Source: Verrucomicrobiota bacterium (GTDB taxonomy: Bacteria > Verrucomicrobiota > Verrucomicrobiia > CAIQCK01). Taken from it: a stretch of 64,000 nucleotides of DNA. Both the position numbers and the translations under genes were made by a program. Under the pieces are notes generated by a model. It ran no database searches. It was not told the origin of the DNA and worked only from the letters and a program-made list of their open reading frames with translations. The stretch covers positions 1 through 64,000 of the forward strand of contig JAPLTX010000012.1 of assembly GCA_026397915.1 (NCBI GenBank), read 5' to 3'. How positions within the stretch are numbered: position 1 is the first letter of the stretch; every line of letters begins with the position of its first letter. Of the stretch, positions 1 to 64,000 are shown one piece after another.

Positions 1-1545
1 CTGCACGTGCTCGAAGGGCTGACCGACGACGGCCACACCTGCTGCCCGCACAACGAGCTTTGCCAGCAGACCGCCGCACTGCTGACCGTGGGCGACGACA
101 AAGTGAAAGTCGAAGTCCTATCGCTCGCCGCCGACCGCGACATCGCCATCGAGGACGACCTAATCTTCCTGAGCCGCATGTTGCGCGCAGAAACCGATCT
201 GGCCGCGCGGCTGCTCGCGTTGACGCAAGCGCCGCTCGGTTTGCCGGAAATCAAGCTCGACCTCGCACTGAAATGGTTCGAGGAGAAGAACGATATTGCG
301 CTTGCGTCGGCCCAGCGCGAGGCGATCAAGACCGCGCTCACCTCCAAGCTCACCGTCATCACCGGCGGCCCGGGCGTCGGCAAGACCACCATCACCCGCG
401 CCATCGTGAAAATTCTTCACGCGAAGGAATGCCGCGTCCTGCTCGCCTCGCCGACCGGCCGCGCCGCCAAGCGCCTCAGCGAAAGCACCGGTGCGACCGC
501 GCAGACGATCCACCGCCTGTTGAAATACGACGCCGCCACGCACGGCTTCGTCCACAACGAACGCAAGGCGCTCAACTGCGACCTGCTCATCGTGGACGAA
601 GCCTCCATGCTCGACCTGCCGCTCGCCTGCCAGCTCATGAAGGCCGTTCCGATGTCGGCGTCGCTGGTGCTTGTCGGCGACGTGGACCAGTTGCCGTCCG
701 TCGGCCCCGGCAACGTCCTACGCGACATCATCGAGAGCCGCGCCGGCCGCACCGTGCGGCTCACGGAAATTTACCGGCAGGACAAGGCCAGCCACATCGT
801 CGTCAACGCCCACCTCGTCAACTCCGGCCAAATGCCGGACGTAACCCGCGACTCCGTCGCGGACAGTCCGCCACGGAGTGGCGGGCTACAGGACTTCTAC
901 TTCATCGAGCAGGACGACCCGGAGAAAGTTCTTCAGACGATCATCGCGCTGGTGAGCGAACGCATTGCGAAACGGTTCGATCTCAATCCGTTCGACGACA
1001 TCCAAGTGCTTGCGCCGATGCACCGCGGCGTCTGCGGCGTCGAGAACATCAACCGCCAGCTTCAAGGCGCGCTGAATCCGGTCGGCGCGAAGTTCTCGCT
1101 GAAGCTCAACGAGCAGCAGGTCGAGCGTTACGGCCGCGTCTATCGAGTCCGAGATAAGGTGATGCAGATCCGGAACAACTACGACAAGGATGTCTTCAAT
1201 GGCGACCTCGGCCGCATCGAGGCGATTGACCCCGTCGAGCAGACGCTGACGGTCACGATGGACGACCGCGCCGTGATCTACGATTTCACCGACCTCGACG
1301 AACTTCTGCCCGCCTACTGCATCAGCATCCACAAGAGTCAGGGCAGCGAGTATCCCGCCGTCATCGTGCCGGTGCTGACGCAGCACTACGTGATGCTCCA
1401 ACGCAACCTCCTCTACACCGCCATCACGCGCGCGCGGAAACTCGTCGTCCTGATCGGTTCCAAGAAGGCCCTTTCCATCGCCGTCCGCAACAACAACACT
1501 GCCGCCCGCTACACGCGCCTGCGACACCGGTTGCAGGCGGGCTAG
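1..1545 (+). CDS. RecD2/TraA-like ATP-dependent DNA helicase, 5' end cut by the window start
   Basis: ORF at 7..1545 contains Walker A (VITGGPGVGKTT), LLIVDEASMLD, GDVDQLPSVGPGNVL and C-terminal AYCISIHKSQGSEYPAVIVP...LLYTAITRARKLVVLIG typical of RecD/RecD2. The 512 aa lack the usual N-terminal region, so the gene probably starts upstream. Confidence 0.88.
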   Translation: MHVLEGLTDDGHTCCPHNELCQQTAALLTVGDDKVKVEVLSLAADRDIAIEDDLIFLSRMLRAETDLAARLLALTQAPLGLPEIKLDLALKWFEEKNDIALASAQREAIKTALTSKLTVITGGPGVGKTTITRAIVKILHAKECRVLLASPTGRAAKRLSESTGATAQTIHRLLKYDAATHGFVHNERKALNCDLLIVDEASMLDLPLACQLMKAVPMSASLVLVGDVDQLPSVGPGNVLRDIIESRAGRTVRLTEIYRQDKASHIVVNAHLVNSGQMPDVTRDSVADSPPRSGGLQDFYFIEQDDPEKVLQTIIALVSERIAKRFDLNPFDDIQVLAPMHRGVCGVENINRQLQGALNPVGAKFSLKLNEQQVERYGRVYRVRDKVMQIRNNYDKDVFNGDLGRIEAIDPVEQTLTVTMDDRAVIYDFTDLDELLPAYCISIHKSQGSEYPAVIVPVLTQHYVMLQRNLLYTAITRARKLVVLIGSKKALSIAVRNNNTAARYTRLRHRLQAG

Positions 1546-1548
1546 CAG

Positions 1549-1572
1549 GACGGGTTTCCAAGCCCGCCCGTC
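1549..1572. terminator. GC-rich palindrome between convergent genes, possible bidirectional terminator
   Basis: GACGGG-tttccaagcccg-CCCGTC just after the helicase stop and before the cyclase stop; also inner CGGG/CCCG pairing. Confidence 0.4.
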
Positions 1573-1608
1573 GCTGTTGACGCGACACGGTTGCTCGATC
1601 TTGGGACC

Positions 1609-3861
1609 TTACGGAACGTGGGTGGATGTCGCGGACGGAACCGGCGGATTGGCGGTGGGGTTTTCGCAGCGTTTCAACAGGGCGGCCGCGACGCCATCGG
1701 CCGGCCGGCGTTTCAGCAGGTCGCGGTAAGCGGCGGCGGCGGCGGCGTAATCGCCGCGCTGGTAATGGGTGAAGGCTTCCTCGGTCTGGTGTTTCAACTC
1801 GGCCTGCTCCGGCGTTTCGGCTTCGGCTTCGCAAAGAAGTTCATAGACGGTCACAGCGATGGTCTTGCCTTTTACACTGGCGCGGTCCACGGGGCGCGCG
1901 CTGATGGCAGCGCCAGCAGCGGCACGGGTGGTCTCGCTGATGAGGATGCGCGTGCCATAGATTTTGTTCAAGTTCTCCAGCCGGCTGGCGAGGTTCACAC
2001 TGTCGCCGATGACAGTGTAATTCATCCGGTGCTCACTGCCGATGTTGCCGACAACGACCGGGCCGGTGTGGAGGCCAATGCGGGTGTGAAAGACGGGTTT
2101 GCCGGCGGCTCGCCATTGTTCGTTGAGGCGATCAAGCTGGCGCTGGTTGGCGAGGGCGGCGCGGCAGGCGTCGGCGGCGTGCGCGGGGTTGGGGCGCGGT
2201 GCGTTCCAGAACGCCATGACGGCGTCGCCGATGTATTTGTCCACGGTGCCACCATGCTGCGCGACGCCATCGCTCATGGCCTGAAGGTAGACGCCGAGAT
2301 GTTCGACGATTTCTTCGGGGCGGAGTTGTTCCGCAACCGGAGTGAAGCCGGCGATGTCGGAGAAATAGATGGTGGCGCTGATGCGCTCACCGCCGAGCAC
2401 GGCCTCGCGTCCACTGCGGACGAGGTCGCCGACGAGGTCGGCGGGAACGTATTTGCGGAACGAGCGGAGGTTGGTCTTCATCAGCGCCATCGCATGGCCC
2501 AGCTCGCGGATCTCGCGGATGTGCGAGAGCGGCGGATCGGACGGCGCGAGTTCGAGCCGGCCCACGGCGTGCGCCTCGCGTTGCAGTTCGACGAGCGGGC
2601 GGGAGGCGCGGCGCGCAAACCAGAAGATGCCGATGACCGACGCACCCAGCACGACGACGAACGTGGCGAAAAACCATGTGGCGTTCTGTTTCACGCGTCC
2701 CATTACTTCGTTTTTGTCGAGCACCATGCCAATGAGCAGATGATTGTTGCGCCCCGTTACAAAACAGCCGCCCAGATAGTTTGTTCCGCGGTCAGTAAAT
2801 TCAAGGGTTTTCGTGCGCGCCGCCACGGAACTTGGCGCAAGTTCCGCCAGCATCAACGGGCCAGCGTGCGGAGCCACACGGCCGGCGTGCGCCGCGAACC
2901 GTCCGGGAATCTGCCGCAAGAACGCCTTCACCGCCTCGTCGTGGATTTCGTTGGCGTCGCGGAACAACATGCCGGTCCTTGCGTCAATCACCATGTTCCG
3001 GTCGGGATGCGCGATCACCCGGCGCGTCCCGTCGGTTTTCTCCTCGACGATGAAGGGATAGCCCGGCACTTCGGGATTGACCACCGCGAGATAGTCGCAA
3101 AGCGAGAGCGTATCGAGGTCCACGCCCCAGACGCCCTGCAATTGCCCTGCATCGTCATAGACCGGTGTCGCGCAGGTCACGCCGGTGATCTGGCGTTCGC
3201 CAGGATGGTCTTTCCAAAATTCGTAAGTCGGAGTCCAGATCGTGGAGCGGGCCGTCTTGGCGGTTTGATAGAACGGCCGCTTTCGCGGGTCATAGTTGTC
3301 CCAAGGGAATTCCCGTTCGAACTGCCAGCCCGTTTCGTTCCAGCGAAAGAGCCGGCGGTGACGCTGACCGTCCTGATCCAATGTGCGTTCCTGCAGATTG
3401 ACGACCTTGTTGGTCTCGCGAAGCAGGGAGAAGAACTCGCCGGTGGCCTCGACCGCGTAGTAAATACCGTCCAACTCCTCGTTCACCTCGAACGACGGCG
3501 TCAGCGCGGCGGCCAGGCGTTTGAAATCACCGGCGCGCGGCGGCTGGCTTGCCATGACCTTCAGGTTCAGCCTGTTCTGGTCCTGCGCGATATCCTGCAA
3601 CTGCTTCATCTGGGCGCCCACGCGGGCCACCGTCTGTTGGACGATCGTCCGCGTCAGTTCCCCCACCGAAAGCTGTCCCAGATACAAGGTCGCGACGCCC
3701 ACCACTGCCATGGAAACCAGCAGCGGCGTCAGAATCGCCAGTGCCAACAGGAGCCGGAAATTGTGGGTGTGTCCGTCGCGTTTCATGTTGCCGCCAAACG
3801 ACCGTTGCGCTGCTGGCTCAATCATTACGCCGTTTGCGGGTCTTGGCGCAATGGTTTTCAA
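1609..3861 (-). CDS. Membrane adenylate/guanylate cyclase with extracellular Cache-like sensor and HAMP-like linker
   Basis: Class III cyclase motifs: ATIYFSDIAGFTPVAEQL, GGTVDKYIGDAVMAFWNAP, HTRIGLHTGPVVVGNIGSEHRMNYTVIGDSVNLASRLE; N-terminal TM segment and a second TM near FFATFVVVLGASVIGIFWFA. Confidence 0.9.
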   Translation of the reverse strand: MKTIAPRPANGVMIEPAAQRSFGGNMKRDGHTHNFRLLLALAILTPLLVSMAVVGVATLYLGQLSVGELTRTIVQQTVARVGAQMKQLQDIAQDQNRLNLKVMASQPPRAGDFKRLAAALTPSFEVNEELDGIYYAVEATGEFFSLLRETNKVVNLQERTLDQDGQRHRRLFRWNETGWQFEREFPWDNYDPRKRPFYQTAKTARSTIWTPTYEFWKDHPGERQITGVTCATPVYDDAGQLQGVWGVDLDTLSLCDYLAVVNPEVPGYPFIVEEKTDGTRRVIAHPDRNMVIDARTGMLFRDANEIHDEAVKAFLRQIPGRFAAHAGRVAPHAGPLMLAELAPSSVAARTKTLEFTDRGTNYLGGCFVTGRNNHLLIGMVLDKNEVMGRVKQNATWFFATFVVVLGASVIGIFWFARRASRPLVELQREAHAVGRLELAPSDPPLSHIREIRELGHAMALMKTNLRSFRKYVPADLVGDLVRSGREAVLGGERISATIYFSDIAGFTPVAEQLRPEEIVEHLGVYLQAMSDGVAQHGGTVDKYIGDAVMAFWNAPRPNPAHAADACRAALANQRQLDRLNEQWRAAGKPVFHTRIGLHTGPVVVGNIGSEHRMNYTVIGDSVNLASRLENLNKIYGTRILISETTRAAAGAAISARPVDRASVKGKTIAVTVYELLCEAEAETPEQAELKHQTEEAFTHYQRGDYAAAAAAYRDLLKRRPADGVAAALLKRCENPTANPPVPSATSTHVP

Positions 3862-4187
3862 AGCAGGACGGGCGTCTCGCCTATCCGGTTTTCAGAATGG
3901 TGTTGGAAACGATGCCCTGCCGGTGGACTCATCGGAATCACGAGAGCAATCAGGTAATCCTGTTCCCTCTCAATTGTTATACACTCTTTTCTGCGGGTTT
4001 TGCGGGAAGACAGACAAATTGCTTCCGCGGACTATGTTCTTAGGCTGGATTCTTGGTTTGACGGGCCAGAGCATCAGCGTAGGATGCGCGCCGGTAGGTT
4101 CACGAAGACGGAGAGTTTATCGGACGGAGCGGGTAGGTTCGTTTGGCCGCGCAAACAACAAGAAGAAGAGGAAGCGGGAAAAGAATA

Positions 4188-7100
4188 ATGAGTATCGGAT
4201 GCACCTTTGGCATACATGCTTGGGAAGGTTGCGGCTGCCTCAAGTGCGGGAAGATTCGAAACGAACAACATGATTGGAGCGATGACTGCAACAAGTGCTC
4301 AATCTGTGGAACCACTCGACGGGATGGTCACAAGTGGAGAGGATGCAAATGCCCAAAGTGTGGGAAGAGGCGGAACGAACAGCACGACTGGTCCAAGGAT
4401 TGCAAACGGTGCGCGATATGCGGTGTGACGCGAGACGAGGGGCACGACTGGGGCAAGGACTGCGAGAGGTGCTCCCGTTGCGAATCAGAGCGAAAGGCCG
4501 CACACCAATGGAGTGGTTGCAAGTGTTCTGTGTGCGGCAAGACGCGGGATGAACAGCACGACTGGAGCAAGGACTGCGGGAGGTGCGCGATATGCGGCGT
4601 GACGCGAGACGAGGGGCACGACTGGGGCAAGGATTGCGAGCGGTGCTCCCGTTGCGGATCAGAACGAAAGGGTGCACACCAATGGAACGGCTGCAAATGT
4701 TCTGTGTGCGGCGCACCGCGAGACGAGGGGCATGACTGGGGCAAGGACTGCGAGCGGTGCTCTCGCTGCGGACTAGAACGAAGGGATGCGCACCAATGGA
4801 GCGGTTGCAAGTGTTCTGCGTGCGGCAAGACGCGAGGTGAGGGACACGACTGGGGCAAGGACTGCGAGAAATGTTCCCGTTGCGGATCAGAACGAAAGGC
4901 CGCACACCAATGGAGCGGTTGCAAATGTTCCAGATGCGGCGCACCGCGAGACGAGGGGCACGACTGGGGCAAGGACTGCAAGAGATGTTCCCGCTGTGGG
5001 TCCGAACGAAAGGGTGCACACCAATGGAGCGGCTGCAAGTGTTCTGCGTGCGGCGTGATGCGAGATGAGCAGCATGATTGGTCCAGGGATTGCGGGCGGT
5101 GCGCGACATGCGGTGTAACGCGGGACGAGGAGCACGACTGGTCCAAGGACTGCGAGCGGTGCTCTGGCTGCGGACTAGAGCGAAGGGGTGCACACCAATG
5201 GAGCGGTTGCAAATGCTCTGTGTGCAGCGCGACGCGAGATGAGCAGCATGACTGGTCCAGGGATTGCGGGCGGTGCGCGACATGCGGCAAGACCCGGGAC
5301 GGGGGACACGACTGGTCCAAGGACTGCAGGGAGTGCGTGATATGTGGCAAGACGCGAGACGAGGGACACGACTGGAGCAAGGACTGCGAGAAATGCTCCC
5401 GCTGCGGAACAAAACGGAAGGACGCGCACCAATGGAGCGGCTGCAAATGTGCTGCGTGCGGCAAGACGCGGGATGAACAGCACGATTGGAGCAAGGGCTG
5501 CGAGAAGTGCTCCTGTTGCGGAATGGAACGGAAGGATGCCCACCAATGGAACGGCTGCAAATGTTCTGTGTGCGGCAAGACGCGAGACGAGGGACACGAC
5601 TGGTCCAAGGATTGCGGGCGGTGTGCGATATGCGACAAGATTCAAGATGAAGGGCACGACTGGGGCAAAAACTGCGAGAAGTGCTCCCGCTGCGGATCGG
5701 AACGAAAGGATGCCCACCAATGGAGCGGCTGCAAATGTTCCGTGTGCGGCAAGACGCGAGACGAGGAACATGACTGGTCCAAGGACTGCGAGAAATGGAG
5801 CGGCTGTAAGTGTTCTGCGTGCGGCAAGACGCGAGATGAGGGACACGACTGGAGCAAGGACTGCGAGAAGTGCTCCTGTTGCGGAATGGAACGGAAGGAT
5901 GCCCACCAATGGAACGGCTGCAAATGTTCTGTGTGCGGTGTATCGCGAGACGAGGGACACGACTGGTCCAAGGACTGCAAGCGATGCGCGATATGCGACA
6001 AGACTCAAAATGAAGGGCACGACTGGGGCAAAGACTGCGAGAGGTGCTCTCGCTGCGGATCGGAACGGAAGGAAGCGCATCAATGGAGCGGCTGCAAATG
6101 TTCCGTGTGCGGCAAGACGCGAGACGAGGAACATGACTGGTCCAAGGACTGCGAGAAGTGCTCCCGTTGTGGGTCCGAACGAAAGGCCGCGCACCAACGG
6201 AGCGGTTGCAAGTGTTCTGTGTGCGGCGTGGCGCGAGATGAGGGACACGACTGGAGCCAAGATTGCGAGAAATGCTGCCATTGCGGATCAGAACGGAAGG
6301 ATGCCCACCAATGGAACGGCTGCAAATGCGCTAAGTGTAGCAAGACGCGAGATGAACAGCACAACTGGTCCAAGGACTGCGGGAGGTGCGCGATATGCGG
6401 TGTGACGCGAAATGAGAAGCACGACTGGGGCAAAGACTGCGAGAGGTGCGCGATATGCGGCGTGACGCGAGACGAAGGGCACGATTGGAGCAAGGACTGT
6501 GAGAGGTGCTCCCGTTGTGGATCCGAACGAAAGGCCGCGCACCAATGGAGCGGCTGCAAGTGTTCCGTGTGCGACAAGACGCGAGATGAGGAACACGACT
6601 GGAGCAAGGACTGCGAGAAATGCTCCCGCTGCGGAACAGGACGAACAACCCCAACGCCTCCGTGGCCCACGCGTTGGCTGACCGCACACTCGGGGTCGAA
6701 ACAAAAGGCCGCGCATCAATGGAGCGGCTGCAAGTGTTCCGTGTGCGACAAGACGCGGGACGAGGAACACGACTGGAGCAAGGACTGCGAGAAGTGCTCC
6801 CGTTGCGGAACAGAACGGAAAGATGCTCACCGATGGAGCGGCTGCAAGTGTTCCGTGTGCGACAAGACGCGAGATGAGAAACACGACTGGTCCAAGGACT
6901 GCAAGAGGTGCGTGATATGCGGTGTAACGCGAGACGAGGAGCACGATTGGGGCAAGGACTGCGAGAAGTGCTCCCGTTGCGGAACAGAACGGAAAGATGC
7001 TCACCGATGGAGCGGCTGCAAATGTTCTGCGTGCGGCAAGACGCGAGATGAGGGACACGACTGGTCCAAGGATTGCAGGAGGTGCGCGCTATGCGATGTG

Positions 7101-8201
7101 ACGCGGGATGAACAGCACGACTGGGGCAAAGACTGCGAGAAGTGCTCCCGTTGCGAATCAAAACGGAAAGACACGCATCAATGGAGCGGCGGCAAATGTT
7201 CTGTGTGCGGCAAGACGCAAGATGCGCAGCACGACTCGAGCAAGAACCGCGAAACCCGCGTGCAGTTCGGGGGCGTGATCGAGATCGCCACGCTAGCGGA
7301 TCTTCAGGCAATCCAGAATGAGCTGAGCGGACATTATTGTCTGGTGGCAGACATTGATGCCTCCGAGACGAAGAACTGGAACGACGATAAAGGTTTCGCG
7401 CCTATAGGTTCAGCGAATCAACCCTTTGCGGGTATTCTTGACGGCAATGGCTACGCCATCCGCAATCTATTCATCAACCGTGGGTGGGAAGACGACGTTG
7501 GCCTTCTAGGAGTTCTGAGTCGTTCGGGGCAGGTTCGCAACTTGAAGTTGGTGGACGTAAGTGTGTCGGGCAACAAATATGTCGGCGGGTTGGCGGGGGC
7601 GTCCAGAGGCAGCATCACTGCATGCCAAGCCTCCGGCCAGGTGTCGAGCAACGACCAATCCGTCGGTGGTCTGGTGGGATCGAATTTTAGCAGCATCACC
7701 AAATGCCATGCTTCTGGCGGGGTGTCAGGCAACAAAGTCGTTGGCGGCTTGGTGGGGTCGAACTTTGGCAGCATCACTGAATGCGAAGCCTCCGGCGAAG
7801 TGTCGGGGAAGGTTAATGTCGGTGGCTTGGTGGGGTATAATGAGGGCAACATCACCGAATGTCAGGCCTCCGGTGGGGTGTCGGGCAACAATAGTGAATT
7901 GATCGGCGGCTTGGTGGGGTGCAACGAGGGCGACATCACTGAATGCCAGGCCTCCGGCGAGGTGTTGGGCAACAAATTGGTCGGTGGCTTGGTGGGCTAT
8001 AACAAAGCCACTGTCACCAAATCGTATTGGGACATCCAGACTACAGGCCAGCGGGACTCTCGTGGTAACGGTGAAGGCAAGACATCGTCCGAGATGAAGC
8101 AGCGCGCCGTCTTTGTTGACTGGGATTTTGAAGAGGTCTGGCAGATTGAGGAGGGCAAGAGCTATCCCACGCTACGATGCTTTGCGAACAAGCGGCTCTA
8201 A
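4188..8201 (+). CDS. Giant Cys/His/Trp tandem-repeat protein with C-terminal GLUG-motif region
   Basis: ATG at 4188 preceded by a purine-rich stretch; the ORF-track TTG start at 4143 is less likely. About 50 alternating units of HDW(S/G)KDCxxCxxCGxxRxxx (20 aa) and HQWSGCKCxxCGxxRDEx (18 aa), then repeated VGGLVGxNxGxIxxCxASGxVSG (GLUG-like) units. Confidence 0.85.
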   Translation: MSIGCTFGIHAWEGCGCLKCGKIRNEQHDWSDDCNKCSICGTTRRDGHKWRGCKCPKCGKRRNEQHDWSKDCKRCAICGVTRDEGHDWGKDCERCSRCESERKAAHQWSGCKCSVCGKTRDEQHDWSKDCGRCAICGVTRDEGHDWGKDCERCSRCGSERKGAHQWNGCKCSVCGAPRDEGHDWGKDCERCSRCGLERRDAHQWSGCKCSACGKTRGEGHDWGKDCEKCSRCGSERKAAHQWSGCKCSRCGAPRDEGHDWGKDCKRCSRCGSERKGAHQWSGCKCSACGVMRDEQHDWSRDCGRCATCGVTRDEEHDWSKDCERCSGCGLERRGAHQWSGCKCSVCSATRDEQHDWSRDCGRCATCGKTRDGGHDWSKDCRECVICGKTRDEGHDWSKDCEKCSRCGTKRKDAHQWSGCKCAACGKTRDEQHDWSKGCEKCSCCGMERKDAHQWNGCKCSVCGKTRDEGHDWSKDCGRCAICDKIQDEGHDWGKNCEKCSRCGSERKDAHQWSGCKCSVCGKTRDEEHDWSKDCEKWSGCKCSACGKTRDEGHDWSKDCEKCSCCGMERKDAHQWNGCKCSVCGVSRDEGHDWSKDCKRCAICDKTQNEGHDWGKDCERCSRCGSERKEAHQWSGCKCSVCGKTRDEEHDWSKDCEKCSRCGSERKAAHQRSGCKCSVCGVARDEGHDWSQDCEKCCHCGSERKDAHQWNGCKCAKCSKTRDEQHNWSKDCGRCAICGVTRNEKHDWGKDCERCAICGVTRDEGHDWSKDCERCSRCGSERKAAHQWSGCKCSVCDKTRDEEHDWSKDCEKCSRCGTGRTTPTPPWPTRWLTAHSGSKQKAAHQWSGCKCSVCDKTRDEEHDWSKDCEKCSRCGTERKDAHRWSGCKCSVCDKTRDEKHDWSKDCKRCVICGVTRDEEHDWGKDCEKCSRCGTERKDAHRWSGCKCSACGKTRDEGHDWSKDCRRCALCDVTRDEQHDWGKDCEKCSRCESKRKDTHQWSGGKCSVCGKTQDAQHDSSKNRETRVQFGGVIEIATLADLQAIQNELSGHYCLVADIDASETKNWNDDKGFAPIGSANQPFAGILDGNGYAIRNLFINRGWEDDVGLLGVLSRSGQVRNLKLVDVSVSGNKYVGGLAGASRGSITACQASGQVSSNDQSVGGLVGSNFSSITKCHASGGVSGNKVVGGLVGSNFGSITECEASGEVSGKVNVGGLVGYNEGNITECQASGGVSGNNSELIGGLVGCNEGDITECQASGEVLGNKLVGGLVGYNKATVTKSYWDIQTTGQRDSRGNGEGKTSSEMKQRAVFVDWDFEEVWQIEEGKSYPTLRCFANKRL
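4269..7229 (+). repeat. Tandem array of 54/60-nt in-frame units coding CxxC/HxW repeats
   Basis: Recurring DNA words such as 'cacgactggagcaaggactgcgagaagtgctcccgttgcgga' and 'caccaatggagcggctgcaaatgttctgtgtgcggcaagacgcgagacgag'. About 50 units counted by eye. Confidence 0.95.
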
Positions 8202-8435
8202 CCAGCCGCAGACACAACGCGAAATACTGCTGCGTTTGCAACTGAAAACAGGGAAATCCTCGGTAAGGATGTGCGATTCCATCTCGATCGGGCGATGGGA
8301 GCCTCGAAGATATCTCGCGTCTTCTACGAAGGTTGGCTGGTGCCTTTCAGCGAGGGTAGCGGTTAGATTTCCTGTTCGTCAGTGCGCCTCTTGACTTCCG
8401 CAAGCCAACGCTCCAACCTCTTTTCCAGAACAATA

Positions 8436-8741
8436 ATGAAAGTTGACGATTTCATCAAAGAGATCCGGGAAGCGGTCAAGGCTTACGATCTATACGTCGT
8501 TTGCATCGCCAAGACGCCGGACGAGTTTACGGATAGTGTGCGCTCGCTCATGACCAAGGCCATCAAGGTGTATGAGAACCGCGCCCCCGGCCTCAAGCAC
8601 GGCATCGCACTCGACCCCCAACTCACCATCATTCTCAGCGAACCGCCCGACGCGCAGGAGGGCCGCCCGTTCTGCGGCATCTACTTCAACCTGCACTCGC
8701 CGTATCGCAAGAAGAGCGCGCCGGCGAAGTCGAAGGCGTAG
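8436..8741 (+). CDS. Small hypothetical protein
   Basis: MKVDDFIKEIREAVKAYDLYVVCIAKTPDEF...; ATG at 8436 in the frame of ORF 8382..8741. No family recognised. Confidence 0.6.
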   Translation: MKVDDFIKEIREAVKAYDLYVVCIAKTPDEFTDSVRSLMTKAIKVYENRAPGLKHGIALDPQLTIILSEPPDAQEGRPFCGIYFNLHSPYRKKSAPAKSKA

Positions 8742-8772
8742 CAGCGAAGCTGGCAGTTATCAGCCGCTCGTA

Positions 8773-10131
8773 TTACACCGCCTCGGTAAACGCTTCCGCC
8801 AGCACCGCTAGGCTCTCGTCGAGTTGCGCGGCGCTAATAACGAGCGGCGGGGCGATCTTCACCGTGGCACCGCCGAAGCCGACCGGCGCGAACATCAGCA
8901 GGCCCTTCTTGCAGCACAGGTCCACGACGCGGAACGCGAGGTCGCCGTCGGGTTCTTCGCCGCCGGCCTTGACACACTGCACGCCGGCGACGAGGCCCTT
9001 GCCATGGACAACGGCGATGCGCGTCGGGAACTGTTGCTGGAGCTTCGCGAGACCGGCAAAGAGACGGTCGCCCATCTTCTTTGCGTTCTGCACGAGCCGC
9101 TCGCGGTCAATGAGTTGGAGGTTGGCGATGGCGGCGGCGCAGCAGATCGGGTTGGCCGAGTGCGTCGAGGTCATCGAGCCGGGCGGATACATGTCCAGCA
9201 CCTCACCGTTGCCGAGCAGGCAGGCCACCGGCAGCGAACTGCTGATGCCTTTGCCGCAACAGATCAGGTCGGGCCGCACGTTGTAGTGCTGGAACGCCCA
9301 GTATTTCCCGGTGCGCCCGAAACCAGCCTGCACCTCGTCGCACACCAGCAACGCGCCGTGCCGGTCGCACCACGCGCGAAGCTTCTGCATGTAATCCACC
9401 GGCGCGAAACTCGCCCCGCCGCCTTGGTAGCTCTCCATAATAACGCCGCAGACGAGCCGCGGGTCCACGCCGGCACTGGCGAGTTTTTTCTCGAAAAACT
9501 CGAAACTGGTGTCCTTGCAACGGAAACCATCGGGGAACTCGACCTGCACGAAACCGGGATCGAGGTTGCCGATCCACGACTTGAGACCGGGGATGCCGCC
9601 CACCTGCTGCGCGCCGAGCGTGCGGCCGTGAAACCCTCGCGCGAAACTGACCATGATCAGCTTCTTCGGGTCCGTGAGCCGGCCGCGGGTGCGGCAGAGT
9701 TTGATGGCACACTCGACGGCCTCGCTGCCGGTGGAGAGCAGGAAACACTTGTCCATCTTTTCCGGCGCGCGCTCAACCAGCATTCGCGCCAGCTTGCCGC
9801 GGAGCTTGTGCGGGAAGAGATAATTATGGAGCAGGCCGCTCTTCGCCTGTTTGACGACGGCGTCCACGATGGGCTTGCGGCCGTGGCCGGCGTTGGTGAC
9901 GAGCACACCGCTGGACCAGTCAATCCACCGGTTGCCCCACCAATCCTCCACGATCGTGCCGTCGCCGCGCTTCCAGACCACGGGCGGCATGCCCTGCATG
10001 GACTGCGGCTCGTAGCGGCGCATCTCTTCGAGGATCGGCACCGACTGCGGCACCGGTATTTTCGTCCGGATGCGGCGGAAACGTGTGGAAACTTTTGGAA
10101 CGGCGACGGGTGTGAGAGAGAATTGTGGCAT
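8773..10131 (-). CDS. Class III (PLP-dependent) aminotransferase, GabT/ArgD-like
   Basis: DWSSGVLVTNAGHGRKPIV, LLSTGSEAVECAIKLCRT, FARGFHGRTLGAQQVGG, LLVCDEVQAGFGRTGKYWAFQHYNVRPDLICCGKGISSSLPV. Start taken at MPQFSLTPV; the longer ORF start at 10203 lies in a repetitive leader. Confidence 0.9.
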   Translation of the reverse strand: MPQFSLTPVAVPKVSTRFRRIRTKIPVPQSVPILEEMRRYEPQSMQGMPPVVWKRGDGTIVEDWWGNRWIDWSSGVLVTNAGHGRKPIVDAVVKQAKSGLLHNYLFPHKLRGKLARMLVERAPEKMDKCFLLSTGSEAVECAIKLCRTRGRLTDPKKLIMVSFARGFHGRTLGAQQVGGIPGLKSWIGNLDPGFVQVEFPDGFRCKDTSFEFFEKKLASAGVDPRLVCGVIMESYQGGGASFAPVDYMQKLRAWCDRHGALLVCDEVQAGFGRTGKYWAFQHYNVRPDLICCGKGISSSLPVACLLGNGEVLDMYPPGSMTSTHSANPICCAAAIANLQLIDRERLVQNAKKMGDRLFAGLAKLQQQFPTRIAVVHGKGLVAGVQCVKAGGEEPDGDLAFRVVDLCCKKGLLMFAPVGFGGATVKIAPPLVISAAQLDESLAVLAEAFTEAV

Positions 10132-10313
10132 GGCTTCCGTATTGCGTATTTTGTGTTGCGCGATTCTGTTTCTTCGTCTTGCGTCGCTTCTGTTGAGCGA
10201 CAACAGCCCGTAAGAATAGGACGGACTCGCGGCGCAGACAACAAAATCAATTTTAGCGGCCCCCGAATCTTCTTGCGCCAGCCCCGTGCCTGTGATGTGT
10301 TGACTGTCATCGC

Positions 10314-11042
10314 ATGGGAGCGACCTGCATTCGCATCTTCCTGACAGTGGCGCTGACCGTTGGATCCGGTCTGGCGGCCGCCGCCGAAAAAACGGAGTCG
10401 CTCATTCCCTTCAACAAGCTCGACGCGACGGCATTGGCGCGCGTGCGGCAGGTAGTGCCGGGCTACACGTTTCACCGGAAGCTGCGCACGCCCTACGGTG
10501 AGTTTTGCGCGCGGCGCGAGCTATTCGAGTATCTGGGCGATCACCTCGACGTGACCACGATTCTCGGCCAGCGCCTCGGTGTGGTGAAGTTCCGCTGCGA
10601 ACGCCTGCCGGACGGGGCGTTTTGGGCGGACAACGGCGCGGGCGCGCGGGGATTTCTCTGGCCGTTGTATGCCGCGCCCGGCGAGCGGCTGTTTTTCGTG
10701 CGCGGCAGCGACCGCAGCGGCGAGGCAGTGGAAGGTGACTCGGTGGTGCTGGTGCGCTTCCATGAGCCGGAGCCAGGCCTCATCCGCTGCGAGGTGCATG
10801 CGTTCGTCAGATTGAAGACCTTCTTCAGAAAGTTTCTGGCCAGCTTGTTTCTGCCGTTCGTCACCGGCACCGTGGACCGCCGTTTCGGCGACGTTATTTC
10901 CATTCCCGTGCTGGTCAGCGAAGAGGCCACGCTCGATCCGGAAAAAGTGCTGGCCGTGATAGACGCGCTGCCGCCGGAAGACGCAGCGAAGTTGAGGGAG
11001 TTCCGCGCGCTGCTGGCCCGGCCGACGCCGAAGCCCCATTGA
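10314..11042 (+). CDS. Secreted hypothetical protein, paralogue A of a tandem pair
   Basis: Signal peptide MGATCIRIFLTVALTVGSGLAAAA; aligns along its length with 11118..11849. Confidence 0.7.
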   Translation: MGATCIRIFLTVALTVGSGLAAAAEKTESLIPFNKLDATALARVRQVVPGYTFHRKLRTPYGEFCARRELFEYLGDHLDVTTILGQRLGVVKFRCERLPDGAFWADNGAGARGFLWPLYAAPGERLFFVRGSDRSGEAVEGDSVVLVRFHEPEPGLIRCEVHAFVRLKTFFRKFLASLFLPFVTGTVDRRFGDVISIPVLVSEEATLDPEKVLAVIDALPPEDAAKLREFRALLARPTPKPH

Positions 11043-11117
11043 CCGTGTTCGTTCGCGCAGAATCATCCGCGCGAAATCTTCTTGCCGCGCTTCGGCCGCT
11101 GTGGTGTCTTGACCGGC

Positions 11118-11849
11118 ATGCTCGTGCGATCTATTTGCGTCCGCGTCTTCCTGGCTGTGGCGCTGACCGTTGGGGCCGGCCTCGCGCTCGCGGCTGAGAA
11201 GCCCGAGTCGCTGGTCCCCTTCGACAAGCTCGACGCGGCGGCGCAAGCGCGTGTGCGGCAGGTCGTGCCGGGCCACACGTTCTACCGGAATGTCCGCCTG
11301 CCAAAGCCGACGGTCCGCGCGCGCTACGACGTCTTCGAGTATCTCATCAACAACCTCGACCAATGCTCCATCGCGGCGCAGCTGCTGAAGATCATCAAGT
11401 ATCGCAGCGAGCGGCGGCCGGATGGCTCCTATTTCGCCGACGACCGCAAGGGCGCTGCCGGCTATCTCTGGCCGCTGCTGGACACGCCAGGTGAGCGGCT
11501 CTTCTTCGCGCAAGGCGTGGACAAGCGAGGCGAGCGGGTGTCGGGCAGCGCCGTGATCCTGTTCCGCTACCGCGAGAAACAGCCCGGCTCCATCGAGTGC
11601 GAGCTTCATGGTTTCGTGAAGGTGGATAGCTGGATGCAACGGCTGTGCGCGCTGCTGTTCCTGCCGTTCATCACGTCCACGGTGGACCAGCGGTTCGGTG
11701 AGGTGGTGGACGTGCCGGTGCAGGTCAGCGAAACCGCCACCGCCGACCCCGCCAAGGTGCTGAAGCTGCTGGACACGCTCTCGCCTGAAGACACGGCCAT
11801 GATGAAAGAATTCCGCGCGCTGGTGGCCAAGCCGGAGGCGAAGCCATGA
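11118..11849 (+). CDS. Secreted hypothetical protein, paralogue B of a tandem pair
   Basis: MLVRSICVRVFLAVALTVGAGLALAAEKPESLVPFDKLDAAAQARVRQVVPGHTFYR matches paralogue A; the stop overlaps the next start (ATGA). Confidence 0.7.
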   Translation: MLVRSICVRVFLAVALTVGAGLALAAEKPESLVPFDKLDAAAQARVRQVVPGHTFYRNVRLPKPTVRARYDVFEYLINNLDQCSIAAQLLKIIKYRSERRPDGSYFADDRKGAAGYLWPLLDTPGERLFFAQGVDKRGERVSGSAVILFRYREKQPGSIECELHGFVKVDSWMQRLCALLFLPFITSTVDQRFGEVVDVPVQVSETATADPAKVLKLLDTLSPEDTAMMKEFRALVAKPEAKP

Positions 11850-14095
11850 GTGCCGTCGCACTGCCGTTTGCCGGGAACGAGACGCTGTTCGGGCGCGACC
11901 GAACTGAAGGCATCGTCGCGGTCGAACTGGTGCCGGGCGATGACAGCGCGATGCGCGTGTTCCTGCGCGAAGACAGCCAGCTCAAGAGCGTGGCGCAACC
12001 GTTCCAGCCGTTCCTGTGGCTCACTGACGCGGCGTTTCTGAACACATGGTCCGGCAAGGCGGAGATCGAGCCGCTCGCCGATGCTGGCGAGTTCCGCGCG
12101 CTTGCGACGTTCCGGTCGTGGTCGGATTTTCAATCGGCGCGCAAACATCTGCTCGACGAAACCGGCGCGACTGCCGCCAGCCCGGAAGCGCCGTTCTATT
12201 TCCTCAACGACCCAGTCGCGCAACACCTGATGCGGACGGGCCAGACATCGTTCAAGGGCATGCGCCTCGACCAGCTTCGCCGGCTCCAGCTGGACATTGA
12301 GACCTACACAGGCAAAGGCTACGAATTCTCTAGTGCCGAGCGCGCCGAGGATCGCATCTTGTTGATCTCGCTCTCCGACAGCACCGGCTGGGAAATGACG
12401 CTCGCCGGCGACGAGAAGAAGATGCTCCAGCAACTCGTCGAGGTTGTCCGCGAGCGCGACCCGGATGTGATCGAAGGGCACAACCTCTTCAAGTTTGACT
12501 TGCCCTACCTGGCGGCGCGCGCCAAGCGCCACAAGGTGAAGCTCGCGCTCGGCCGTGACGACTCGGCGCTCAGCTCGTATCCGTCGCGCGTGCAGATCGC
12601 GGAGCGGACGATCAACTATCCGAAGTTTGAAATCTACGGCCGGCACATCGTGGACACGTTCCTGTTGGTGCAGTTCTACGACGTGAGCACGCGGGAGCTG
12701 GAGAGCTTTGGCCTCAAGGACGTGGCGCGGCATTTCGGCCTCGCGCCGAAGGACCGCACCTATCTCGACCCGAAGGAAATCCCCGCGCTCGCCGATGCTG
12801 GCGCGGCGGGCATGGAGAAGCTGGCGCGCTACTCGCTCGACGATGTGCGCGAGACGCGGGCGCTGGCGGCGTTGCTGTCGCCCAGCTACTTCGTGCAGGC
12901 GCAGATGTTCCCCTACGGCTACCAGGACGTGGTCGTGCGCGGCAACGCGACGAAGATTGACACGCTCTTCGTCCGCGAATACCTCCACCAGCGCCGCGCG
13001 CTGCCGCGGCCGGAGTCGGCGAGGCAGTTCGAGGGCGGCTACACCGACATTTTTCACGAGGGTGTTGCTGAGAACGTCTGGCATTGCGACGTCGCCTCGC
13101 TCTATCCGAGCGTGATGCTTGCGTTCAACATTGTGCCGAAGAAGGATGAGCTGGCGATCTTCAGGTCGCTGCTCTCGGAACTGCGCGACTTCCGCTTCCG
13201 CGCCAAGTCGCTGCTGCGCGAGGCAAAGGACGAGGCGGCGCGCAACCATTTCAACGCGCTTCAGCAGACGTTCAAGATCGTCATCAATAGCTTCTACGGC
13301 TACCTCGGCTTCGCGCAGGCTCATTTCGGCGACTTCGACGCAGCGTCGGCGGTGACGGCGAAGGGGCGGGAGATCTTGCAGGCGATGATCGCCTGGCTGC
13401 GCCAGCGCGGCGCGCACATCATCGAGATTGACACCGACGGCATCTACTTCCAGCCGCCGAAGGACGTGGCCGGCGAGCCGGAGCGCGGGATGAAGCTGCT
13501 CGACGAAGAACTGACCGCGACGCTGCCGAAGGGGATCGAGGTGGAGTTCGACGCGCGCTACCGGGCGATGTTCAGCTACAAGATGAAGAACTACGCGCTG
13601 CTCGACGACGATGGCCATGTGACGATCAAGGGCGCGGCGCTGAAGTCGCGCGGGCTGGAGCGGTTCCAGCGCGAGTTTCTGGAGGATCTGCTGCGGCTGT
13701 TGCTGGAGGGCCGGCGGCGCAAGGACATTCTCGACAAGTTGGAGGATTATCGCAGCGCCATCGAGCGGCGGCGCTGGCCGATCGAGATGTTGATGAAGAC
13801 CGAGACGCTCAGCGACTCGCTCGACGTTTACAAAAAGAAGATCACCGCCGGCTCCGGCAAGGGCGGTCGCAATCGCTCCGCCGCCTACGAACTGGCCGTG
13901 CGCAGCGGCAAGCCGTATCAGCCGGGCGACCAGTTGTCGTTTTACATCGTCGGCGACACCGCAAAGGTGACGGCTTACGAGGCGTGCAAGCCGGTGAGCG
14001 ACTGGGACTCGCAGCGGCGCGATGAGAATGTTGAGTATTATGTGGACAAACTCGTCGCACTCTATAAAAAGTTCTCTAGTTTCATCCCCACATGA
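11846..14095 (+). CDS. Family B DNA polymerase with 3'-5' exonuclease motifs
   Basis: Exo I LDIETYT, Exo II GHNLFKFDLPYL, Exo III YSLDDVRET; polymerase motif A CDVASLYPSVML, motif B QTFKIVINSFYGYLG, motif C IEIDTDGIYF. Confidence 0.93.
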   Translation: MSAVALPFAGNETLFGRDRTEGIVAVELVPGDDSAMRVFLREDSQLKSVAQPFQPFLWLTDAAFLNTWSGKAEIEPLADAGEFRALATFRSWSDFQSARKHLLDETGATAASPEAPFYFLNDPVAQHLMRTGQTSFKGMRLDQLRRLQLDIETYTGKGYEFSSAERAEDRILLISLSDSTGWEMTLAGDEKKMLQQLVEVVRERDPDVIEGHNLFKFDLPYLAARAKRHKVKLALGRDDSALSSYPSRVQIAERTINYPKFEIYGRHIVDTFLLVQFYDVSTRELESFGLKDVARHFGLAPKDRTYLDPKEIPALADAGAAGMEKLARYSLDDVRETRALAALLSPSYFVQAQMFPYGYQDVVVRGNATKIDTLFVREYLHQRRALPRPESARQFEGGYTDIFHEGVAENVWHCDVASLYPSVMLAFNIVPKKDELAIFRSLLSELRDFRFRAKSLLREAKDEAARNHFNALQQTFKIVINSFYGYLGFAQAHFGDFDAASAVTAKGREILQAMIAWLRQRGAHIIEIDTDGIYFQPPKDVAGEPERGMKLLDEELTATLPKGIEVEFDARYRAMFSYKMKNYALLDDDGHVTIKGAALKSRGLERFQREFLEDLLRLLLEGRRRKDILDKLEDYRSAIERRRWPIEMLMKTETLSDSLDVYKKKITAGSGKGGRNRSAAYELAVRSGKPYQPGDQLSFYIVGDTAKVTAYEACKPVSDWDSQRRDENVEYYVDKLVALYKKFSSFIPT

Positions 14096-15627
14096 ACGGA
14101 ACCTGGAGCCATATCGAGAACACGGCGATCTATGTTGGCGTCGCCGTGCTGACCTATCTTCCGCTGTTGGCCGTGGCGCATCTGGTGAAGAAGCGGTTGC
14201 GTGTGCCGCTGGGGTTTTCCTTTCACATTTTCGCCCTGCTCTCGGCGACGCTGGTGGCTTGGGTTGTCCATGAGGCGCATGCCGCGCCACATGTGGACCC
14301 GCCGTGGGTGCTGTCGGTGCGTAACGCCCTTATCAGCACGTGGGCGGTGTTTCTGGCGTTGCAGGTTAACAACGTGTTGGCGAGATTCGTTTGGCAGTTC
14401 GCGCTGGAGGAGCAACGTCGGGTCAAGGTGCCCAAGCTGTTACGCGACCTCGCGAAGGCCCTGCTGTTGCTGGCCGCCGTCCTCTGCGTGATGAAGTTTG
14501 TCTATGGCCAGCAACTTGGCACGATCATCACCGCTTCGGGCATCGTGGCCGTCGTGCTGGGCTTCGCGCTCCAAAACCTCCTGGGCGATGTCGTGGCCGG
14601 CATCGCGCTAAACCTGGAGAAGCCGTTCGACATCGGCGACTGGATATGGGTGGGTGAAACCGATGGCGAGGTCATCGAAATTAACTGGCGCGCCACGCGC
14701 CTGCGCACTCGGGACAACAATTACCTCATCATCCCCAACGGCAACATCACCAAGCAGAACATCACCAATTTCCACTACCCGGACCGCGTGCATGCGCTGA
14801 AGTGCTCCGTCGGCGTCGAATACGGCGCCGCGCCCAACGACGTGAAAAACGTCCTGCGCCAAGCCGTGCGGCACACCTCCGGAGTCCTCCCACAGGAACC
14901 GCGCATCCGGTTGAAGCAGTTCGGCGACTCCGCCATCAACTACGAGATCAAGTTCTGGGTGGAAAACCGCGCGGCCTCCGACGACATCCTCAGCGACGTG
15001 ATGACCAACATCTGGTATGCGCTGCGCCGGGCGCGCATGAGCATTCCGTTCCCGATTCGCGACGTGTTCATGCACCAGCCCGCTGAAGCGGACAGCGTGG
15101 AGCAGCAGCGTCGGGCCGACGCCGAACACGCGCTGCGGGCGGTGGACTTGTTCAAACCGCTCGACCATGACCAGATCGTGGCGCTGGCCGGGCGCGGCCG
15201 GCTGGTGCGCTTCGGCCGCGGCGAGACTGTCATCAGCAAAGGCGATGCGGGCGATTCGTTGTTCCTGATCGTCAGCGGCCAAGCGTCGGTGAAACTCGCA
15301 CGCGAGGGTGGCGGCGAGGTGATTGCCGGCGCTTTGAAGACAGGTAACACATTTGGCGAGATGTCGCTGCTGACCGGCGCGCCGCGCAACGCGACCGTTG
15401 TGGCCGAGAGCGACCTGCGCTTGCTGGAGATCGGCAAGGACGCGCTTGGCCCGATGTTGCAGGAGAATCCAGCCGTCGCTGAGGCGTTGAGCCGGTTGAT
15501 GGCGGATCGCCAGCTTGCCACCGACGATTTTCACAAACAGCAACAGAACACCGTCGGAGCGGCCGCAAGGCGCGAGGACTACGCCACCACCCTGTTGCGC
15601 AACATTCGTGATTTCTTCAGTATCTAG
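14092..15627 (+). CDS. MscS-family mechanosensitive channel with C-terminal cyclic nucleotide-binding domain
   Basis: MscS core GTIITASGIVAVVLGFALQNLLGDVVAGIALNLEKPFDIGDWIWVGETDGEVIEINWRATRLRT; cNMP-binding domain VISKGDAGDSLFLIVSGQASV...GNTFGEMSLLTGAPRNATVVAESD. ATGA overlap with the polymerase gene. Confidence 0.92.
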   Translation: MNGTWSHIENTAIYVGVAVLTYLPLLAVAHLVKKRLRVPLGFSFHIFALLSATLVAWVVHEAHAAPHVDPPWVLSVRNALISTWAVFLALQVNNVLARFVWQFALEEQRRVKVPKLLRDLAKALLLLAAVLCVMKFVYGQQLGTIITASGIVAVVLGFALQNLLGDVVAGIALNLEKPFDIGDWIWVGETDGEVIEINWRATRLRTRDNNYLIIPNGNITKQNITNFHYPDRVHALKCSVGVEYGAAPNDVKNVLRQAVRHTSGVLPQEPRIRLKQFGDSAINYEIKFWVENRAASDDILSDVMTNIWYALRRARMSIPFPIRDVFMHQPAEADSVEQQRRADAEHALRAVDLFKPLDHDQIVALAGRGRLVRFGRGETVISKGDAGDSLFLIVSGQASVKLAREGGGEVIAGALKTGNTFGEMSLLTGAPRNATVVAESDLRLLEIGKDALGPMLQENPAVAEALSRLMADRQLATDDFHKQQQNTVGAAARREDYATTLLRNIRDFFSI

Positions 15628-15648
15628 ACCGTTGGAGCAAAACTTGAC

Positions 15649-16980
15649 ATGAAAAACCGCATTCTATTGTTCGTTCTCGCTGCGATCGTCGCTCCGACCT
15701 CGCTCGTCTGCGGCGCAGAGATCACAGCCCAAGGCGGCGCCGTGTTGGTGCCGGCCGGCGAATACCGTGTCGGCGCGCGCACAGTGAAGGTCGTGCAGGC
15801 CGCCACGCTGGCGGTCGCGCCGGCGCCGGTTCTCGCGATCACCAACGAGCCAGTGAAGCTTTCCGCTGACAAACCCGCCGGCTGGTCCAAGGGCACGCGG
15901 CTGCGCGGCTGCAACGCGAAGGATGTGAATGCCTGCGGCTCGTTCGTGCCCGGCTCACTGGAAATTCGTCGGACCAAAGCTGGCCCGCTACTCAAGGTAG
16001 GCGACGATTACCTCGCCGACACCGCGTGGGGCCACGTCGGCATCGGGACAAATAGTTGCGTGACCATCAAGGATGTCGTTGTTGCGAATTACCGCTACTC
16101 GTTGCTGCGGATGGACACCATCCAGGTTTCCGCCGACGGCAAGGCGTCGCTCAAGGCCAGCGAGCCGCACATCAGCGCGCCTATGCCGCCGGTTGCCGAC
16201 GCGGGCTGCATCGCCATTGCCCACGTCTTCGTCAACTACAGCGACACCGAACCGAAGACCGGCCAGATTTATCCGGTCCTCGAAACCGCCGCGCAAGCCG
16301 TCACGCGCACCACAGCGGGCCGCATCCCAAAGACGCTGGCGAAACTCAAGGCCGGCGGCCCTGTGAAGATCGTCTGCTGGGGCGACTCGGTTACCGCCGG
16401 CGGCAACGCATCGAAGCCGGAGTTCCGCTACCCAGACGTCTTCGCCGCCGGACTGCGCGAGCGGTTTCCACAGGCGAAGATTGAGATGGAAAATATCAGC
16501 GCCGGCGGCTCGCACAGCCGGCAGTGGCTCTTCCCCGACAAGTTTCCCTACCGCGGCAAGCCGTGGCAAGAGACGGGCGTGACGTGGCAGCGCATCGCCG
16601 ACGCGAAGCCGGACCTCGTGACGCTGGAGTTCGTCAACGACGCCGGGATGACACCGGCTGTGGTGGAAGAAGTTTACAGTGACATCCTCAGCCGCGTGCA
16701 GGGTATCGGCGCGGAGTTGATCCTCATCACACCGCACTTCACGATGTGGAAGATGATGGGCTTCAAGAGCATGAATGAAGTGGAGCGCCGGCCCTACGTG
16801 CTGGCGCTGCGCGAGTTTGCCAACAAGCACAACATCGCGCTCGCCGATGCCGCCGCGCGTTGGGAGCATCTCTGGAAGGAAGGCCTGCCCTACCTGACGC
16901 TGCTGCACAACACCATCAACCACCCCGACGACCGCGGCCAGCGCCTGTTCGCTGAGGAGTTGTGGAAGTGTTTTCGGTAA
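15649..16980 (+). CDS. Secreted SGNH/GDSL-type hydrolase
   Basis: Signal peptide; KIVCWGDSVTAGGN block I and C-terminal HPDDRGQRLFAEEL catalytic block. Confidence 0.75.
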   Translation: MKNRILLFVLAAIVAPTSLVCGAEITAQGGAVLVPAGEYRVGARTVKVVQAATLAVAPAPVLAITNEPVKLSADKPAGWSKGTRLRGCNAKDVNACGSFVPGSLEIRRTKAGPLLKVGDDYLADTAWGHVGIGTNSCVTIKDVVVANYRYSLLRMDTIQVSADGKASLKASEPHISAPMPPVADAGCIAIAHVFVNYSDTEPKTGQIYPVLETAAQAVTRTTAGRIPKTLAKLKAGGPVKIVCWGDSVTAGGNASKPEFRYPDVFAAGLRERFPQAKIEMENISAGGSHSRQWLFPDKFPYRGKPWQETGVTWQRIADAKPDLVTLEFVNDAGMTPAVVEEVYSDILSRVQGIGAELILITPHFTMWKMMGFKSMNEVERRPYVLALREFANKHNIALADAAARWEHLWKEGLPYLTLLHNTINHPDDRGQRLFAEELWKCFR

Positions 16981-16983
16981 CCC

Positions 16984-17052
16984 GTAGCGCCGGCATCCTT
17001 GCCGGCGACCCTTCGCGCCCATGAACAACGCCGGCAGGGATGCCGGCGCTAC
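16984..17052. repeat. REP-like palindrome with 24-nt arms and 21-nt spacer, between convergent genes
   Basis: GTAGCGCCGGCATCCTTGCCGGCG (16984-17007) and CGCCGGCAGGGATGCCGGCGCTAC (17029-17052), complementary except one position. Confidence 0.85.
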
Positions 17053-18431
17053 TTTCCTTCCGGCAACTGTCGCAACGCCGTGTCGGCGGGTTTGATCTCC
17101 GGCAACTCCGCCTCGGCCAGGCCGCCGGCGAGTTTGATCAGCTTCTCGCCGCTGGGCCGCACGCGACGCTCATACGAGCCGAGCGCGTTGTCGAACGCCT
17201 TGCCGGCCTTCTCCAGCCCCTCGCGAATGCCGGCGAAATGCTCGATGAACTTCATCACGCGCTCGAACAACTCCTTGCCTGCCTCGCCAATCTCGCGCGC
17301 GTTCCGCGTCTGCGCGTCCTGCTGCCAACTCATCGCCACGGCATAGAGCAGCGCGATCAACGACGACGGCGTTGCGAGCAGGATGCCGAGGCCCGCCGCG
17401 TCCACGATCAGGTTCGGGTCGCCTTCCAACGCCGCGCTAAGCAGCGACTCCGCCGGCACGAACAACACCACCTTGTCGAGCGCGTTCGGAAACTGCTTCG
17501 GGTAGTTGCGCGCCGCGAGGTCGCGGACGGTGCCCTTCAGCTTCGCTGCGTGCGCCGCCAGCTTTTCGCGCCGCGTCGTTTCGTCCGCGACACCGAGCGC
17601 GGTGAGGAAATCGAGGTCTGGCACCTTCGAGTCCACGATGATCACGCGGTCGCCCGGCAGCTTCACCAGCATGTCGGGCCGCGTGTCGCCCGCCGCCGTC
17701 TGTTCGACGAAGTCGCAATGCGCGCTCATCCCAGCCGCCTCGACGACACGCCGCAGCGTTTCCTCGCCCCAACGGCCGCGCGCCTGGCTGGAACTGAGGA
17801 CGCGCCGGAGTTGGTTGGTCTCGCTGGCGAGCGACTGGCTCTGGTTCTGGAGTGCCTCGAGCTGCTGGCGGACCGCGCCAAGCGTCTCCGTCTGCTTCTG
17901 CTCGCTGGCTTGAAGTCGCTTCTGGTAGGCGTCGAGCTGCTCCTTCAGCGGCGCGACAATGCCAGAGATGGCCTCTTGCCGCGCCTTGAGGTCGCCCTTG
18001 GCCGTCTCCGCCAGCTTCGCAAACGTCTCGTTAGCGAGCCGCAGGAATTCCGGCTGCGTTTCCTTCAGCGCCCTGACCGACAGCGCGGTGAAGGCTTCGC
18101 GCAAATCCACCAGCGCCTTCTCTTGGGCGAGTTTCAGATCGCCGAGCGCCTGCGCCTGTTGCTGTTGCTGCTCCGCCAGCCGCGCGGCGGCGTTCGTCTC
18201 CTTCGTCTCGGCGGCAACGCGCGCCTGTTGCTCGGCGGAAAGTTTCTCGCGTGTGGTGACCAACTCGGCGTCGCGCTGCTGAATCTGTCCGCGCAGTTCG
18301 GCCTCGATGCGCCCGGCCGCGTCAGCGCGGGCCTGCGCCTCGCGGCCTTTGCGTGCGGCGATGATGAACCCGATCAGACCGCCGACGACCAAGCCGGCGA
18401 GAAGAAGGATGATAGGTAAAGCGTCCGTCAT
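17049..18431 (-). CDS. rmuC: DNA recombination protein RmuC
   Basis: N-terminal TM anchor LPIILLLAGLVVGGLIGFIIAARKG, long coiled coil, then VKLPGDRVIIVDSKVPDLDFL, FVPAESLLSAALEGDPNLI, LATPSSLIALLYAVAMSW. Start ATG at 18431. Confidence 0.93.
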   Translation of the reverse strand: MTDALPIILLLAGLVVGGLIGFIIAARKGREAQARADAAGRIEAELRGQIQQRDAELVTTREKLSAEQQARVAAETKETNAAARLAEQQQQQAQALGDLKLAQEKALVDLREAFTALSVRALKETQPEFLRLANETFAKLAETAKGDLKARQEAISGIVAPLKEQLDAYQKRLQASEQKQTETLGAVRQQLEALQNQSQSLASETNQLRRVLSSSQARGRWGEETLRRVVEAAGMSAHCDFVEQTAAGDTRPDMLVKLPGDRVIIVDSKVPDLDFLTALGVADETTRREKLAAHAAKLKGTVRDLAARNYPKQFPNALDKVVLFVPAESLLSAALEGDPNLIVDAAGLGILLATPSSLIALLYAVAMSWQQDAQTRNAREIGEAGKELFERVMKFIEHFAGIREGLEKAGKAFDNALGSYERRVRPSGEKLIKLAGGLAEAELPEIKPADTALRQLPEGK

Positions 18432-18553
18432 GGTAGTAGCGTGACTGGCCGGATGTTGTCCGCAGCGCGTCGCAGTGTCGAGCGCGATTTCGCCAGCGGC
18501 GGCGGGCTTGACGGCTCCACCGCCACCGCCCAGAATGCCGGCGGAGGTGCAAT

Positions 18554-19018
18554 ATGACTGAATCATCTACTGACAAAGCCCGCAGCAAGGATCGCCTGCC
18601 GGAATACGCCATCTACAAACCCAACGCCCGCGGCAGCGGCGGCGTGGTGCGGTTCGAGCTGAACCGCGAGAAGGGTGCGGTGTTCGTGGACGGCGCCAAC
18701 CAGTCGGGCGAGAAGCAGTTCGACTGGGAGAAGAAGATCACTATGAAGTGGGGGCTGCATGATCTCGGCGCGGTGCTGGCCGTGCTGGAGCGGCGGGCGC
18801 CGGACGCGAAGCTGTTTCACAAGACGGAGAAGTTCAACAGCGCGTTCGAGCTGGCGTCGCAGGACTCGCCGGACCGCGCGCCGTATTTTATCCACATGTC
18901 CCATCAAGACGCGGCGACCAAGCAGGTGAAGAAGGTTGGCATTCCGCTGACGCACGGCGAGGCGGCGGTGCTGGAGACGCTGTTGAAGACGGCGGTAGCA
19001 CGGCTGATGGGATGGTGA
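18554..19018 (+). CDS. Whirly-like ssDNA-binding protein (candidate)
   Basis: QFDWEKKITMKWGLHDLGAVLAVLERRAPDAKLFHKT ... APYFIHMSHQDAATKQVKKVGIPLTHGEAAVLETLLKTAVARLMGW resembles the plant Whirly core (YDWxxKQxFxLSxTEIGxLxSL...EFFHDP ... YFxxLSVxN...VPxTxAEFAVxxxAFxFxLPxLxGW), recalled from memory. Confidence 0.55.
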   Translation: MTESSTDKARSKDRLPEYAIYKPNARGSGGVVRFELNREKGAVFVDGANQSGEKQFDWEKKITMKWGLHDLGAVLAVLERRAPDAKLFHKTEKFNSAFELASQDSPDRAPYFIHMSHQDAATKQVKKVGIPLTHGEAAVLETLLKTAVARLMGW

Positions 19019-19234
19019 ACGGATCGTTGAGCGTGGAGCGTGAAGTGTTTGAATACACGTGGCTCCGCTTCGACGCCCTACGCCTCACGCTTCACGTCTT
19101 ACGTTTCAAGTCTTCGCCTCCACTTCACGATCCCCGGCAGGTCGTGGCGCTGAGGCTCCACACGTTCCGCACGTTGAACGCGGGGTGATTTCCGTGCTAA
19201 GGTCGCGCAACCGACAACACGGAAAGAACGCTTC

Positions 19235-22090
19235 ATGAAATCCATCGGGACAATCGGCGCTGGCAAACACTGGTTTGTGGCATTGGCGGCGGTCGTCATA
19301 GGCAGCTTGCGGATCGCGGCGGCCGACATTGTGTGGCTCGAAACCGAGCAATTCGAAGAGTTTGGCGGCTGGGTCAACGACTCACAGTTCGTGGACCAGA
19401 TGGGTTCGCCGTATCTGCTCGCGGATGGTATCGGCACCCCGGCGAAGGATGCGGTGACGCACGTTGACCTGCCGCGCGCGGACCGTTGGCGACTCTGGGC
19501 GCGCGCGCGCGATTGGGAGCCGAAGCATCATCCGGGACGGTTCCAAATCCTGCTGAACGGCAAACCGGTGGGACGCGAGTTCGGCGCGAGCGGCAAGAAC
19601 GGCTGGAGTTGGGAAGATGGCGGCTCGCACGAACTCTCCGGCAAGATCGAGCTCCGTTTGCGCGACCTCACAGGCTACTACGGCCGCTGCGACGTGATCG
19701 TGCTGACGACGGACTTCGACTGGACGCCGCCCGACGGCAAGGACGCCATCGCCGCGTTGCGCGAGAAGTTCGGTGGCGTGAGCCGCGAGGTCAGGAATGC
19801 CGGCGATTACGACGTGGTCGTGGTCGGCGGCGGGCTGGCGGGTTGCATGGCAGCGGTGTCGTCGGCGCGGATGGGCGCACGCACGGCATTGATCCAGAAC
19901 CGACCGGTGCTCGGCGGCAATGGCAGCACGGAAATCCTCGTGCCGCCCGTAGGCGTCTGGCCCGGCGGACGATGGGATGCGCGCGACCCGCGCGAAACCG
20001 GTTTGATCGAGGAGGTGCGCACGATTGGCAATCAGCGTGCGGTGGAGACGCGCTATTACTCCGGCCGACTCCAACGTCTCTGCACAGCCGAGCCAAACCT
20101 GACGCTGCGGTTGAACACGCACGTTACCGGCGTCCAAACCCGGCCCAATGCGACAAACACCATCGCCGCCGTGTTCGCCCTCGACGTGAAGACGGGCGAG
20201 CGCCTCCGTTTCACCGGCCGCATTTTCGTGGATTGCACTGGTGACGGCATCGTGGGCAAGGACGCGGGCGCGGTCTGCCGCCGCGGCCGGGAATCTCGTT
20301 CGATGCACAACGAATCACTCGCGCCGGAGAAAGCCGACGAGACCACGATGGGCAACTCGCTCAAATACTTCAGCCAGTCCACCGGCACGAAGCAGACGTT
20401 TGTGACGCCGCCGTGGGCGGTGAAGTTCGCCTCGTGCGACGATTTCCCCGAGCGCCGTCATCCGCCGCACCTGACCGCGGAGATGGGCTGGCAATGGATG
20501 CTCGAACTCGGCGGCATGCGCGACACGTATCGCGACAAGGAGGAAATCCGCGACGACTTGCTCAAGCTCATCTACGGCATCTGGGACCACGTGAAGAACG
20601 GTTGCCCGAAGCTCAAGGACGAAGCCGCCGACCACAAACTCGTCTGGGTCGGCAGCGTCGCCGGCGTGCGCGAAAGCTGGCGGCTGATCGGCGACTGTAT
20701 CTTCACCGAGAACAACATGGCCGAGCAGACGCTGTTTCCGGACCGCGTTGCCTACGGCGCGTGGGGACTCGACGATCATTACTCGGAAGGGTTCTTCCAT
20801 CGCGGGCTGCCGTCGCATCATCCTTACACGGGCCGTCTCCACTCGATTCCGTATCGGAGCCTCTACTCGACGAACGTCGTCAACTTGCTCATGGCCGGTC
20901 GCGACATTTCCGCCACGCACATCGGCATGGGCACGACGCGCGTGCAGTTGACGTGCGCCGTCATGGGTCAGGCCGCGGGCACCGCCGCCGGGATGTGCGT
21001 CGAGCGCGGTGCGACACCGCGCGAGATTTACCGGAGCTATCTCGACAAACTTCAGCAGCAGTTGCTCAAGGACGGCGCTTACATCATTGACCTGCCGAAC
21101 CACGACCCCGCCGACCTCGCCCGCGCTGCGCATGTTACCGCCTCCAGCGAGGGCATCGGCACGAAAGGCGAACCGATGCCCGCCACGAACGTCATCAACG
21201 GCATCGCCCGCGTAGTCGGCCACAACGGCAACGCGTGGATGCCCAACCGGAACGTCGCGCCGCCGCATTGGATTGAACTGGCTTGGCGCGAGCCGCAGAA
21301 GTTCAACGTCGTTCATGTGACGTTCTTCACAAAGCGGCACACCCCGAAACATTTTGCCGTGGAAGCGTGGGTGAACGGTAGTTGGAAGAAGCTCGCGGAA
21401 GTCGGTGACAAACCACTGCGCCGCCATGTGCTCGGTTTGGAACGTGTCACCGCCTCCAAGTTGCGCGTGGTCCTCTCCGACGCCGTCGGCATCTGCGAGA
21501 TTCGCGTCTATGACGAACCGGAGCGCGTCGTGGAGATCGCCCGCCGCGCCGCGAACAACCAGAGGTTGCCCGACGTAAGCGCGCGCCTGCCGTGGGAAAC
21601 GAGCGATGTGCCGGAGGATGCGACGATCACGTCCGGCGCAAAATCTTCGCCCGGCATGCCGCTGGAGGAAGCCGTGAAAAAGTTTGGCGGCATCCTGCTA
21701 GATGACTCAGAAGCCGAAACCACCGGCGACTGGGGCCGTTCGACCTACTCAAAGCCGTTCATCAGCGACGGATATCTGACTGACGGCAACGGCGGCAAAG
21801 GCGCGAAGAGCGCCAGCTTCCGCCCGAACCTGCCGAAGGCCGGCGCTTACGAAGTGCGGCTGGCCTACGCCGCCGAGAACAATCGCGCGACCAACACGCC
21901 CGTGACCATCCGAACCTCGCGTGGCGAGAAGACGATGGTCGTGAACCAACGCCGCGCGCCGGAGATCGCCGGCTTGTTCCACTCGCTTGGCCGCTTCGAC
22001 CTCGACGCCGGCTCCGCCACCGCCATCGTCATCTCCAATACCGGCACCGACGGCTATGTGGTGGTGGACGCGGTTCAAATCGTGCCGTGA
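19235..22090 (+). CDS. Secreted FAD-dependent oxidoreductase with C-terminal golvesin/xanthan-lyase-like domain
   Basis: Signal peptide; Rossmann DYDVVVVGGGLAGCMAAVSSARMGARTALIQNRPVLGGNGSTE; GRDISATHIGMGTTRVQLTCAVMGQAAGTAA; C-terminal YEVRLAYAAENNRATNTPVTIRT...GYVVVDAVQIVP. Confidence 0.85.
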   Translation: MKSIGTIGAGKHWFVALAAVVIGSLRIAAADIVWLETEQFEEFGGWVNDSQFVDQMGSPYLLADGIGTPAKDAVTHVDLPRADRWRLWARARDWEPKHHPGRFQILLNGKPVGREFGASGKNGWSWEDGGSHELSGKIELRLRDLTGYYGRCDVIVLTTDFDWTPPDGKDAIAALREKFGGVSREVRNAGDYDVVVVGGGLAGCMAAVSSARMGARTALIQNRPVLGGNGSTEILVPPVGVWPGGRWDARDPRETGLIEEVRTIGNQRAVETRYYSGRLQRLCTAEPNLTLRLNTHVTGVQTRPNATNTIAAVFALDVKTGERLRFTGRIFVDCTGDGIVGKDAGAVCRRGRESRSMHNESLAPEKADETTMGNSLKYFSQSTGTKQTFVTPPWAVKFASCDDFPERRHPPHLTAEMGWQWMLELGGMRDTYRDKEEIRDDLLKLIYGIWDHVKNGCPKLKDEAADHKLVWVGSVAGVRESWRLIGDCIFTENNMAEQTLFPDRVAYGAWGLDDHYSEGFFHRGLPSHHPYTGRLHSIPYRSLYSTNVVNLLMAGRDISATHIGMGTTRVQLTCAVMGQAAGTAAGMCVERGATPREIYRSYLDKLQQQLLKDGAYIIDLPNHDPADLARAAHVTASSEGIGTKGEPMPATNVINGIARVVGHNGNAWMPNRNVAPPHWIELAWREPQKFNVVHVTFFTKRHTPKHFAVEAWVNGSWKKLAEVGDKPLRRHVLGLERVTASKLRVVLSDAVGICEIRVYDEPERVVEIARRAANNQRLPDVSARLPWETSDVPEDATITSGAKSSPGMPLEEAVKKFGGILLDDSEAETTGDWGRSTYSKPFISDGYLTDGNGGKGAKSASFRPNLPKAGAYEVRLAYAAENNRATNTPVTIRTSRGEKTMVVNQRRAPEIAGLFHSLGRFDLDAGSATAIVISNTGTDGYVVVDAVQIVP

Positions 22091-23223
22091 AAGCAGCGAG
22101 CCGAGTTTCTGGCCTCGTCATCATATTGACAGTCGCATTGCTGCCAGTTTGCGGCGCAGAGTCGAAATCTGTCGCGGTTGAACTCGGCCTGCCGGAAACA
22201 TTGCTGGCCGACGGGCAGCACGGGTTGCGATATTTCCCTGACGAGCGGACCGTCATTGTCCGCACCAATCCGAACTACCGCGTGCTGCTGGCGGCGGGCA
22301 TCAAGACGGTGCTGCTTGAAGGCGAGGTGATGACGCGCCTCGCTTCGCCAAGGGACGTGCTGCTGCCGGGCAAGGCGGGCGAGTTCGACAACGGTTACGC
22401 GGGCATCAGCGGCGCGTGGCGCGCGCCGTCGGGCGAACTGCTTGCGATCTACCACGCCGAAGACCAGGAAGGGATGCCGCGCAACAAGGAAGGGATTCCG
22501 GGATTCTATTGCTGTGTCGGACTGGCCGTTTCGCGCGATGACGGCACGACGTTCGAGAAGCGCGGCCCAATCCTCACCGGTCATTTGGCGAAGGTCGCTG
22601 GTGGACGGTTCGATCAAGGTGTCGGCGAGCCGTGCCTGCTCGCAGAACCGGGCAGGAAGTTCCTCTACTGCTACTACACGTCGCACGAGCCGGTCGGCGG
22701 TCGTGGCGTGACGATCTGCATGGCGCGTTGCCCGGTGGCGGATGCGATGAGGCCGGACGCGTGGGGGAAGTTCTTTGATGGCGGCTTCACCGAGCTGGGT
22801 CTTGGAGGACACGACACGCCGGTTGTGACGAGCGGCTTGCGCGACGCTTGCGCCCTGATTCCGCATGTAACCTACGTGCCGGCACTGCGGCAGTTCGTGA
22901 TGTTGTTTTGCGTGAGCGCGTGGTTGGAAAGTGAGAAGAAAGGACGCTCCGGCGTCTATGTTGCGTTTTCCGACGACGGCATCCTCTGGCCTCGCGAACG
23001 GATGCAACAAATCTGGAAAGTGCCAACGATTCCTGTCATCGGCCGCGAATTGGCGTGGCAGCCGACGCTGGTGCTCGACGAGCCTGCGGGTTCCTCGCTC
23101 ACCGGCTGGCTCTACTACAGCTACAGCGAAAACTGGGGCCACAAACCACCGCACAAGCCGCACTACTTCATGCGGCGGCGGATCGAGTTCAAAGCAGCGC
23201 CCGGCGTCGGTCACAGCGACTGA
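22087..23223 (+). CDS. Secreted sialidase-like / beta-propeller glycoside hydrolase-like protein
   Basis: GTG start overlapping the previous stop (GTGA); signal peptide; propeller-like blocks (AVSRDDGTTFEKRGPIL, VYVAFSDDGILWPRERMQQIWKVP). Family not certain. Confidence 0.55.
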   Translation: MKAASRVSGLVIILTVALLPVCGAESKSVAVELGLPETLLADGQHGLRYFPDERTVIVRTNPNYRVLLAAGIKTVLLEGEVMTRLASPRDVLLPGKAGEFDNGYAGISGAWRAPSGELLAIYHAEDQEGMPRNKEGIPGFYCCVGLAVSRDDGTTFEKRGPILTGHLAKVAGGRFDQGVGEPCLLAEPGRKFLYCYYTSHEPVGGRGVTICMARCPVADAMRPDAWGKFFDGGFTELGLGGHDTPVVTSGLRDACALIPHVTYVPALRQFVMLFCVSAWLESEKKGRSGVYVAFSDDGILWPRERMQQIWKVPTIPVIGRELAWQPTLVLDEPAGSSLTGWLYYSYSENWGHKPPHKPHYFMRRRIEFKAAPGVGHSD

Positions 23224-23282
23224 CGCCGCGAACTTTCGGAGAAGTTCCAGCTTTTCAGTCTTGGAGAAAGAACAAAACGTTC

Positions 23283-25199
23283 TCAGTTTCCCCGGCCGCG
23301 CAGGAACTCTTCCTCGAACGACACCCACGCCGCGAGCCGCTGTCGCAACCGGCGGCAACGCTCCGGTTCGGCCGTCGCCATGTTGCGCTGCTCGTCGGGA
23401 TCATGCGCCAAGTCAAAAAGCATCTCCCGCCCGCGCGTCGTGTTGAGGATGTATTTCCACTGTTCCTCGCGAATGCCGAACTGATAATCGCCGACGCTGG
23501 CGACGAAATACGCGCGGGGCGGACGTGCCGGCTCGAAGAGGCTGCGTCCCTGCCACTCGCCCGCCGGCTCCGCGCCCAGGATGTCGGTGATCGTCGGGTT
23601 GAGGTCCATGTGCGAGCCGATGGTTGCCACGCGCCGGCCCGCCGGAAACAGCCGGGGGTTCCACAGCATCAACGGCACGTGCACGTCCTCCTGGTAAACC
23701 GTGAAACCGTGCCCGCGTTGCTTGTGTGGCTCGCGGAACGCCTCGCCGTGGTCGCCGGTCACCACTACCAGCGTGTCGTCCGCCAAGCCGCGCTCGCGCA
23801 GCGCCGCAAATAATCTCCCAAGCTGCCGGTCCGTCTCACGCAGCGCATTCAGGTAGCGCGACAGGTCTGCGCTCCGCGTATCGCCCGGTTTGCGGGACAG
23901 AAACTCCATCGGTTTCGCACCCGGGCTTGGCGTGTAGGGATCATGCGTCTGGTCGGTCCAGCACAACGCCAGAAACGGCTGACCGCGCTTTGCGTCAATC
24001 CACCGCAGCAGCCGGTCAACCAGATAACGCTCCTCCGCGCTCTCCGACGACAGCCGAGGGCAGCCAAACTCGCGGTAATCGTGCGCCTCGTCAAAACCAA
24101 AGCCTTTGATCCACGACTCGCCGCCGTTCCAATCCATGTCGCCGCTCTGCAAATACACCGTGCGCCGGCCGCGCGCGCGCAGCACCGACGCCAGCGATGG
24201 CGGCGGCGGCCGCTCGGTCGTCGGCGCGTAACACCACGGCAGTCCCGGATAGATCGAAGAACTGATCGCCATGAACGAGCAGAACGTATAGCCGAGATGC
24301 GAATAGAAGTCGTCGAACACCATTGCGTGCGCCGATTCTGCGATCAGGCTCGGCGTGGTCTCGTAACGGCTGCCGTAGAGGCTCAGATACCTCGTCCCCA
24401 CTGATTCGAGCACAACCACGATCACGTTGCGCGGGCGGGCTGTTCCGGCGGGCGGTTTGAACCAACCCGGCGGCGTGCCACGCGACTTCAGCGGACGAAA
24501 CTCCGCCAAGTCTTCCTGCGGAAAATCCTTCGGGAACGTCACCTGCCGCGCGCCGCTTAACCCCACCGCCGTCGAGCGGACTAGTTCCACATGCGGACAG
24601 AGCGCCAACTGACCGTATTCCCAATCGTCCGCCTGTGGCGCGTATTCCCACAGGCCTGCCGCAATCCAGAGACCAGCAACCGCGAGCGCCCACACCGGCA
24701 CGCTCCGACGACGGCAGGCCCAGAGCGCAACGCCGAGATAACCCACCGGCACGGCGATGAATGCCGCCACAATCGGCACGGTGAGCCGTTCGCTGACAGA
24801 TGACTGGATGGTCGCAGCGTTGCGGACAAGGCTCAGCAGGTCGTAGGTTAGCGGCCGGGAAAAATATTGGAATATGCCGACAGCCAGCACAACGTAGAAA
24901 GCGCACAGCATGAAGAACGCCAGCGACGCGCCTCGGACGATGTGCGCCAGCATGGGCCGCCGCGCCGCCATGCGCGCCACGATTTCCGCAACCACTCCCA
25001 GCGTCACCGCGAACAACACGTCCTGAAATGACACCACTGCGAAATCAAGCAACCAGCGCGGAGACCGTGGCGGCTCGAGCAACACCGCCTTCGCTCCGAC
25101 CAACACCACCGCGAGCCACAACGCTGCGCGCAGTGGCGAGACTAGCGCGCGCCCTGGTTTCGGGGCCGACGTATTGCTTGACGAACTAGTTTCGAGCAT
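23283..25199 (-). CDS. Membrane-anchored sulfatase (alkaline phosphatase superfamily; LtaS-like layout)
   Basis: N-terminal TM helices followed by RPRNVIVVVLESVGTRYLSLYG, YEDVHVPLMLWNP-type and VVVTGDHGEAFREPHKQRGHGFTVYQEDVHVPLMLW motifs. Confidence 0.85.
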   Translation of the reverse strand: MLETSSSSNTSAPKPGRALVSPLRAALWLAVVLVGAKAVLLEPPRSPRWLLDFAVVSFQDVLFAVTLGVVAEIVARMAARRPMLAHIVRGASLAFFMLCAFYVVLAVGIFQYFSRPLTYDLLSLVRNAATIQSSVSERLTVPIVAAFIAVPVGYLGVALWACRRRSVPVWALAVAGLWIAAGLWEYAPQADDWEYGQLALCPHVELVRSTAVGLSGARQVTFPKDFPQEDLAEFRPLKSRGTPPGWFKPPAGTARPRNVIVVVLESVGTRYLSLYGSRYETTPSLIAESAHAMVFDDFYSHLGYTFCSFMAISSSIYPGLPWCYAPTTERPPPPSLASVLRARGRRTVYLQSGDMDWNGGESWIKGFGFDEAHDYREFGCPRLSSESAEERYLVDRLLRWIDAKRGQPFLALCWTDQTHDPYTPSPGAKPMEFLSRKPGDTRSADLSRYLNALRETDRQLGRLFAALRERGLADDTLVVVTGDHGEAFREPHKQRGHGFTVYQEDVHVPLMLWNPRLFPAGRRVATIGSHMDLNPTITDILGAEPAGEWQGRSLFEPARPPRAYFVASVGDYQFGIREEQWKYILNTTRGREMLFDLAHDPDEQRNMATAEPERCRRLRQRLAAWVSFEEEFLRGRGN

Positions 25200-25273
25200 C
25201 GCGCGAAAGATGCGGCGGAAACCAGTGGCAACGCAAGCGGGAACTCGGCTCTACCGAGCGCTGTTCGCCCGCG

Positions 25274-27508
25274 CTACTTCTTCGCCGCCGGCTTGGGGCG
25301 CGTCTGGCCGAGCGCTTTGCGGGCGCGACGGAGGATGCCTTGGTTTTGCGTCGCCTTCACAACTTTCCGCATAGCATCGGCGACGACGGCGGGGTTGGAG
25401 GCGACCAGACGCTCGGAGATGGAGACGGCGGCGAGGCAGGCTTCGTCCTTGATCGCCGGGTTTTCGAGATGCGACATCACCATCGCGAGCGAATCGGCGT
25501 CGCTGGCGTTGCTGAGCGCGCTCAGCAGCAGCCGCTTCTCGGCGTCGCCCTGGATCAGCGCGGTCGCTTCCTTGCACATCGCCTGGCGCTTGGCGGCGTC
25601 AAGATTGGCGTCGCCGATGGCGCGGATGTAGCCGCGCAGGGCCAGCACCTTGTAGGTCTTGTTCGGCGAGGTCTTCGCCAGCGCGAGTTGTTCGTCAGCG
25701 GCCTCGGCAGTCGTCCAGTCGCACAGGACGCGCGTGGCGGTGTCCTTGATTTCCGCGTTCGCGTCGTTGGTGGCAGTGCGCACGACGGCGAGGGCCTTCG
25801 GACCGCCGGCCGAGCGGAGGATGCGCAGCAACGCCTGCTTCGCGGGCACCGGCGCTTGCGCCATCGCGCCGCACAGCGCGTCCACGCATGCCGGCGATGC
25901 CGTCACGGCCGTAAACGTGATCGTCTCGCCCTCGGCGACGGTCTTGCTGGCCGCGACGCCGTTGACAACGTAGTCCACGCTCAGCTTCTTGGGCTTCTTC
26001 GGAGCGGGATCGCCAAAGTTGCCGTTGGTCGCTTCGAGAGACAACGTGCCGGACTTCACCAGCTCGGCGGCTTTCTTCGTTACCTCTGCCGACGGACCTT
26101 CGGGCAACGCGCCATAAACAGCTTTCTTGATGACGACGCTGCCCGCCGCCGGCTCAGCTTGCCGGGCGCAGACCGCTGACAGCGCGTTCTCGGCCGACGC
26201 CGATTGCGTCTTGGTGAGCAGAGCGATCATCGCCGGGATTTCCTTCGCGCCAGCCATGTCGCCAAGGACTTTGAAGCTGGCGACGGAAACTTGCTTGTCG
26301 GCGTCTTCGGCAGCCTTTAGCAACGCCGGCATCGCGTTAGCTACGCGCCGCTGGCCGACCAAATCAATGGCCGTGCAACGTGTCTTCGCGTCCTGAGCGC
26401 TCATCAGGTTAGCGATGGTCGCGTCCGCTTCCTTGCCGGGGAAGCCGGCGAGCGCGGCTTGCGCGGTGGCTGCGACATCGGCGTCAGCGTCGGAAGCCAT
26501 CGTGACCAGCGACGCCAGGCACGAGGGGCAACCGATCTGCGGCAACGCGCGGATGGCGGCGACGCGGACGTTCGCGGGGCCGGTCTTGGCGGCAGCGAGC
26601 ACGGCCGGAACCGTGGCAGTGTCTTTGCGGTCGCCGAGGGCTTGCAGGACGACGATTTGTTTCTCCGGCGCGAGCTTGCCGACTTCGGCGGCGAGAGCTT
26701 GCGTCAGCTTCGCATCGCGCATCTCGTGCGCGAGGCGCATCGCGACGGCGAACATAGCGTTGTCGTCGCCCTTGACCTGCTCCATGAGCATCGCGACGCC
26801 GGCGGGGCCACGGGCGAGGATCGCGCCGCGCGTGGCGGCCATGCGAATGTGGCGTGGCGCCTTGGCGGCGCGCACACAGTCGTAGAGGGCGGTCGCCTTG
26901 TCGCGCTTGCCGGCAGCCAGCAGCGCGTCGGCGGCGCGGATGCAGCCGTCGGCGATGACGTTGAGGTTCGCGCCGGAAGCACTGGCGAGCGCCTTCTCCA
27001 GCGCAGCGGCGGCAGCGAGGTTGCCGATGCGGCCAAGCGAAGCTGCGGCGGCGCAAACGACATCGGCGTCGGCGTCGCAGAGTAGCTTGGCTAGCGGCTC
27101 GACGGCCTTGGCGTCGCGGCGAACGCCGATGGAACTAATCACGCCGGCCAAGAGGCGGCCTTTGACCTTGCCGAGCGCGTCGCGAAGCGCGGCGTCCACT
27201 GACGGATCCGGATTCGGCTCGAGACCGTAGCGCGCCATGTGCGACATCTTCTCGTCGGTCAGGAGCGCGGCGAGGACCGGCACAGCGTTCTTATCGCCGA
27301 GAACGGACAGCTCGCGGCAGGCGGCGAACCGCTCGATCAGCGGCGCGTCGGCTTTCTGCGCCGTCGCGAGCAGCTTGGCGACGTATTCCTTCTTGGCCGC
27401 AGGATCGGCGGGAATGTTCCACTGCGCTTGCGAGGGCAGCGTCATCAACCCGGCGGCAGCCACGGTGACCAGCATCCATTTCATGTTCTTCATTTTCATT
27501 CTCTCCAT
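25274..27508 (-). CDS. Secreted HEAT-repeat protein, paralogue 1
   Basis: Signal peptide MKWMLVTVAAAGLMTLPSQAQ; repeated VCAAAASLGRIGN / VRVAAIRALPQIG HEAT-like helices. Confidence 0.8.
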   Translation of the reverse strand: MERMKMKNMKWMLVTVAAAGLMTLPSQAQWNIPADPAAKKEYVAKLLATAQKADAPLIERFAACRELSVLGDKNAVPVLAALLTDEKMSHMARYGLEPNPDPSVDAALRDALGKVKGRLLAGVISSIGVRRDAKAVEPLAKLLCDADADVVCAAAASLGRIGNLAAAAALEKALASASGANLNVIADGCIRAADALLAAGKRDKATALYDCVRAAKAPRHIRMAATRGAILARGPAGVAMLMEQVKGDDNAMFAVAMRLAHEMRDAKLTQALAAEVGKLAPEKQIVVLQALGDRKDTATVPAVLAAAKTGPANVRVAAIRALPQIGCPSCLASLVTMASDADADVAATAQAALAGFPGKEADATIANLMSAQDAKTRCTAIDLVGQRRVANAMPALLKAAEDADKQVSVASFKVLGDMAGAKEIPAMIALLTKTQSASAENALSAVCARQAEPAAGSVVIKKAVYGALPEGPSAEVTKKAAELVKSGTLSLEATNGNFGDPAPKKPKKLSVDYVVNGVAASKTVAEGETITFTAVTASPACVDALCGAMAQAPVPAKQALLRILRSAGGPKALAVVRTATNDANAEIKDTATRVLCDWTTAEAADEQLALAKTSPNKTYKVLALRGYIRAIGDANLDAAKRQAMCKEATALIQGDAEKRLLLSALSNASDADSLAMVMSHLENPAIKDEACLAAVSISERLVASNPAVVADAMRKVVKATQNQGILRRARKALGQTRPKPAAKK

Positions 27509-27550
27509 TTCAGATTCGGAACAGCTTCGCTTCTTTCGTCAGCGGAAAAA

Positions 27551-28903
27551 TCACACGGTCCACGGCGCGCGCATCGGGCGGGACCGCAACCGGTTCGCTT
27601 CGGCGTCGCCGACAAACTCGCCCTTGATCAGGTCGAACTTCAGGTTTCGCTTCAACTGCTCGCAGATATCAGCCACCAGGCAAATACTCATGGACCGATA
27701 CATGACTTCGGGATTCGCCACCGTGAGCCGGCGCGACCGGATGCAATCAAAGAAATCCCGCACGTGGTTCATCGGCCGTCGCGTCCGGGCCGCGTATTCG
27801 GCCATCACTTTCCTGTATTCGCGCAACAGCGCCGGAGATGAGGCATCGGGCATTTCATAACCATCGGCGGCCCCCAGCCAGCCTTCCGGGCCATCAAACC
27901 GCTCGCCACAGGAGCCATGCCAAAGATTACACTTTTGCCAAACATCGCCGACCACCCGGAACAGAACCAGCTTCACCCCGTTGGATAGACGCGTCACCAT
28001 CGTCTCATCCGGCCCGGCATACTCAAACTCGATGAAGGAAACGTTCGACATGTCGAACGCAGCCAAAGCCTGGGTAACCGTGTGCGCGCCCCACATCGCA
28101 ACATCGGTCGCGGTATCGTAAAAGTGATACCATCCTCCTCCACTTACATAGCCGTGGTTGTAAGGCCGCCAGGGAGACGGGCCGAGCCAGACATCCCAGT
28201 CCAGTTCCTCCTTGGGCGGTTCCGGTTCAGCCGGCAGCCAGTCGTGACGCATCCCGTCGCGCCAGCGGCAGTCGGCGTAAGCGGTATGAACCGGGCCAAG
28301 CTGTCCGGTGCGCGCCATCTCGATGCAGAAGACGTGATTCGGCTCGCTGAGCCGCTGCGCGCCAGTCTGATAGACCCGAGCATACCGGCGGGCGGTTTCC
28401 ACGACCATCCGGCCCTGCGCCATCGAGAGGCAGGCCGGCTTCTCGCAATAGACATCCTTGCCCGCCCGCATCGCCATGATCGAAGCCAGCGCGTGCCAGC
28501 GGTCGCCGGTCGCGATGAGAACCGCATCCACATCCGTCCGCTCAGCGAGGAACTGGCGAATATCGCCATACACGGCGCAATCGGTATTGCCGTATCTCTT
28601 GTCTATGGTGTTTTTCGCCGCCTCGCGACGTTTCTTTTGGACTTCGCAGATGGCGACAAACTGCACGTCCGGTTCGCCAATCATCCAACCCAGATCGTGA
28701 GTCCCGCGTCCGCCGATGCCGATGCCACCCATCACGATCCGCTCGCTCGGCGCCACCGCGCCATCGCGGCCGAGCGCGGAAGCGGGAATCACGTTCGGCG
28801 CAGCCAGCAATGCAGCCGCCTTCAGAAATTGGCGACGCGAAACCAAGTGGGGTGAACCTTTCGGTTCGCCCCGGTTGGTTTGCGTTCTCTCAATTCCGTT
28901 CAC
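27551..28903 (-). CDS. Tat-signal Gfo/Idh/MocA family oxidoreductase 1
   Basis: SRRQFLKAAALLAAPNVIPASALGRDGAVAPSERIVMGGIGIGGRG; DAVLIATGDRWHALASIMAMRAGKDVYCEKPACLSMAQGR. Confidence 0.9.
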   Translation of the reverse strand: MNGIERTQTNRGEPKGSPHLVSRRQFLKAAALLAAPNVIPASALGRDGAVAPSERIVMGGIGIGGRGTHDLGWMIGEPDVQFVAICEVQKKRREAAKNTIDKRYGNTDCAVYGDIRQFLAERTDVDAVLIATGDRWHALASIMAMRAGKDVYCEKPACLSMAQGRMVVETARRYARVYQTGAQRLSEPNHVFCIEMARTGQLGPVHTAYADCRWRDGMRHDWLPAEPEPPKEELDWDVWLGPSPWRPYNHGYVSGGGWYHFYDTATDVAMWGAHTVTQALAAFDMSNVSFIEFEYAGPDETMVTRLSNGVKLVLFRVVGDVWQKCNLWHGSCGERFDGPEGWLGAADGYEMPDASSPALLREYRKVMAEYAARTRRPMNHVRDFFDCIRSRRLTVANPEVMYRSMSICLVADICEQLKRNLKFDLIKGEFVGDAEANRLRSRPMRAPWTV

Positions 28904-28990
28904 GCTGTATTCCTCTTCTTCAATTTTTCAGCACCGTGTTTTGAACTGCGCTTTCCGATTCTGCAACTTGAAACTCGCGATTTGTAATCT

Positions 28991-30307
28991 CTAGACGTGC
29001 CACGGCTCGCGCGTTGCGCGGGTCCGCATCCGGTTGGCTTCGGCGTCGCCGATGAATTCCTCCTTTGCCGGGTCCCACCGCATGTTTCGTTTAAGCAACA
29101 TGCAGATGTTCGTGACGTGATTGGTGCTCATCGCGCGGTGCATCACCATTTCGTTGGCGACGCACGGGCGACGCGTCCGCACGCCACGCAGAAAATCGCG
29201 GATATGATGCAGCGGCCGGCCGGATTGCTCCTGATAACCGCGCACCAACTTGTCGAACTCCCTCAACAGCGCCGGCGAGGAAACTTCGGGCCGCTGATAG
29301 CCGTCGGCGACGGACACCCAGCCTTCCGTGCCCTCGTAGCGCACGCCACACGAGCCATGCCACATGCCGCGCACGCCGGGCTTCGACCAGCCTTCCGTGT
29401 TGAGCACCAGCGTGATACCGTTGGCGAAACGGCAAGTGAAGAAGTCGAAATCCTCGCGGCCGGGATACTCGTAGGCGACGGGCGAAGAGTCGAGCGCATC
29501 AACGCCGGACTGACACTGGCAAATCGTGTGGCTTCCCCAGCCCGCCACGCCGGTGCCGAAATCGTAATAGTTGAGCCATGCGCCGCAGCCGCCGAGGTAA
29601 CCGCGGTTGTATGGCCGCCACGGCGCGGGACCGAGCCAGAGGTTCCAGTTGAGCTCGTTCGGGTCCGGCTCCGGTTCGGCCGGCAGCCAGTCGGTCTTCA
29701 TCTGGAATGGCAGCAGATGCGCATAGACGGTGTGAACCTTGCCGAGCCGGCCGGTGCGCGCGAGCTGGTCGGCGAAGACGAAGTTGGCTTCGCTGAGCCG
29801 CTGGATGCCGCTCTGGAAAATGCGGCCGTAGCGGCGCGCGGTCGCGACGAGCGCCTGGCCTTCGGCAACGCTCATTGCGGACGGCTTTTCGCAGAAGACA
29901 TCGAGGCCCGCCTGCATCGCCAAAATCGAAGCCGGCGTGTGCCAGCGGTCGCCGGTCGCGATCAGCATTGCGTCGAGGTCGCGGCGCTGGGCAATGAACT
30001 CGCGCATGTCGCGGAACGTCGCGCAACCCTGGTTGTTGTAGGTTTGATCCACCAACTGCTTGACCGCGTCGCGTCGTGCCTTCTTCACCTCGCAGACGGC
30101 GACGAACTGCACCTCCGGCTCCTGCAACAGCACGCTCAAGTCATAACCGCCGCGCCCGCCGATGCCGATGCCACCCATCACGATCCGCTCGCTCGGCGCC
30201 ACCGCGCCATCGCGGCCGAGCGCGGAAGCGGGGATGAGGTTCGGCGCAGCAACCGAAGCAGACGCCAGCAGCGTCTGTTTCAGAAAGTCGCGACGGTTGA
30301 TCTTCAT
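28991..30307 (-). CDS. Tat-signal Gfo/Idh/MocA family oxidoreductase 2
   Basis: NRRDFLKQTLLASASVAAPNLIPASALGRDG...IATGDRWHTPASILAMQAGLDVFCEKPSAMSVAEGQ; ends EANRMRTRATREPWHV. Confidence 0.9.
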   Translation of the reverse strand: MKINRRDFLKQTLLASASVAAPNLIPASALGRDGAVAPSERIVMGGIGIGGRGGYDLSVLLQEPEVQFVAVCEVKKARRDAVKQLVDQTYNNQGCATFRDMREFIAQRRDLDAMLIATGDRWHTPASILAMQAGLDVFCEKPSAMSVAEGQALVATARRYGRIFQSGIQRLSEANFVFADQLARTGRLGKVHTVYAHLLPFQMKTDWLPAEPEPDPNELNWNLWLGPAPWRPYNRGYLGGCGAWLNYYDFGTGVAGWGSHTICQCQSGVDALDSSPVAYEYPGREDFDFFTCRFANGITLVLNTEGWSKPGVRGMWHGSCGVRYEGTEGWVSVADGYQRPEVSSPALLREFDKLVRGYQEQSGRPLHHIRDFLRGVRTRRPCVANEMVMHRAMSTNHVTNICMLLKRNMRWDPAKEEFIGDAEANRMRTRATREPWHV

Positions 30308-30319
30308 GGCTCTGCTTTT

Positions 30320-30988
30320 CTACTTCAGCGTCTTCAACACGATGTTCTTGAACTGCACTTTCATCGGCGGGCCGGGATGCATCTGAAGGCCGATGACACC
30401 GCTCGGCGTGGCAATGGCGGGACGATGATCCGTCACGCGGCTCATCAACACGCCGTTCACGTAATACGTGATCTCCGGTCCGCGGCAGACGATGCGGCAG
30501 GTGTTCCAGCCTTCCTTCTTGAAAACCTTGAGCAGTTCCGCGGCGTCGCCGATCTTCTCTGTCTCTTTCTTGCCGTCGACGGCGAAGACCGTCTTCTCAC
30601 CGCGTGCGACGACCAAGCCGCCCTTGTGATGATAAATGAAACCGACCAGCCCGCCGTTGCCGGTCATGTCGGCCTGATAGCCCATCGTGTCCCATTCGCC
30701 CCGGCGCGCGGAGCGAATCTGGATGCCAGAGTTGGCTTTCGCGCTCAGCCGGAAATCCGCCGTCAACTCAAAGTCCGCCGGCTCGCCGCCTTTCCAGATG
30801 AGGTAGTTGCATTTCTTGCACGGCTTCTCCGGCGTGCTCTCCGCCGTGAGCGCGCCGTCCTCGACGTGCCACCAGCCGGGCGCGGCGTCCCAACCGTCGA
30901 GGTCCTTGCCGTTGAAAAGCTGCTGCTCGCCCGCGCGCGCGGCGAAAGCGACCAGACAGACTGCGGAAAGTGTGGCGAGATTCTTCAT
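30320..30988 (-). CDS. DUF1080 / 3-keto-disaccharide hydrolase domain protein
   Basis: Signal peptide; QQLFNGKDLDGWDAAPGWWHVEDGALTAE ... DFELTADFRLSAKANSGIQIRS ... GPPMKVQFKNIVLKTLK. Confidence 0.88.
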   Translation of the reverse strand: MKNLATLSAVCLVAFAARAGEQQLFNGKDLDGWDAAPGWWHVEDGALTAESTPEKPCKKCNYLIWKGGEPADFELTADFRLSAKANSGIQIRSARRGEWDTMGYQADMTGNGGLVGFIYHHKGGLVVARGEKTVFAVDGKKETEKIGDAAELLKVFKKEGWNTCRIVCRGPEITYYVNGVLMSRVTDHRPAIATPSGVIGLQMHPGPPMKVQFKNIVLKTLK

Positions 30989-30992
30989 GCAA

Positions 30993-33203
30993 CTACTTCT
31001 TCTTCGCCTTCGGCGCAGCACCTTTCGCTTGCGCCAGCAACCGCTTCGCTTGCTGCGCGAGTTTCTTGTCGGAGGTCGTCACCTGCTGCATGGCGGCAGC
31101 GACCTGCGCCGGGTTCTTGCCAACGATCCTTGCGGAGATGGCAACTGCGGCGATACTCGCTTCGCCCTTGAGGTTGCCGGCGGCCAGATACGGCGTCACC
31201 AGCGCCAGCGATTCGGCGGTGGGAATCTCACCAAGAGCTGCCAGCCCAAGGCGGCGTTCCTCGTCGCGCTCGATCAACGCCATCGCTTCCTTCAACGAGG
31301 CGAATTTCTGCTCGATGGAAGCGTCCTGCAACGGAATCAGCCGGAGCTGGCCGCGGAGCGCGAGGACTTTGAACTTCTTGTCCGTCGCGGTCTTTGCGAT
31401 CTGCATCACATCGGGCAACGCGTCCGCCGTCTGCCAGTCGCAGAGCGTGCGCTGGGCGGTTTCCTTGATCTCGGCGTTGGCGTCCGAAGCGGCGGCGCGG
31501 ACGGCGGCGAGCGCCTTCGGGCCGCCGGCCGAGCGCAACACGCGCAGCAACGCAACCTTCGCGGGCACCGGCGCCTGCGCCATCGGCGCGCAAAGCGCGT
31601 CCACAAGCGCCGGTGGCACGGCCGTCGCGGTAAACGCGATGGTGTCGTTCTCGCGGACCGTCTTGACGCTTGGCACACCGTTCACCGTGTATTCGACGCG
31701 CAGTCTCTTGACCTTGCCGCCGGCGGTGTCGCCGAAATGTTTGTTGGACGCCTGCACTGTGGGGGAAGCTTTCACAAGCTCGGCGAGCTTGGCGGTGACA
31801 TCGGCCAAGGGACCTTCGGGCAGCGCGCCATAGATCGCCTTCTGGATAACGACGTTGCCGCTGACGGGCCGGTTCAACCGCGCGCAGACGGCCGACAGCG
31901 CGTTCTCGGCCGGTTCCGTATCTTTCGCTTTCATCAGCGCACCGAGCAGCATCGGCACTTCGTCAATGCCGGCCAGTTCGCCGAGTGCCTTGAAGCTTGC
32001 GCCGGAAACGGCGGCGTTGGAATCCTCGGCGACCTTCAGCAGCTCCGGAATCGCGCTCATGATGCGGCGCTGGGCGATCAACTCGATCGCGGCGCGGCGG
32101 GCGTTCTCCTCCGGTTGCTTGAGCATCGCAACGATGGCTGATTCAACCTCCGCGCCCGGCATCTTGGCCACCGCCAGCCTGGCGGACATTGCGACCTTCG
32201 AGTCGCCGCCGGCAGCAATGGAGAGCAGAGCCGGGGCGGATTTGGGGTTGCTCAGGCGGTCGAGCACACTGATCGCGATAAGTTGTTGCGGCTCTGGCGC
32301 GCTCTTCGCAGCCTTGAGCGCCACGTCGAGCGTCTCGGCGTCGCCGCGGTCAGCGAGCGCGAGCAACAGATACGATTGCCGCTCCGGCGTCACGCGTTCC
32401 ATCTCGGCCAGCAACGCCTGTGTCACCTCGCGGCCGGGCAGATCGCGCACCGTGCGCATGGCGCTGTTGAAACAATCCTTGTCCTTCGAGCGCAGTTGCT
32501 CGACCAACATCGGCACGCCAGCGGCTCCGCGGGCAAGGATCGCGCCCCGCGTCGCCTCAGCGGTCTTCTGCTTCGAGATGTTCGCGCTACGGACGGCGTC
32601 AAACAGCTTTGCAGCTGCTTCAGCCTTTCCTTCGGCGAGTGATTGTTCCGCGCAGAGGATGCAGCCTTCGGCAACGGCAGGGCGAACCGCGGCGGGCGCG
32701 CCGACGAGCAGAGGTTGCAACGTCTTGGCGGCCGTCCCACCGCCGATGCGACCCAGCGCCGCGGCGGCAGCCGAGGCCACGTCAGCATCGGAATCCTTGA
32801 GCTTCTCGGAGAGAGCGCCGACGGAGTTGGCGTCGCGGCGGACGCCGAGGGTGTTGATCACGCCGATCAGGAGCTTGCCGTGCAGTTTGCCGAGCGCCTC
32901 GCGCAACGCGTCATCGGCGGCAGAATCGGGAATGGCCTGGAGGGCAATGCGCGCCCACGAGGCGAGGTGCTCGTCGGCAAGGAACGGCGCGAGCACCGAC
33001 ACCGCTTCGCTGGTGCCGTAGATGGCGAGCCGTTTGCACGCGATCGCTTTTTCCGCGGGCGGCGCGCCGGACTTGAGGATGGCGATGAGTTCGCGCTGCT
33101 TTTCGGCGGCCTTGGCGGCGTCGGGACCGGCGGCTTGAAGCTGGCCGGCAAGCGCGAGGGCTGCGACCAACGCGGCGTTACGGATGATGAAGTTCAGTTT
33201 CAT
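30993..33203 (-). CDS. Secreted HEAT-repeat protein, paralogue 2
   Basis: Signal peptide plus HEAT-like repeats; aligns with 25274..27508 over the whole length, including AENALSAVCAR...VVIKKAVYGALPEGP-type segments. Confidence 0.8.
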   Translation of the reverse strand: MKLNFIIRNAALVAALALAGQLQAAGPDAAKAAEKQRELIAILKSGAPPAEKAIACKRLAIYGTSEAVSVLAPFLADEHLASWARIALQAIPDSAADDALREALGKLHGKLLIGVINTLGVRRDANSVGALSEKLKDSDADVASAAAAALGRIGGGTAAKTLQPLLVGAPAAVRPAVAEGCILCAEQSLAEGKAEAAAKLFDAVRSANISKQKTAEATRGAILARGAAGVPMLVEQLRSKDKDCFNSAMRTVRDLPGREVTQALLAEMERVTPERQSYLLLALADRGDAETLDVALKAAKSAPEPQQLIAISVLDRLSNPKSAPALLSIAAGGDSKVAMSARLAVAKMPGAEVESAIVAMLKQPEENARRAAIELIAQRRIMSAIPELLKVAEDSNAAVSGASFKALGELAGIDEVPMLLGALMKAKDTEPAENALSAVCARLNRPVSGNVVIQKAIYGALPEGPLADVTAKLAELVKASPTVQASNKHFGDTAGGKVKRLRVEYTVNGVPSVKTVRENDTIAFTATAVPPALVDALCAPMAQAPVPAKVALLRVLRSAGGPKALAAVRAAASDANAEIKETAQRTLCDWQTADALPDVMQIAKTATDKKFKVLALRGQLRLIPLQDASIEQKFASLKEAMALIERDEERRLGLAALGEIPTAESLALVTPYLAAGNLKGEASIAAVAISARIVGKNPAQVAAAMQQVTTSDKKLAQQAKRLLAQAKGAAPKAKKK

Positions 33204-33251
33204 GTTCTCGTGATTTGTAATACGTGATTCGTGATTCGTCCGTAATGGCCG

Positions 33252-34393
33252 TTAAAAGCGCCACGGTTCGCGCAGGGCTTCACCGCGAAGACGGTTGGCT
33301 TCCTCGTCGCCGATGAACTCGTTCTTCTTCGGGTCGTAGGCGAGCTTGCGGTCCAGGAAGAGCGCGATGTTGCCGGCGTTGCAGGCGATGTGCGTATTGC
33401 AGGCCGCGTCGGCGTTGGCCAGCCGGTTTCGCCTTCAAAGCGCACCGGGCAGGAGCCGATGCTGGGAAGCCAGCCTTCGTTGCGCATGACGAGCTTGACG
33501 CCGTTGGCGTAGCGCGCGTGCAACTGCCCATCCTGCGGCCAGTATTCCACCGGCACCGTCTTGTCGGCATCGTTGGCCCACTGGCATTGGTCCACGCAAT
33601 GCGAACCCCACTCCAGACATCCGCCGCCGCCGGGGCCGCCGACGAAGCCGCCGCCCTTCTCGAAGCTGCCAGCGCGAGAGAACAGCGCCTTGTTGAATGG
33701 CCGCCACGCCGCCGGGCCGAGGTAAAGGTTCCAGTCGTCTTCCTCCTTGGACGGCTCCGGATCGGGTTCGGGCCAGCCGCTGGTGACGGCTTTCAACCCC
33801 ATCGGATGCGCGTGGAGCGTCGTGAGTTTACCGAGCTTGCCGCTGCGGGCGAGTTCGACGGCAAATTGAAAATTGGGCAGGCTGCGCCGCTGTGTGCCGG
33901 CTTGGAACACGCGGCCGGTGCGATGAAACGCCTCGGCCAGCGAGAGACTGTCCAAGATCGTCTTGGCGCACGGTTTCTCGCAGTAAACATCCTTGCCCGC
34001 CTTCGCGGCCGTGACGGACGCCAGCGCGTGCCAGTTTGGTCCGGTGGCGATAAGCACGGCGTCAATGTCGGGGCGGGCGAGCAGTTCGCGCAGATCACGA
34101 TACGTAGCGCAATTGGTGTTGCCGTATTTGGCGTCAGCGCGCTCCTTGACGGCTTGGCGGCGCGCGGCCTTGACCTCGGCGATGGCCACGAACTGCACGT
34201 CGGCTTCCTCCAAGAAGCAGCCGAGCACGTAGGTCCCGCGGCCACCGATGCCGATGGCGCCAAGCACGACGCGCTCACTCGGTGCGACCGTGCCATCGAG
34301 ACCCAGCGCGGAAGCGGGGATGACGTTGGGCAGCGCGCTGGCTGCCGCAGTGGCGAAACTGGTCTTCAAGAAATCACGACGATTCATTTTCAT
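33252..34393 (-). pseudogene. Tat-signal Gfo/Idh/MocA oxidoreductase 3, apparent frameshift near the 3' end (pseudogene or sequence error)
   Basis: Frame of ORF 33200..34393 is good to RFEGETGW. After about 33417-33424 the conserved family C-terminus (ANADAACNTHIACNAGNIAL...DEEANRLRGEALREPWRF*) continues in a different frame and stops at 33252. Confidence 0.8.
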
Positions 34394-34401
34394 GTTCTGT
34401 T

Positions 34402-35604
34402 TTACTTCGTTTTGTTTTCAAACCAAACCGGGCCGCCGAATTTGCCGGTGACGACGATGTCGAGATCGCCGTCGCCGTCCATGTCCTTCAGACAAATGTT
34501 CAATCCGGAGCCGACGCCTTGATTGTAGGAGATAACGTGCTTGGTCCACTTGACCGAGTGGTTGAGGCCGCGGTGCAGCTTGTAATAATAAAGTCCGAGC
34601 GGCGCGTCTTCCTCCGGGTCGTGACCGTTGTGCGCCATGAACCGTTTGCCCGCCACCAGCTCCGGCACGCCGTCGCCGTCGAGGTCGCCGAGCACGAGGC
34701 TGTGCGCCTGTGTCCACGTGTCGTCAATCAAGTGCTGCTTGAATTTGATCTCGCCACCTTCGCGGAACTGCTCATACCAGTAGATGCCGTAGCGGTGCGC
34801 GGAACTGCAGATGAGGTCGTTGAGGCCATCGCCGTTCACGTCGAAGACCAAAATCTGCGCGGTGTGTTCGGACTTCGCGCCATCCTTGCTGCCGAGCACG
34901 AGCGGATGCTCGATCCACTTGCCGTTGCGCGGGTCGGCGGGTGCTTCGAACCACGCGTCGGGTCGGATGATGTCGGGCCGGCCGTCGCCATTGATGTCGC
35001 CAACGCCGTTGCCGAAGTTCATCGGCTTCTCGCTGACGACGTGGACGTCGAACTTGCCTTTGCCGACCAGCTCATACCAAACCGTGCGCTTCACGTCGGG
35101 CAACACGCAGTCGGCTTTGCCGTGGCCAAGCACGTCAGCGAGTTGGCCCGTCTCAAAGTTGCCGTTCTGCTCGATCAAGGTCATCGGCCATTCGCCGCTC
35201 GTGCCGGTGTTCTTGAACCAGGTCGAACTCTTGCTGAACCAGTCCACGCTGATGATGTCGGGCTTGCCGTCGCCGTCCACGTCGAGCGCCAGGTTGGCGA
35301 AATCGTTGCGATAGCCCTTGCCGTTCTCATCCACGCTGCCGGCGATGGTGCGAACCTTCACTGGCTTGAAGTCGGGGGCGAGGTAGAGGAACTCGCCCGC
35401 GAAGATGTCGGGCCGGCCGTCGCAGTTGAAGTCGGCGACTGCGCAGGCTTCGCTGCGAAACTTGTCCACGCGGTGCATCACGAACTTGATGCCGCCGGGC
35501 GTGACGTTCTTCGGTTCCGGCGCATCGGCGCCGAAGCTCTGGACCGCCAGCGCGCAAAACGCTGCCGCAGCCGATAAACCAAGGGAAATCCTGATCGTCT
35601 TCAT
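34402..35604 (-). CDS. Secreted FG-GAP/VCBS repeat protein
   Basis: Repeated Asp-rich units: VADFNCDGRPDIF, LDVDGDGKPDIISVDW, GDINGDGRPDIIRPD, FDVNGDGLNDLI, GDLDGDGVPELV, KDMDGDGDLDIVVTGK. Confidence 0.9.
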   Translation of the reverse strand: MKTIRISLGLSAAAAFCALAVQSFGADAPEPKNVTPGGIKFVMHRVDKFRSEACAVADFNCDGRPDIFAGEFLYLAPDFKPVKVRTIAGSVDENGKGYRNDFANLALDVDGDGKPDIISVDWFSKSSTWFKNTGTSGEWPMTLIEQNGNFETGQLADVLGHGKADCVLPDVKRTVWYELVGKGKFDVHVVSEKPMNFGNGVGDINGDGRPDIIRPDAWFEAPADPRNGKWIEHPLVLGSKDGAKSEHTAQILVFDVNGDGLNDLICSSAHRYGIYWYEQFREGGEIKFKQHLIDDTWTQAHSLVLGDLDGDGVPELVAGKRFMAHNGHDPEEDAPLGLYYYKLHRGLNHSVKWTKHVISYNQGVGSGLNICLKDMDGDGDLDIVVTGKFGGPVWFENKTK

Positions 35605-35631
35605 AGTTGTCTCCTTTTGCTTCCGCCACGC

Positions 35632-36996
35632 TTACGCATGCCACGGCGCGCGCATGGCGCGGGTGAGTAGGCGGTTCGCCTCTTCGTCGCCGATGAATTT
35701 TTCCTTCACCGGGTCGAACTTCATATTGCGCTTGAGCCACATGCAGATGTTGGCGCAATGGACGGTGGTCATCGAGCGGTGCATCACCACCGGGTTGGCA
35801 ACAGTGATGTCGCGCGACTTCACGCAATCGAGGAAGTTCCGCATGTGATCAAGCGAGCGGCCGGTGCGGGCGGCGTATTCGCCGATGACGCGCTTCATTT
35901 GCGTCAGCAACACCGGCGAGGAAACGTCCGGCCGCGAGTAGCCGTCGGCGGCGGAAGCCCAGCCTTCGGTGCCGTCGAACCGTTCGCCACAGGAGCCGTG
36001 CCAATATCGCTTGTTGAGGTCACGCGCGAGAATCATCTTCACGCCGTTGGCGAAGTGCGTAACCATCCCGTCGCCGCTCTCGTTGTTGACGTATTCGTAT
36101 TCCACCGCCGAGGTGTGCGACGCGCCGATGCCGGCCTGCGCCTGCGCGAATGTGTGCGCGCCCCACTCGCCGATGCAGCTCGTGTGGAAATCGTAGTTCC
36201 CGCGCCAGGCGCCGCGGACGTAGGCGGAGTTGAACGGCCGCCACGGACACGGGCCGAGCCACGCGTCCCAGTCCAACTCTTCTTTCGGCGGCTCCGGCTC
36301 GGCGGGCAGCCAGTCGGTTTTCATCGCGGCGGCGTCCCACGGCGCGATGTGCGCGTAGGCGGTGTGAATCTTGCCAAGACCGCCGGTGCGGGCCATCTCG
36401 ATGCAGAAAATGTGGTTCGGCTCGCTGAGCCGCTGCGTGCCGGTCTGATAGACGCGGTTGAAGCGTTTCGCCGTCTCGACGACCATGCGGCCTTCCGCAA
36501 CGGTCATGGACGACGGCTTCTCGGAATAGACGTCCTTGCCGGCGCGCATGGCCACGGTGGCCGCCATCGCGTGCCAGCGGTCGCCGGTGGCGATGAGCAC
36601 CGCGTCAATATCCGTCCGCGTCGCCAGGAACTCGCGCATCTCCGGATACATCTTGCAGTCGCTGTTGCCGTATTTGGTGTCCACGGTCTTCTTGACGCGC
36701 TCGCGGGTCTCGCGCCAAAGGTCACAGATGGCGACGAACTGCACGTCGTTCTCGCGCAACGCCCAGTTGAGATCGTGGCCGCCGCGGTTGCGCAGACCGA
36801 TGCCGCCCATGATGATGCGCTCGCTCGGCGCGACCCAGCCGTCACGGCCGAGCGCGGACGCGGGAATGAGATTTGGCGCAGCGGCCGCTCCCAAAACGGC
36901 GGTGGTGGTTTTCAGAAACTGGCGGCGGCTGAAGGATGGCTGCGTGGGCAGAGTGGAAGCGTGCATGACTCCGGTGCTCCTGTTTGATGTTTGCAT
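35632..36996 (-). CDS. Tat-signal Gfo/Idh/MocA family oxidoreductase 4
   Basis: SRRQFLKTTTAVLGAAAAPNLIPASALGRDGWVAPSERIIMGGIG; DAVLIATGDRWHAMAATVAMRAGKDVYSEKPSSMTVAEGR; start assigned at MQTSNRS (36996). Confidence 0.9.
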   Translation of the reverse strand: MQTSNRSTGVMHASTLPTQPSFSRRQFLKTTTAVLGAAAAPNLIPASALGRDGWVAPSERIIMGGIGLRNRGGHDLNWALRENDVQFVAICDLWRETRERVKKTVDTKYGNSDCKMYPEMREFLATRTDIDAVLIATGDRWHAMAATVAMRAGKDVYSEKPSSMTVAEGRMVVETAKRFNRVYQTGTQRLSEPNHIFCIEMARTGGLGKIHTAYAHIAPWDAAAMKTDWLPAEPEPPKEELDWDAWLGPCPWRPFNSAYVRGAWRGNYDFHTSCIGEWGAHTFAQAQAGIGASHTSAVEYEYVNNESGDGMVTHFANGVKMILARDLNKRYWHGSCGERFDGTEGWASAADGYSRPDVSSPVLLTQMKRVIGEYAARTGRSLDHMRNFLDCVKSRDITVANPVVMHRSMTTVHCANICMWLKRNMKFDPVKEKFIGDEEANRLLTRAMRAPWHA

Positions 36997-37109
36997 CAGG
37001 TGACCTTTTTCCAAAGCGAATAATGGCGGGACAGCGTAAGGCGGAGCCGCACGTCGGCCAAGATAAAAATCCTGGCGCGGCGATACTACCTTTGGCGCAC
37101 GACGCCTGA
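36976..37109 (-). promoter_or_regulatory. Upstream/leader region, copy 1 of a duplicated element
   Basis: Colinear ~80% identity by eye with 43884..44015; both copies lie immediately upstream of, and run into, minus-strand start codons. Confidence 0.75.
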
Positions 37110-37482
37110 CGGGTATTGGAATCCCGCGGCTGCGGGCGTGCCTCGCTGCACGAAGTCATGCCAATGATTGAGATGCGCCCGTTTTCGTTTTCGGAGAAAC
37201 TCCCGGTCGAAAATGTCTTGGCTCGATTGCGGTTTTCTTCTATAAGAAGAGGAGTAGGTTTGATGAAAGCCGCTTCAACACTGCAGAGCATCTTACCATC
37301 GGCGTTTCCGGCGGAGCTTTGGGGTGGAGGACGGGGGAGTGAGTTCCTGCCATGAACACAGCGACAGCCACGACATCGCCAACGCGGTTGAATGATGTCT
37401 TAGTGAATTGCTGCGGTGCCTCGCCCAGCCACAAGCATCAAGACCCGCATCCTTGAACCCGCGATAACACAGAAGAAAAGCT

Positions 37483-38961
37483 ATGAACAAAAAACCGAGA
37501 AAAAACAAATCAGGAATCTCACGGCGAGACTCATTCAAACTTTCCGGGCTGGCCTTGGGAGGGCTGGCCCTGGGAGGAATGACCGGCAAAATCTACGGGC
37601 AGTCGGGAGGTTCGGATCCGACGCAGCAATTCACCGATTTCTCGAACTTGACTCCCTTCACCCCGCCCGAAACTCTGGCCGCGGATCAGATGCGGATCTG
37701 GTTTTTCGGGACTTCCTGCATCCCGCGCCTGACACAAGAGTGCAACAGCATCTTCGTCGAGGTGGGACAGGGCAGCAACGGCCTGCCTTTGGACCAGTTC
37801 GTTTTTGACTGCGGCTCGGGCGTCGTCGCCAAATACAATGCCGCGAAGATTCCCAACGCCAGAATGAACAAAGTCTTCCTGACCCATCTGCACGGGGACC
37901 ACATCAGCGATCTGTGCCATCTTTATTGTTTCGGGCCTTCCACCGATCGCAAGTCGCCCTTCTACATCTGGGGACCGGGGCCTTCGGGCGTGATCAACCC
38001 CATGCCTCCACCGGTGTATTACAATGACGGGACCAAAGCCTTCTGTGCGAACTTCAGGGAAGCCATGCGCTGGCATACGGAGAGTTTCAGTTTTGAAAAC
38101 ACACGCTACTCCGGCTACAGGCCTCCCACCCGCCAAAGCTGGGGGCTTCCCGTCAATCCCATCCCCGTCGGGAACGATGATCCCCGTGATGGCTATGCCG
38201 TCGTCCCCATCGAGCTCCCGGCGCCGATCTCGACAGCGCCGAATATTGCCTACAACAACGCCTCCACCGGCGTGAAAATCACCTACTTCCCGGCCATTCA
38301 TTGCCGAAAAGGCTCGGTGAGCTACAAGCTGGAATGGAACGGCCTCTCGATGATCTTCTCGGGCGACACCAAGCCCAATTATGACATGATGGCGCAGGCG
38401 AGCAATCTGGGCAAAGGCGTGGACGTGCTTATCCACGAGATGGTCATGCCGGCCAGTGTGTGGGCCATGAAGAATCTGGGCATCACCGACCCTAGTCAGG
38501 TCTCTCCCAATATCTGGAATGCCGCGCTGAACAACGCCACGGCGGTCCAAAACAGTTCCCACACGCCGCAGGGGGCTTTTGGCTACCTCCTCAGCCAGAT
38601 CAGTCCTTATCCACGACTGACGGTCGCCACCCATTTCCAAGCTGAGGACGACACCGTTGACTCCGCCAAGAGCAGCGTCAACGCGCACTTCCCGCCGACG
38701 AACGTGTATCCCGGCAATATCGTCTGGGCCGCGGATTTCATGGTGATCAACGTCTCCAGAACCGGAATCCAAGTGAGGCAAGCCGCCGTGAGCGGCTACG
38801 CTTTCTACCCGTTCCCGACGCTTTATTCGGGCCTGATGCCGCCCAAGTATCACAATGCCGATGGCAGCGGGAATGCCTACGCCCAGATTGATACGACAAG
38901 GGCGATCCCGGCAACAGACCCAAATACGGGCGCGGTGAACTACCGCAGCGACGGGTTTTAA
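37483..38961 (+). CDS. Tat-signal metallo-beta-lactamase-fold hydrolase (RNase Z/PQQ-like MBL)
   Basis: SRRDSFKLSGLALGGLALGG signal; FLTHLHGDHISDL (HxHxDH), SMIFSGDTKPNYDMMAQASNLGKGVDVLIHEM. Confidence 0.88.
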   Translation: MNKKPRKNKSGISRRDSFKLSGLALGGLALGGMTGKIYGQSGGSDPTQQFTDFSNLTPFTPPETLAADQMRIWFFGTSCIPRLTQECNSIFVEVGQGSNGLPLDQFVFDCGSGVVAKYNAAKIPNARMNKVFLTHLHGDHISDLCHLYCFGPSTDRKSPFYIWGPGPSGVINPMPPPVYYNDGTKAFCANFREAMRWHTESFSFENTRYSGYRPPTRQSWGLPVNPIPVGNDDPRDGYAVVPIELPAPISTAPNIAYNNASTGVKITYFPAIHCRKGSVSYKLEWNGLSMIFSGDTKPNYDMMAQASNLGKGVDVLIHEMVMPASVWAMKNLGITDPSQVSPNIWNAALNNATAVQNSSHTPQGAFGYLLSQISPYPRLTVATHFQAEDDTVDSAKSSVNAHFPPTNVYPGNIVWAADFMVINVSRTGIQVRQAAVSGYAFYPFPTLYSGLMPPKYHNADGSGNAYAQIDTTRAIPATDPNTGAVNYRSDGF

Positions 38962-39017
38962 TCGCACCCCGGGATGCGCCAGGGAAGATTCACAGGAACG
39001 TTCCCGCGTCAGAGTTG

Positions 39018-42000
39018 TCAGAAGCTGAAGCGGACGCCGGCGCTGACGTTCTGGACGGAGTAGTTGTTGCGCATCAGTTCGGTGCCGTAGGTGACGTAGG
39101 TGGCCAGGTTCTTCGACCACTGCACGGTCAATCCCAATCCCACCACCGCCGAGTCGCGCCCCAGCGGCACGCCTTGGGACGAGAAGATGTTCCCGGAACC
39201 ATTCGCAAACTGCGCGTTCACCGACGTGACACTGTCCATGGACTCGTGCTGCCAGCCCAGACTCAGGTCCGGTATCCACAAGGTCTTTTCCACGGCGAAC
39301 GGGTGCGACACATGCATGCCCATTTGCGTCAGCAGTGAGTCAAAGCTCTGCGAACCGATGGTCAGCGGGGCCAGCGAACCGCTCTCGGTGAAGCCGTCAA
39401 TGTCCACCGTCGTATATTGCACGCTCGCGCGCGGGCCGAACGTCCATTGGCCCACCCTGCAGTCGTAGCCGCCGCCCAACATGCCCTGGAGATCGCTGCC
39501 CTGGGTGTTGCCGTTGGCGTCTATTCCCAGCACCTGCCGCTTGGTGTCGTAAACATTGGCGCCGCCGCCGCCCAGGGCTTCCGCGTGCCAGCCGTCCTTG
39601 AACCACAGCCCATACACGTTGCCCTGCGCGCCGTTGACGCCCACGCGGCCGTTATTGGCCAGGTAGGAACTGCTATTGGCGTAGCCCAGCGCCGCGCCGA
39701 CCACGAGCTGGTCGTGCGGATAGATCGTGGGGTCGAGCACCTGGCGGTCCAAGCCCACCGTCAAGCCCGCCGAGGTCACGTGGTAACCGCTGGCGTTCTG
39801 GTTGGCATCCACGCCCACGAACTGTCCCGCGCCCTCCGCCCACACGCCCCAGGGATTGTCCGAAGACCGGCGCATGATGCCCGAGGTAAGCGTCTCCTTG
39901 GTCATGGCCAGTTCCTGCTCCATCGGCAGCATAGAGGCAAAGCGCGGCTGCTGGTTCACCCAATCCATGACGCCGCTCGGATCAAACAGACTGAAGCCGC
40001 CGTTGAAGCCGCCGCCGCCGCCGCCGAGCACCGTGCCCAAGTGGGCGAGCAGATTGCCTGCCTGGGTGTTGGCCATGCCCGCGCCCATCTGCGACATGGC
40101 CGTCAACGCCTGCGGCGAGAGCGAATCGAACGCCACCGGCAACTGACCCGTTGGCAGCCCGCTCAAGTAGGTGACCAGCGGGGCCATGTTCGGGTTGTTC
40201 AACTCCATGTTCAAGACGTTGGCCACCGCCGATTGGTTCGGCGTTAACGCATACGGCGTAAACGTAATGTTCCACTTCACCGCCGCGTCGTTGGCATCCG
40301 GATAGATCAAACTCGCCGTCAACGCCGTCTGCGTCGTCAGATTGGTGAAACTGGAGAATCCGTTCGTCCAGCCGCCGGCCGCGTGCAGGAAGGTGAGTTG
40401 CATGCCGTTGGTGGGCGTGAAGCCGTTGAAGCCGACCGCCTGCACCATGCCCGTGAGGCTGGCCGTGCCGGCGATGTCCAGATAGCCATACTGGCCCGGG
40501 GCCGAGCCGCCAAATCCCACCACCAGCGTGCCGCCAAGGTTCTGGGTGAAGTTGCCGCCGACGTTCACGGTGTTGAAGATCGTCAGCGTGGCGTTGTTGC
40601 GGACCACCAGATCGTTGGCAAAGGAGCTGGCGCCGCTCCGCAACGACAACGCCGCCGCCGATACGCCATCGCCGATGAGGAACGGCACGCTGTTGGAGAC
40701 GGTGGCCGCACCGACGCTTAACGTGCCGCCGTTGAGATTGACCACGCTGTTGGTGTCGTTGTTGGCGTAGAAGAGGTCCGCCGTGACCGTGCCGCTGTTG
40801 AGAGTGAGGGTGCCGTTGCGCACGTCCAGCGCGCCGGTGCCGGCCCCGTTGGTGGCGTAAAGGAAACCGCCGGAGACGGTGATGAAGTTGCCGGTGGATG
40901 GATTGTTGCCGATGACGGCGTTGGTGGCCATCACCGTGCCGCTGTTGGCGATGGTCAGGTTGTTGCTGGAGCCAGCGAAGCCGACATAAAGATCGCTGCT
41001 GTTGTTCCAAGCCGAGCCGGGGCCTGTCACCAACACGCTGTTGTTACTGGCGCTCGCGTTGAGGCCGATGTAGCCGCTGGGATTGATGACTTGGCCGCCG
41101 TTGGTAATCGTCAGGCTATTGCCGGAGCCGGAGGCGCCGACGAAGAGACTGGTGCCGTTGCTCCAAACCGAGCCGGGGCCTGTCACCAACACGCTGTTGT
41201 TACTGGCGCTCGCGTTGAGGCCGATGTAGCCGTTGCCGCTGAAGATCTGGCCGCCGTTGGCAAGGGTCAGGGTGTTGCTGGAACCGAACTTGCCCACATA
41301 GAGGCCGCCGTCGGCCAGCACCACGCCGCCGTTGGTCACGGTCAGGCTGTTGCGGTCGGAGTTGGGCGGGCCGTAACCGTCTGCGTCACCCACCACCACA
41401 TCGTAAGCGTTGCTCCAGAGCGAACCGCTGCCGGTGACCAGCACCGAGTTGTTGCCGCCACCGAAGCTGCCGTCGTAACCGATGTAGCCGTTGCCGTTGA
41501 AGACCCGGCCGCCGCCGGAGATGGTCAGGGTGTTGCTGGAACCATACATGCCCACATAGAGATCACCGCCGGCCAGCACCATGCCGCCGTTGGTTACGGT
41601 CAGGCTGTTGCGGTCGGAGTTGGGCGGGCCATTGCCATTGTAGCCGCCCACAACCACATCGGCAGCGTTACTCCAGAGCGAGCCGCTGCCCGTCACCAGC
41701 ACCGAGTTGCCGCCGCCACCGAGGTTGCCGTTCAAACCGACGTAGCCAATGTTGTCCATCACCACGCCGCCGCTGGCAATGGTCAGGGTGTTGCTGGAAC
41801 CGTAGTAGCCCACATAGAGATTGCCGCCGGCCAGCACCACGCCACCGTTGGTCACCGTCAGGCTGTTGCCGCCGGAGTTGGGCGGGCCGTAGCCGAGGTA
41901 GTCCCCCAGAATCACATCGTAAGCGTTGCTCCAGAGCGAGCCGGGGCCGGCGACCAGCACCGAATTGCCGCCGCCGCCGTAGCTGCCGTCGTAGCCAACA

Positions 42001-43904
42001 TAGCCGTAGCTGTTGAGGACTTTGCCGCCGCTGGCAATGGTCAGCGTGTTGCTGGAACCATAGTAACCCACATAGAGATCGCCACCGGCCAGCACCATGC
42101 CGCTGTTGGTCACCGTCAGGCTGTTGCCGCTGGAGTTGGGCGGGCCGAAGCCGGCCGCGTCGCCTACGATCACATCGTAAGCGTTGCTCCAGAGCGAGCC
42201 GCTGCCCGTCACCAGCACCGAGTTGCCGCCGCCGCCGGCGCTGCCGTCGTAGCCGACATAGCCGTAGCCGTTGAGGACTTTGCCGCCGTTGGCGATGACC
42301 AAGTTGTTGCTGGTGCCATAGTTGCCGACATACAAATCACTGCTGTTGTTCCAGACCGAGCCGGCACCGGTCACCTTCACATTGTTGTAGGTGGCGGAAG
42401 CGCCATTACCGATGATGCCGCCGGCGCTGAATACCTGGCCGCCGTTAGTGATGGTGAGACTGTTGCCGGAGCCATTCAAGCCGACATACAGATCGCTGCT
42501 GTTGTTCCAGACCGAGCCGGCGCCGGTCACCAACACGCTGTTGTTGCTGGCGCTTGCGTTGTTGCCGATGATACCGGAGGCGTTGACGACTTGGCCGCCG
42601 TTGGCGATCATCAGGGTATTGCTGGCGCCATTGAAACCGACAACCAGATTGCCGCTGTTGCTCCAGAGCGAGCCGGGGCCGGTGACGAGGGCGGCGTTGT
42701 TGCTGGACGTGGCTGAATTGCCAAGAATAACGATGCTGTCGCCGAGGACCCTGCCGCCGTTGGTGATGAAGAGTTGATTAAATGAACCCGTGTCGCCCAC
42801 CGTCACGGCGCCGTTGAGGACGCCGCTGCCGCTCACCGTCAGCGTCCCGCCGTTGTTGATGAAGTTCGTCAGGTTGGCCACGGCGGAGCCGGAGATGTTC
42901 CACGCACCGAAGTTGGTGGCGACGCTGACATCGTGCTCGCCGCCGCTGTGGTTGACGGTGCCGCTGGCTCGGTTGAGGAACACCGTGTCCTGGTTGGTGC
43001 CGCTCAGGAGCGTGAACGTGCCGGTGTTGTCGTAAAACGCCGGGTCGAAGATGCCGCCGTTTTGAATGAACGCGCCGCCATTGGTCACGACGTTCACCAC
43101 CATCAGGCCGCCATTCATGTTGAACAGGCTGGAGCCGCTGATGGTCAGCGTGGGCGTGTTTAGCGTGGTGGAGTTGGTCAATGTCGCATGGGCCGAGAGG
43201 ATCAGCCCGTTGGCAAAAGTCTGGGTTCCCGAGGGGAGATTCAACACCGCCGCGTTGGTGCCGTCGCCGATGATGAACGGCAAACCGTTGGAAACGATGG
43301 AGCCGTGAGTGATAAGCGACCCGCTGTTGAAGGTGAAGGCGCCGCTCGAAGCATTCGTCAGGATAAGTCGAGTAATAGTGCCCGTTCCGCCGTTAAATGT
43401 CACAATGCCATTCCCGCCATTGAAGATGACGTTGGAGGTGGTGGCCTGCAGAACTCTTCCCGTCAGGTTGAGCGTGACGAAGGACATGTTGGTGAGAACG
43501 CCATGATTCATCACGGAAAGGTTGGTGTATAACAGGGAGCCATTCGCCAGTCCGTTGCTGATGAGGGAGCCATTGCCACTGTTCCAGAGCTGGCCGCCAC
43601 CCATCGAAATCACGCCGTTGGTGAAGAAGGCCAGAGAGTTGGTGCCAAAGACCGGGGCGGCCAGGATGGTGTAATTCGTGCGCATGAGATTTTGAACGCC
43701 GAGTTGGAGGGTGCCGGCATTATCAATGACCGTTCCCGCCGATCCGCTCACAATCATCGTGCTTCCGGAATCTTGCGCGCGGGCGCCGCCGCTGAAGAAA
43801 ACGCCAAGCAAAGCGGCGAGCAGCCAGACGGCGCAAGACCGGCGGCGCAAAAAGCGCGACGGCAGATTCCGGGGTGTTTTGATGCTCCTGTTTGATGTCT
43901 TCAT
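39018..43904 (-). CDS. Giant autotransporter with T5SS/PEP-CTERM-associated type passenger repeats and C-terminal beta-barrel
   Basis: Signal peptide; repeated GNSVLVTGSGSLWSNAYDVVVGD...NSLTVTNGGMVLAGGDLYVGYYGSSNTLTIASGG units; barrel-like end NPWGVWAEGAGQFV...YSVQNVSAGVRFSF with terminal Phe. Start assigned at MKTSNRS (43904). Confidence 0.9.
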   Translation of the reverse strand: MKTSNRSIKTPRNLPSRFLRRRSCAVWLLAALLGVFFSGGARAQDSGSTMIVSGSAGTVIDNAGTLQLGVQNLMRTNYTILAAPVFGTNSLAFFTNGVISMGGGQLWNSGNGSLISNGLANGSLLYTNLSVMNHGVLTNMSFVTLNLTGRVLQATTSNVIFNGGNGIVTFNGGTGTITRLILTNASSGAFTFNSGSLITHGSIVSNGLPFIIGDGTNAAVLNLPSGTQTFANGLILSAHATLTNSTTLNTPTLTISGSSLFNMNGGLMVVNVVTNGGAFIQNGGIFDPAFYDNTGTFTLLSGTNQDTVFLNRASGTVNHSGGEHDVSVATNFGAWNISGSAVANLTNFINNGGTLTVSGSGVLNGAVTVGDTGSFNQLFITNGGRVLGDSIVILGNSATSSNNAALVTGPGSLWSNSGNLVVGFNGASNTLMIANGGQVVNASGIIGNNASASNNSVLVTGAGSVWNNSSDLYVGLNGSGNSLTITNGGQVFSAGGIIGNGASATYNNVKVTGAGSVWNNSSDLYVGNYGTSNNLVIANGGKVLNGYGYVGYDGSAGGGGNSVLVTGSGSLWSNAYDVIVGDAAGFGPPNSSGNSLTVTNSGMVLAGGDLYVGYYGSSNTLTIASGGKVLNSYGYVGYDGSYGGGGNSVLVAGPGSLWSNAYDVILGDYLGYGPPNSGGNSLTVTNGGVVLAGGNLYVGYYGSSNTLTIASGGVVMDNIGYVGLNGNLGGGGNSVLVTGSGSLWSNAADVVVGGYNGNGPPNSDRNSLTVTNGGMVLAGGDLYVGMYGSSNTLTISGGGRVFNGNGYIGYDGSFGGGNNSVLVTGSGSLWSNAYDVVVGDADGYGPPNSDRNSLTVTNGGVVLADGGLYVGKFGSSNTLTLANGGQIFSGNGYIGLNASASNNSVLVTGPGSVWSNGTSLFVGASGSGNSLTITNGGQVINPSGYIGLNASASNNSVLVTGPGSAWNNSSDLYVGFAGSSNNLTIANSGTVMATNAVIGNNPSTGNFITVSGGFLYATNGAGTGALDVRNGTLTLNSGTVTADLFYANNDTNSVVNLNGGTLSVGAATVSNSVPFLIGDGVSAAALSLRSGASSFANDLVVRNNATLTIFNTVNVGGNFTQNLGGTLVVGFGGSAPGQYGYLDIAGTASLTGMVQAVGFNGFTPTNGMQLTFLHAAGGWTNGFSSFTNLTTQTALTASLIYPDANDAAVKWNITFTPYALTPNQSAVANVLNMELNNPNMAPLVTYLSGLPTGQLPVAFDSLSPQALTAMSQMGAGMANTQAGNLLAHLGTVLGGGGGGFNGGFSLFDPSGVMDWVNQQPRFASMLPMEQELAMTKETLTSGIMRRSSDNPWGVWAEGAGQFVGVDANQNASGYHVTSAGLTVGLDRQVLDPTIYPHDQLVVGAALGYANSSSYLANNGRVGVNGAQGNVYGLWFKDGWHAEALGGGGANVYDTKRQVLGIDANGNTQGSDLQGMLGGGYDCRVGQWTFGPRASVQYTTVDIDGFTESGSLAPLTIGSQSFDSLLTQMGMHVSHPFAVEKTLWIPDLSLGWQHESMDSVTSVNAQFANGSGNIFSSQGVPLGRDSAVVGLGLTVQWSKNLATYVTYGTELMRNNYSVQNVSAGVRFSF
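40900..42750 (-). repeat. DNA-level tandem repeats in the autotransporter passenger domain
   Basis: Near-identical blocks such as 'cgttgctccagagcgagccgctgcccgtcaccagcaccgagttgccgccgccaccg' recur several times. Confidence 0.85.
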
Positions 43905-44015
43905 CGGGTGACCATTGTATCTAAACGAACAATGGCGGGCCAGCGTAGAACGGAGCCGCGCGCCAACCAAGACAAAAATCCCGGCGCGCGATATTACCTT
44001 TGACGCACGTCACCT
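43884..44015 (-). promoter_or_regulatory. Upstream/leader region, copy 2 of a duplicated element
   Basis: See 36976..37109; shared words include tgtttgatgt, aatggcggg, cagcgta, cggagccgc, aaaaatcc and ctttg(a/g)cgcac. Confidence 0.75.
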
Positions 44016-44069
44016 GTTTGGGATTCCGCCGACGCAGCGCAGCGCGCCTCCGTCGCTACGCGACCGGCG

Positions 44070-45032
44070 TCAGGCGAGGCTCTTCAGCATCGCGATCTCT
44101 TTCTTGACCACACCCGCTTGTTGCTCCGGCGGAAAGTGTTTCAAGCACTCGTTCTCCAGACAGAGGTCGGCCTGATAGCCCGCCTTGCGCAGGATCGCCA
44201 CGACGCGCTTGTAGTCAATGTCGCCGTCGTAGATCGGCGCGGAGTATTTGGCGTATTCCCAGCCGATGGTGCGGCGGACGTTCCGCTGGTCCTCCGGGTA
44301 GCGGACGCTTTTGCAATGCGTGTGGACGACACGCGGCGCAAACTTCTCGATGATGCCGTAGAGCGATTCCAGCGGATGGCCGAACCAGTAGAGGTTCAGC
44401 GAATCGAGCGTGAGGCCGAGCTGCGACGATCCGACGCCGTCGAAGAGTTTATCGAGCACGGTGGGGTCGTTGGTGAACCGGCCGTGGTTCTCAATGCCGT
44501 AGCGGACCGGCTTGCCCTCGGCGATTTCGCAGATGGCTTTACAAGCTTTGATGGCGACCGGCAGGAACTGGTCTATCGGCGTCTTGCGCGGCACCACATC
44601 AATGCGGATGACCTTGACCTTGAGCTCCTGCGCGGCCGGCACGAGCTTGCGCATCCAAGCAATCTCCTCGTCCAGCTTGTCATCGAACTTGTTGTGCATG
44701 CAGAACGCCGTGATCGTCGCGCGGTTGGCGGCGAGATCAGCGGCGAGCATCTTGATGCCGTCGGCGTCGGCGAGACTGTATTTCTTGTCGGGATGGAAGA
44801 GGCTGGGGCAGGCCAGCTCCGGGGTGATGTCCACCTCCAAACAGGAAACACCCAGTTCTTTCATGGCAGCCCAGCAGTTGGGCTTACCGGCGGTCTTGAG
44901 CAGAACATCGCGACAGGCGACCGCGAGGCGACGGCGTTTCTCCGCGCCGTGACAGAGGCTGCTCGCGGCCAGCGCGAGGCCGGCGGTGGTATGAAGGAAA
45001 TGACGACGTGAAATAGGGCGATTCGTGTTCAT
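44070..45032 (-). CDS. Secreted sugar phosphate isomerase/epimerase (AP endonuclease 2-like TIM barrel)
   Basis: Tat-like SRRHFLHTTAGLALAASSLCHG; KVIRIDVVPRKTP, YGIENHGRFTNDP, LGLTLDSLNLYWFG, VVHTHCKSV, CLENE. Confidence 0.85.
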   Translation of the reverse strand: MNTNRPISRRHFLHTTAGLALAASSLCHGAEKRRRLAVACRDVLLKTAGKPNCWAAMKELGVSCLEVDITPELACPSLFHPDKKYSLADADGIKMLAADLAANRATITAFCMHNKFDDKLDEEIAWMRKLVPAAQELKVKVIRIDVVPRKTPIDQFLPVAIKACKAICEIAEGKPVRYGIENHGRFTNDPTVLDKLFDGVGSSQLGLTLDSLNLYWFGHPLESLYGIIEKFAPRVVHTHCKSVRYPEDQRNVRRTIGWEYAKYSAPIYDGDIDYKRVVAILRKAGYQADLCLENECLKHFPPEQQAGVVKKEIAMLKSLA

Positions 45033-45179
45033 GGCAAGATTTCTCATTCTTATGGTTTGAGTGACGCGCGCATCCTATGCCGGTCGGCGTCCGCGGCGCT
45101 ACACGAAAGCCTACGCCCACTGGTATTTTCCCGACGCGGGCAACGAGCGCTCCTTGCTTGTCGCCAAAAAACCGGTATC

Positions 45180-45494
45180 ATGGCGCCGATGAGTGGCATC
45201 AACTGCATGGCTGTGTTGAAGGCGCTGGGCGAACCGACGCGAATGCGCATCGTCCGGCTGCTGTTGAAACAACCGCTTGGCGTGAACGACATCTCCGAAC
45301 GCCTCGGCGTCTCGCAATACAACACCTCCAAGCATTTGCGCATCCTGCGCGAGGCCGGCCTGCTGCAGACCGAGAAACAAGGCAAGCTCCGGCTTTACGG
45401 GCTCGCCGTCGAACTTGCCAGTCGACTGGCAGCAAATAAGAACGTGCTCGAACTCGATTGCTGCACGTTTCGGTTCGACAAGTTGCCAAAGTGA
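45180..45494 (+). CDS. ArsR-family transcriptional regulator
   Basis: MAVLKALGEPTRMRIVRLLLKQPLGVNDISERLGVSQYNTSKHLRILREAGLLQTEKQGKLRLYGL wHTH; C-terminal LELDCCTFRF (vicinal Cys pair). Confidence 0.88.
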   Translation: MAPMSGINCMAVLKALGEPTRMRIVRLLLKQPLGVNDISERLGVSQYNTSKHLRILREAGLLQTEKQGKLRLYGLAVELASRLAANKNVLELDCCTFRFDKLPK

Positions 45495-45532
45495 TTCTCT
45501 GCGAAGTTTTCTCTTGCCTCGCACCGCTGATA

Positions 45533-45550
45533 TATGCCAGTTAAGGCATA
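45533..45550. promoter_or_regulatory. Candidate operator: TATGCC-AGTTAA-GGCATA
   Basis: Perfect 6-bp inverted repeat with 6-bp spacer between the ArsR-like gene and the G3E GTPase gene, about 20 bp before the GTPase start. Confidence 0.5.
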
Positions 45551-45569
45551 CGTTTAAGACAAGCACTGC

Positions 45570-46718
45570 ATGAAACCATCCGCCCCTTCCGGCGCCAGCC
45601 AATCCAAAGCCCGTTACATCATGATCGGTGGCTTCCTCGGCGCCGGCAAGACCACCGCCGTTGGCAAGCTCGCGCGGCAGCTCACCGACCGCGGCTTGCG
45701 CGTCGGCCTCATCACCAACGACCAGGGCCGCGAACTGGTGGACACGCTGACGTTGCGCGCGCAGGGTTTCGACACGGCGGAAATCCTCGGCGGCTGCTTC
45801 TGCTGCCGGTTCAACTCGCTCGTCGAGGCGTCGCAGAAACTCTCGGTCAAGACGCGGCCGGACGTGTTCATCGCCGAACCGGTGGGCAGTTGCACTGACC
45901 TCGTGGCCACCGTTACCTATCCGCTGCGGCGGCTCTACGGCAATGATTTCGTCGTCGCGCCCGTCAGCGTGATGGTGGACCCGGTCCGTGCCGCGCGCGT
46001 GCTCGGTGTTGAAAAGGGCGGCGGTTTCTCCGAGAAGGTCGCCTACATCTACGCCAAGCAGCTTGAGGAAGCCGACCTGATCGTCATCAACAAGTGCGAC
46101 CTCCTCGACTCGGCGCGACTGAAGGTGTTGCGCGAGGCGCTGGCCAAGAAGTTTCCGCGCACCGACATCCTCACAGTTTCGTCGCGCACTGGCATGAATC
46201 TCGACGCGTGGTTCGCGCGGCTCGCGAGCGAGACCCAGACCGCGCGGCGGGCGATGGAAGTGGACTACGACCTCTACGCCGACGGTGAGGCACTGATGGG
46301 CTGGCTCAACTGCACCGTCCAGTTCGCCGCCGCGCAGTTGTTCGACGCCGACAGTCTCCTGCAGCAGTTCGCGGGCGAAATTCAGAAACGGCTGCAAGCG
46401 CAGCAAGCGGAGATCGCGCACCTGAAGATGACCTTCAGCGCCGACGGCGGTTCCGACCACGTGGCAGTGGCAAACCTGGTGCGCAACGATTTCGTGCCGG
46501 AGCTGTCGCTGAAACTGGGCGAGCCGGTCAAGGGCGGCGAGCTGATCCTCAATCTGCGCGCCGAGGCATCGCCGGACGTGCTCGCCGCAACGGTCAAGGA
46601 ATCGGTGCCGGCGGTGGCCGCGAGGTTCCCAACGCTGCAAGCGAAGCTGGATCATCTGGAACATTTCCGACCCGGCCGGCCGAACCCGACGCACCGCGAC
46701 AAGGAAGCCGTCGCTTGA
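45570..46718 (+). CDS. G3E (CobW/UreG-related) GTP-binding protein
   Basis: GGFLGAGKTTAVGKLARQL Walker A, LGGCFCC metal-binding CxCC motif, VINKCDLLD (NKxD). Confidence 0.9.
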   Translation: MKPSAPSGASQSKARYIMIGGFLGAGKTTAVGKLARQLTDRGLRVGLITNDQGRELVDTLTLRAQGFDTAEILGGCFCCRFNSLVEASQKLSVKTRPDVFIAEPVGSCTDLVATVTYPLRRLYGNDFVVAPVSVMVDPVRAARVLGVEKGGGFSEKVAYIYAKQLEEADLIVINKCDLLDSARLKVLREALAKKFPRTDILTVSSRTGMNLDAWFARLASETQTARRAMEVDYDLYADGEALMGWLNCTVQFAAAQLFDADSLLQQFAGEIQKRLQAQQAEIAHLKMTFSADGGSDHVAVANLVRNDFVPELSLKLGEPVKGGELILNLRAEASPDVLAATVKESVPAVAARFPTLQAKLDHLEHFRPGRPNPTHRDKEAVA

Positions 46719-47524
46719 GCAAGCTTCCGAAGTGGTGGACGGGAGAGTTTTTCGGCACGTTCCTGCTCGTGTTCTTCGGCTGCGGCAGCGTCTGCGCCGC
46801 GGTGACGACCGGCACGCCGGTCGGCGTGGCTCAAGTCGCCATCGTGTGGGGTCTCGGTATCGCGACTGCCATCTACCTGACGGGCGCATTGAGCGGCGCT
46901 CACCTGAATCCTGCGGTGACGGTGAGCATGGCGGTGTGGTCGGACTTCCCAAAGGCGCGCGTGCTGCCCTACATCGTCACGCAGATGCTCGGCGCATTCG
47001 TGGCATCGGCGGTTCTCTACTTCGTCTTCGGCGATGCGTTGCGCGCCTATGAGCAAACGAACAAGATCGTGCGCGGCGCGCCGGGCAGCGAAGCGAGCGC
47101 GATGGCATTCGGCGAGTTCTTCCCATCGCCCGCCGGCAAACCGCTCACCGCCGAAGCGCGGGCGCGCATGAGCGCGCCGGCAGCGTTTGGCGCGGAGGTC
47201 ATCGGCACGGCGGTGCTGCTGCTGGTTATCTTCTGCGTCACGGACGAGCGCAATAAAGCGCGCCCCCAAATCCTCACCGCAGCGGCCATCGGTCTGACGG
47301 TGACATTGCTGATCTCGTTGCTGGGGACGTTGACGATGGCATGTTTCAACCCGGCGCGTGATTTTGCGCCGCGTGTGTTCTCGTCGCTGGCGGGATGGGG
47401 CGGCGTGCCGTTCCAGACCAACGGCCACGGCTGGTTCACAGTTTACATCGTTGCGCCCGTGCTTGGCGGATTGCTCGGCGGCGGCATTTATCGCGCCTTT
47501 TTCAAGCGCGCTTACGGCAATTGA
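46715..47524 (+). CDS. MIP-family channel, aquaglyceroporin type
   Basis: Two NPA boxes SGAHLNPAVTVSMAVW and CFNPARDFAPR (the NPARD variant is GlpF-like); TTG start overlapping the upstream stop. Confidence 0.88.
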   Translation: MSKLPKWWTGEFFGTFLLVFFGCGSVCAAVTTGTPVGVAQVAIVWGLGIATAIYLTGALSGAHLNPAVTVSMAVWSDFPKARVLPYIVTQMLGAFVASAVLYFVFGDALRAYEQTNKIVRGAPGSEASAMAFGEFFPSPAGKPLTAEARARMSAPAAFGAEVIGTAVLLLVIFCVTDERNKARPQILTAAAIGLTVTLLISLLGTLTMACFNPARDFAPRVFSSLAGWGGVPFQTNGHGWFTVYIVAPVLGGLLGGGIYRAFFKRAYGN

Positions 47525-47585
47525 AGAACTCCGGCAGGTCGTCGCCGGGGAAAATGTGTCGTGAATTGAGGGGCACTTCTCTACA

Positions 47586-50318
47586 GTGTCGGTTCCAGCG
47601 GGAACTGATCGCGTGACATCGCTCGAAGGACAACAATTTCATGATTACGAAGTGCTGACCTTGCTCGGACGGGGAAGCGTGGGCGCTGTCTATAAGGCGC
47701 ACCAGGTTTCGCTGGACCGGCCGGTGTCGTTGAAGGTGTTGTTGCCGGGGCTGTCGCGGGACCGCGAGTTCATCGCACGGTTCAAGCAGGAAGCCATTGC
47801 CGCGGCGAAACTCAATCACCCCAATCTCGTGCAGATGTATTCCGCCGGCGAATGTGACGGCGCGTTTTATCTTTCGATGGAGTTTATCGAGGGCGACTCG
47901 TTGCAAAAGCGGCTCGAACGCGCGGGCCGGCTGGACGTGGAGCAATCGCTGGCAACTTGCTACTACCTGGCCCACGCGCTCAACCACGCGTGGCAGCGTG
48001 GCTCGTTGATTCACCGCGCGATCAAGCCGAGCAACATCTACCTCTCGCAACACGGCGAGGTGAAGCTGGGCGACCTCGGCGTGGCGAGGCCGGCTGGAGC
48101 CGCGCTCATCGGGGGCAGCGGCAAGCCGTTTTACGCCAGCCCGGAACAAGCCCGCGGTGAAACAAACCTCGATCTGCGCTCCGACATCTACAGTCTGGGT
48201 TGTGTGCTCTATCACATGCTCGCCGGCCAGCCGCCTTATGACGGGGCGACGGCGAAGGCCGTGATGTTCAAACACCTCAACGATCCGCCGCCAACGATCA
48301 CGAAAACATGGCCGCAATGCCCGGCGCAGGTGGCGCTGCTCCTGAACAAAATGCTGGCGAAGGAACCGGCCGCGCGGCACCAGGACTACGCGGAGTTGAT
48401 CACCGACCTCGTGCGCATCAGCGAACAGTTGGGCATGGCCGCGGCCGGCTCGGCGCAGCTTGTGGCACCGAAAACATCGCCGCCCATGAAGCCCGCCACG
48501 GCGCGGGTCGCCGTCGGCGCGCCCAGGCAATCATCGTCGGCCGTTTTCATGGTGGCCGGCGTCGTTGTCATCGCGGCGGCTGTCGCGATGATCTGGGCGC
48601 CGTGGAAAGATCGTGGAGCGCCGGGCGTGAAGCGTGAAGCGTCGAGAATGGAACCTCTGCGGAAAACCGGCAGCGAAAACGCGAAGGCGCGAAGTGAAGT
48701 TCCCAAGGTCGAGACGGAACCGCCGAAGCCGGCACTACCGCCCGCTCCCGCATCACCAATCACCCGTCACCCATTACCAGCCACCGCCGCTCCCGTTGCC
48801 GACGCGTGGACCGCTTCGGTCGCCTCGCTCGCGCCGGAGGAACAAGTGCAGCGCGTGGTCGCGAGGTTGCAGGAACTGAATCCCGGCTACGACGGCGAGG
48901 AGCGGCACAAAATCTCCGGCGGCCGCGTGACGGAACTGACGCTCTCTTCCGAAGCGATCAAGGACCTCTCGCCCATCCGCGCGCTGGCCAACTTGCAAAC
49001 CCTCTATTGCGGCGGCTCGCGGACCAAGGGCGCGCTCAGCGACCTGTCGCCGTTGCGCGGCATGGCGCTGACAAAGCTGTCGTGTATCAACACCCAAGTG
49101 GCGGACCTCTCACCATTGCGCGGCATGCCGCTGGAGTTTTTGAGCATCGTTGGCAGTCCCGTGAGCGATCTCCAGCCGCTGGCCGGCGCGCCGCTAACGC
49201 GGGTGTTTCTCGCCGGCACACAGATAAGCACGCTGTCGCCACTGCGCGGCATGGCGCTGACCGAGTTCCACGCGGAAAGCACCCAGATCGCCGACCTCTC
49301 GCCCCTGCAAGGCATGCCCCTCTCGCGGTTGGGGCTGCGCCAGACGCCGGTGGCCGACCTGACGCCCGTCCAGGACGCGCCGCTGACCTCTCTGGACATC
49401 GCCGGCACGGCCGTCAAAGACCTTTCGCCGCTGGCCAAGATGCCGTTGCGTTACCTGACCTGCGACGTTGCCGCCGCCGGGAACAAACTCGCCGTGCAGA
49501 CGCTGATGGCCATCTCCACGTTGCAAAAGGTCAACGGCAAGCCCGTCAACGATTTCATCCAAGCCGTGAACGCCGCGGCGGCCGCAGCGGCTTCGGCGCC
49601 CCGGCCGGAGCCAGCCGCGGGAGCCGCGCCGGAAAAATCTGCCGATCCCTTCGTGCTCGCCGTCGCCGCGTTGCCCGCCGAAAAACAGCTCGCCGCCGTC
49701 ATCGCCAAACTGCGCGAACTCAATCCTTACTTCGACGGCCGCGAGCAACACCGCATCGCCGGCGGCGTGGTAACGGACCTGAACATCTCCACGGCGGCCA
49801 TCACCGACCTCTCCCCCGTCCGCGCGCTGGCCAAGCTCCAGCGGTTGACCCTCGCCCCGTGGACCGGCCCGGCGCGCGGCACGTTGGCGGACCTCTCGCC
49901 GCTGAAGGGGCTGCAACTCTACGGCCTGTCGTGCCACAACACCCAGGTGGCCGACCTTTCGCCCCTGCGCGACATGCCGCTGACGCTGTTGACGTGCGAC
50001 AGCACCGCCGTGAGCGACCTCGCACCGTTGAAAGGCATGCGGCTCACCGTCTTCGGTTGCAGCAACACCGCCGTGGGCGACCTCGCCCCGCTGGACGGCA
50101 TGCCCCTGACCGTCCTCTGGTGCAACAACACCAAGGTCACCGACCTCTCCCCGTTGAAAGGCATGCCCCTGAAGGAACTCCGTTGCGACTTCGACAAGGA
50201 GCGCGACGCCCTCATCCTCGACGGCATCGCCACGCTGGAGAAAATCAACGACATCCCCGCCGCCTCCTTCTGGACCAAGGTCGGCCCCATCGTCCTCAAG
50301 TCCGGCGGCAGACGATGA
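47586..50318 (+). CDS. Ser/Thr protein kinase-like (predicted pseudokinase) with TM segment and two leucine-rich-repeat modules
   Basis: LGRGSVGAVYKA, SLKVL, FIHRAIKPSNIYL-type catalytic loop (LIHRAIKPSNIYL), KLGDLGVARP, FYASPEQARG; TM SSAVFMVAGVVVIAAAVAMIW; ~21-aa LRRs (ADLSPLRGMPLxxLxxxxTxV). Confidence 0.9.
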   Translation: MSVPAGTDRVTSLEGQQFHDYEVLTLLGRGSVGAVYKAHQVSLDRPVSLKVLLPGLSRDREFIARFKQEAIAAAKLNHPNLVQMYSAGECDGAFYLSMEFIEGDSLQKRLERAGRLDVEQSLATCYYLAHALNHAWQRGSLIHRAIKPSNIYLSQHGEVKLGDLGVARPAGAALIGGSGKPFYASPEQARGETNLDLRSDIYSLGCVLYHMLAGQPPYDGATAKAVMFKHLNDPPPTITKTWPQCPAQVALLLNKMLAKEPAARHQDYAELITDLVRISEQLGMAAAGSAQLVAPKTSPPMKPATARVAVGAPRQSSSAVFMVAGVVVIAAAVAMIWAPWKDRGAPGVKREASRMEPLRKTGSENAKARSEVPKVETEPPKPALPPAPASPITRHPLPATAAPVADAWTASVASLAPEEQVQRVVARLQELNPGYDGEERHKISGGRVTELTLSSEAIKDLSPIRALANLQTLYCGGSRTKGALSDLSPLRGMALTKLSCINTQVADLSPLRGMPLEFLSIVGSPVSDLQPLAGAPLTRVFLAGTQISTLSPLRGMALTEFHAESTQIADLSPLQGMPLSRLGLRQTPVADLTPVQDAPLTSLDIAGTAVKDLSPLAKMPLRYLTCDVAAAGNKLAVQTLMAISTLQKVNGKPVNDFIQAVNAAAAAAASAPRPEPAAGAAPEKSADPFVLAVAALPAEKQLAAVIAKLRELNPYFDGREQHRIAGGVVTDLNISTAAITDLSPVRALAKLQRLTLAPWTGPARGTLADLSPLKGLQLYGLSCHNTQVADLSPLRDMPLTLLTCDSTAVSDLAPLKGMRLTVFGCSNTAVGDLAPLDGMPLTVLWCNNTKVTDLSPLKGMPLKELRCDFDKERDALILDGIATLEKINDIPAASFWTKVGPIVLKSGGRR

Positions 50319-50412
50319 GCCGCTCCGAACTATCGCCTGATCGCGATTAAGCGGCAAGTATCAGCAAGCTGATGCGAGTTGGAAGTTGGAAAATGGAAGA
50401 TAGGGAACACTG

Positions 50413-53400
50413 TCAGCTTTTCCCCGCCCCCTCCACAATCGCAATTTCCTCCGCCGTGAGTCCGTAAAGCTGATACACGAGCGCGTCAATCTGCCGATCC
50501 AGTGCCGCGCACTTGGCTTCGTAGTAGTTCCGATCTTTGTCTGTCTGCGCCTTCGCCACCGTCGCCTTCGCTTCCAGCATCGTCTCCACAAACTTCACCA
50601 TTTCGTCGCGACACGACCTCTCGGCGCTCTTGGAAAGATCGAGAACTCGTATCGGAACCTGCGCCAAACTGAAAATGGTCACTTGCGGGAACGATGTCTT
50701 GAAGTCTGCAAACATCGTGCGCCAGAAGAAACCAGTGAGGCGCGAGTTGATGATGCCAAGCAGGTAGAGTTCTGTTTCCACACTGTCAGCCCGAGCCGTA
50801 AAAATATTGCCCGTCACCGCGAGCGGCGTCCTCAGAATGCTCGCCGTCGGTTCTTCACAAATCTGACGGACAACAAGTTTATGCGGCGCGAAATGCACTT
50901 CCTTATCCCAACAGCCGCCTGCGGTATTTGGACGCTTGAACAGAACAAACTCGGACGGGCGCTCGGTGTGATAGCGATGCACGTCGCTTCCGGCAACAAT
51001 GGGGACGTGTTGTGCGGTTTTCTTTGTCTTTGCGAAATACTTTTCCCGGTCGCCAGTAATCAAGCCTCTATTGATAATTGCGACCTTCTCAAGTGGTGCG
51101 AAGTCTTTGGTTAAACGTGAAATTAGGGAGGCATTCACCTCATTGACTAAAATGTTCCACACTCGGCCCGGTAATTCCGAGAAGGTTGACTGTCGAGTTC
51201 GCGTGTTGAATGCAGGATTCGCGGCGAATGCTTCATCAAGTTCGGCCGTTGTCTGCACCTGATTTGCCTGTCTAGTTTCTCTCCTATACTCACTCCGCAA
51301 GACCAATACGGAAGTGTGGACATCCGCATCAGCAAAGACCCGGCCACGAGCCACAGCGATTTGCTGGATGACACACCTATCCATCAGCCAGCCGCGTAGG
51401 GTCTCAGCATATACGTTATTCAAAATCGTTGTCGGGATGATGTAGCTGAGATACCCGCCATCCTTGAGTAGCGCAACGGCGCGCTGAAGGAACAGGTGGA
51501 AGAGATCAATCTTGAACTCAGCCGCAACGAAATGGTTTCGCAGGTAGGCGAGCACTTCATTGCTCGTGTTGTGCGGTTGCAGCATTCGATAGGGCGGATT
51601 GCCAACAATTGCGTCGAAGCCGCGAGTTTGTATTGGTTCGCCAGGATGAACGCGCCGTCCTCCTTCACGCATGAAAGTGCGGCCAACCTCGTAAGCTGGT
51701 TCGGCTTCGCGGACCATCCCTTGCGTGTCCTTCGCCGCAAAGATATGCGGAAAGGCATCCCCGAAGTTCATTGGGTTGAGCTTGCGCTCTTCGTCGTTGG
51801 CGAAAAGCTGGCCTTCGGAAATATCCCTGCCAATGAGCGAGTTACCACAGACGATGTTCTTGCTGAGATCGGGCAGCAGTCGTTTCATCTGCGTGACATG
51901 CTCGAAGTCCATCAGGTATTGGTGGGCGCTGACGGTGGTTTCGTCCTTCAGGAGCTTCAGGTAGAGCGAGAGCTGGCAGACCTCGACGGCCTGCGCGTCA
52001 ATGTCCACGCCGTAGATGTTGTTGACGAGGATTTCGCGTTTCTTGCGGAGCGAGAGGTAGAGATCGCCGTCGCGCTCGACGCAGTCGCCTCGTTTGATGG
52101 CGCGGGCGCGCTCGGTGTCTGAAAGACTGTTATAGTAGCTGCCGTGGTGTTGCAGGAGCAGGTCGAAGACGCCGAGCAGGAAGCTGCCGCTGCCGCAGGC
52201 AATATCGGCAAAGTGCATTTCCGCAATCTGCTCCGGCTTCTTGCTGGCGATGAGTTTGCCGACGGTGTTCTCGACGATGTAGCGGACGATATACTCCGGC
52301 GTGTAATAGACGCCGCCCGCCTTGCGCACCTCCGGCTTCTCCTCTACGCGAACGCGCTTGTCGGTGGCAACAATGACCTTGCCGAGAAAGCGTTCATAGA
52401 TCGAGCCGAGGATGTGGATAGGGATGAAGTTAAAATCGTAGGGTGTCGTGGCCGCCGTTAGCCGTTCGCAGATGCCGCCGAAGATATCCTCGTCCACGCG
52501 GAAGCCGGGCTTGTCGAGAATTGCATGCTCTTTGAAGACGATGCCGTTGTAGATGCCGTCGAGCCGCCGCGAGGCGGCTACGAAGTCTTCCCAAGCCTTG
52601 CCCTTGGCTCCGAATCTCTCCACGAGCCGCTGCGCCTCGATGCCTTTGTCTTCGAGGAAGCGGAGGAAGACAAGCCGGTCGAGTGTGCGCTGGGCGAGTT
52701 CCGTCAGCGACTCGCTGTCGAGGCGCGGGTTCTTGCTCTTGAAGGCTCGCGCCAAGTCGGTGCGGTGTTCGTCAAGTGTCTCCAAGAAATCTTCATCCAC
52801 GGGCTTGGCGGCGGATGGAAACATGCCACGTTTGGCACCTATGCCACGAGGCTTGGGCAGTTCGGCGGCACGCTTCTCCAACGAACCGCCCGCGACAGCT
52901 TCACGGGAGAAGAGCCAGTAGATTTGTTTGAACTTCTCCGGGTTCGCGTAATCGCTGAAGTGATAGGTGGCGACGGCGCGGTTGAGCGCGGTATCCACGT
53001 CGGGCTTGTAGCGGCAATCGAGAACGTGGAACTGCTCGAAGTCGTGAACGACGGCGAGCGGCGTGTTGCTACTCCAACCGTAGCGGATGACTTGGAAATA
53101 AACTTCTTTCGAGGCGAGTTCCACTGACGGTTTCTTGGCCTCGACGTAGAAACGGACGTCAGCTTCGCGGAAATTCGGCTTCAGGTAAAAAGCGTAATCG
53201 GCTCTGCGCGATCCCGCTGCCATGTTCACGCCCCGCTCGACCTTAACTTCTTGCTCGTATGGGTTCGTCTGGAAGTCATGGTTCACGTCCCAACCGAGGG
53301 CAAACCAGAACTTGTCGATGAAATCTTTGCGGACTTCCGCTTCTTGGTAATCGCTTGCGAGGTAACGTCTCTCGTTGGCCTTGAAATCCGCAGCGAGATG

Positions 53401-53451
53401 TTGGACACGCTTAAACGCCTCCTCGAATGTTCGCGGAATCTGCTCTGGCAT
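50413..53451 (-). CDS. Type IIG (Eco57I-class) restriction-modification enzyme, single polypeptide
   Basis: N-terminal nuclease-like RADYAFYLK...DVRFYVEAKKP (PD-(D/E)xK type), SAM motif HFADIACGSGSFLLG, catalytic GFDAIVGNPPY, C-terminal target recognition region. Confidence 0.88.
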   Translation of the reverse strand: MPEQIPRTFEEAFKRVQHLAADFKANERRYLASDYQEAEVRKDFIDKFWFALGWDVNHDFQTNPYEQEVKVERGVNMAAGSRRADYAFYLKPNFREADVRFYVEAKKPSVELASKEVYFQVIRYGWSSNTPLAVVHDFEQFHVLDCRYKPDVDTALNRAVATYHFSDYANPEKFKQIYWLFSREAVAGGSLEKRAAELPKPRGIGAKRGMFPSAAKPVDEDFLETLDEHRTDLARAFKSKNPRLDSESLTELAQRTLDRLVFLRFLEDKGIEAQRLVERFGAKGKAWEDFVAASRRLDGIYNGIVFKEHAILDKPGFRVDEDIFGGICERLTAATTPYDFNFIPIHILGSIYERFLGKVIVATDKRVRVEEKPEVRKAGGVYYTPEYIVRYIVENTVGKLIASKKPEQIAEMHFADIACGSGSFLLGVFDLLLQHHGSYYNSLSDTERARAIKRGDCVERDGDLYLSLRKKREILVNNIYGVDIDAQAVEVCQLSLYLKLLKDETTVSAHQYLMDFEHVTQMKRLLPDLSKNIVCGNSLIGRDISEGQLFANDEERKLNPMNFGDAFPHIFAAKDTQGMVREAEPAYEVGRTFMREGGRRVHPGEPIQTRGFDAIVGNPPYRMLQPHNTSNEVLAYLRNHFVAAEFKIDLFHLFLQRAVALLKDGGYLSYIIPTTILNNVYAETLRGWLMDRCVIQQIAVARGRVFADADVHTSVLVLRSEYRRETRQANQVQTTAELDEAFAANPAFNTRTRQSTFSELPGRVWNILVNEVNASLISRLTKDFAPLEKVAIINRGLITGDREKYFAKTKKTAQHVPIVAGSDVHRYHTERPSEFVLFKRPNTAGGCWDKEVHFAPHKLVVRQICEEPTASILRTPLAVTGNIFTARADSVETELYLLGIINSRLTGFFWRTMFADFKTSFPQVTIFSLAQVPIRVLDLSKSAERSCRDEMVKFVETMLEAKATVAKAQTDKDRNYYEAKCAALDRQIDALVYQLYGLTAEEIAIVEGAGKS

Positions 53452-53570
53452 GGCGGCGAGTGTAGGCAAAGCGTCCGATTGCGTCAACGGCGGCAAGCGG
53501 GGGAGAGGGCTTGTTTCAGTCACCGTTTGACTTCGCAGCGACGGCCGCTATGATGGGCGCGTCTCCCATA

Positions 53571-55118
53571 ATGAAGCCAGACGACCAGATTCTCTCGAGA
53601 CTCGCTGAAGACGAGTTGGAACCGCTGCCGGCCGACGGCGGCGAGGGCCGCCCGCGCGACGCGTGCGGCGTGTTCGGCGTGTATAACCATCCCAGCGCGG
53701 CGGAGCTGACCTACTTCGGCCTCTACGCGCTGCAACATCGCGGCCAGGAATCCGCCGGCATCGTGAGCCACGACGGCGAGCGGATGATCGAGCACCGGGA
53801 CATGGGCCTGGTGTTCCAGGTTTTCAAGGACCACATCCTGCGGACGCTCAAGGGCAGCATGTCGGTCGGCCACGTGCGTTACTCAACCACCGGCTCGTCC
53901 TCGCTGGCCAACGTCCAGCCGCTGATTGCACGCACCGGCCGCGGCCAGATCGCCGTGGCCCACAACGGCAATCTCGTCAACGCCGACCTGCTGCGCGACG
54001 AGATGGAGAACCAGGGTTCCATTTTCCAGACGAGCACGGACAGCGAAGTCATCCTGCATCTGATGGCGCATGGCATGAAGAACGACGCGCAGACCAACCT
54101 CTGCGAATCGTTGCGGAGGTTGCAGGGCGCGTTCTCGCTCGTCATCATGACGGAGACGGAGTTGATCGGCGTGCGCGATCCGCTCGGCTTCCGGCCGCTC
54201 TGCCTTGGCAAGATGAAGTCGCCGGGGCCGACGGGCGGCGACGCGTGGATTCTCTCCAGCGAAACCTGCGCGCTCGACCAGATTCAGGCCGAGTTCGTCC
54301 GCGACATCGAGCCGGGCGAGATCGTCATCATTGACGCCAACGGCGTGCGTAGCGTCAAACCGTTCGACCCGCCGCCGTGCCACTCGTTGTGCATCTTCGA
54401 GTTCGTTTACTTCGCACGGCCCGACTCGACCATCAGCGGCCAGACCGTCCACCGCGTCCGCGTGCGGCTCGGCCAGCAGATGGCCCGCGAGCATCCCGTG
54501 GACGCCGACATCGTGGTGCCGGTGCCCGACAGCGGCAACTCCGCCGCGCTCGGCTACAGCCAGCAAAGCGGCATCCCGCTGGAGCTGGCGTTCGTCCGCA
54601 ACCACTACATCGGCCGCTCGTTCCTCCAGCCGAGCCAGCTCATCCGCGACTTTTCCGTGCGCGTGAAGCTCAACCTGATGAAGGATGTCGTTCGCGGCAA
54701 GCGCGTCGTGGTCGTGGACGACTCGATCGTGCGTGGCACCACCAGCCGCGCGCGTGTCGTCAGCCTCCGCGAGGCCGGCGCGAAGGAGGTCCACATGCGC
54801 GTCTCCTGTCCGCCGCACAAGTGGCCGTGCTTCTACGGCATTGATTTTCCGCAGCGCAAGAAACTCATGGCGGCCAACTACTCCATCGAGGAGATCAAGC
54901 GGTTCCTCGGCGCCGACAGCCTTGGCTACCTGTCGCTCGATGGCATGATCGCCTCCACCTGCCTGCCCGCCAATGAGTTTTGCACCGCGTGCTACACCGG
55001 CAACTATCCCGTGAAGAGCGATCCCGAAATGGACAAGCTCGTGTTGGAAAAACGCCATGCGCGGCCCGCCAAAGTCGGCGACCTCATCGGCGAAGACCTG
55101 CAGAGACGGCTGCTATGA
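53571..55118 (+). CDS. purF: Amidophosphoribosyltransferase
   Basis: DACGVFGVYNHPSAAELTYFGLYALQHRGQESAGIVS; VVVVDDSIVRGTTSRARVVSLREAGAKEVHMRVSCPP. Confidence 0.96.
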   Translation: MKPDDQILSRLAEDELEPLPADGGEGRPRDACGVFGVYNHPSAAELTYFGLYALQHRGQESAGIVSHDGERMIEHRDMGLVFQVFKDHILRTLKGSMSVGHVRYSTTGSSSLANVQPLIARTGRGQIAVAHNGNLVNADLLRDEMENQGSIFQTSTDSEVILHLMAHGMKNDAQTNLCESLRRLQGAFSLVIMTETELIGVRDPLGFRPLCLGKMKSPGPTGGDAWILSSETCALDQIQAEFVRDIEPGEIVIIDANGVRSVKPFDPPPCHSLCIFEFVYFARPDSTISGQTVHRVRVRLGQQMAREHPVDADIVVPVPDSGNSAALGYSQQSGIPLELAFVRNHYIGRSFLQPSQLIRDFSVRVKLNLMKDVVRGKRVVVVDDSIVRGTTSRARVVSLREAGAKEVHMRVSCPPHKWPCFYGIDFPQRKKLMAANYSIEEIKRFLGADSLGYLSLDGMIASTCLPANEFCTACYTGNYPVKSDPEMDKLVLEKRHARPAKVGDLIGEDLQRRLL

Positions 55119-56155
55119 AGAACACCTCCGCTTACGCCGCCGCCGGCGTCAACATCGCGCTCGGCGACGCTCTCAAATCCAAGCTCCCCCAACTCGTCGC
55201 CCGCACGCGCCAGCCCGGCTGCCTTGGCAAGATCGGCGGCTTTGGCGGACTGTTCGAGTTGGACACGAAAAAATACCGCCGCCCTGTGCTCGTCAGCAGC
55301 GCCGACGGCGTCGGGACCAAGCTCAAGATCGCCATCATGACCGGCCGGCACGACACTGTCGGCCAGGATCTCGTCAACCACTGCGTCAACGACATCGCCG
55401 TGCTCGGCTCCAAGCCGATCTATTTCCTCGACTACATCGGCATGGGCAAGCTGGAACCGCCCGTGTTTTATGCGATCATCGCCGGCCTCGCGAAAGCCTG
55501 CGCCGAGGCGAAGTGCGCGCTCATCGGCGGCGAGACGGCGCAGTTGCCCGACATGTATGCGCCCGGCGAATACGACCTCGCCGGCACCATCGTCGGCGTC
55601 ATCGAGCGCGACCGCATTCTCGATGGCAGCCGCATTCGCCCCGGCGACGCCATCATCGGCCTGCCCAGCAACGGCCTGCACACCAACGGCTACACGCTCG
55701 CCCGGAAAGTGTTGTTCGGCGAGATGGGCTACGATCCGGAAGACCGGTTGGAGGAACTCGGCGGCACCCTCGCCGACGAACTGCTCAAGGTCCATCGCAA
55801 CTACGGCCCGCGCATCCTGAAACTGCGCGACAAGAAATCGCCGCTGGCCGATGCGCTCAAAGGCTGCGCCCACATCACCGGTGGCGGCTTTACCGGCAAC
55901 ATCCCGCGCATCCTGCCGAAGAACGCGGACGCCATCATCCGCCGCGGCTCGTGGCCCGTGCCGCCGATCTTCTCCATCCTCCAGAGCGGCGGCAACGTCA
56001 GTGACGAGGAGATGCACGAAGTTTTCAACATGGGCATCGGCATGGTCTTCGTCGTCGCTGCCGGCAAGGCCGACGCCGTCCGCCGTGCCTGCGGCAAAGG
56101 CGCGCTGTTCGTCGGCGAGATCGTGAAGGGCAAAGGCGTCTGCCAGTTGCAATAA
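55115..56155 (+). CDS. purM: Phosphoribosylformylglycinamidine cyclo-ligase
   Basis: SSADGVGTKLKIAIMTGRHDTVGQDLVNHCVNDIAVLGSKPIYFLDYIGMGKL; GGETAQLPDMYAPGEYDLAGTIVGV; ATGA overlap with purF. Confidence 0.96.
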   Translation: MKNTSAYAAAGVNIALGDALKSKLPQLVARTRQPGCLGKIGGFGGLFELDTKKYRRPVLVSSADGVGTKLKIAIMTGRHDTVGQDLVNHCVNDIAVLGSKPIYFLDYIGMGKLEPPVFYAIIAGLAKACAEAKCALIGGETAQLPDMYAPGEYDLAGTIVGVIERDRILDGSRIRPGDAIIGLPSNGLHTNGYTLARKVLFGEMGYDPEDRLEELGGTLADELLKVHRNYGPRILKLRDKKSPLADALKGCAHITGGGFTGNIPRILPKNADAIIRRGSWPVPPIFSILQSGGNVSDEEMHEVFNMGIGMVFVVAAGKADAVRRACGKGALFVGEIVKGKGVCQLQ

Positions 56156-56226
56156 GTAGGACAGGCATCTTGCCTGTCGCCTCGGCGGCTGACTCAGGCC
56201 GTCGCAGGCAAGGGTGCCTGCGCTAC
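56156..56226. repeat. REP-like imperfect palindrome after purM
   Basis: GTAGGACAGGCATCTTGCCTGTC...GCAGGCAAGGGTGCCTGCGCTAC; same outer GTAG/CTAC architecture as 16984..17052. Confidence 0.65.
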
Positions 56227-56243
56227 GACACAGGAGAAACCCA

Positions 56244-56948
56244 ATGAAACGAAAACTCTGGCTGGCGACATCGCTTCTTATCCTTGCAACCATCGCCGTC
56301 GCTCCCGCGCAGGAGAAGGACAAGCGGCTTCACTCCGGCGGCCCGAAGGGCTGGGGCGTGCAAAAGGCGGAAATCAAAGACCCGAAACTGCCGCGCGTGC
56401 TGCTCATTGGCGACTCGATCCTCAACGGCTATCGCGCGACGGTCGCCAAAACGCTCGAAGGCAAGGCGAACGTGGACGCGTGGGTCAACCCGCTCCATCA
56501 AGCCTCCGGCGGCCTGCACGAACAGCTCAAAGGTGTGCTTGCCGAGGGACCATACGCCGTCGTCCATTTCAACATGGGCTTGCACGGCTGGCCGAAGGGA
56601 CGCATCCCGGACGGCCAGTTCACCCCGCTCACGCGCAAGCTCGTCCACACGATCCGCGACAACGCGCCCAACGCTGCGCTCATCTGGGCCAGCAGCACAC
56701 CCGTGACGGTGAAAGGCGAGCCGACCAAGCTCGATCCGGAAATCAACGCGACCATCGTCGAACACAACCGGATGGCGGCGGCAGTGATGAAGGAGGAGAA
56801 TGTTCCGGTCAACGATCTCTACGCACTGATGATATCGAAACTGGATCTGGCGCGCGGCGATCAGTTTCACTGGAAAGGTGAAGGCAGTGTGCTCCAAGGC
56901 AAAGCCGTTGCTGAGATCGTCGCGAAGCATCTCGCTGCGAAGAAATAG
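56244..56948 (+). CDS. Secreted SGNH-hydrolase family protein
   Basis: Signal peptide MKRKLWLATSLLILATIAVAPAQ; RVLLIGDSILNGY block I; DQFHWKGEGSVLQGKAVAEIVAKHL. Confidence 0.75.
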   Translation: MKRKLWLATSLLILATIAVAPAQEKDKRLHSGGPKGWGVQKAEIKDPKLPRVLLIGDSILNGYRATVAKTLEGKANVDAWVNPLHQASGGLHEQLKGVLAEGPYAVVHFNMGLHGWPKGRIPDGQFTPLTRKLVHTIRDNAPNAALIWASSTPVTVKGEPTKLDPEINATIVEHNRMAAAVMKEENVPVNDLYALMISKLDLARGDQFHWKGEGSVLQGKAVAEIVAKHLAAKK

Positions 56949-56955
56949 ACGCGCC

Positions 56956-57216
56956 ATGAGTGCCGGCCACCACAAACCGCTGGTTACCTATCCCTGCCGC
57001 TGGGATTACAAGATCATCGGCGTTGACGCCGGGCGGATTCGCGTGGTCATCGCCGCGGCGGTCGCGGAAGCCGAGCACACCGTGGCCGACTCCAACCGCA
57101 GCCCCGCCGGCAAGTATTGTTCCGTCGCTCTGACGGTGGCCGTCCGCGACGAGGAGCATCGCAACCGGATCTTCATGGCGCTGCGCGGCCACAAAGACGT
57201 GATCATGGTGCTGTGA
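56956..57216 (+). CDS. DUF493/YbeD-like small protein
   Basis: YPCRWDYKIIGVDAGRIRVVIAAAVAEAE...GKYCSVALTVAVRDEEHRNRIFMALRGHKDVIMVL, ferredoxin-like YbeD pattern. Confidence 0.65.
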   Translation: MSAGHHKPLVTYPCRWDYKIIGVDAGRIRVVIAAAVAEAEHTVADSNRSPAGKYCSVALTVAVRDEEHRNRIFMALRGHKDVIMVL

Positions 57217-57230
57217 GCAAGAAGGACAAC

Positions 57231-59150
57231 ATGACAAGAACCCTGAGGCTTCTCCTGGTTGGTGCGGTCTTTTGTTTGCTCGCGCTGGCTGGCGCGGCAG
57301 CCGAACTCAAATCTCCCGACGGCAATGTCGCCGTCACGTTTGCGGTGCGCGATGTTGACGGCGAGAAAACATGTCTTTTCTACAGTGTATCCTACCGTGG
57401 CAAGCCGATCCTTGCTGAGTCGAGGCTCGGCTTCACACTCAAGGAAGGGCCGGCGCTCACTGGCGGGTTCAAGATCATCCAGATCGACCGCAGCAGCCAC
57501 GACGAAACGTGGAAACCGGTCTATGGCGAGCGCAGCAGTTACCGCGACCACTACAACCAGCTCGTCGTTGAGTTGCAGGAAGCCGAGGCCCCGCGTCGGC
57601 TGCTGAACCTGACCTTCCGCGCCTACAGCGAAGGCGCGGCGTTCTGCTACACGCTGCCGAAACAGCCGGCAATGGAGCGCGTCAGCATCGCGAAGGAGAA
57701 CACCGAGTTCTGTTTCACCGCCGACCACACAACTTGGGTGGTCTATTCTGCGCAAGGTAATTACGCGAAGGTCGCGCTCAGCCAAGTCAAGCCCGGCTGC
57801 GAACGGCCGCTGCCAGTGCAAATCGCGGACGATTGTTACGCCGCCATCGGCGAGGCGAAGCTGGTGGATTACGCACGCATGAAGCTCGCGCCGCTGAAAG
57901 GCGTGGCGAACGCTCTCGTCAGCGACCTGACCGGCGGTGTGGAGGCGGCGCTGCCGCTGACGACGCCGTGGCGGTTCGTGATGACCGCTGATTCGCCGGG
58001 TCGGTTACTGGAGAACAACTTCCTTCTCTTGAACCTCAACGACCCGTGCGCCATCGCCGACACGTCATGGATCAAGCCCGGCAAGGTCATCCGCGAGGTG
58101 ACACTCACCACGACGGGCGGCAAGGCGTGCGTGGATTTTGCCGTGAAGCGCGGCCTGCAATACGTCGAGTTCGACGCCGGCTGGTATGGCCACGAATACG
58201 ACGACGCCTCCGACGCCAGCGCCGTCAACGTGGACCCGAAGCGTTCCAAAGGCCCGCTCGATTTGCAGGCGGTGATTGATTACGGCAAGCAACGCGGCAT
58301 TGGCATCATCCTCTACGTCAACCGCCGCGCGTTGGAGAAGCAGCTCGACCAGATTCTGCCGCTCTATCGGAAATGGGGCGTGGCGGGCGTCAAGTATGGC
58401 TTCGTGAACGTCGGCACCCAACAGTGGACGACCTGGCTGCACGACGCCGTCCGCAAAGCGGCAGCGCATCAGTTGATGGTGGACATCCACGACGAATACC
58501 GCCCCACCGGCTACAGCCGCACCTACCCGAACCTCCTGACGCAGGAAGGCATCGCCGGCGACGAAACCAGCCCGCTCAATACCAACACGCTCACCATCCT
58601 CTTCTCGCGTTTTCTTTGCGGAGCGGCGGACAACACGGTTTGCTACTACGCCCCGCGCGTGGACAAGAACGCCACGCACGCTTACCAGCTTGCGAAGGCT
58701 GTCTGCCTCTACAGCCCGTGGCAGTTCCTCTTCTGGTATGACCGCCCGCCCAGCGCGCCGCAGAAAGTCGGCGGTGCCGGCAATGCCGAGACTCAGATCG
58801 GCAACGAGCCGGAACTGGAATTCTACAGTGTCATCCCGACCGTCTGGGATGACACGCGCGTGATTCATGGTCGCATCGGCGAGTTTGCCGTCCTCGCGCG
58901 GCGCAGCGGCGCGGAGTGGTTTGTCGCCGGCATGAACAGCGGCGAAGCGCGCACGCTCGACGTGCCATTGAATTTCCTGGCGCGCGACAAGAAATATGTC
59001 GCCCACATTTACAGCGACGATCCGTCGGTGCCGACGCGGACACACGTGAAGGTCTCGCGCCAGCCCGTGGACGCCAGCACGACGCTGAAACTGACGATGT
59101 CAGCACAGGGCGGCCAGGCCATCCGCATCGCGCCGGCGACTAAGCCGTAA
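57231..59150 (+). CDS. Secreted glycoside hydrolase family 97-like alpha-glycosidase
   Basis: Signal peptide; LKSPDGNVAVTFAVRD, FRAYSEGAAFCYTLP, YVEFDAGWYGHEYDD, GIGIILYVNRRALEKQLDQILPLYRKWGVAGVKYGFVN, MVDIHDEYRPTGYSRTYPNLLTQEGIAGDE. Confidence 0.9.
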   Translation: MTRTLRLLLVGAVFCLLALAGAAAELKSPDGNVAVTFAVRDVDGEKTCLFYSVSYRGKPILAESRLGFTLKEGPALTGGFKIIQIDRSSHDETWKPVYGERSSYRDHYNQLVVELQEAEAPRRLLNLTFRAYSEGAAFCYTLPKQPAMERVSIAKENTEFCFTADHTTWVVYSAQGNYAKVALSQVKPGCERPLPVQIADDCYAAIGEAKLVDYARMKLAPLKGVANALVSDLTGGVEAALPLTTPWRFVMTADSPGRLLENNFLLLNLNDPCAIADTSWIKPGKVIREVTLTTTGGKACVDFAVKRGLQYVEFDAGWYGHEYDDASDASAVNVDPKRSKGPLDLQAVIDYGKQRGIGIILYVNRRALEKQLDQILPLYRKWGVAGVKYGFVNVGTQQWTTWLHDAVRKAAAHQLMVDIHDEYRPTGYSRTYPNLLTQEGIAGDETSPLNTNTLTILFSRFLCGAADNTVCYYAPRVDKNATHAYQLAKAVCLYSPWQFLFWYDRPPSAPQKVGGAGNAETQIGNEPELEFYSVIPTVWDDTRVIHGRIGEFAVLARRSGAEWFVAGMNSGEARTLDVPLNFLARDKKYVAHIYSDDPSVPTRTHVKVSRQPVDASTTLKLTMSAQGGQAIRIAPATKP

Positions 59151-59167
59151 CAGTGCAATCGAAACAG

Positions 59168-59314
59168 CCCCTCACCCCGGCCCTCTCCCCGTCAAACGGG
59201 GAGAGGGAGAGGTTTCATTCGCCGCTGTGCGGCTCGCTGGATAGTATCCGCGCTCGCAACAGAGTGAAACGGTTCCCTCTCCCCATCCGATGGGGAGAGG
59301 GCAAGGGTGAGGGG
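59168..59314. repeat. ~147-bp MITE-like inverted repeat of the CCCTCACCC/CCCTCTCCCC class, with nested hairpins
   Basis: Outer arms CCCCTCACCCCGGCCCTCTCCCC and GGGGAGAGGGCAAGGGTGAGGGG; inner hairpins CCCTCTCCCCGTCAAACGGGGAGAGGG and CCCTCTCCCCATCCGATGGGGAGAGGG. Confidence 0.85.
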
Positions 59315-59462
59315 CGGCGGCGACTGCATGGATACGGCTAAGTCAAGGATCGTCATCCTCCGGTCAATTCTGGCTATTCACGCCCAGCGGAGGCTGGCTC
59401 ATGCTGGCGGTGTGGTGATAGACTCCGCGCCAGAAGCGATGAAACGAAAAAACGCCGCCGAC

Positions 59463-61214
59463 ATGAGCACGCTCAAAGCCAGACTCGCTTACGAGCCGCA
59501 GGTGCTAAAGTTTGGCACCAGCGGACGCCGGGGCGAGGTGGTTCATCTCACGCAGCTCGAAATCTACATCAACGCCTTCGCGGAACTGGAATACCTCCAG
59601 TCGTTGCCGCGCGCTGACGGCGGCATCGTCCGCGGCGAGGAGTTCTTCTTCGCGTGCGACCTCCGGCCCAGCTCCACGCGCTTCGTGCCGGAGGAGAAGG
59701 GCCGCGGCGAGATCGCGCAGGCCATCGTGCACGCCATCCGCGACGCCGGCATGAAACCGGTGAACCTCGGCCTGATCCCGACGCCGGCGTTGGCGTGCCA
59801 CGCCATCGTGCGCGGCAAGGGGAGTATGATGATCACCGGCAGCCACATCCCGTTTGAGCGGAACGGCTACAAGACCAACACCGCGCGCGGCGAGCTGCTG
59901 AAGAAGGACGAAGCGCCGATCAACGCGCGGGTCGAGCAGGTGCGCGAGCGGCTCTACAACCAGCCGTTCGCCGAGTCGCTCTTCAACGAGCAGGGGCTTT
60001 TCAAATCAGGCAGCCAATCGCTGCCGCCGGAAGACCCGGCTGGGCGTGCAGGATATATCCGGCGCTATACGGAGTTCTTTGCCGGGCGCAGCTTGAAAGG
60101 CAAACGGCTGCTGACTGACCAGCACTCGGCGGTGGGGCGCGACATGCTGGTGGAGATTCTGCGGCAGCTTGGTGCGGAGGTGATTCCTGCCGGCCGCAGT
60201 GAGACGTTTGTGCCGATTGACACCGAGAACATTGACGAGGAGCAACTCGCCAAAATCCAAGCGCTGGCCGACGAAGTCGCGGCAAAGCACGGGCCGCTCG
60301 ATGCTGTGGTCTCCACCGACGGCGACAGCGACCGACCGTTGATCCTCGGCGTCGAACCGGGTAGGGCGCGACCGCCGGGCGCGCCGTTGGCTTCCGCTCG
60401 CGTGAAGTTCTTCGGTGGCGACTTGGTCGGCATGATCGTGGCGGAGTTTCTCGGCGCGGACGCGGTGGTGGTGCCGATCAGTTGCAACGACGCGATTGAC
60501 CGCGGCCCGCTGAAGGACGCCTGCGAGCCGAAGACGCGCATCGGCTCGCCGTTTGTCGTCGCCGGCATGGAGAAGGCGCGCGCCAAGGGCCGCAAGGCCG
60601 TCTGCGGATGGGAAGCCAACGGTGGTTTCCTGACCGGCTCTGACATCGAGCGCGGCGGCAAGCGGCTGCGCGCGCTGCCGACGCGCGACGCGATGCTGCC
60701 GATTCTCGGCGTGCTCTTCAGCATGGTGGAGAAGGACGTGACGATGACCGCGCTGTTCGAGCGGCTGCCGAAACGTTTCAGCCGCGCGGCGCTGCTGAAG
60801 AAGTTTCCGCGCCCCGTCAGCCTGCGGATCGTCGAGCGGTTCTCGCCGACGGATGGAAAGATCAAGGAAGTCGTTCTTGAGAAAGGTGGCGTGAAGCTGC
60901 TCGATGAGGACCGGCACGAGTTGCCGGCGTCGGGGGCGTTGACGCAAACGATGCTCGGCATTGGCGAGACGCTCGGCAGGTTTTTCGCGCCGGCGGCGGG
61001 CTTCGGAACGATTGCGCGCATCAACTACACCGATGGCGTGCGTATTTATTTCAGCAACGGCGACGTGGCGCACGTCCGCCCGTCGGGCAACGCCGACGAG
61101 TTGCGCATCTACGCTGTCGCCGACACGCAGACTCGCGCAGACGCCATCACGAAGATGGGCGTGGCCGAGCCGGACGGAATCTTGCGGCGGTTGGAAAAGG
61201 CAGTGACGGCGTGA
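59463..61214 (+). CDS. Phosphohexomutase (phosphoglucomutase/phosphomannomutase superfamily)
   Basis: LKFGTSGRRGEVVHLTQLEIY, MMITGSHIPFERNGYK active-site-like loop, VVSTDGDSDRPLILGVE metal-binding loop. The start could also be 59439. Confidence 0.88.
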   Translation: MSTLKARLAYEPQVLKFGTSGRRGEVVHLTQLEIYINAFAELEYLQSLPRADGGIVRGEEFFFACDLRPSSTRFVPEEKGRGEIAQAIVHAIRDAGMKPVNLGLIPTPALACHAIVRGKGSMMITGSHIPFERNGYKTNTARGELLKKDEAPINARVEQVRERLYNQPFAESLFNEQGLFKSGSQSLPPEDPAGRAGYIRRYTEFFAGRSLKGKRLLTDQHSAVGRDMLVEILRQLGAEVIPAGRSETFVPIDTENIDEEQLAKIQALADEVAAKHGPLDAVVSTDGDSDRPLILGVEPGRARPPGAPLASARVKFFGGDLVGMIVAEFLGADAVVVPISCNDAIDRGPLKDACEPKTRIGSPFVVAGMEKARAKGRKAVCGWEANGGFLTGSDIERGGKRLRALPTRDAMLPILGVLFSMVEKDVTMTALFERLPKRFSRAALLKKFPRPVSLRIVERFSPTDGKIKEVVLEKGGVKLLDEDRHELPASGALTQTMLGIGETLGRFFAPAAGFGTIARINYTDGVRIYFSNGDVAHVRPSGNADELRIYAVADTQTRADAITKMGVAEPDGILRRLEKAVTA

Positions 61215-61241
61215 TGCCGTCGTTTTGGAAGGAAAGAACCC

Positions 61242-63290
61242 ATGAACAAAATCTTAACGACACTCACATTGATTGCTTTCGCCCTGTTTGGCGGCGGCTG
61301 CGCTGACCAAGCCGCAGACGGCACGAAAGCAGCCCCGGCGGCAGGCCCAGCACCGACAGCGGCGCCGGCCGTTGCGCAGGAGAAGTTCCAGCCGACGCTC
61401 GACTCGCTCAAGCAATACGAGTGCCCCGACTGGTTCCGCGACGCGAAGTTCGGCATCTGGGCGCACTGGGGGCCGCAGGCCGTGCCGATGGACGGCGACT
61501 GGTATGCGCGCGGCATGTATGAGCCGGGCAACAAGCATTACAAGTATCACCTCGAGCACTACGGCCATCCCTCGGAGTTCGGCTACAAGGACATCATCCC
61601 GCTCTGGAAGGCTGAGAAGTGGAACCCCGACCGCCTGATGGCGCTCTACAAGAAAGCCGGCGCGAAGTATTTCGTCAGCATGGGGACGCATCACGACAAC
61701 TTCTTCCTCTGGAAATCCAAGCTCCACAAGTGGAACGCCGCCAACATGGGGCCGCACCGCGACGTCGTCGGCGACTGGCAGAAGGCGGCGAAGAAACACG
61801 GCCTGCGCTTTGGCGTCTCGGAGCATCTCGGCGCGAGCTTCACGTGGTTCCAGAGCAGCCACCGCGCGGACAAGGATGGGCCGAAGGCGGGCGTGCCTTA
61901 CGATGGCGCGAACCCGAAGTTCTGGGACCTCTACCATTTCCCCGCCGAGCCGGACGACAAGGCGTGGTATAGCACCAACCCCAAGTGGCACCAGCAGTGG
62001 ACCACCGCGATCCGGGAACTGGTGGACAACTACAAGCCCGACCTGCTCTACACCGACGGCGTCGTTCCGTTCGGCACCAACCACGCCGTCGGCCTCAGCA
62101 TGATCGCCCACCTCTACAACAGCAGCGCCGCGCGCAACAAAGGCAAGGTCGAGGTCATCTACAACTGCAAACAAAAATCCGACGGCCGCTGGGTCGAGGA
62201 CCTCGAACGCGGCATCATGCCGAAGATCGAGCCTTACCCGTGGCAGACCGACACCTCCATCGGCGACTGGTTCTACAACCGCAACTGGAAGTTCCGCCCG
62301 CTGAGCTGGGTCGTCCACACCCTCGTGGACAACGTCAGCAAGAACGGCAACCTCCTCCTCAACGTCGTCCAGCGCCCCGACGGCTCGCTCGATGCCGAGG
62401 TCGAGCAGATGCTCAAGGACATGGCCGACTGGACCGCCATCCACGGCGAAGCCATCTTCGGCTCGCGGCCGTGGCTCGTCTATGGCGAAGGCCCCGTCCG
62501 CGCCAAGGGCGGCCACTTCAAGGAAGACTTCAAGTATTCCTCCAAGGACATCCGCTTCACCACCAAGGGCGCCACCCTCTACGCCACCGCCCTCGGCTGG
62601 CCGCAGGACGGCCGCATCACCATCCGCTCCCTCGCCAAGCCCGCGGGCCGGATCGTTCAAATCACATCGGGCGGCGGAGCAACTACTACTGTTGCCATTG
62701 ATCTCGGCAACAACATCACCGCCGTCAGCCTCCTCGGCTCCTACGCGCAGCTCGGCTGGAAACAAACCGCCGACGGCCTCGTCGTCACCCTCCCCGCGCA
62801 GAAGGTCTCCGAACTCACCGTCACCCTGAAGATCACCGGCACCAACCTCAGGCCCGTGCCGTTCGAGCAGGTCTTCGAGCCGATCCACGCCGACGACAAG
62901 GGCAACTTCAGCCTCCGCGCCGACGATGCCGACCTCCACGGCAGCCGCATCAAACAGGAAACCAAGGGCGTCCACACCCACATCGGCTTCTGGGACAAGA
63001 GCAGCGAATGGGTCTCGTGGAAGGTGAAGTTCGACGCCCCCGGCAAGTTCAAGGTCAGCGCCCAATGCGCCACCGTCCACGACGGCGCGGAGTTTGCCGT
63101 CGAGCTGGCCGGCAAACGCCTCGCCGCCAAGGCCCCCAAGACCGCCGCCTGGGACGAGTTCAAGAACATCAGCCTCGGCCAGATCGAGATCACCCAGCCC
63201 GGCGAACAACTCGTCGCCGTCCGCGCCAAGGACCCGGCCAAGTGGAAGGCCATCAACCTCCGCGCCGTCCGCCTCCAAGCCGCGCAGTGA
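61242..63290 (+). CDS. Alpha-L-fucosidase, GH29-like
   Basis: CPDWFRDAKFGIWAHWGPQAVPMDGDWYARGMYEPG, GAKYFVSMGTHHDNFFLWKSKLHKWNAANMGPHRDVVGDW, YKPDLLYTDGVVPFG, LVDNVSKNGNLLLNVVQRPDGSL. Confidence 0.92.
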   Translation: MNKILTTLTLIAFALFGGGCADQAADGTKAAPAAGPAPTAAPAVAQEKFQPTLDSLKQYECPDWFRDAKFGIWAHWGPQAVPMDGDWYARGMYEPGNKHYKYHLEHYGHPSEFGYKDIIPLWKAEKWNPDRLMALYKKAGAKYFVSMGTHHDNFFLWKSKLHKWNAANMGPHRDVVGDWQKAAKKHGLRFGVSEHLGASFTWFQSSHRADKDGPKAGVPYDGANPKFWDLYHFPAEPDDKAWYSTNPKWHQQWTTAIRELVDNYKPDLLYTDGVVPFGTNHAVGLSMIAHLYNSSAARNKGKVEVIYNCKQKSDGRWVEDLERGIMPKIEPYPWQTDTSIGDWFYNRNWKFRPLSWVVHTLVDNVSKNGNLLLNVVQRPDGSLDAEVEQMLKDMADWTAIHGEAIFGSRPWLVYGEGPVRAKGGHFKEDFKYSSKDIRFTTKGATLYATALGWPQDGRITIRSLAKPAGRIVQITSGGGATTTVAIDLGNNITAVSLLGSYAQLGWKQTADGLVVTLPAQKVSELTVTLKITGTNLRPVPFEQVFEPIHADDKGNFSLRADDADLHGSRIKQETKGVHTHIGFWDKSSEWVSWKVKFDAPGKFKVSAQCATVHDGAEFAVELAGKRLAAKAPKTAAWDEFKNISLGQIEITQPGEQLVAVRAKDPAKWKAINLRAVRLQAAQ

Positions 63291-63355
63291 GCGGCAAGGT
63301 GGAGCGCGACCTCCGGGCGCGCTAGTCGTGGCTGCGGCGGGAAAGCCAGCGTGAA

Positions 63356-64000
63356 CTACGGCTTGAGGTTCTTCGGCATGACCGAGTAGTTCGTTCCGTT
63401 GACTGTTATCACCAGCGGCAGTTTCTTGATTGTGTCTAGCTCTCTTGCCAACGAAACATCACCGAAGGTGTATCCTTCAAAACCCTTCGCATAAGCAGCG
63501 TGGCGCACGGCATACGGCAAGAGTCTTTCGGTGGCGTAACAATGCAATTTGCAATACATATCCCACTGCTGATCCAACCAGTCCGGTCTGCACCAAGGTT
63601 CTTCACTGAACATCGGAAATTTGGAGGCGAAACAAGAAACTCCTTTGGTTGCCAATTCGTCCAGTAGCTTTTCGATTTCGGGGTTTACGGGCTCGTTGAC
63701 CCGAGTTGTGTCAATTACCCCTAAAACCCCCAAGGGAATATCAGGCTCGATGACGATGTCTGATCTCTCAGCTTTCGTGATCTTCACTGGCAACCGAAGT
63801 CGGTCATTCTCCCCGCCGATAGCGATGCCAGGCAAACCAAGTGGACTATCATATTGGAGAGACACTCGCCAATCCTCCGTGACCCAATACACTTCATAAT
63901 CATAAAGCGGTTTCCAGCCACTCGCTGGCTTCGATGGTTCACAAGGGTAGGCAACAATTGCCCTGACGGCACGGCTGTTATTCCAAACAGGTAGTATCTT
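63356..64000 (-). CDS. Hypothetical protein, 5' end beyond the window
   Basis: The frame of ORF 63356..63892 stays open to 64000 upstream of the GTG (KILPVWNNSRAVRAIVAYPCEPSKPASGWKPLYDYEV...). No family recognised. Confidence 0.6.
   Translation of the reverse strand, partial: KILPVWNNSRAVRAIVAYPCEPSKPASGWKPLYDYEVYWVTEDWRVSLQYDSPLGLPGIAIGGENDRLRLPVKITKAERSDIVIEPDIPLGVLGVIDTTRVNEPVNPEIEKLLDELATKGVSCFASKFPMFSEEPWCRPDWLDQQWDMYCKLHCYATERLLPYAVRHAAYAKGFEGYTFGDVSLARELDTIKKLPLVITVNGTNYSVMPKNLKP

Follow-up and report, generated by a model that had tools for sequence, protein, structure and literature searches.

The Whirly family (PF08536), whose plant members guard the DNA of organelles, is characterized by assembly into tetramers and 24-mers and by nanomolar binding of single-stranded DNA (ssDNA). 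According to reviews, a KGKAAL motif is required in plants for DNA binding or 24-mer assembly. Published accounts treat Whirlies as specific or unique to plants (PMC9070903, PMC6963530, PMC2377264), and their described fold combines two helices with a pair of four-stranded sheets (PMC10909546, PMC6963530). Algal and Marchantia Whirly-like proteins lack KGKAAL as well (PMC9070903), so this motif marks the higher-plant branch rather than the whole family. Among other proteins of related architecture, MRP1 and MRP2 of T. brucei were earlier noted to have a Whirly-like fold although their sequences are not similar (PMC2377264), and PUR domains are already known from bacteria (PMC7990775). Our search, which covered the open-access literature, found no paper that describes Whirlies from Verrucomicrobia or phages or encoded next to ssb. 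Whereas reviews label Whirlies plant-specific, the bacterial branch, viral relatives and ssb linkage described below provide a bacterial setting for their origin.

A Whirly-family gene and its predicted fold

The DNA analyzed here (the window) is a 64,000-nucleotide stretch of a Verrucomicrobiota genome, in which a forward-strand gene (18554..19018, stop codon included) encodes a Whirly-family protein of 154 aa, assigned by Pfam, PDB and AlphaFold2/Foldseek comparisons. Against three congeners, its dN of 0.035-0.041 contrasts with a dS of 0.28-0.54 (dN/dS about 0.07-0.14), and the ORF is therefore a real protein-coding gene under purifying selection. A GGAGG ribosome-binding site (18543..18547, forward strand), read directly from the sequence and kept in four congeners, precedes the ATG by 6 nt. 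An earlier sequence-only reading of this DNA had pointed to a resemblance to plant Whirlies, and the motifs on which it relied (FDWEKK, HDLGAVLAVLE, LFHKT, YFIHMSHQD and VGIPLTHGEAAVLETLLKTAVARLMGW) are all present in the 154-aa ORF, with FDW (codons 56-58, 18719..18727, forward strand) as the counterpart of plant YDW.

This resemblance goes beyond chance. The window protein matches the Pfam Whirly family PF08536 at E=4.5e-10 with 39.9 bits (curated cut-off 23), and phmmer against the PDB retrieved six plant Whirly sequences (E=3.5e-7 to 1.2e-4), the sole match besides plant Whirlies lying at E 0.77. With a profile of 43 relatives, the best plant Whirly match in the PDB improves to 8.4e-9, and hhalign aligned 118 columns of these relatives with five plant Whirlies at 27% identity (98.0%, E=1.9e-13); 35 of the 43 relatives also match Pfam Whirly. 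The window-type relatives are strongly conserved in sequence. Their N-terminal motif, YKPNARGSGG in the window protein (codons 21-30, 18614..18643, forward strand), stands where plants have KGKAAL, and the pattern Y[KH]PNx[KR]GxG was found in 78/81 verrucomicrobial and 10/10 viral sequences. PHROGs and NCBIfam, searched with the window protein, returned no match, and a Pfam side match to T6SS_VgrG3-like_C was set aside as it lay under its cut-off.

The AlphaFold2 model (pLDDT 91.1, pTM 0.82) is predicted to have the Whirly order of elements, namely four strands, a helix, four strands and a helix, and thus the two four-stranded antiparallel sheets and two helices of the whirligig fold. The conserved terminal GW comes after the modeled C-terminal helix (codons 134-152, 18953..19009, forward strand), and at the N-terminus a stretch of 12 residues has low confidence, as for a disordered tail. 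Foldseek against the PDB matched plant Whirlies, including StWhy2/AtWhy2, at E 2e-8 to 2.8e-6 with TM up to 0.74; MRP1/MRP2 of T. brucei rank as high (E from 1.2e-8), and the next class is PURA (E=3.4e-4). Together with the profile-profile comparison, this supports the Whirly fold for which a structural check had been proposed. Both sequence and predicted structure thus give good support for placing the window protein in the Whirly family.

Neighborhoods, sister group and distribution

The divergent neighbor of the Whirly gene is rmuC (17049..18431, reverse strand, ATG at 18431; PF02646, E=2.8e-82), and the coordinates confirm an intergenic distance of exactly 122 bp, as the sequence-only reading had noticed. 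From this layout it had derived a genome-stability pair under a shared divergent promoter. Nevertheless, rmuC occurs within 5 kb of the Whirly gene in 2/80 loci, both from the window's genus: in L017 at the same short gap and in the same divergent layout, and in L015 about 1.2 kb off with one gene between. In the congener L016, rmuC was looked for within 5 kb of the Whirly gene and is absent. The pairing is therefore not conserved, and the earlier reading had itself named a lost rmuC neighbor as counting against it. Furthermore, the region contains a single promoter-like site, a predicted sigma-70-like promoter on the Whirly side, TTGACG-17-CAGAAT (18508..18536, forward strand), identified by consensus match (one site, compared with 0.1 expected from shuffles). 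All four congeners, among them L016 with no rmuC nearby, retain TTGACG and the spacing of 17, with a slightly variable second hexamer. Since the site lies directly upstream and its -35 element and spacing are kept, L016 included, the Whirly gene is best read as having its own predicted promoter, which argues against a shared one. Of the original interpretation as a whole, the Whirly homology and fold hold, whereas the genome-stability pair with rmuC does not; the corresponding partner in the sister group described below is ssb.

Other neighbors are likewise clade-specific. A priA gene lies near the Whirly gene in 16 loci, 15 of them divergent, among Akkermansiaceae/Verrucomicrobiaceae relatives (e.g., L061:2605-4875), a chromosomal context suggestive of replication restart. 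A gene for gyrA/topoisomerase IV subunit A is located upstream on the same strand in 8 loci, and a cytochrome P450 gene downstream in 15. On the tree, six labeled groups (priA, gyrA-type, P450, rmuC, viral and plant) require 6 changes, compared with 33 in shuffles, and no single one of these neighbors, priA, gyrA-type, P450 or rmuC, is conserved across the window's class. Downstream of the Whirly gene in the window lies a gene for an FAD-dependent oxidoreductase with F5/8-type C and Golvesin C-terminal domains (19235-22090), an order shared with the congeners L016 and L017, and the window also encodes an MscS-type channel with a cyclic-nucleotide-binding domain at its C-terminus (14092-15627). 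A sulfatase cluster was set aside as a meaningful neighborhood because sulfatases are probably common in such genomes.

Outside the window's class, but within the same phylum, a divergent sister group was recognized, with L013 and L014 as its first homologues. In a single BLASTP comparison, P0001 and the sister-group protein of L137 are 33% identical (E=2e-22), and a search with the sister-group profile recovers the window gene (E=1.6e-22). This profile detected homologues in 46/388 sampled phylum genomes outside the class, spanning at least 19 families. Compared alone with plant profiles, the sister group gives a weak match (hhalign 46.6%, E=2e-4; PDB E=0.07), with its S-A-L-R-x-E-P-R aligned on plant A-A-L-T-V-E-P-R, and its Whirly identity therefore rests on the window-type intermediates.

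The neighbor of the sister-group gene is a canonical ssb, identified by PF00436 (E=6.3e-32) and by a C-terminus ending in DDMPF. In two orders, ssb lies upstream on the same strand in 12/12 genomes found, at a distance of about 21 bp or less in 5 of the 12; in one of the 12 (L013/L137), a PD-(D/E)XK_3 gene (L013:2044-2412) sits between ssb and the Whirly homologue. Across the phylum sample, ssb is upstream, co-directional and within 1.5 kb in 23/30 loci from 13 families, a count that reflects shared ancestry rather than 23 independent events. The conserved ssb-whirly pair was noted with L014 (898-1929), L128-L146, L148, L150-L162, L164 and L165. The retention of this linkage across 13 families is a strong association of the sister group with ssDNA metabolism. 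In the window's own branch, ssb was looked for within 5 kb of the Whirly gene and none was found, so that the inference from ssb extends to the window gene through homology.

A scan of bacterial genomes returned 134 relatives, from which 80 loci were kept. A close relative of the window gene is thus present at 80 or more Verrucomicrobiota loci; all but one of the kept loci are recorded under this phylum, and the copy of the exception groups with the window's genus. A plant-specific distribution, taken here as a description of the known carriers and not as a structural criterion, does not hold in view of these 80 bacterial loci. Within the window's class, occurrence is patchy, with one copy each in 16/384 sampled genomes from three families.

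On ten viral contigs there are relatives that carry the N-terminal motif and show 24-36% identity to the window protein, and the model of the L095 protein (pLDDT 89.0) matches plant Whirlies first (E=6.3e-7). An SSB gene is also present on 3/10 of these contigs, the records of which may be fragments. In several of them (L095:3293-5522, L100:3067-5531, L096-L099 and L102), an endonuclease-like gene, a gene of 230-310 aa and the Whirly homologue form a trio; the second gene had no match in Pfam and PDB searches, and its assignment by eye as a recombination annealase was dropped. A search of phage records for relatives found none. In addition, mobilizable or conjugative plasmids of Sulfuricystis and Azospira (L105:4892-5863, L106:5476-6441) encode proteins of ~320 aa with a weakly Whirly-like C-terminal part (Pfam Whirly E 0.02-0.09), adjoined by a helicase and, in Azospira, also by RdgC; given these weak matches, they are not claimed as Whirlies.

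Function and alternative explanations

We consider it likely that the window gene encodes a bacterial Whirly-type accessory ssDNA-coating protein that acts beside SSB, is expressed from its own promoter and limits illegitimate annealing; the ssb linkage of the sister group and the fold make this the best explanation. The gene would be transcribed from its own promoter, and its protein would oligomerize through its helices, coat ssDNA along the two four-stranded β-sheets and so assist canonical SSB where ssDNA is exposed, as in gaps, at stalled forks and at resected ends. There it may limit illegitimate annealing, like plant Whirlies. Oligomerization, ssDNA binding and protection against rearrangement are properties that we infer for the window protein.

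RNA could also be the ligand, since the guide-RNA-binding MRP1/MRP2 share the top Foldseek ranks, and RNA binding as well as effects on splicing have been reported for plant Whirlies (PMC9070903). An RNA-binding or RNA-annealing Whirly-fold protein acting like MRP1/MRP2 nevertheless appears unlikely, as the sequence and profile matches are to plant Whirlies and not to MRPs, and as the sister-group gene keeps company with ssb, with priA and gyrA-type genes lying near some relatives in the window's branch. The same ssb linkage, pointing towards general ssDNA handling, bears on a sequence-specific transcription factor acting on melted promoter DNA, the role first proposed for plant Why1, which was originally described as a PR-10a regulator (PMC2377264, PMC10909546); with no specific neighboring target conserved, we regard this role as very improbable. 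Least probable of all, and by our estimate barely credible, is a dedicated partner of rmuC under a shared divergent promoter, which would account for the 122-bp layout in the window and in L017 but not for its rarity among the 80 loci, for L016, or for the promoter-like site that persists there.

A domesticated phage protein now serving the host chromosome is an explanation of origin, compatible with the accessory ssDNA-coating role. The N-terminal motif and fold shared with the viral relatives speak for it, but a plant-rooted quick tree, which carries long-branch warnings and settles neither root nor direction, places the long viral branches inside the bacterial set, and we hold such an origin to be rather unlikely. 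A broader scenario can be offered tentatively, as a possibility that we ourselves doubt: Whirlies may have arisen long ago in bacteria and phages as SSB partners, ancestrally encoded beside ssb, and plant organelle Whirlies would be a later offshoot acquired from bacteria or phages. Under this scenario, the bacterial protein and SSB would jointly control microhomology annealing and replication restart. In the bacteria described here, the role of Whirlies beside SSB becomes testable in a cell without organelles.

Comparison with known systems

The closest described proteins are the plant Whirlies (Why1/2/3, PF08536), with which the window protein shares the family profile, the FDW/YDW and FH motifs, the terminal GW, the predicted fold and its topology. 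Unlike them, it is bacterial and chromosomally encoded, is about 27% identical, and lacks the acidic/aromatic C-terminal tail of plant Whirlies (PMC6963530), its last residues being the conserved GW. The literal KGKAAL of the higher-plant branch was sought in the window protein and is absent; at the position of plant I-Y-K-G-K-A-A-L, proteins of the bacterial branch carry Y-K-P-N-x-[RK]-G-x-G, and the two motifs may be equivalent, judging from their position and the shared I-Y-K.

MRP1/MRP2 of T. brucei resemble the window protein in their Whirly-like fold (Foldseek E about 1e-8), but have no sequence match here and serve as RNA matchmakers of mitochondria. PUR-alpha and bacterial PUR-domain proteins (PC4-like class) share the broad class of ssDNA/RNA-binding fold; they also have no sequence match, and a PUR/PC4-like assignment was rejected because the fold is nearer to Whirly (TM up to 0.74) than to PURA (TM 0.42). 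Canonical SSB (OB fold, PF00436) presumably has the same ssDNA substrate and is the upstream neighbor in the sister group, but it has a different fold, and the window's genome encodes one separately, elsewhere. The best match among predicted viral structures is A0A6J5NR37 (E=4.8e-8) from an uncultured Caudovirales phage, a protein that bears the database name 'Whirly transcription factor' and for which we found no study. Because Pfam recognizes the family and this phage protein is so named, the homology itself is already visible to automatic annotation; what is new here is the divergent sister group, 33% identical, linked to ssb and present in at least 19 families outside the window's class.
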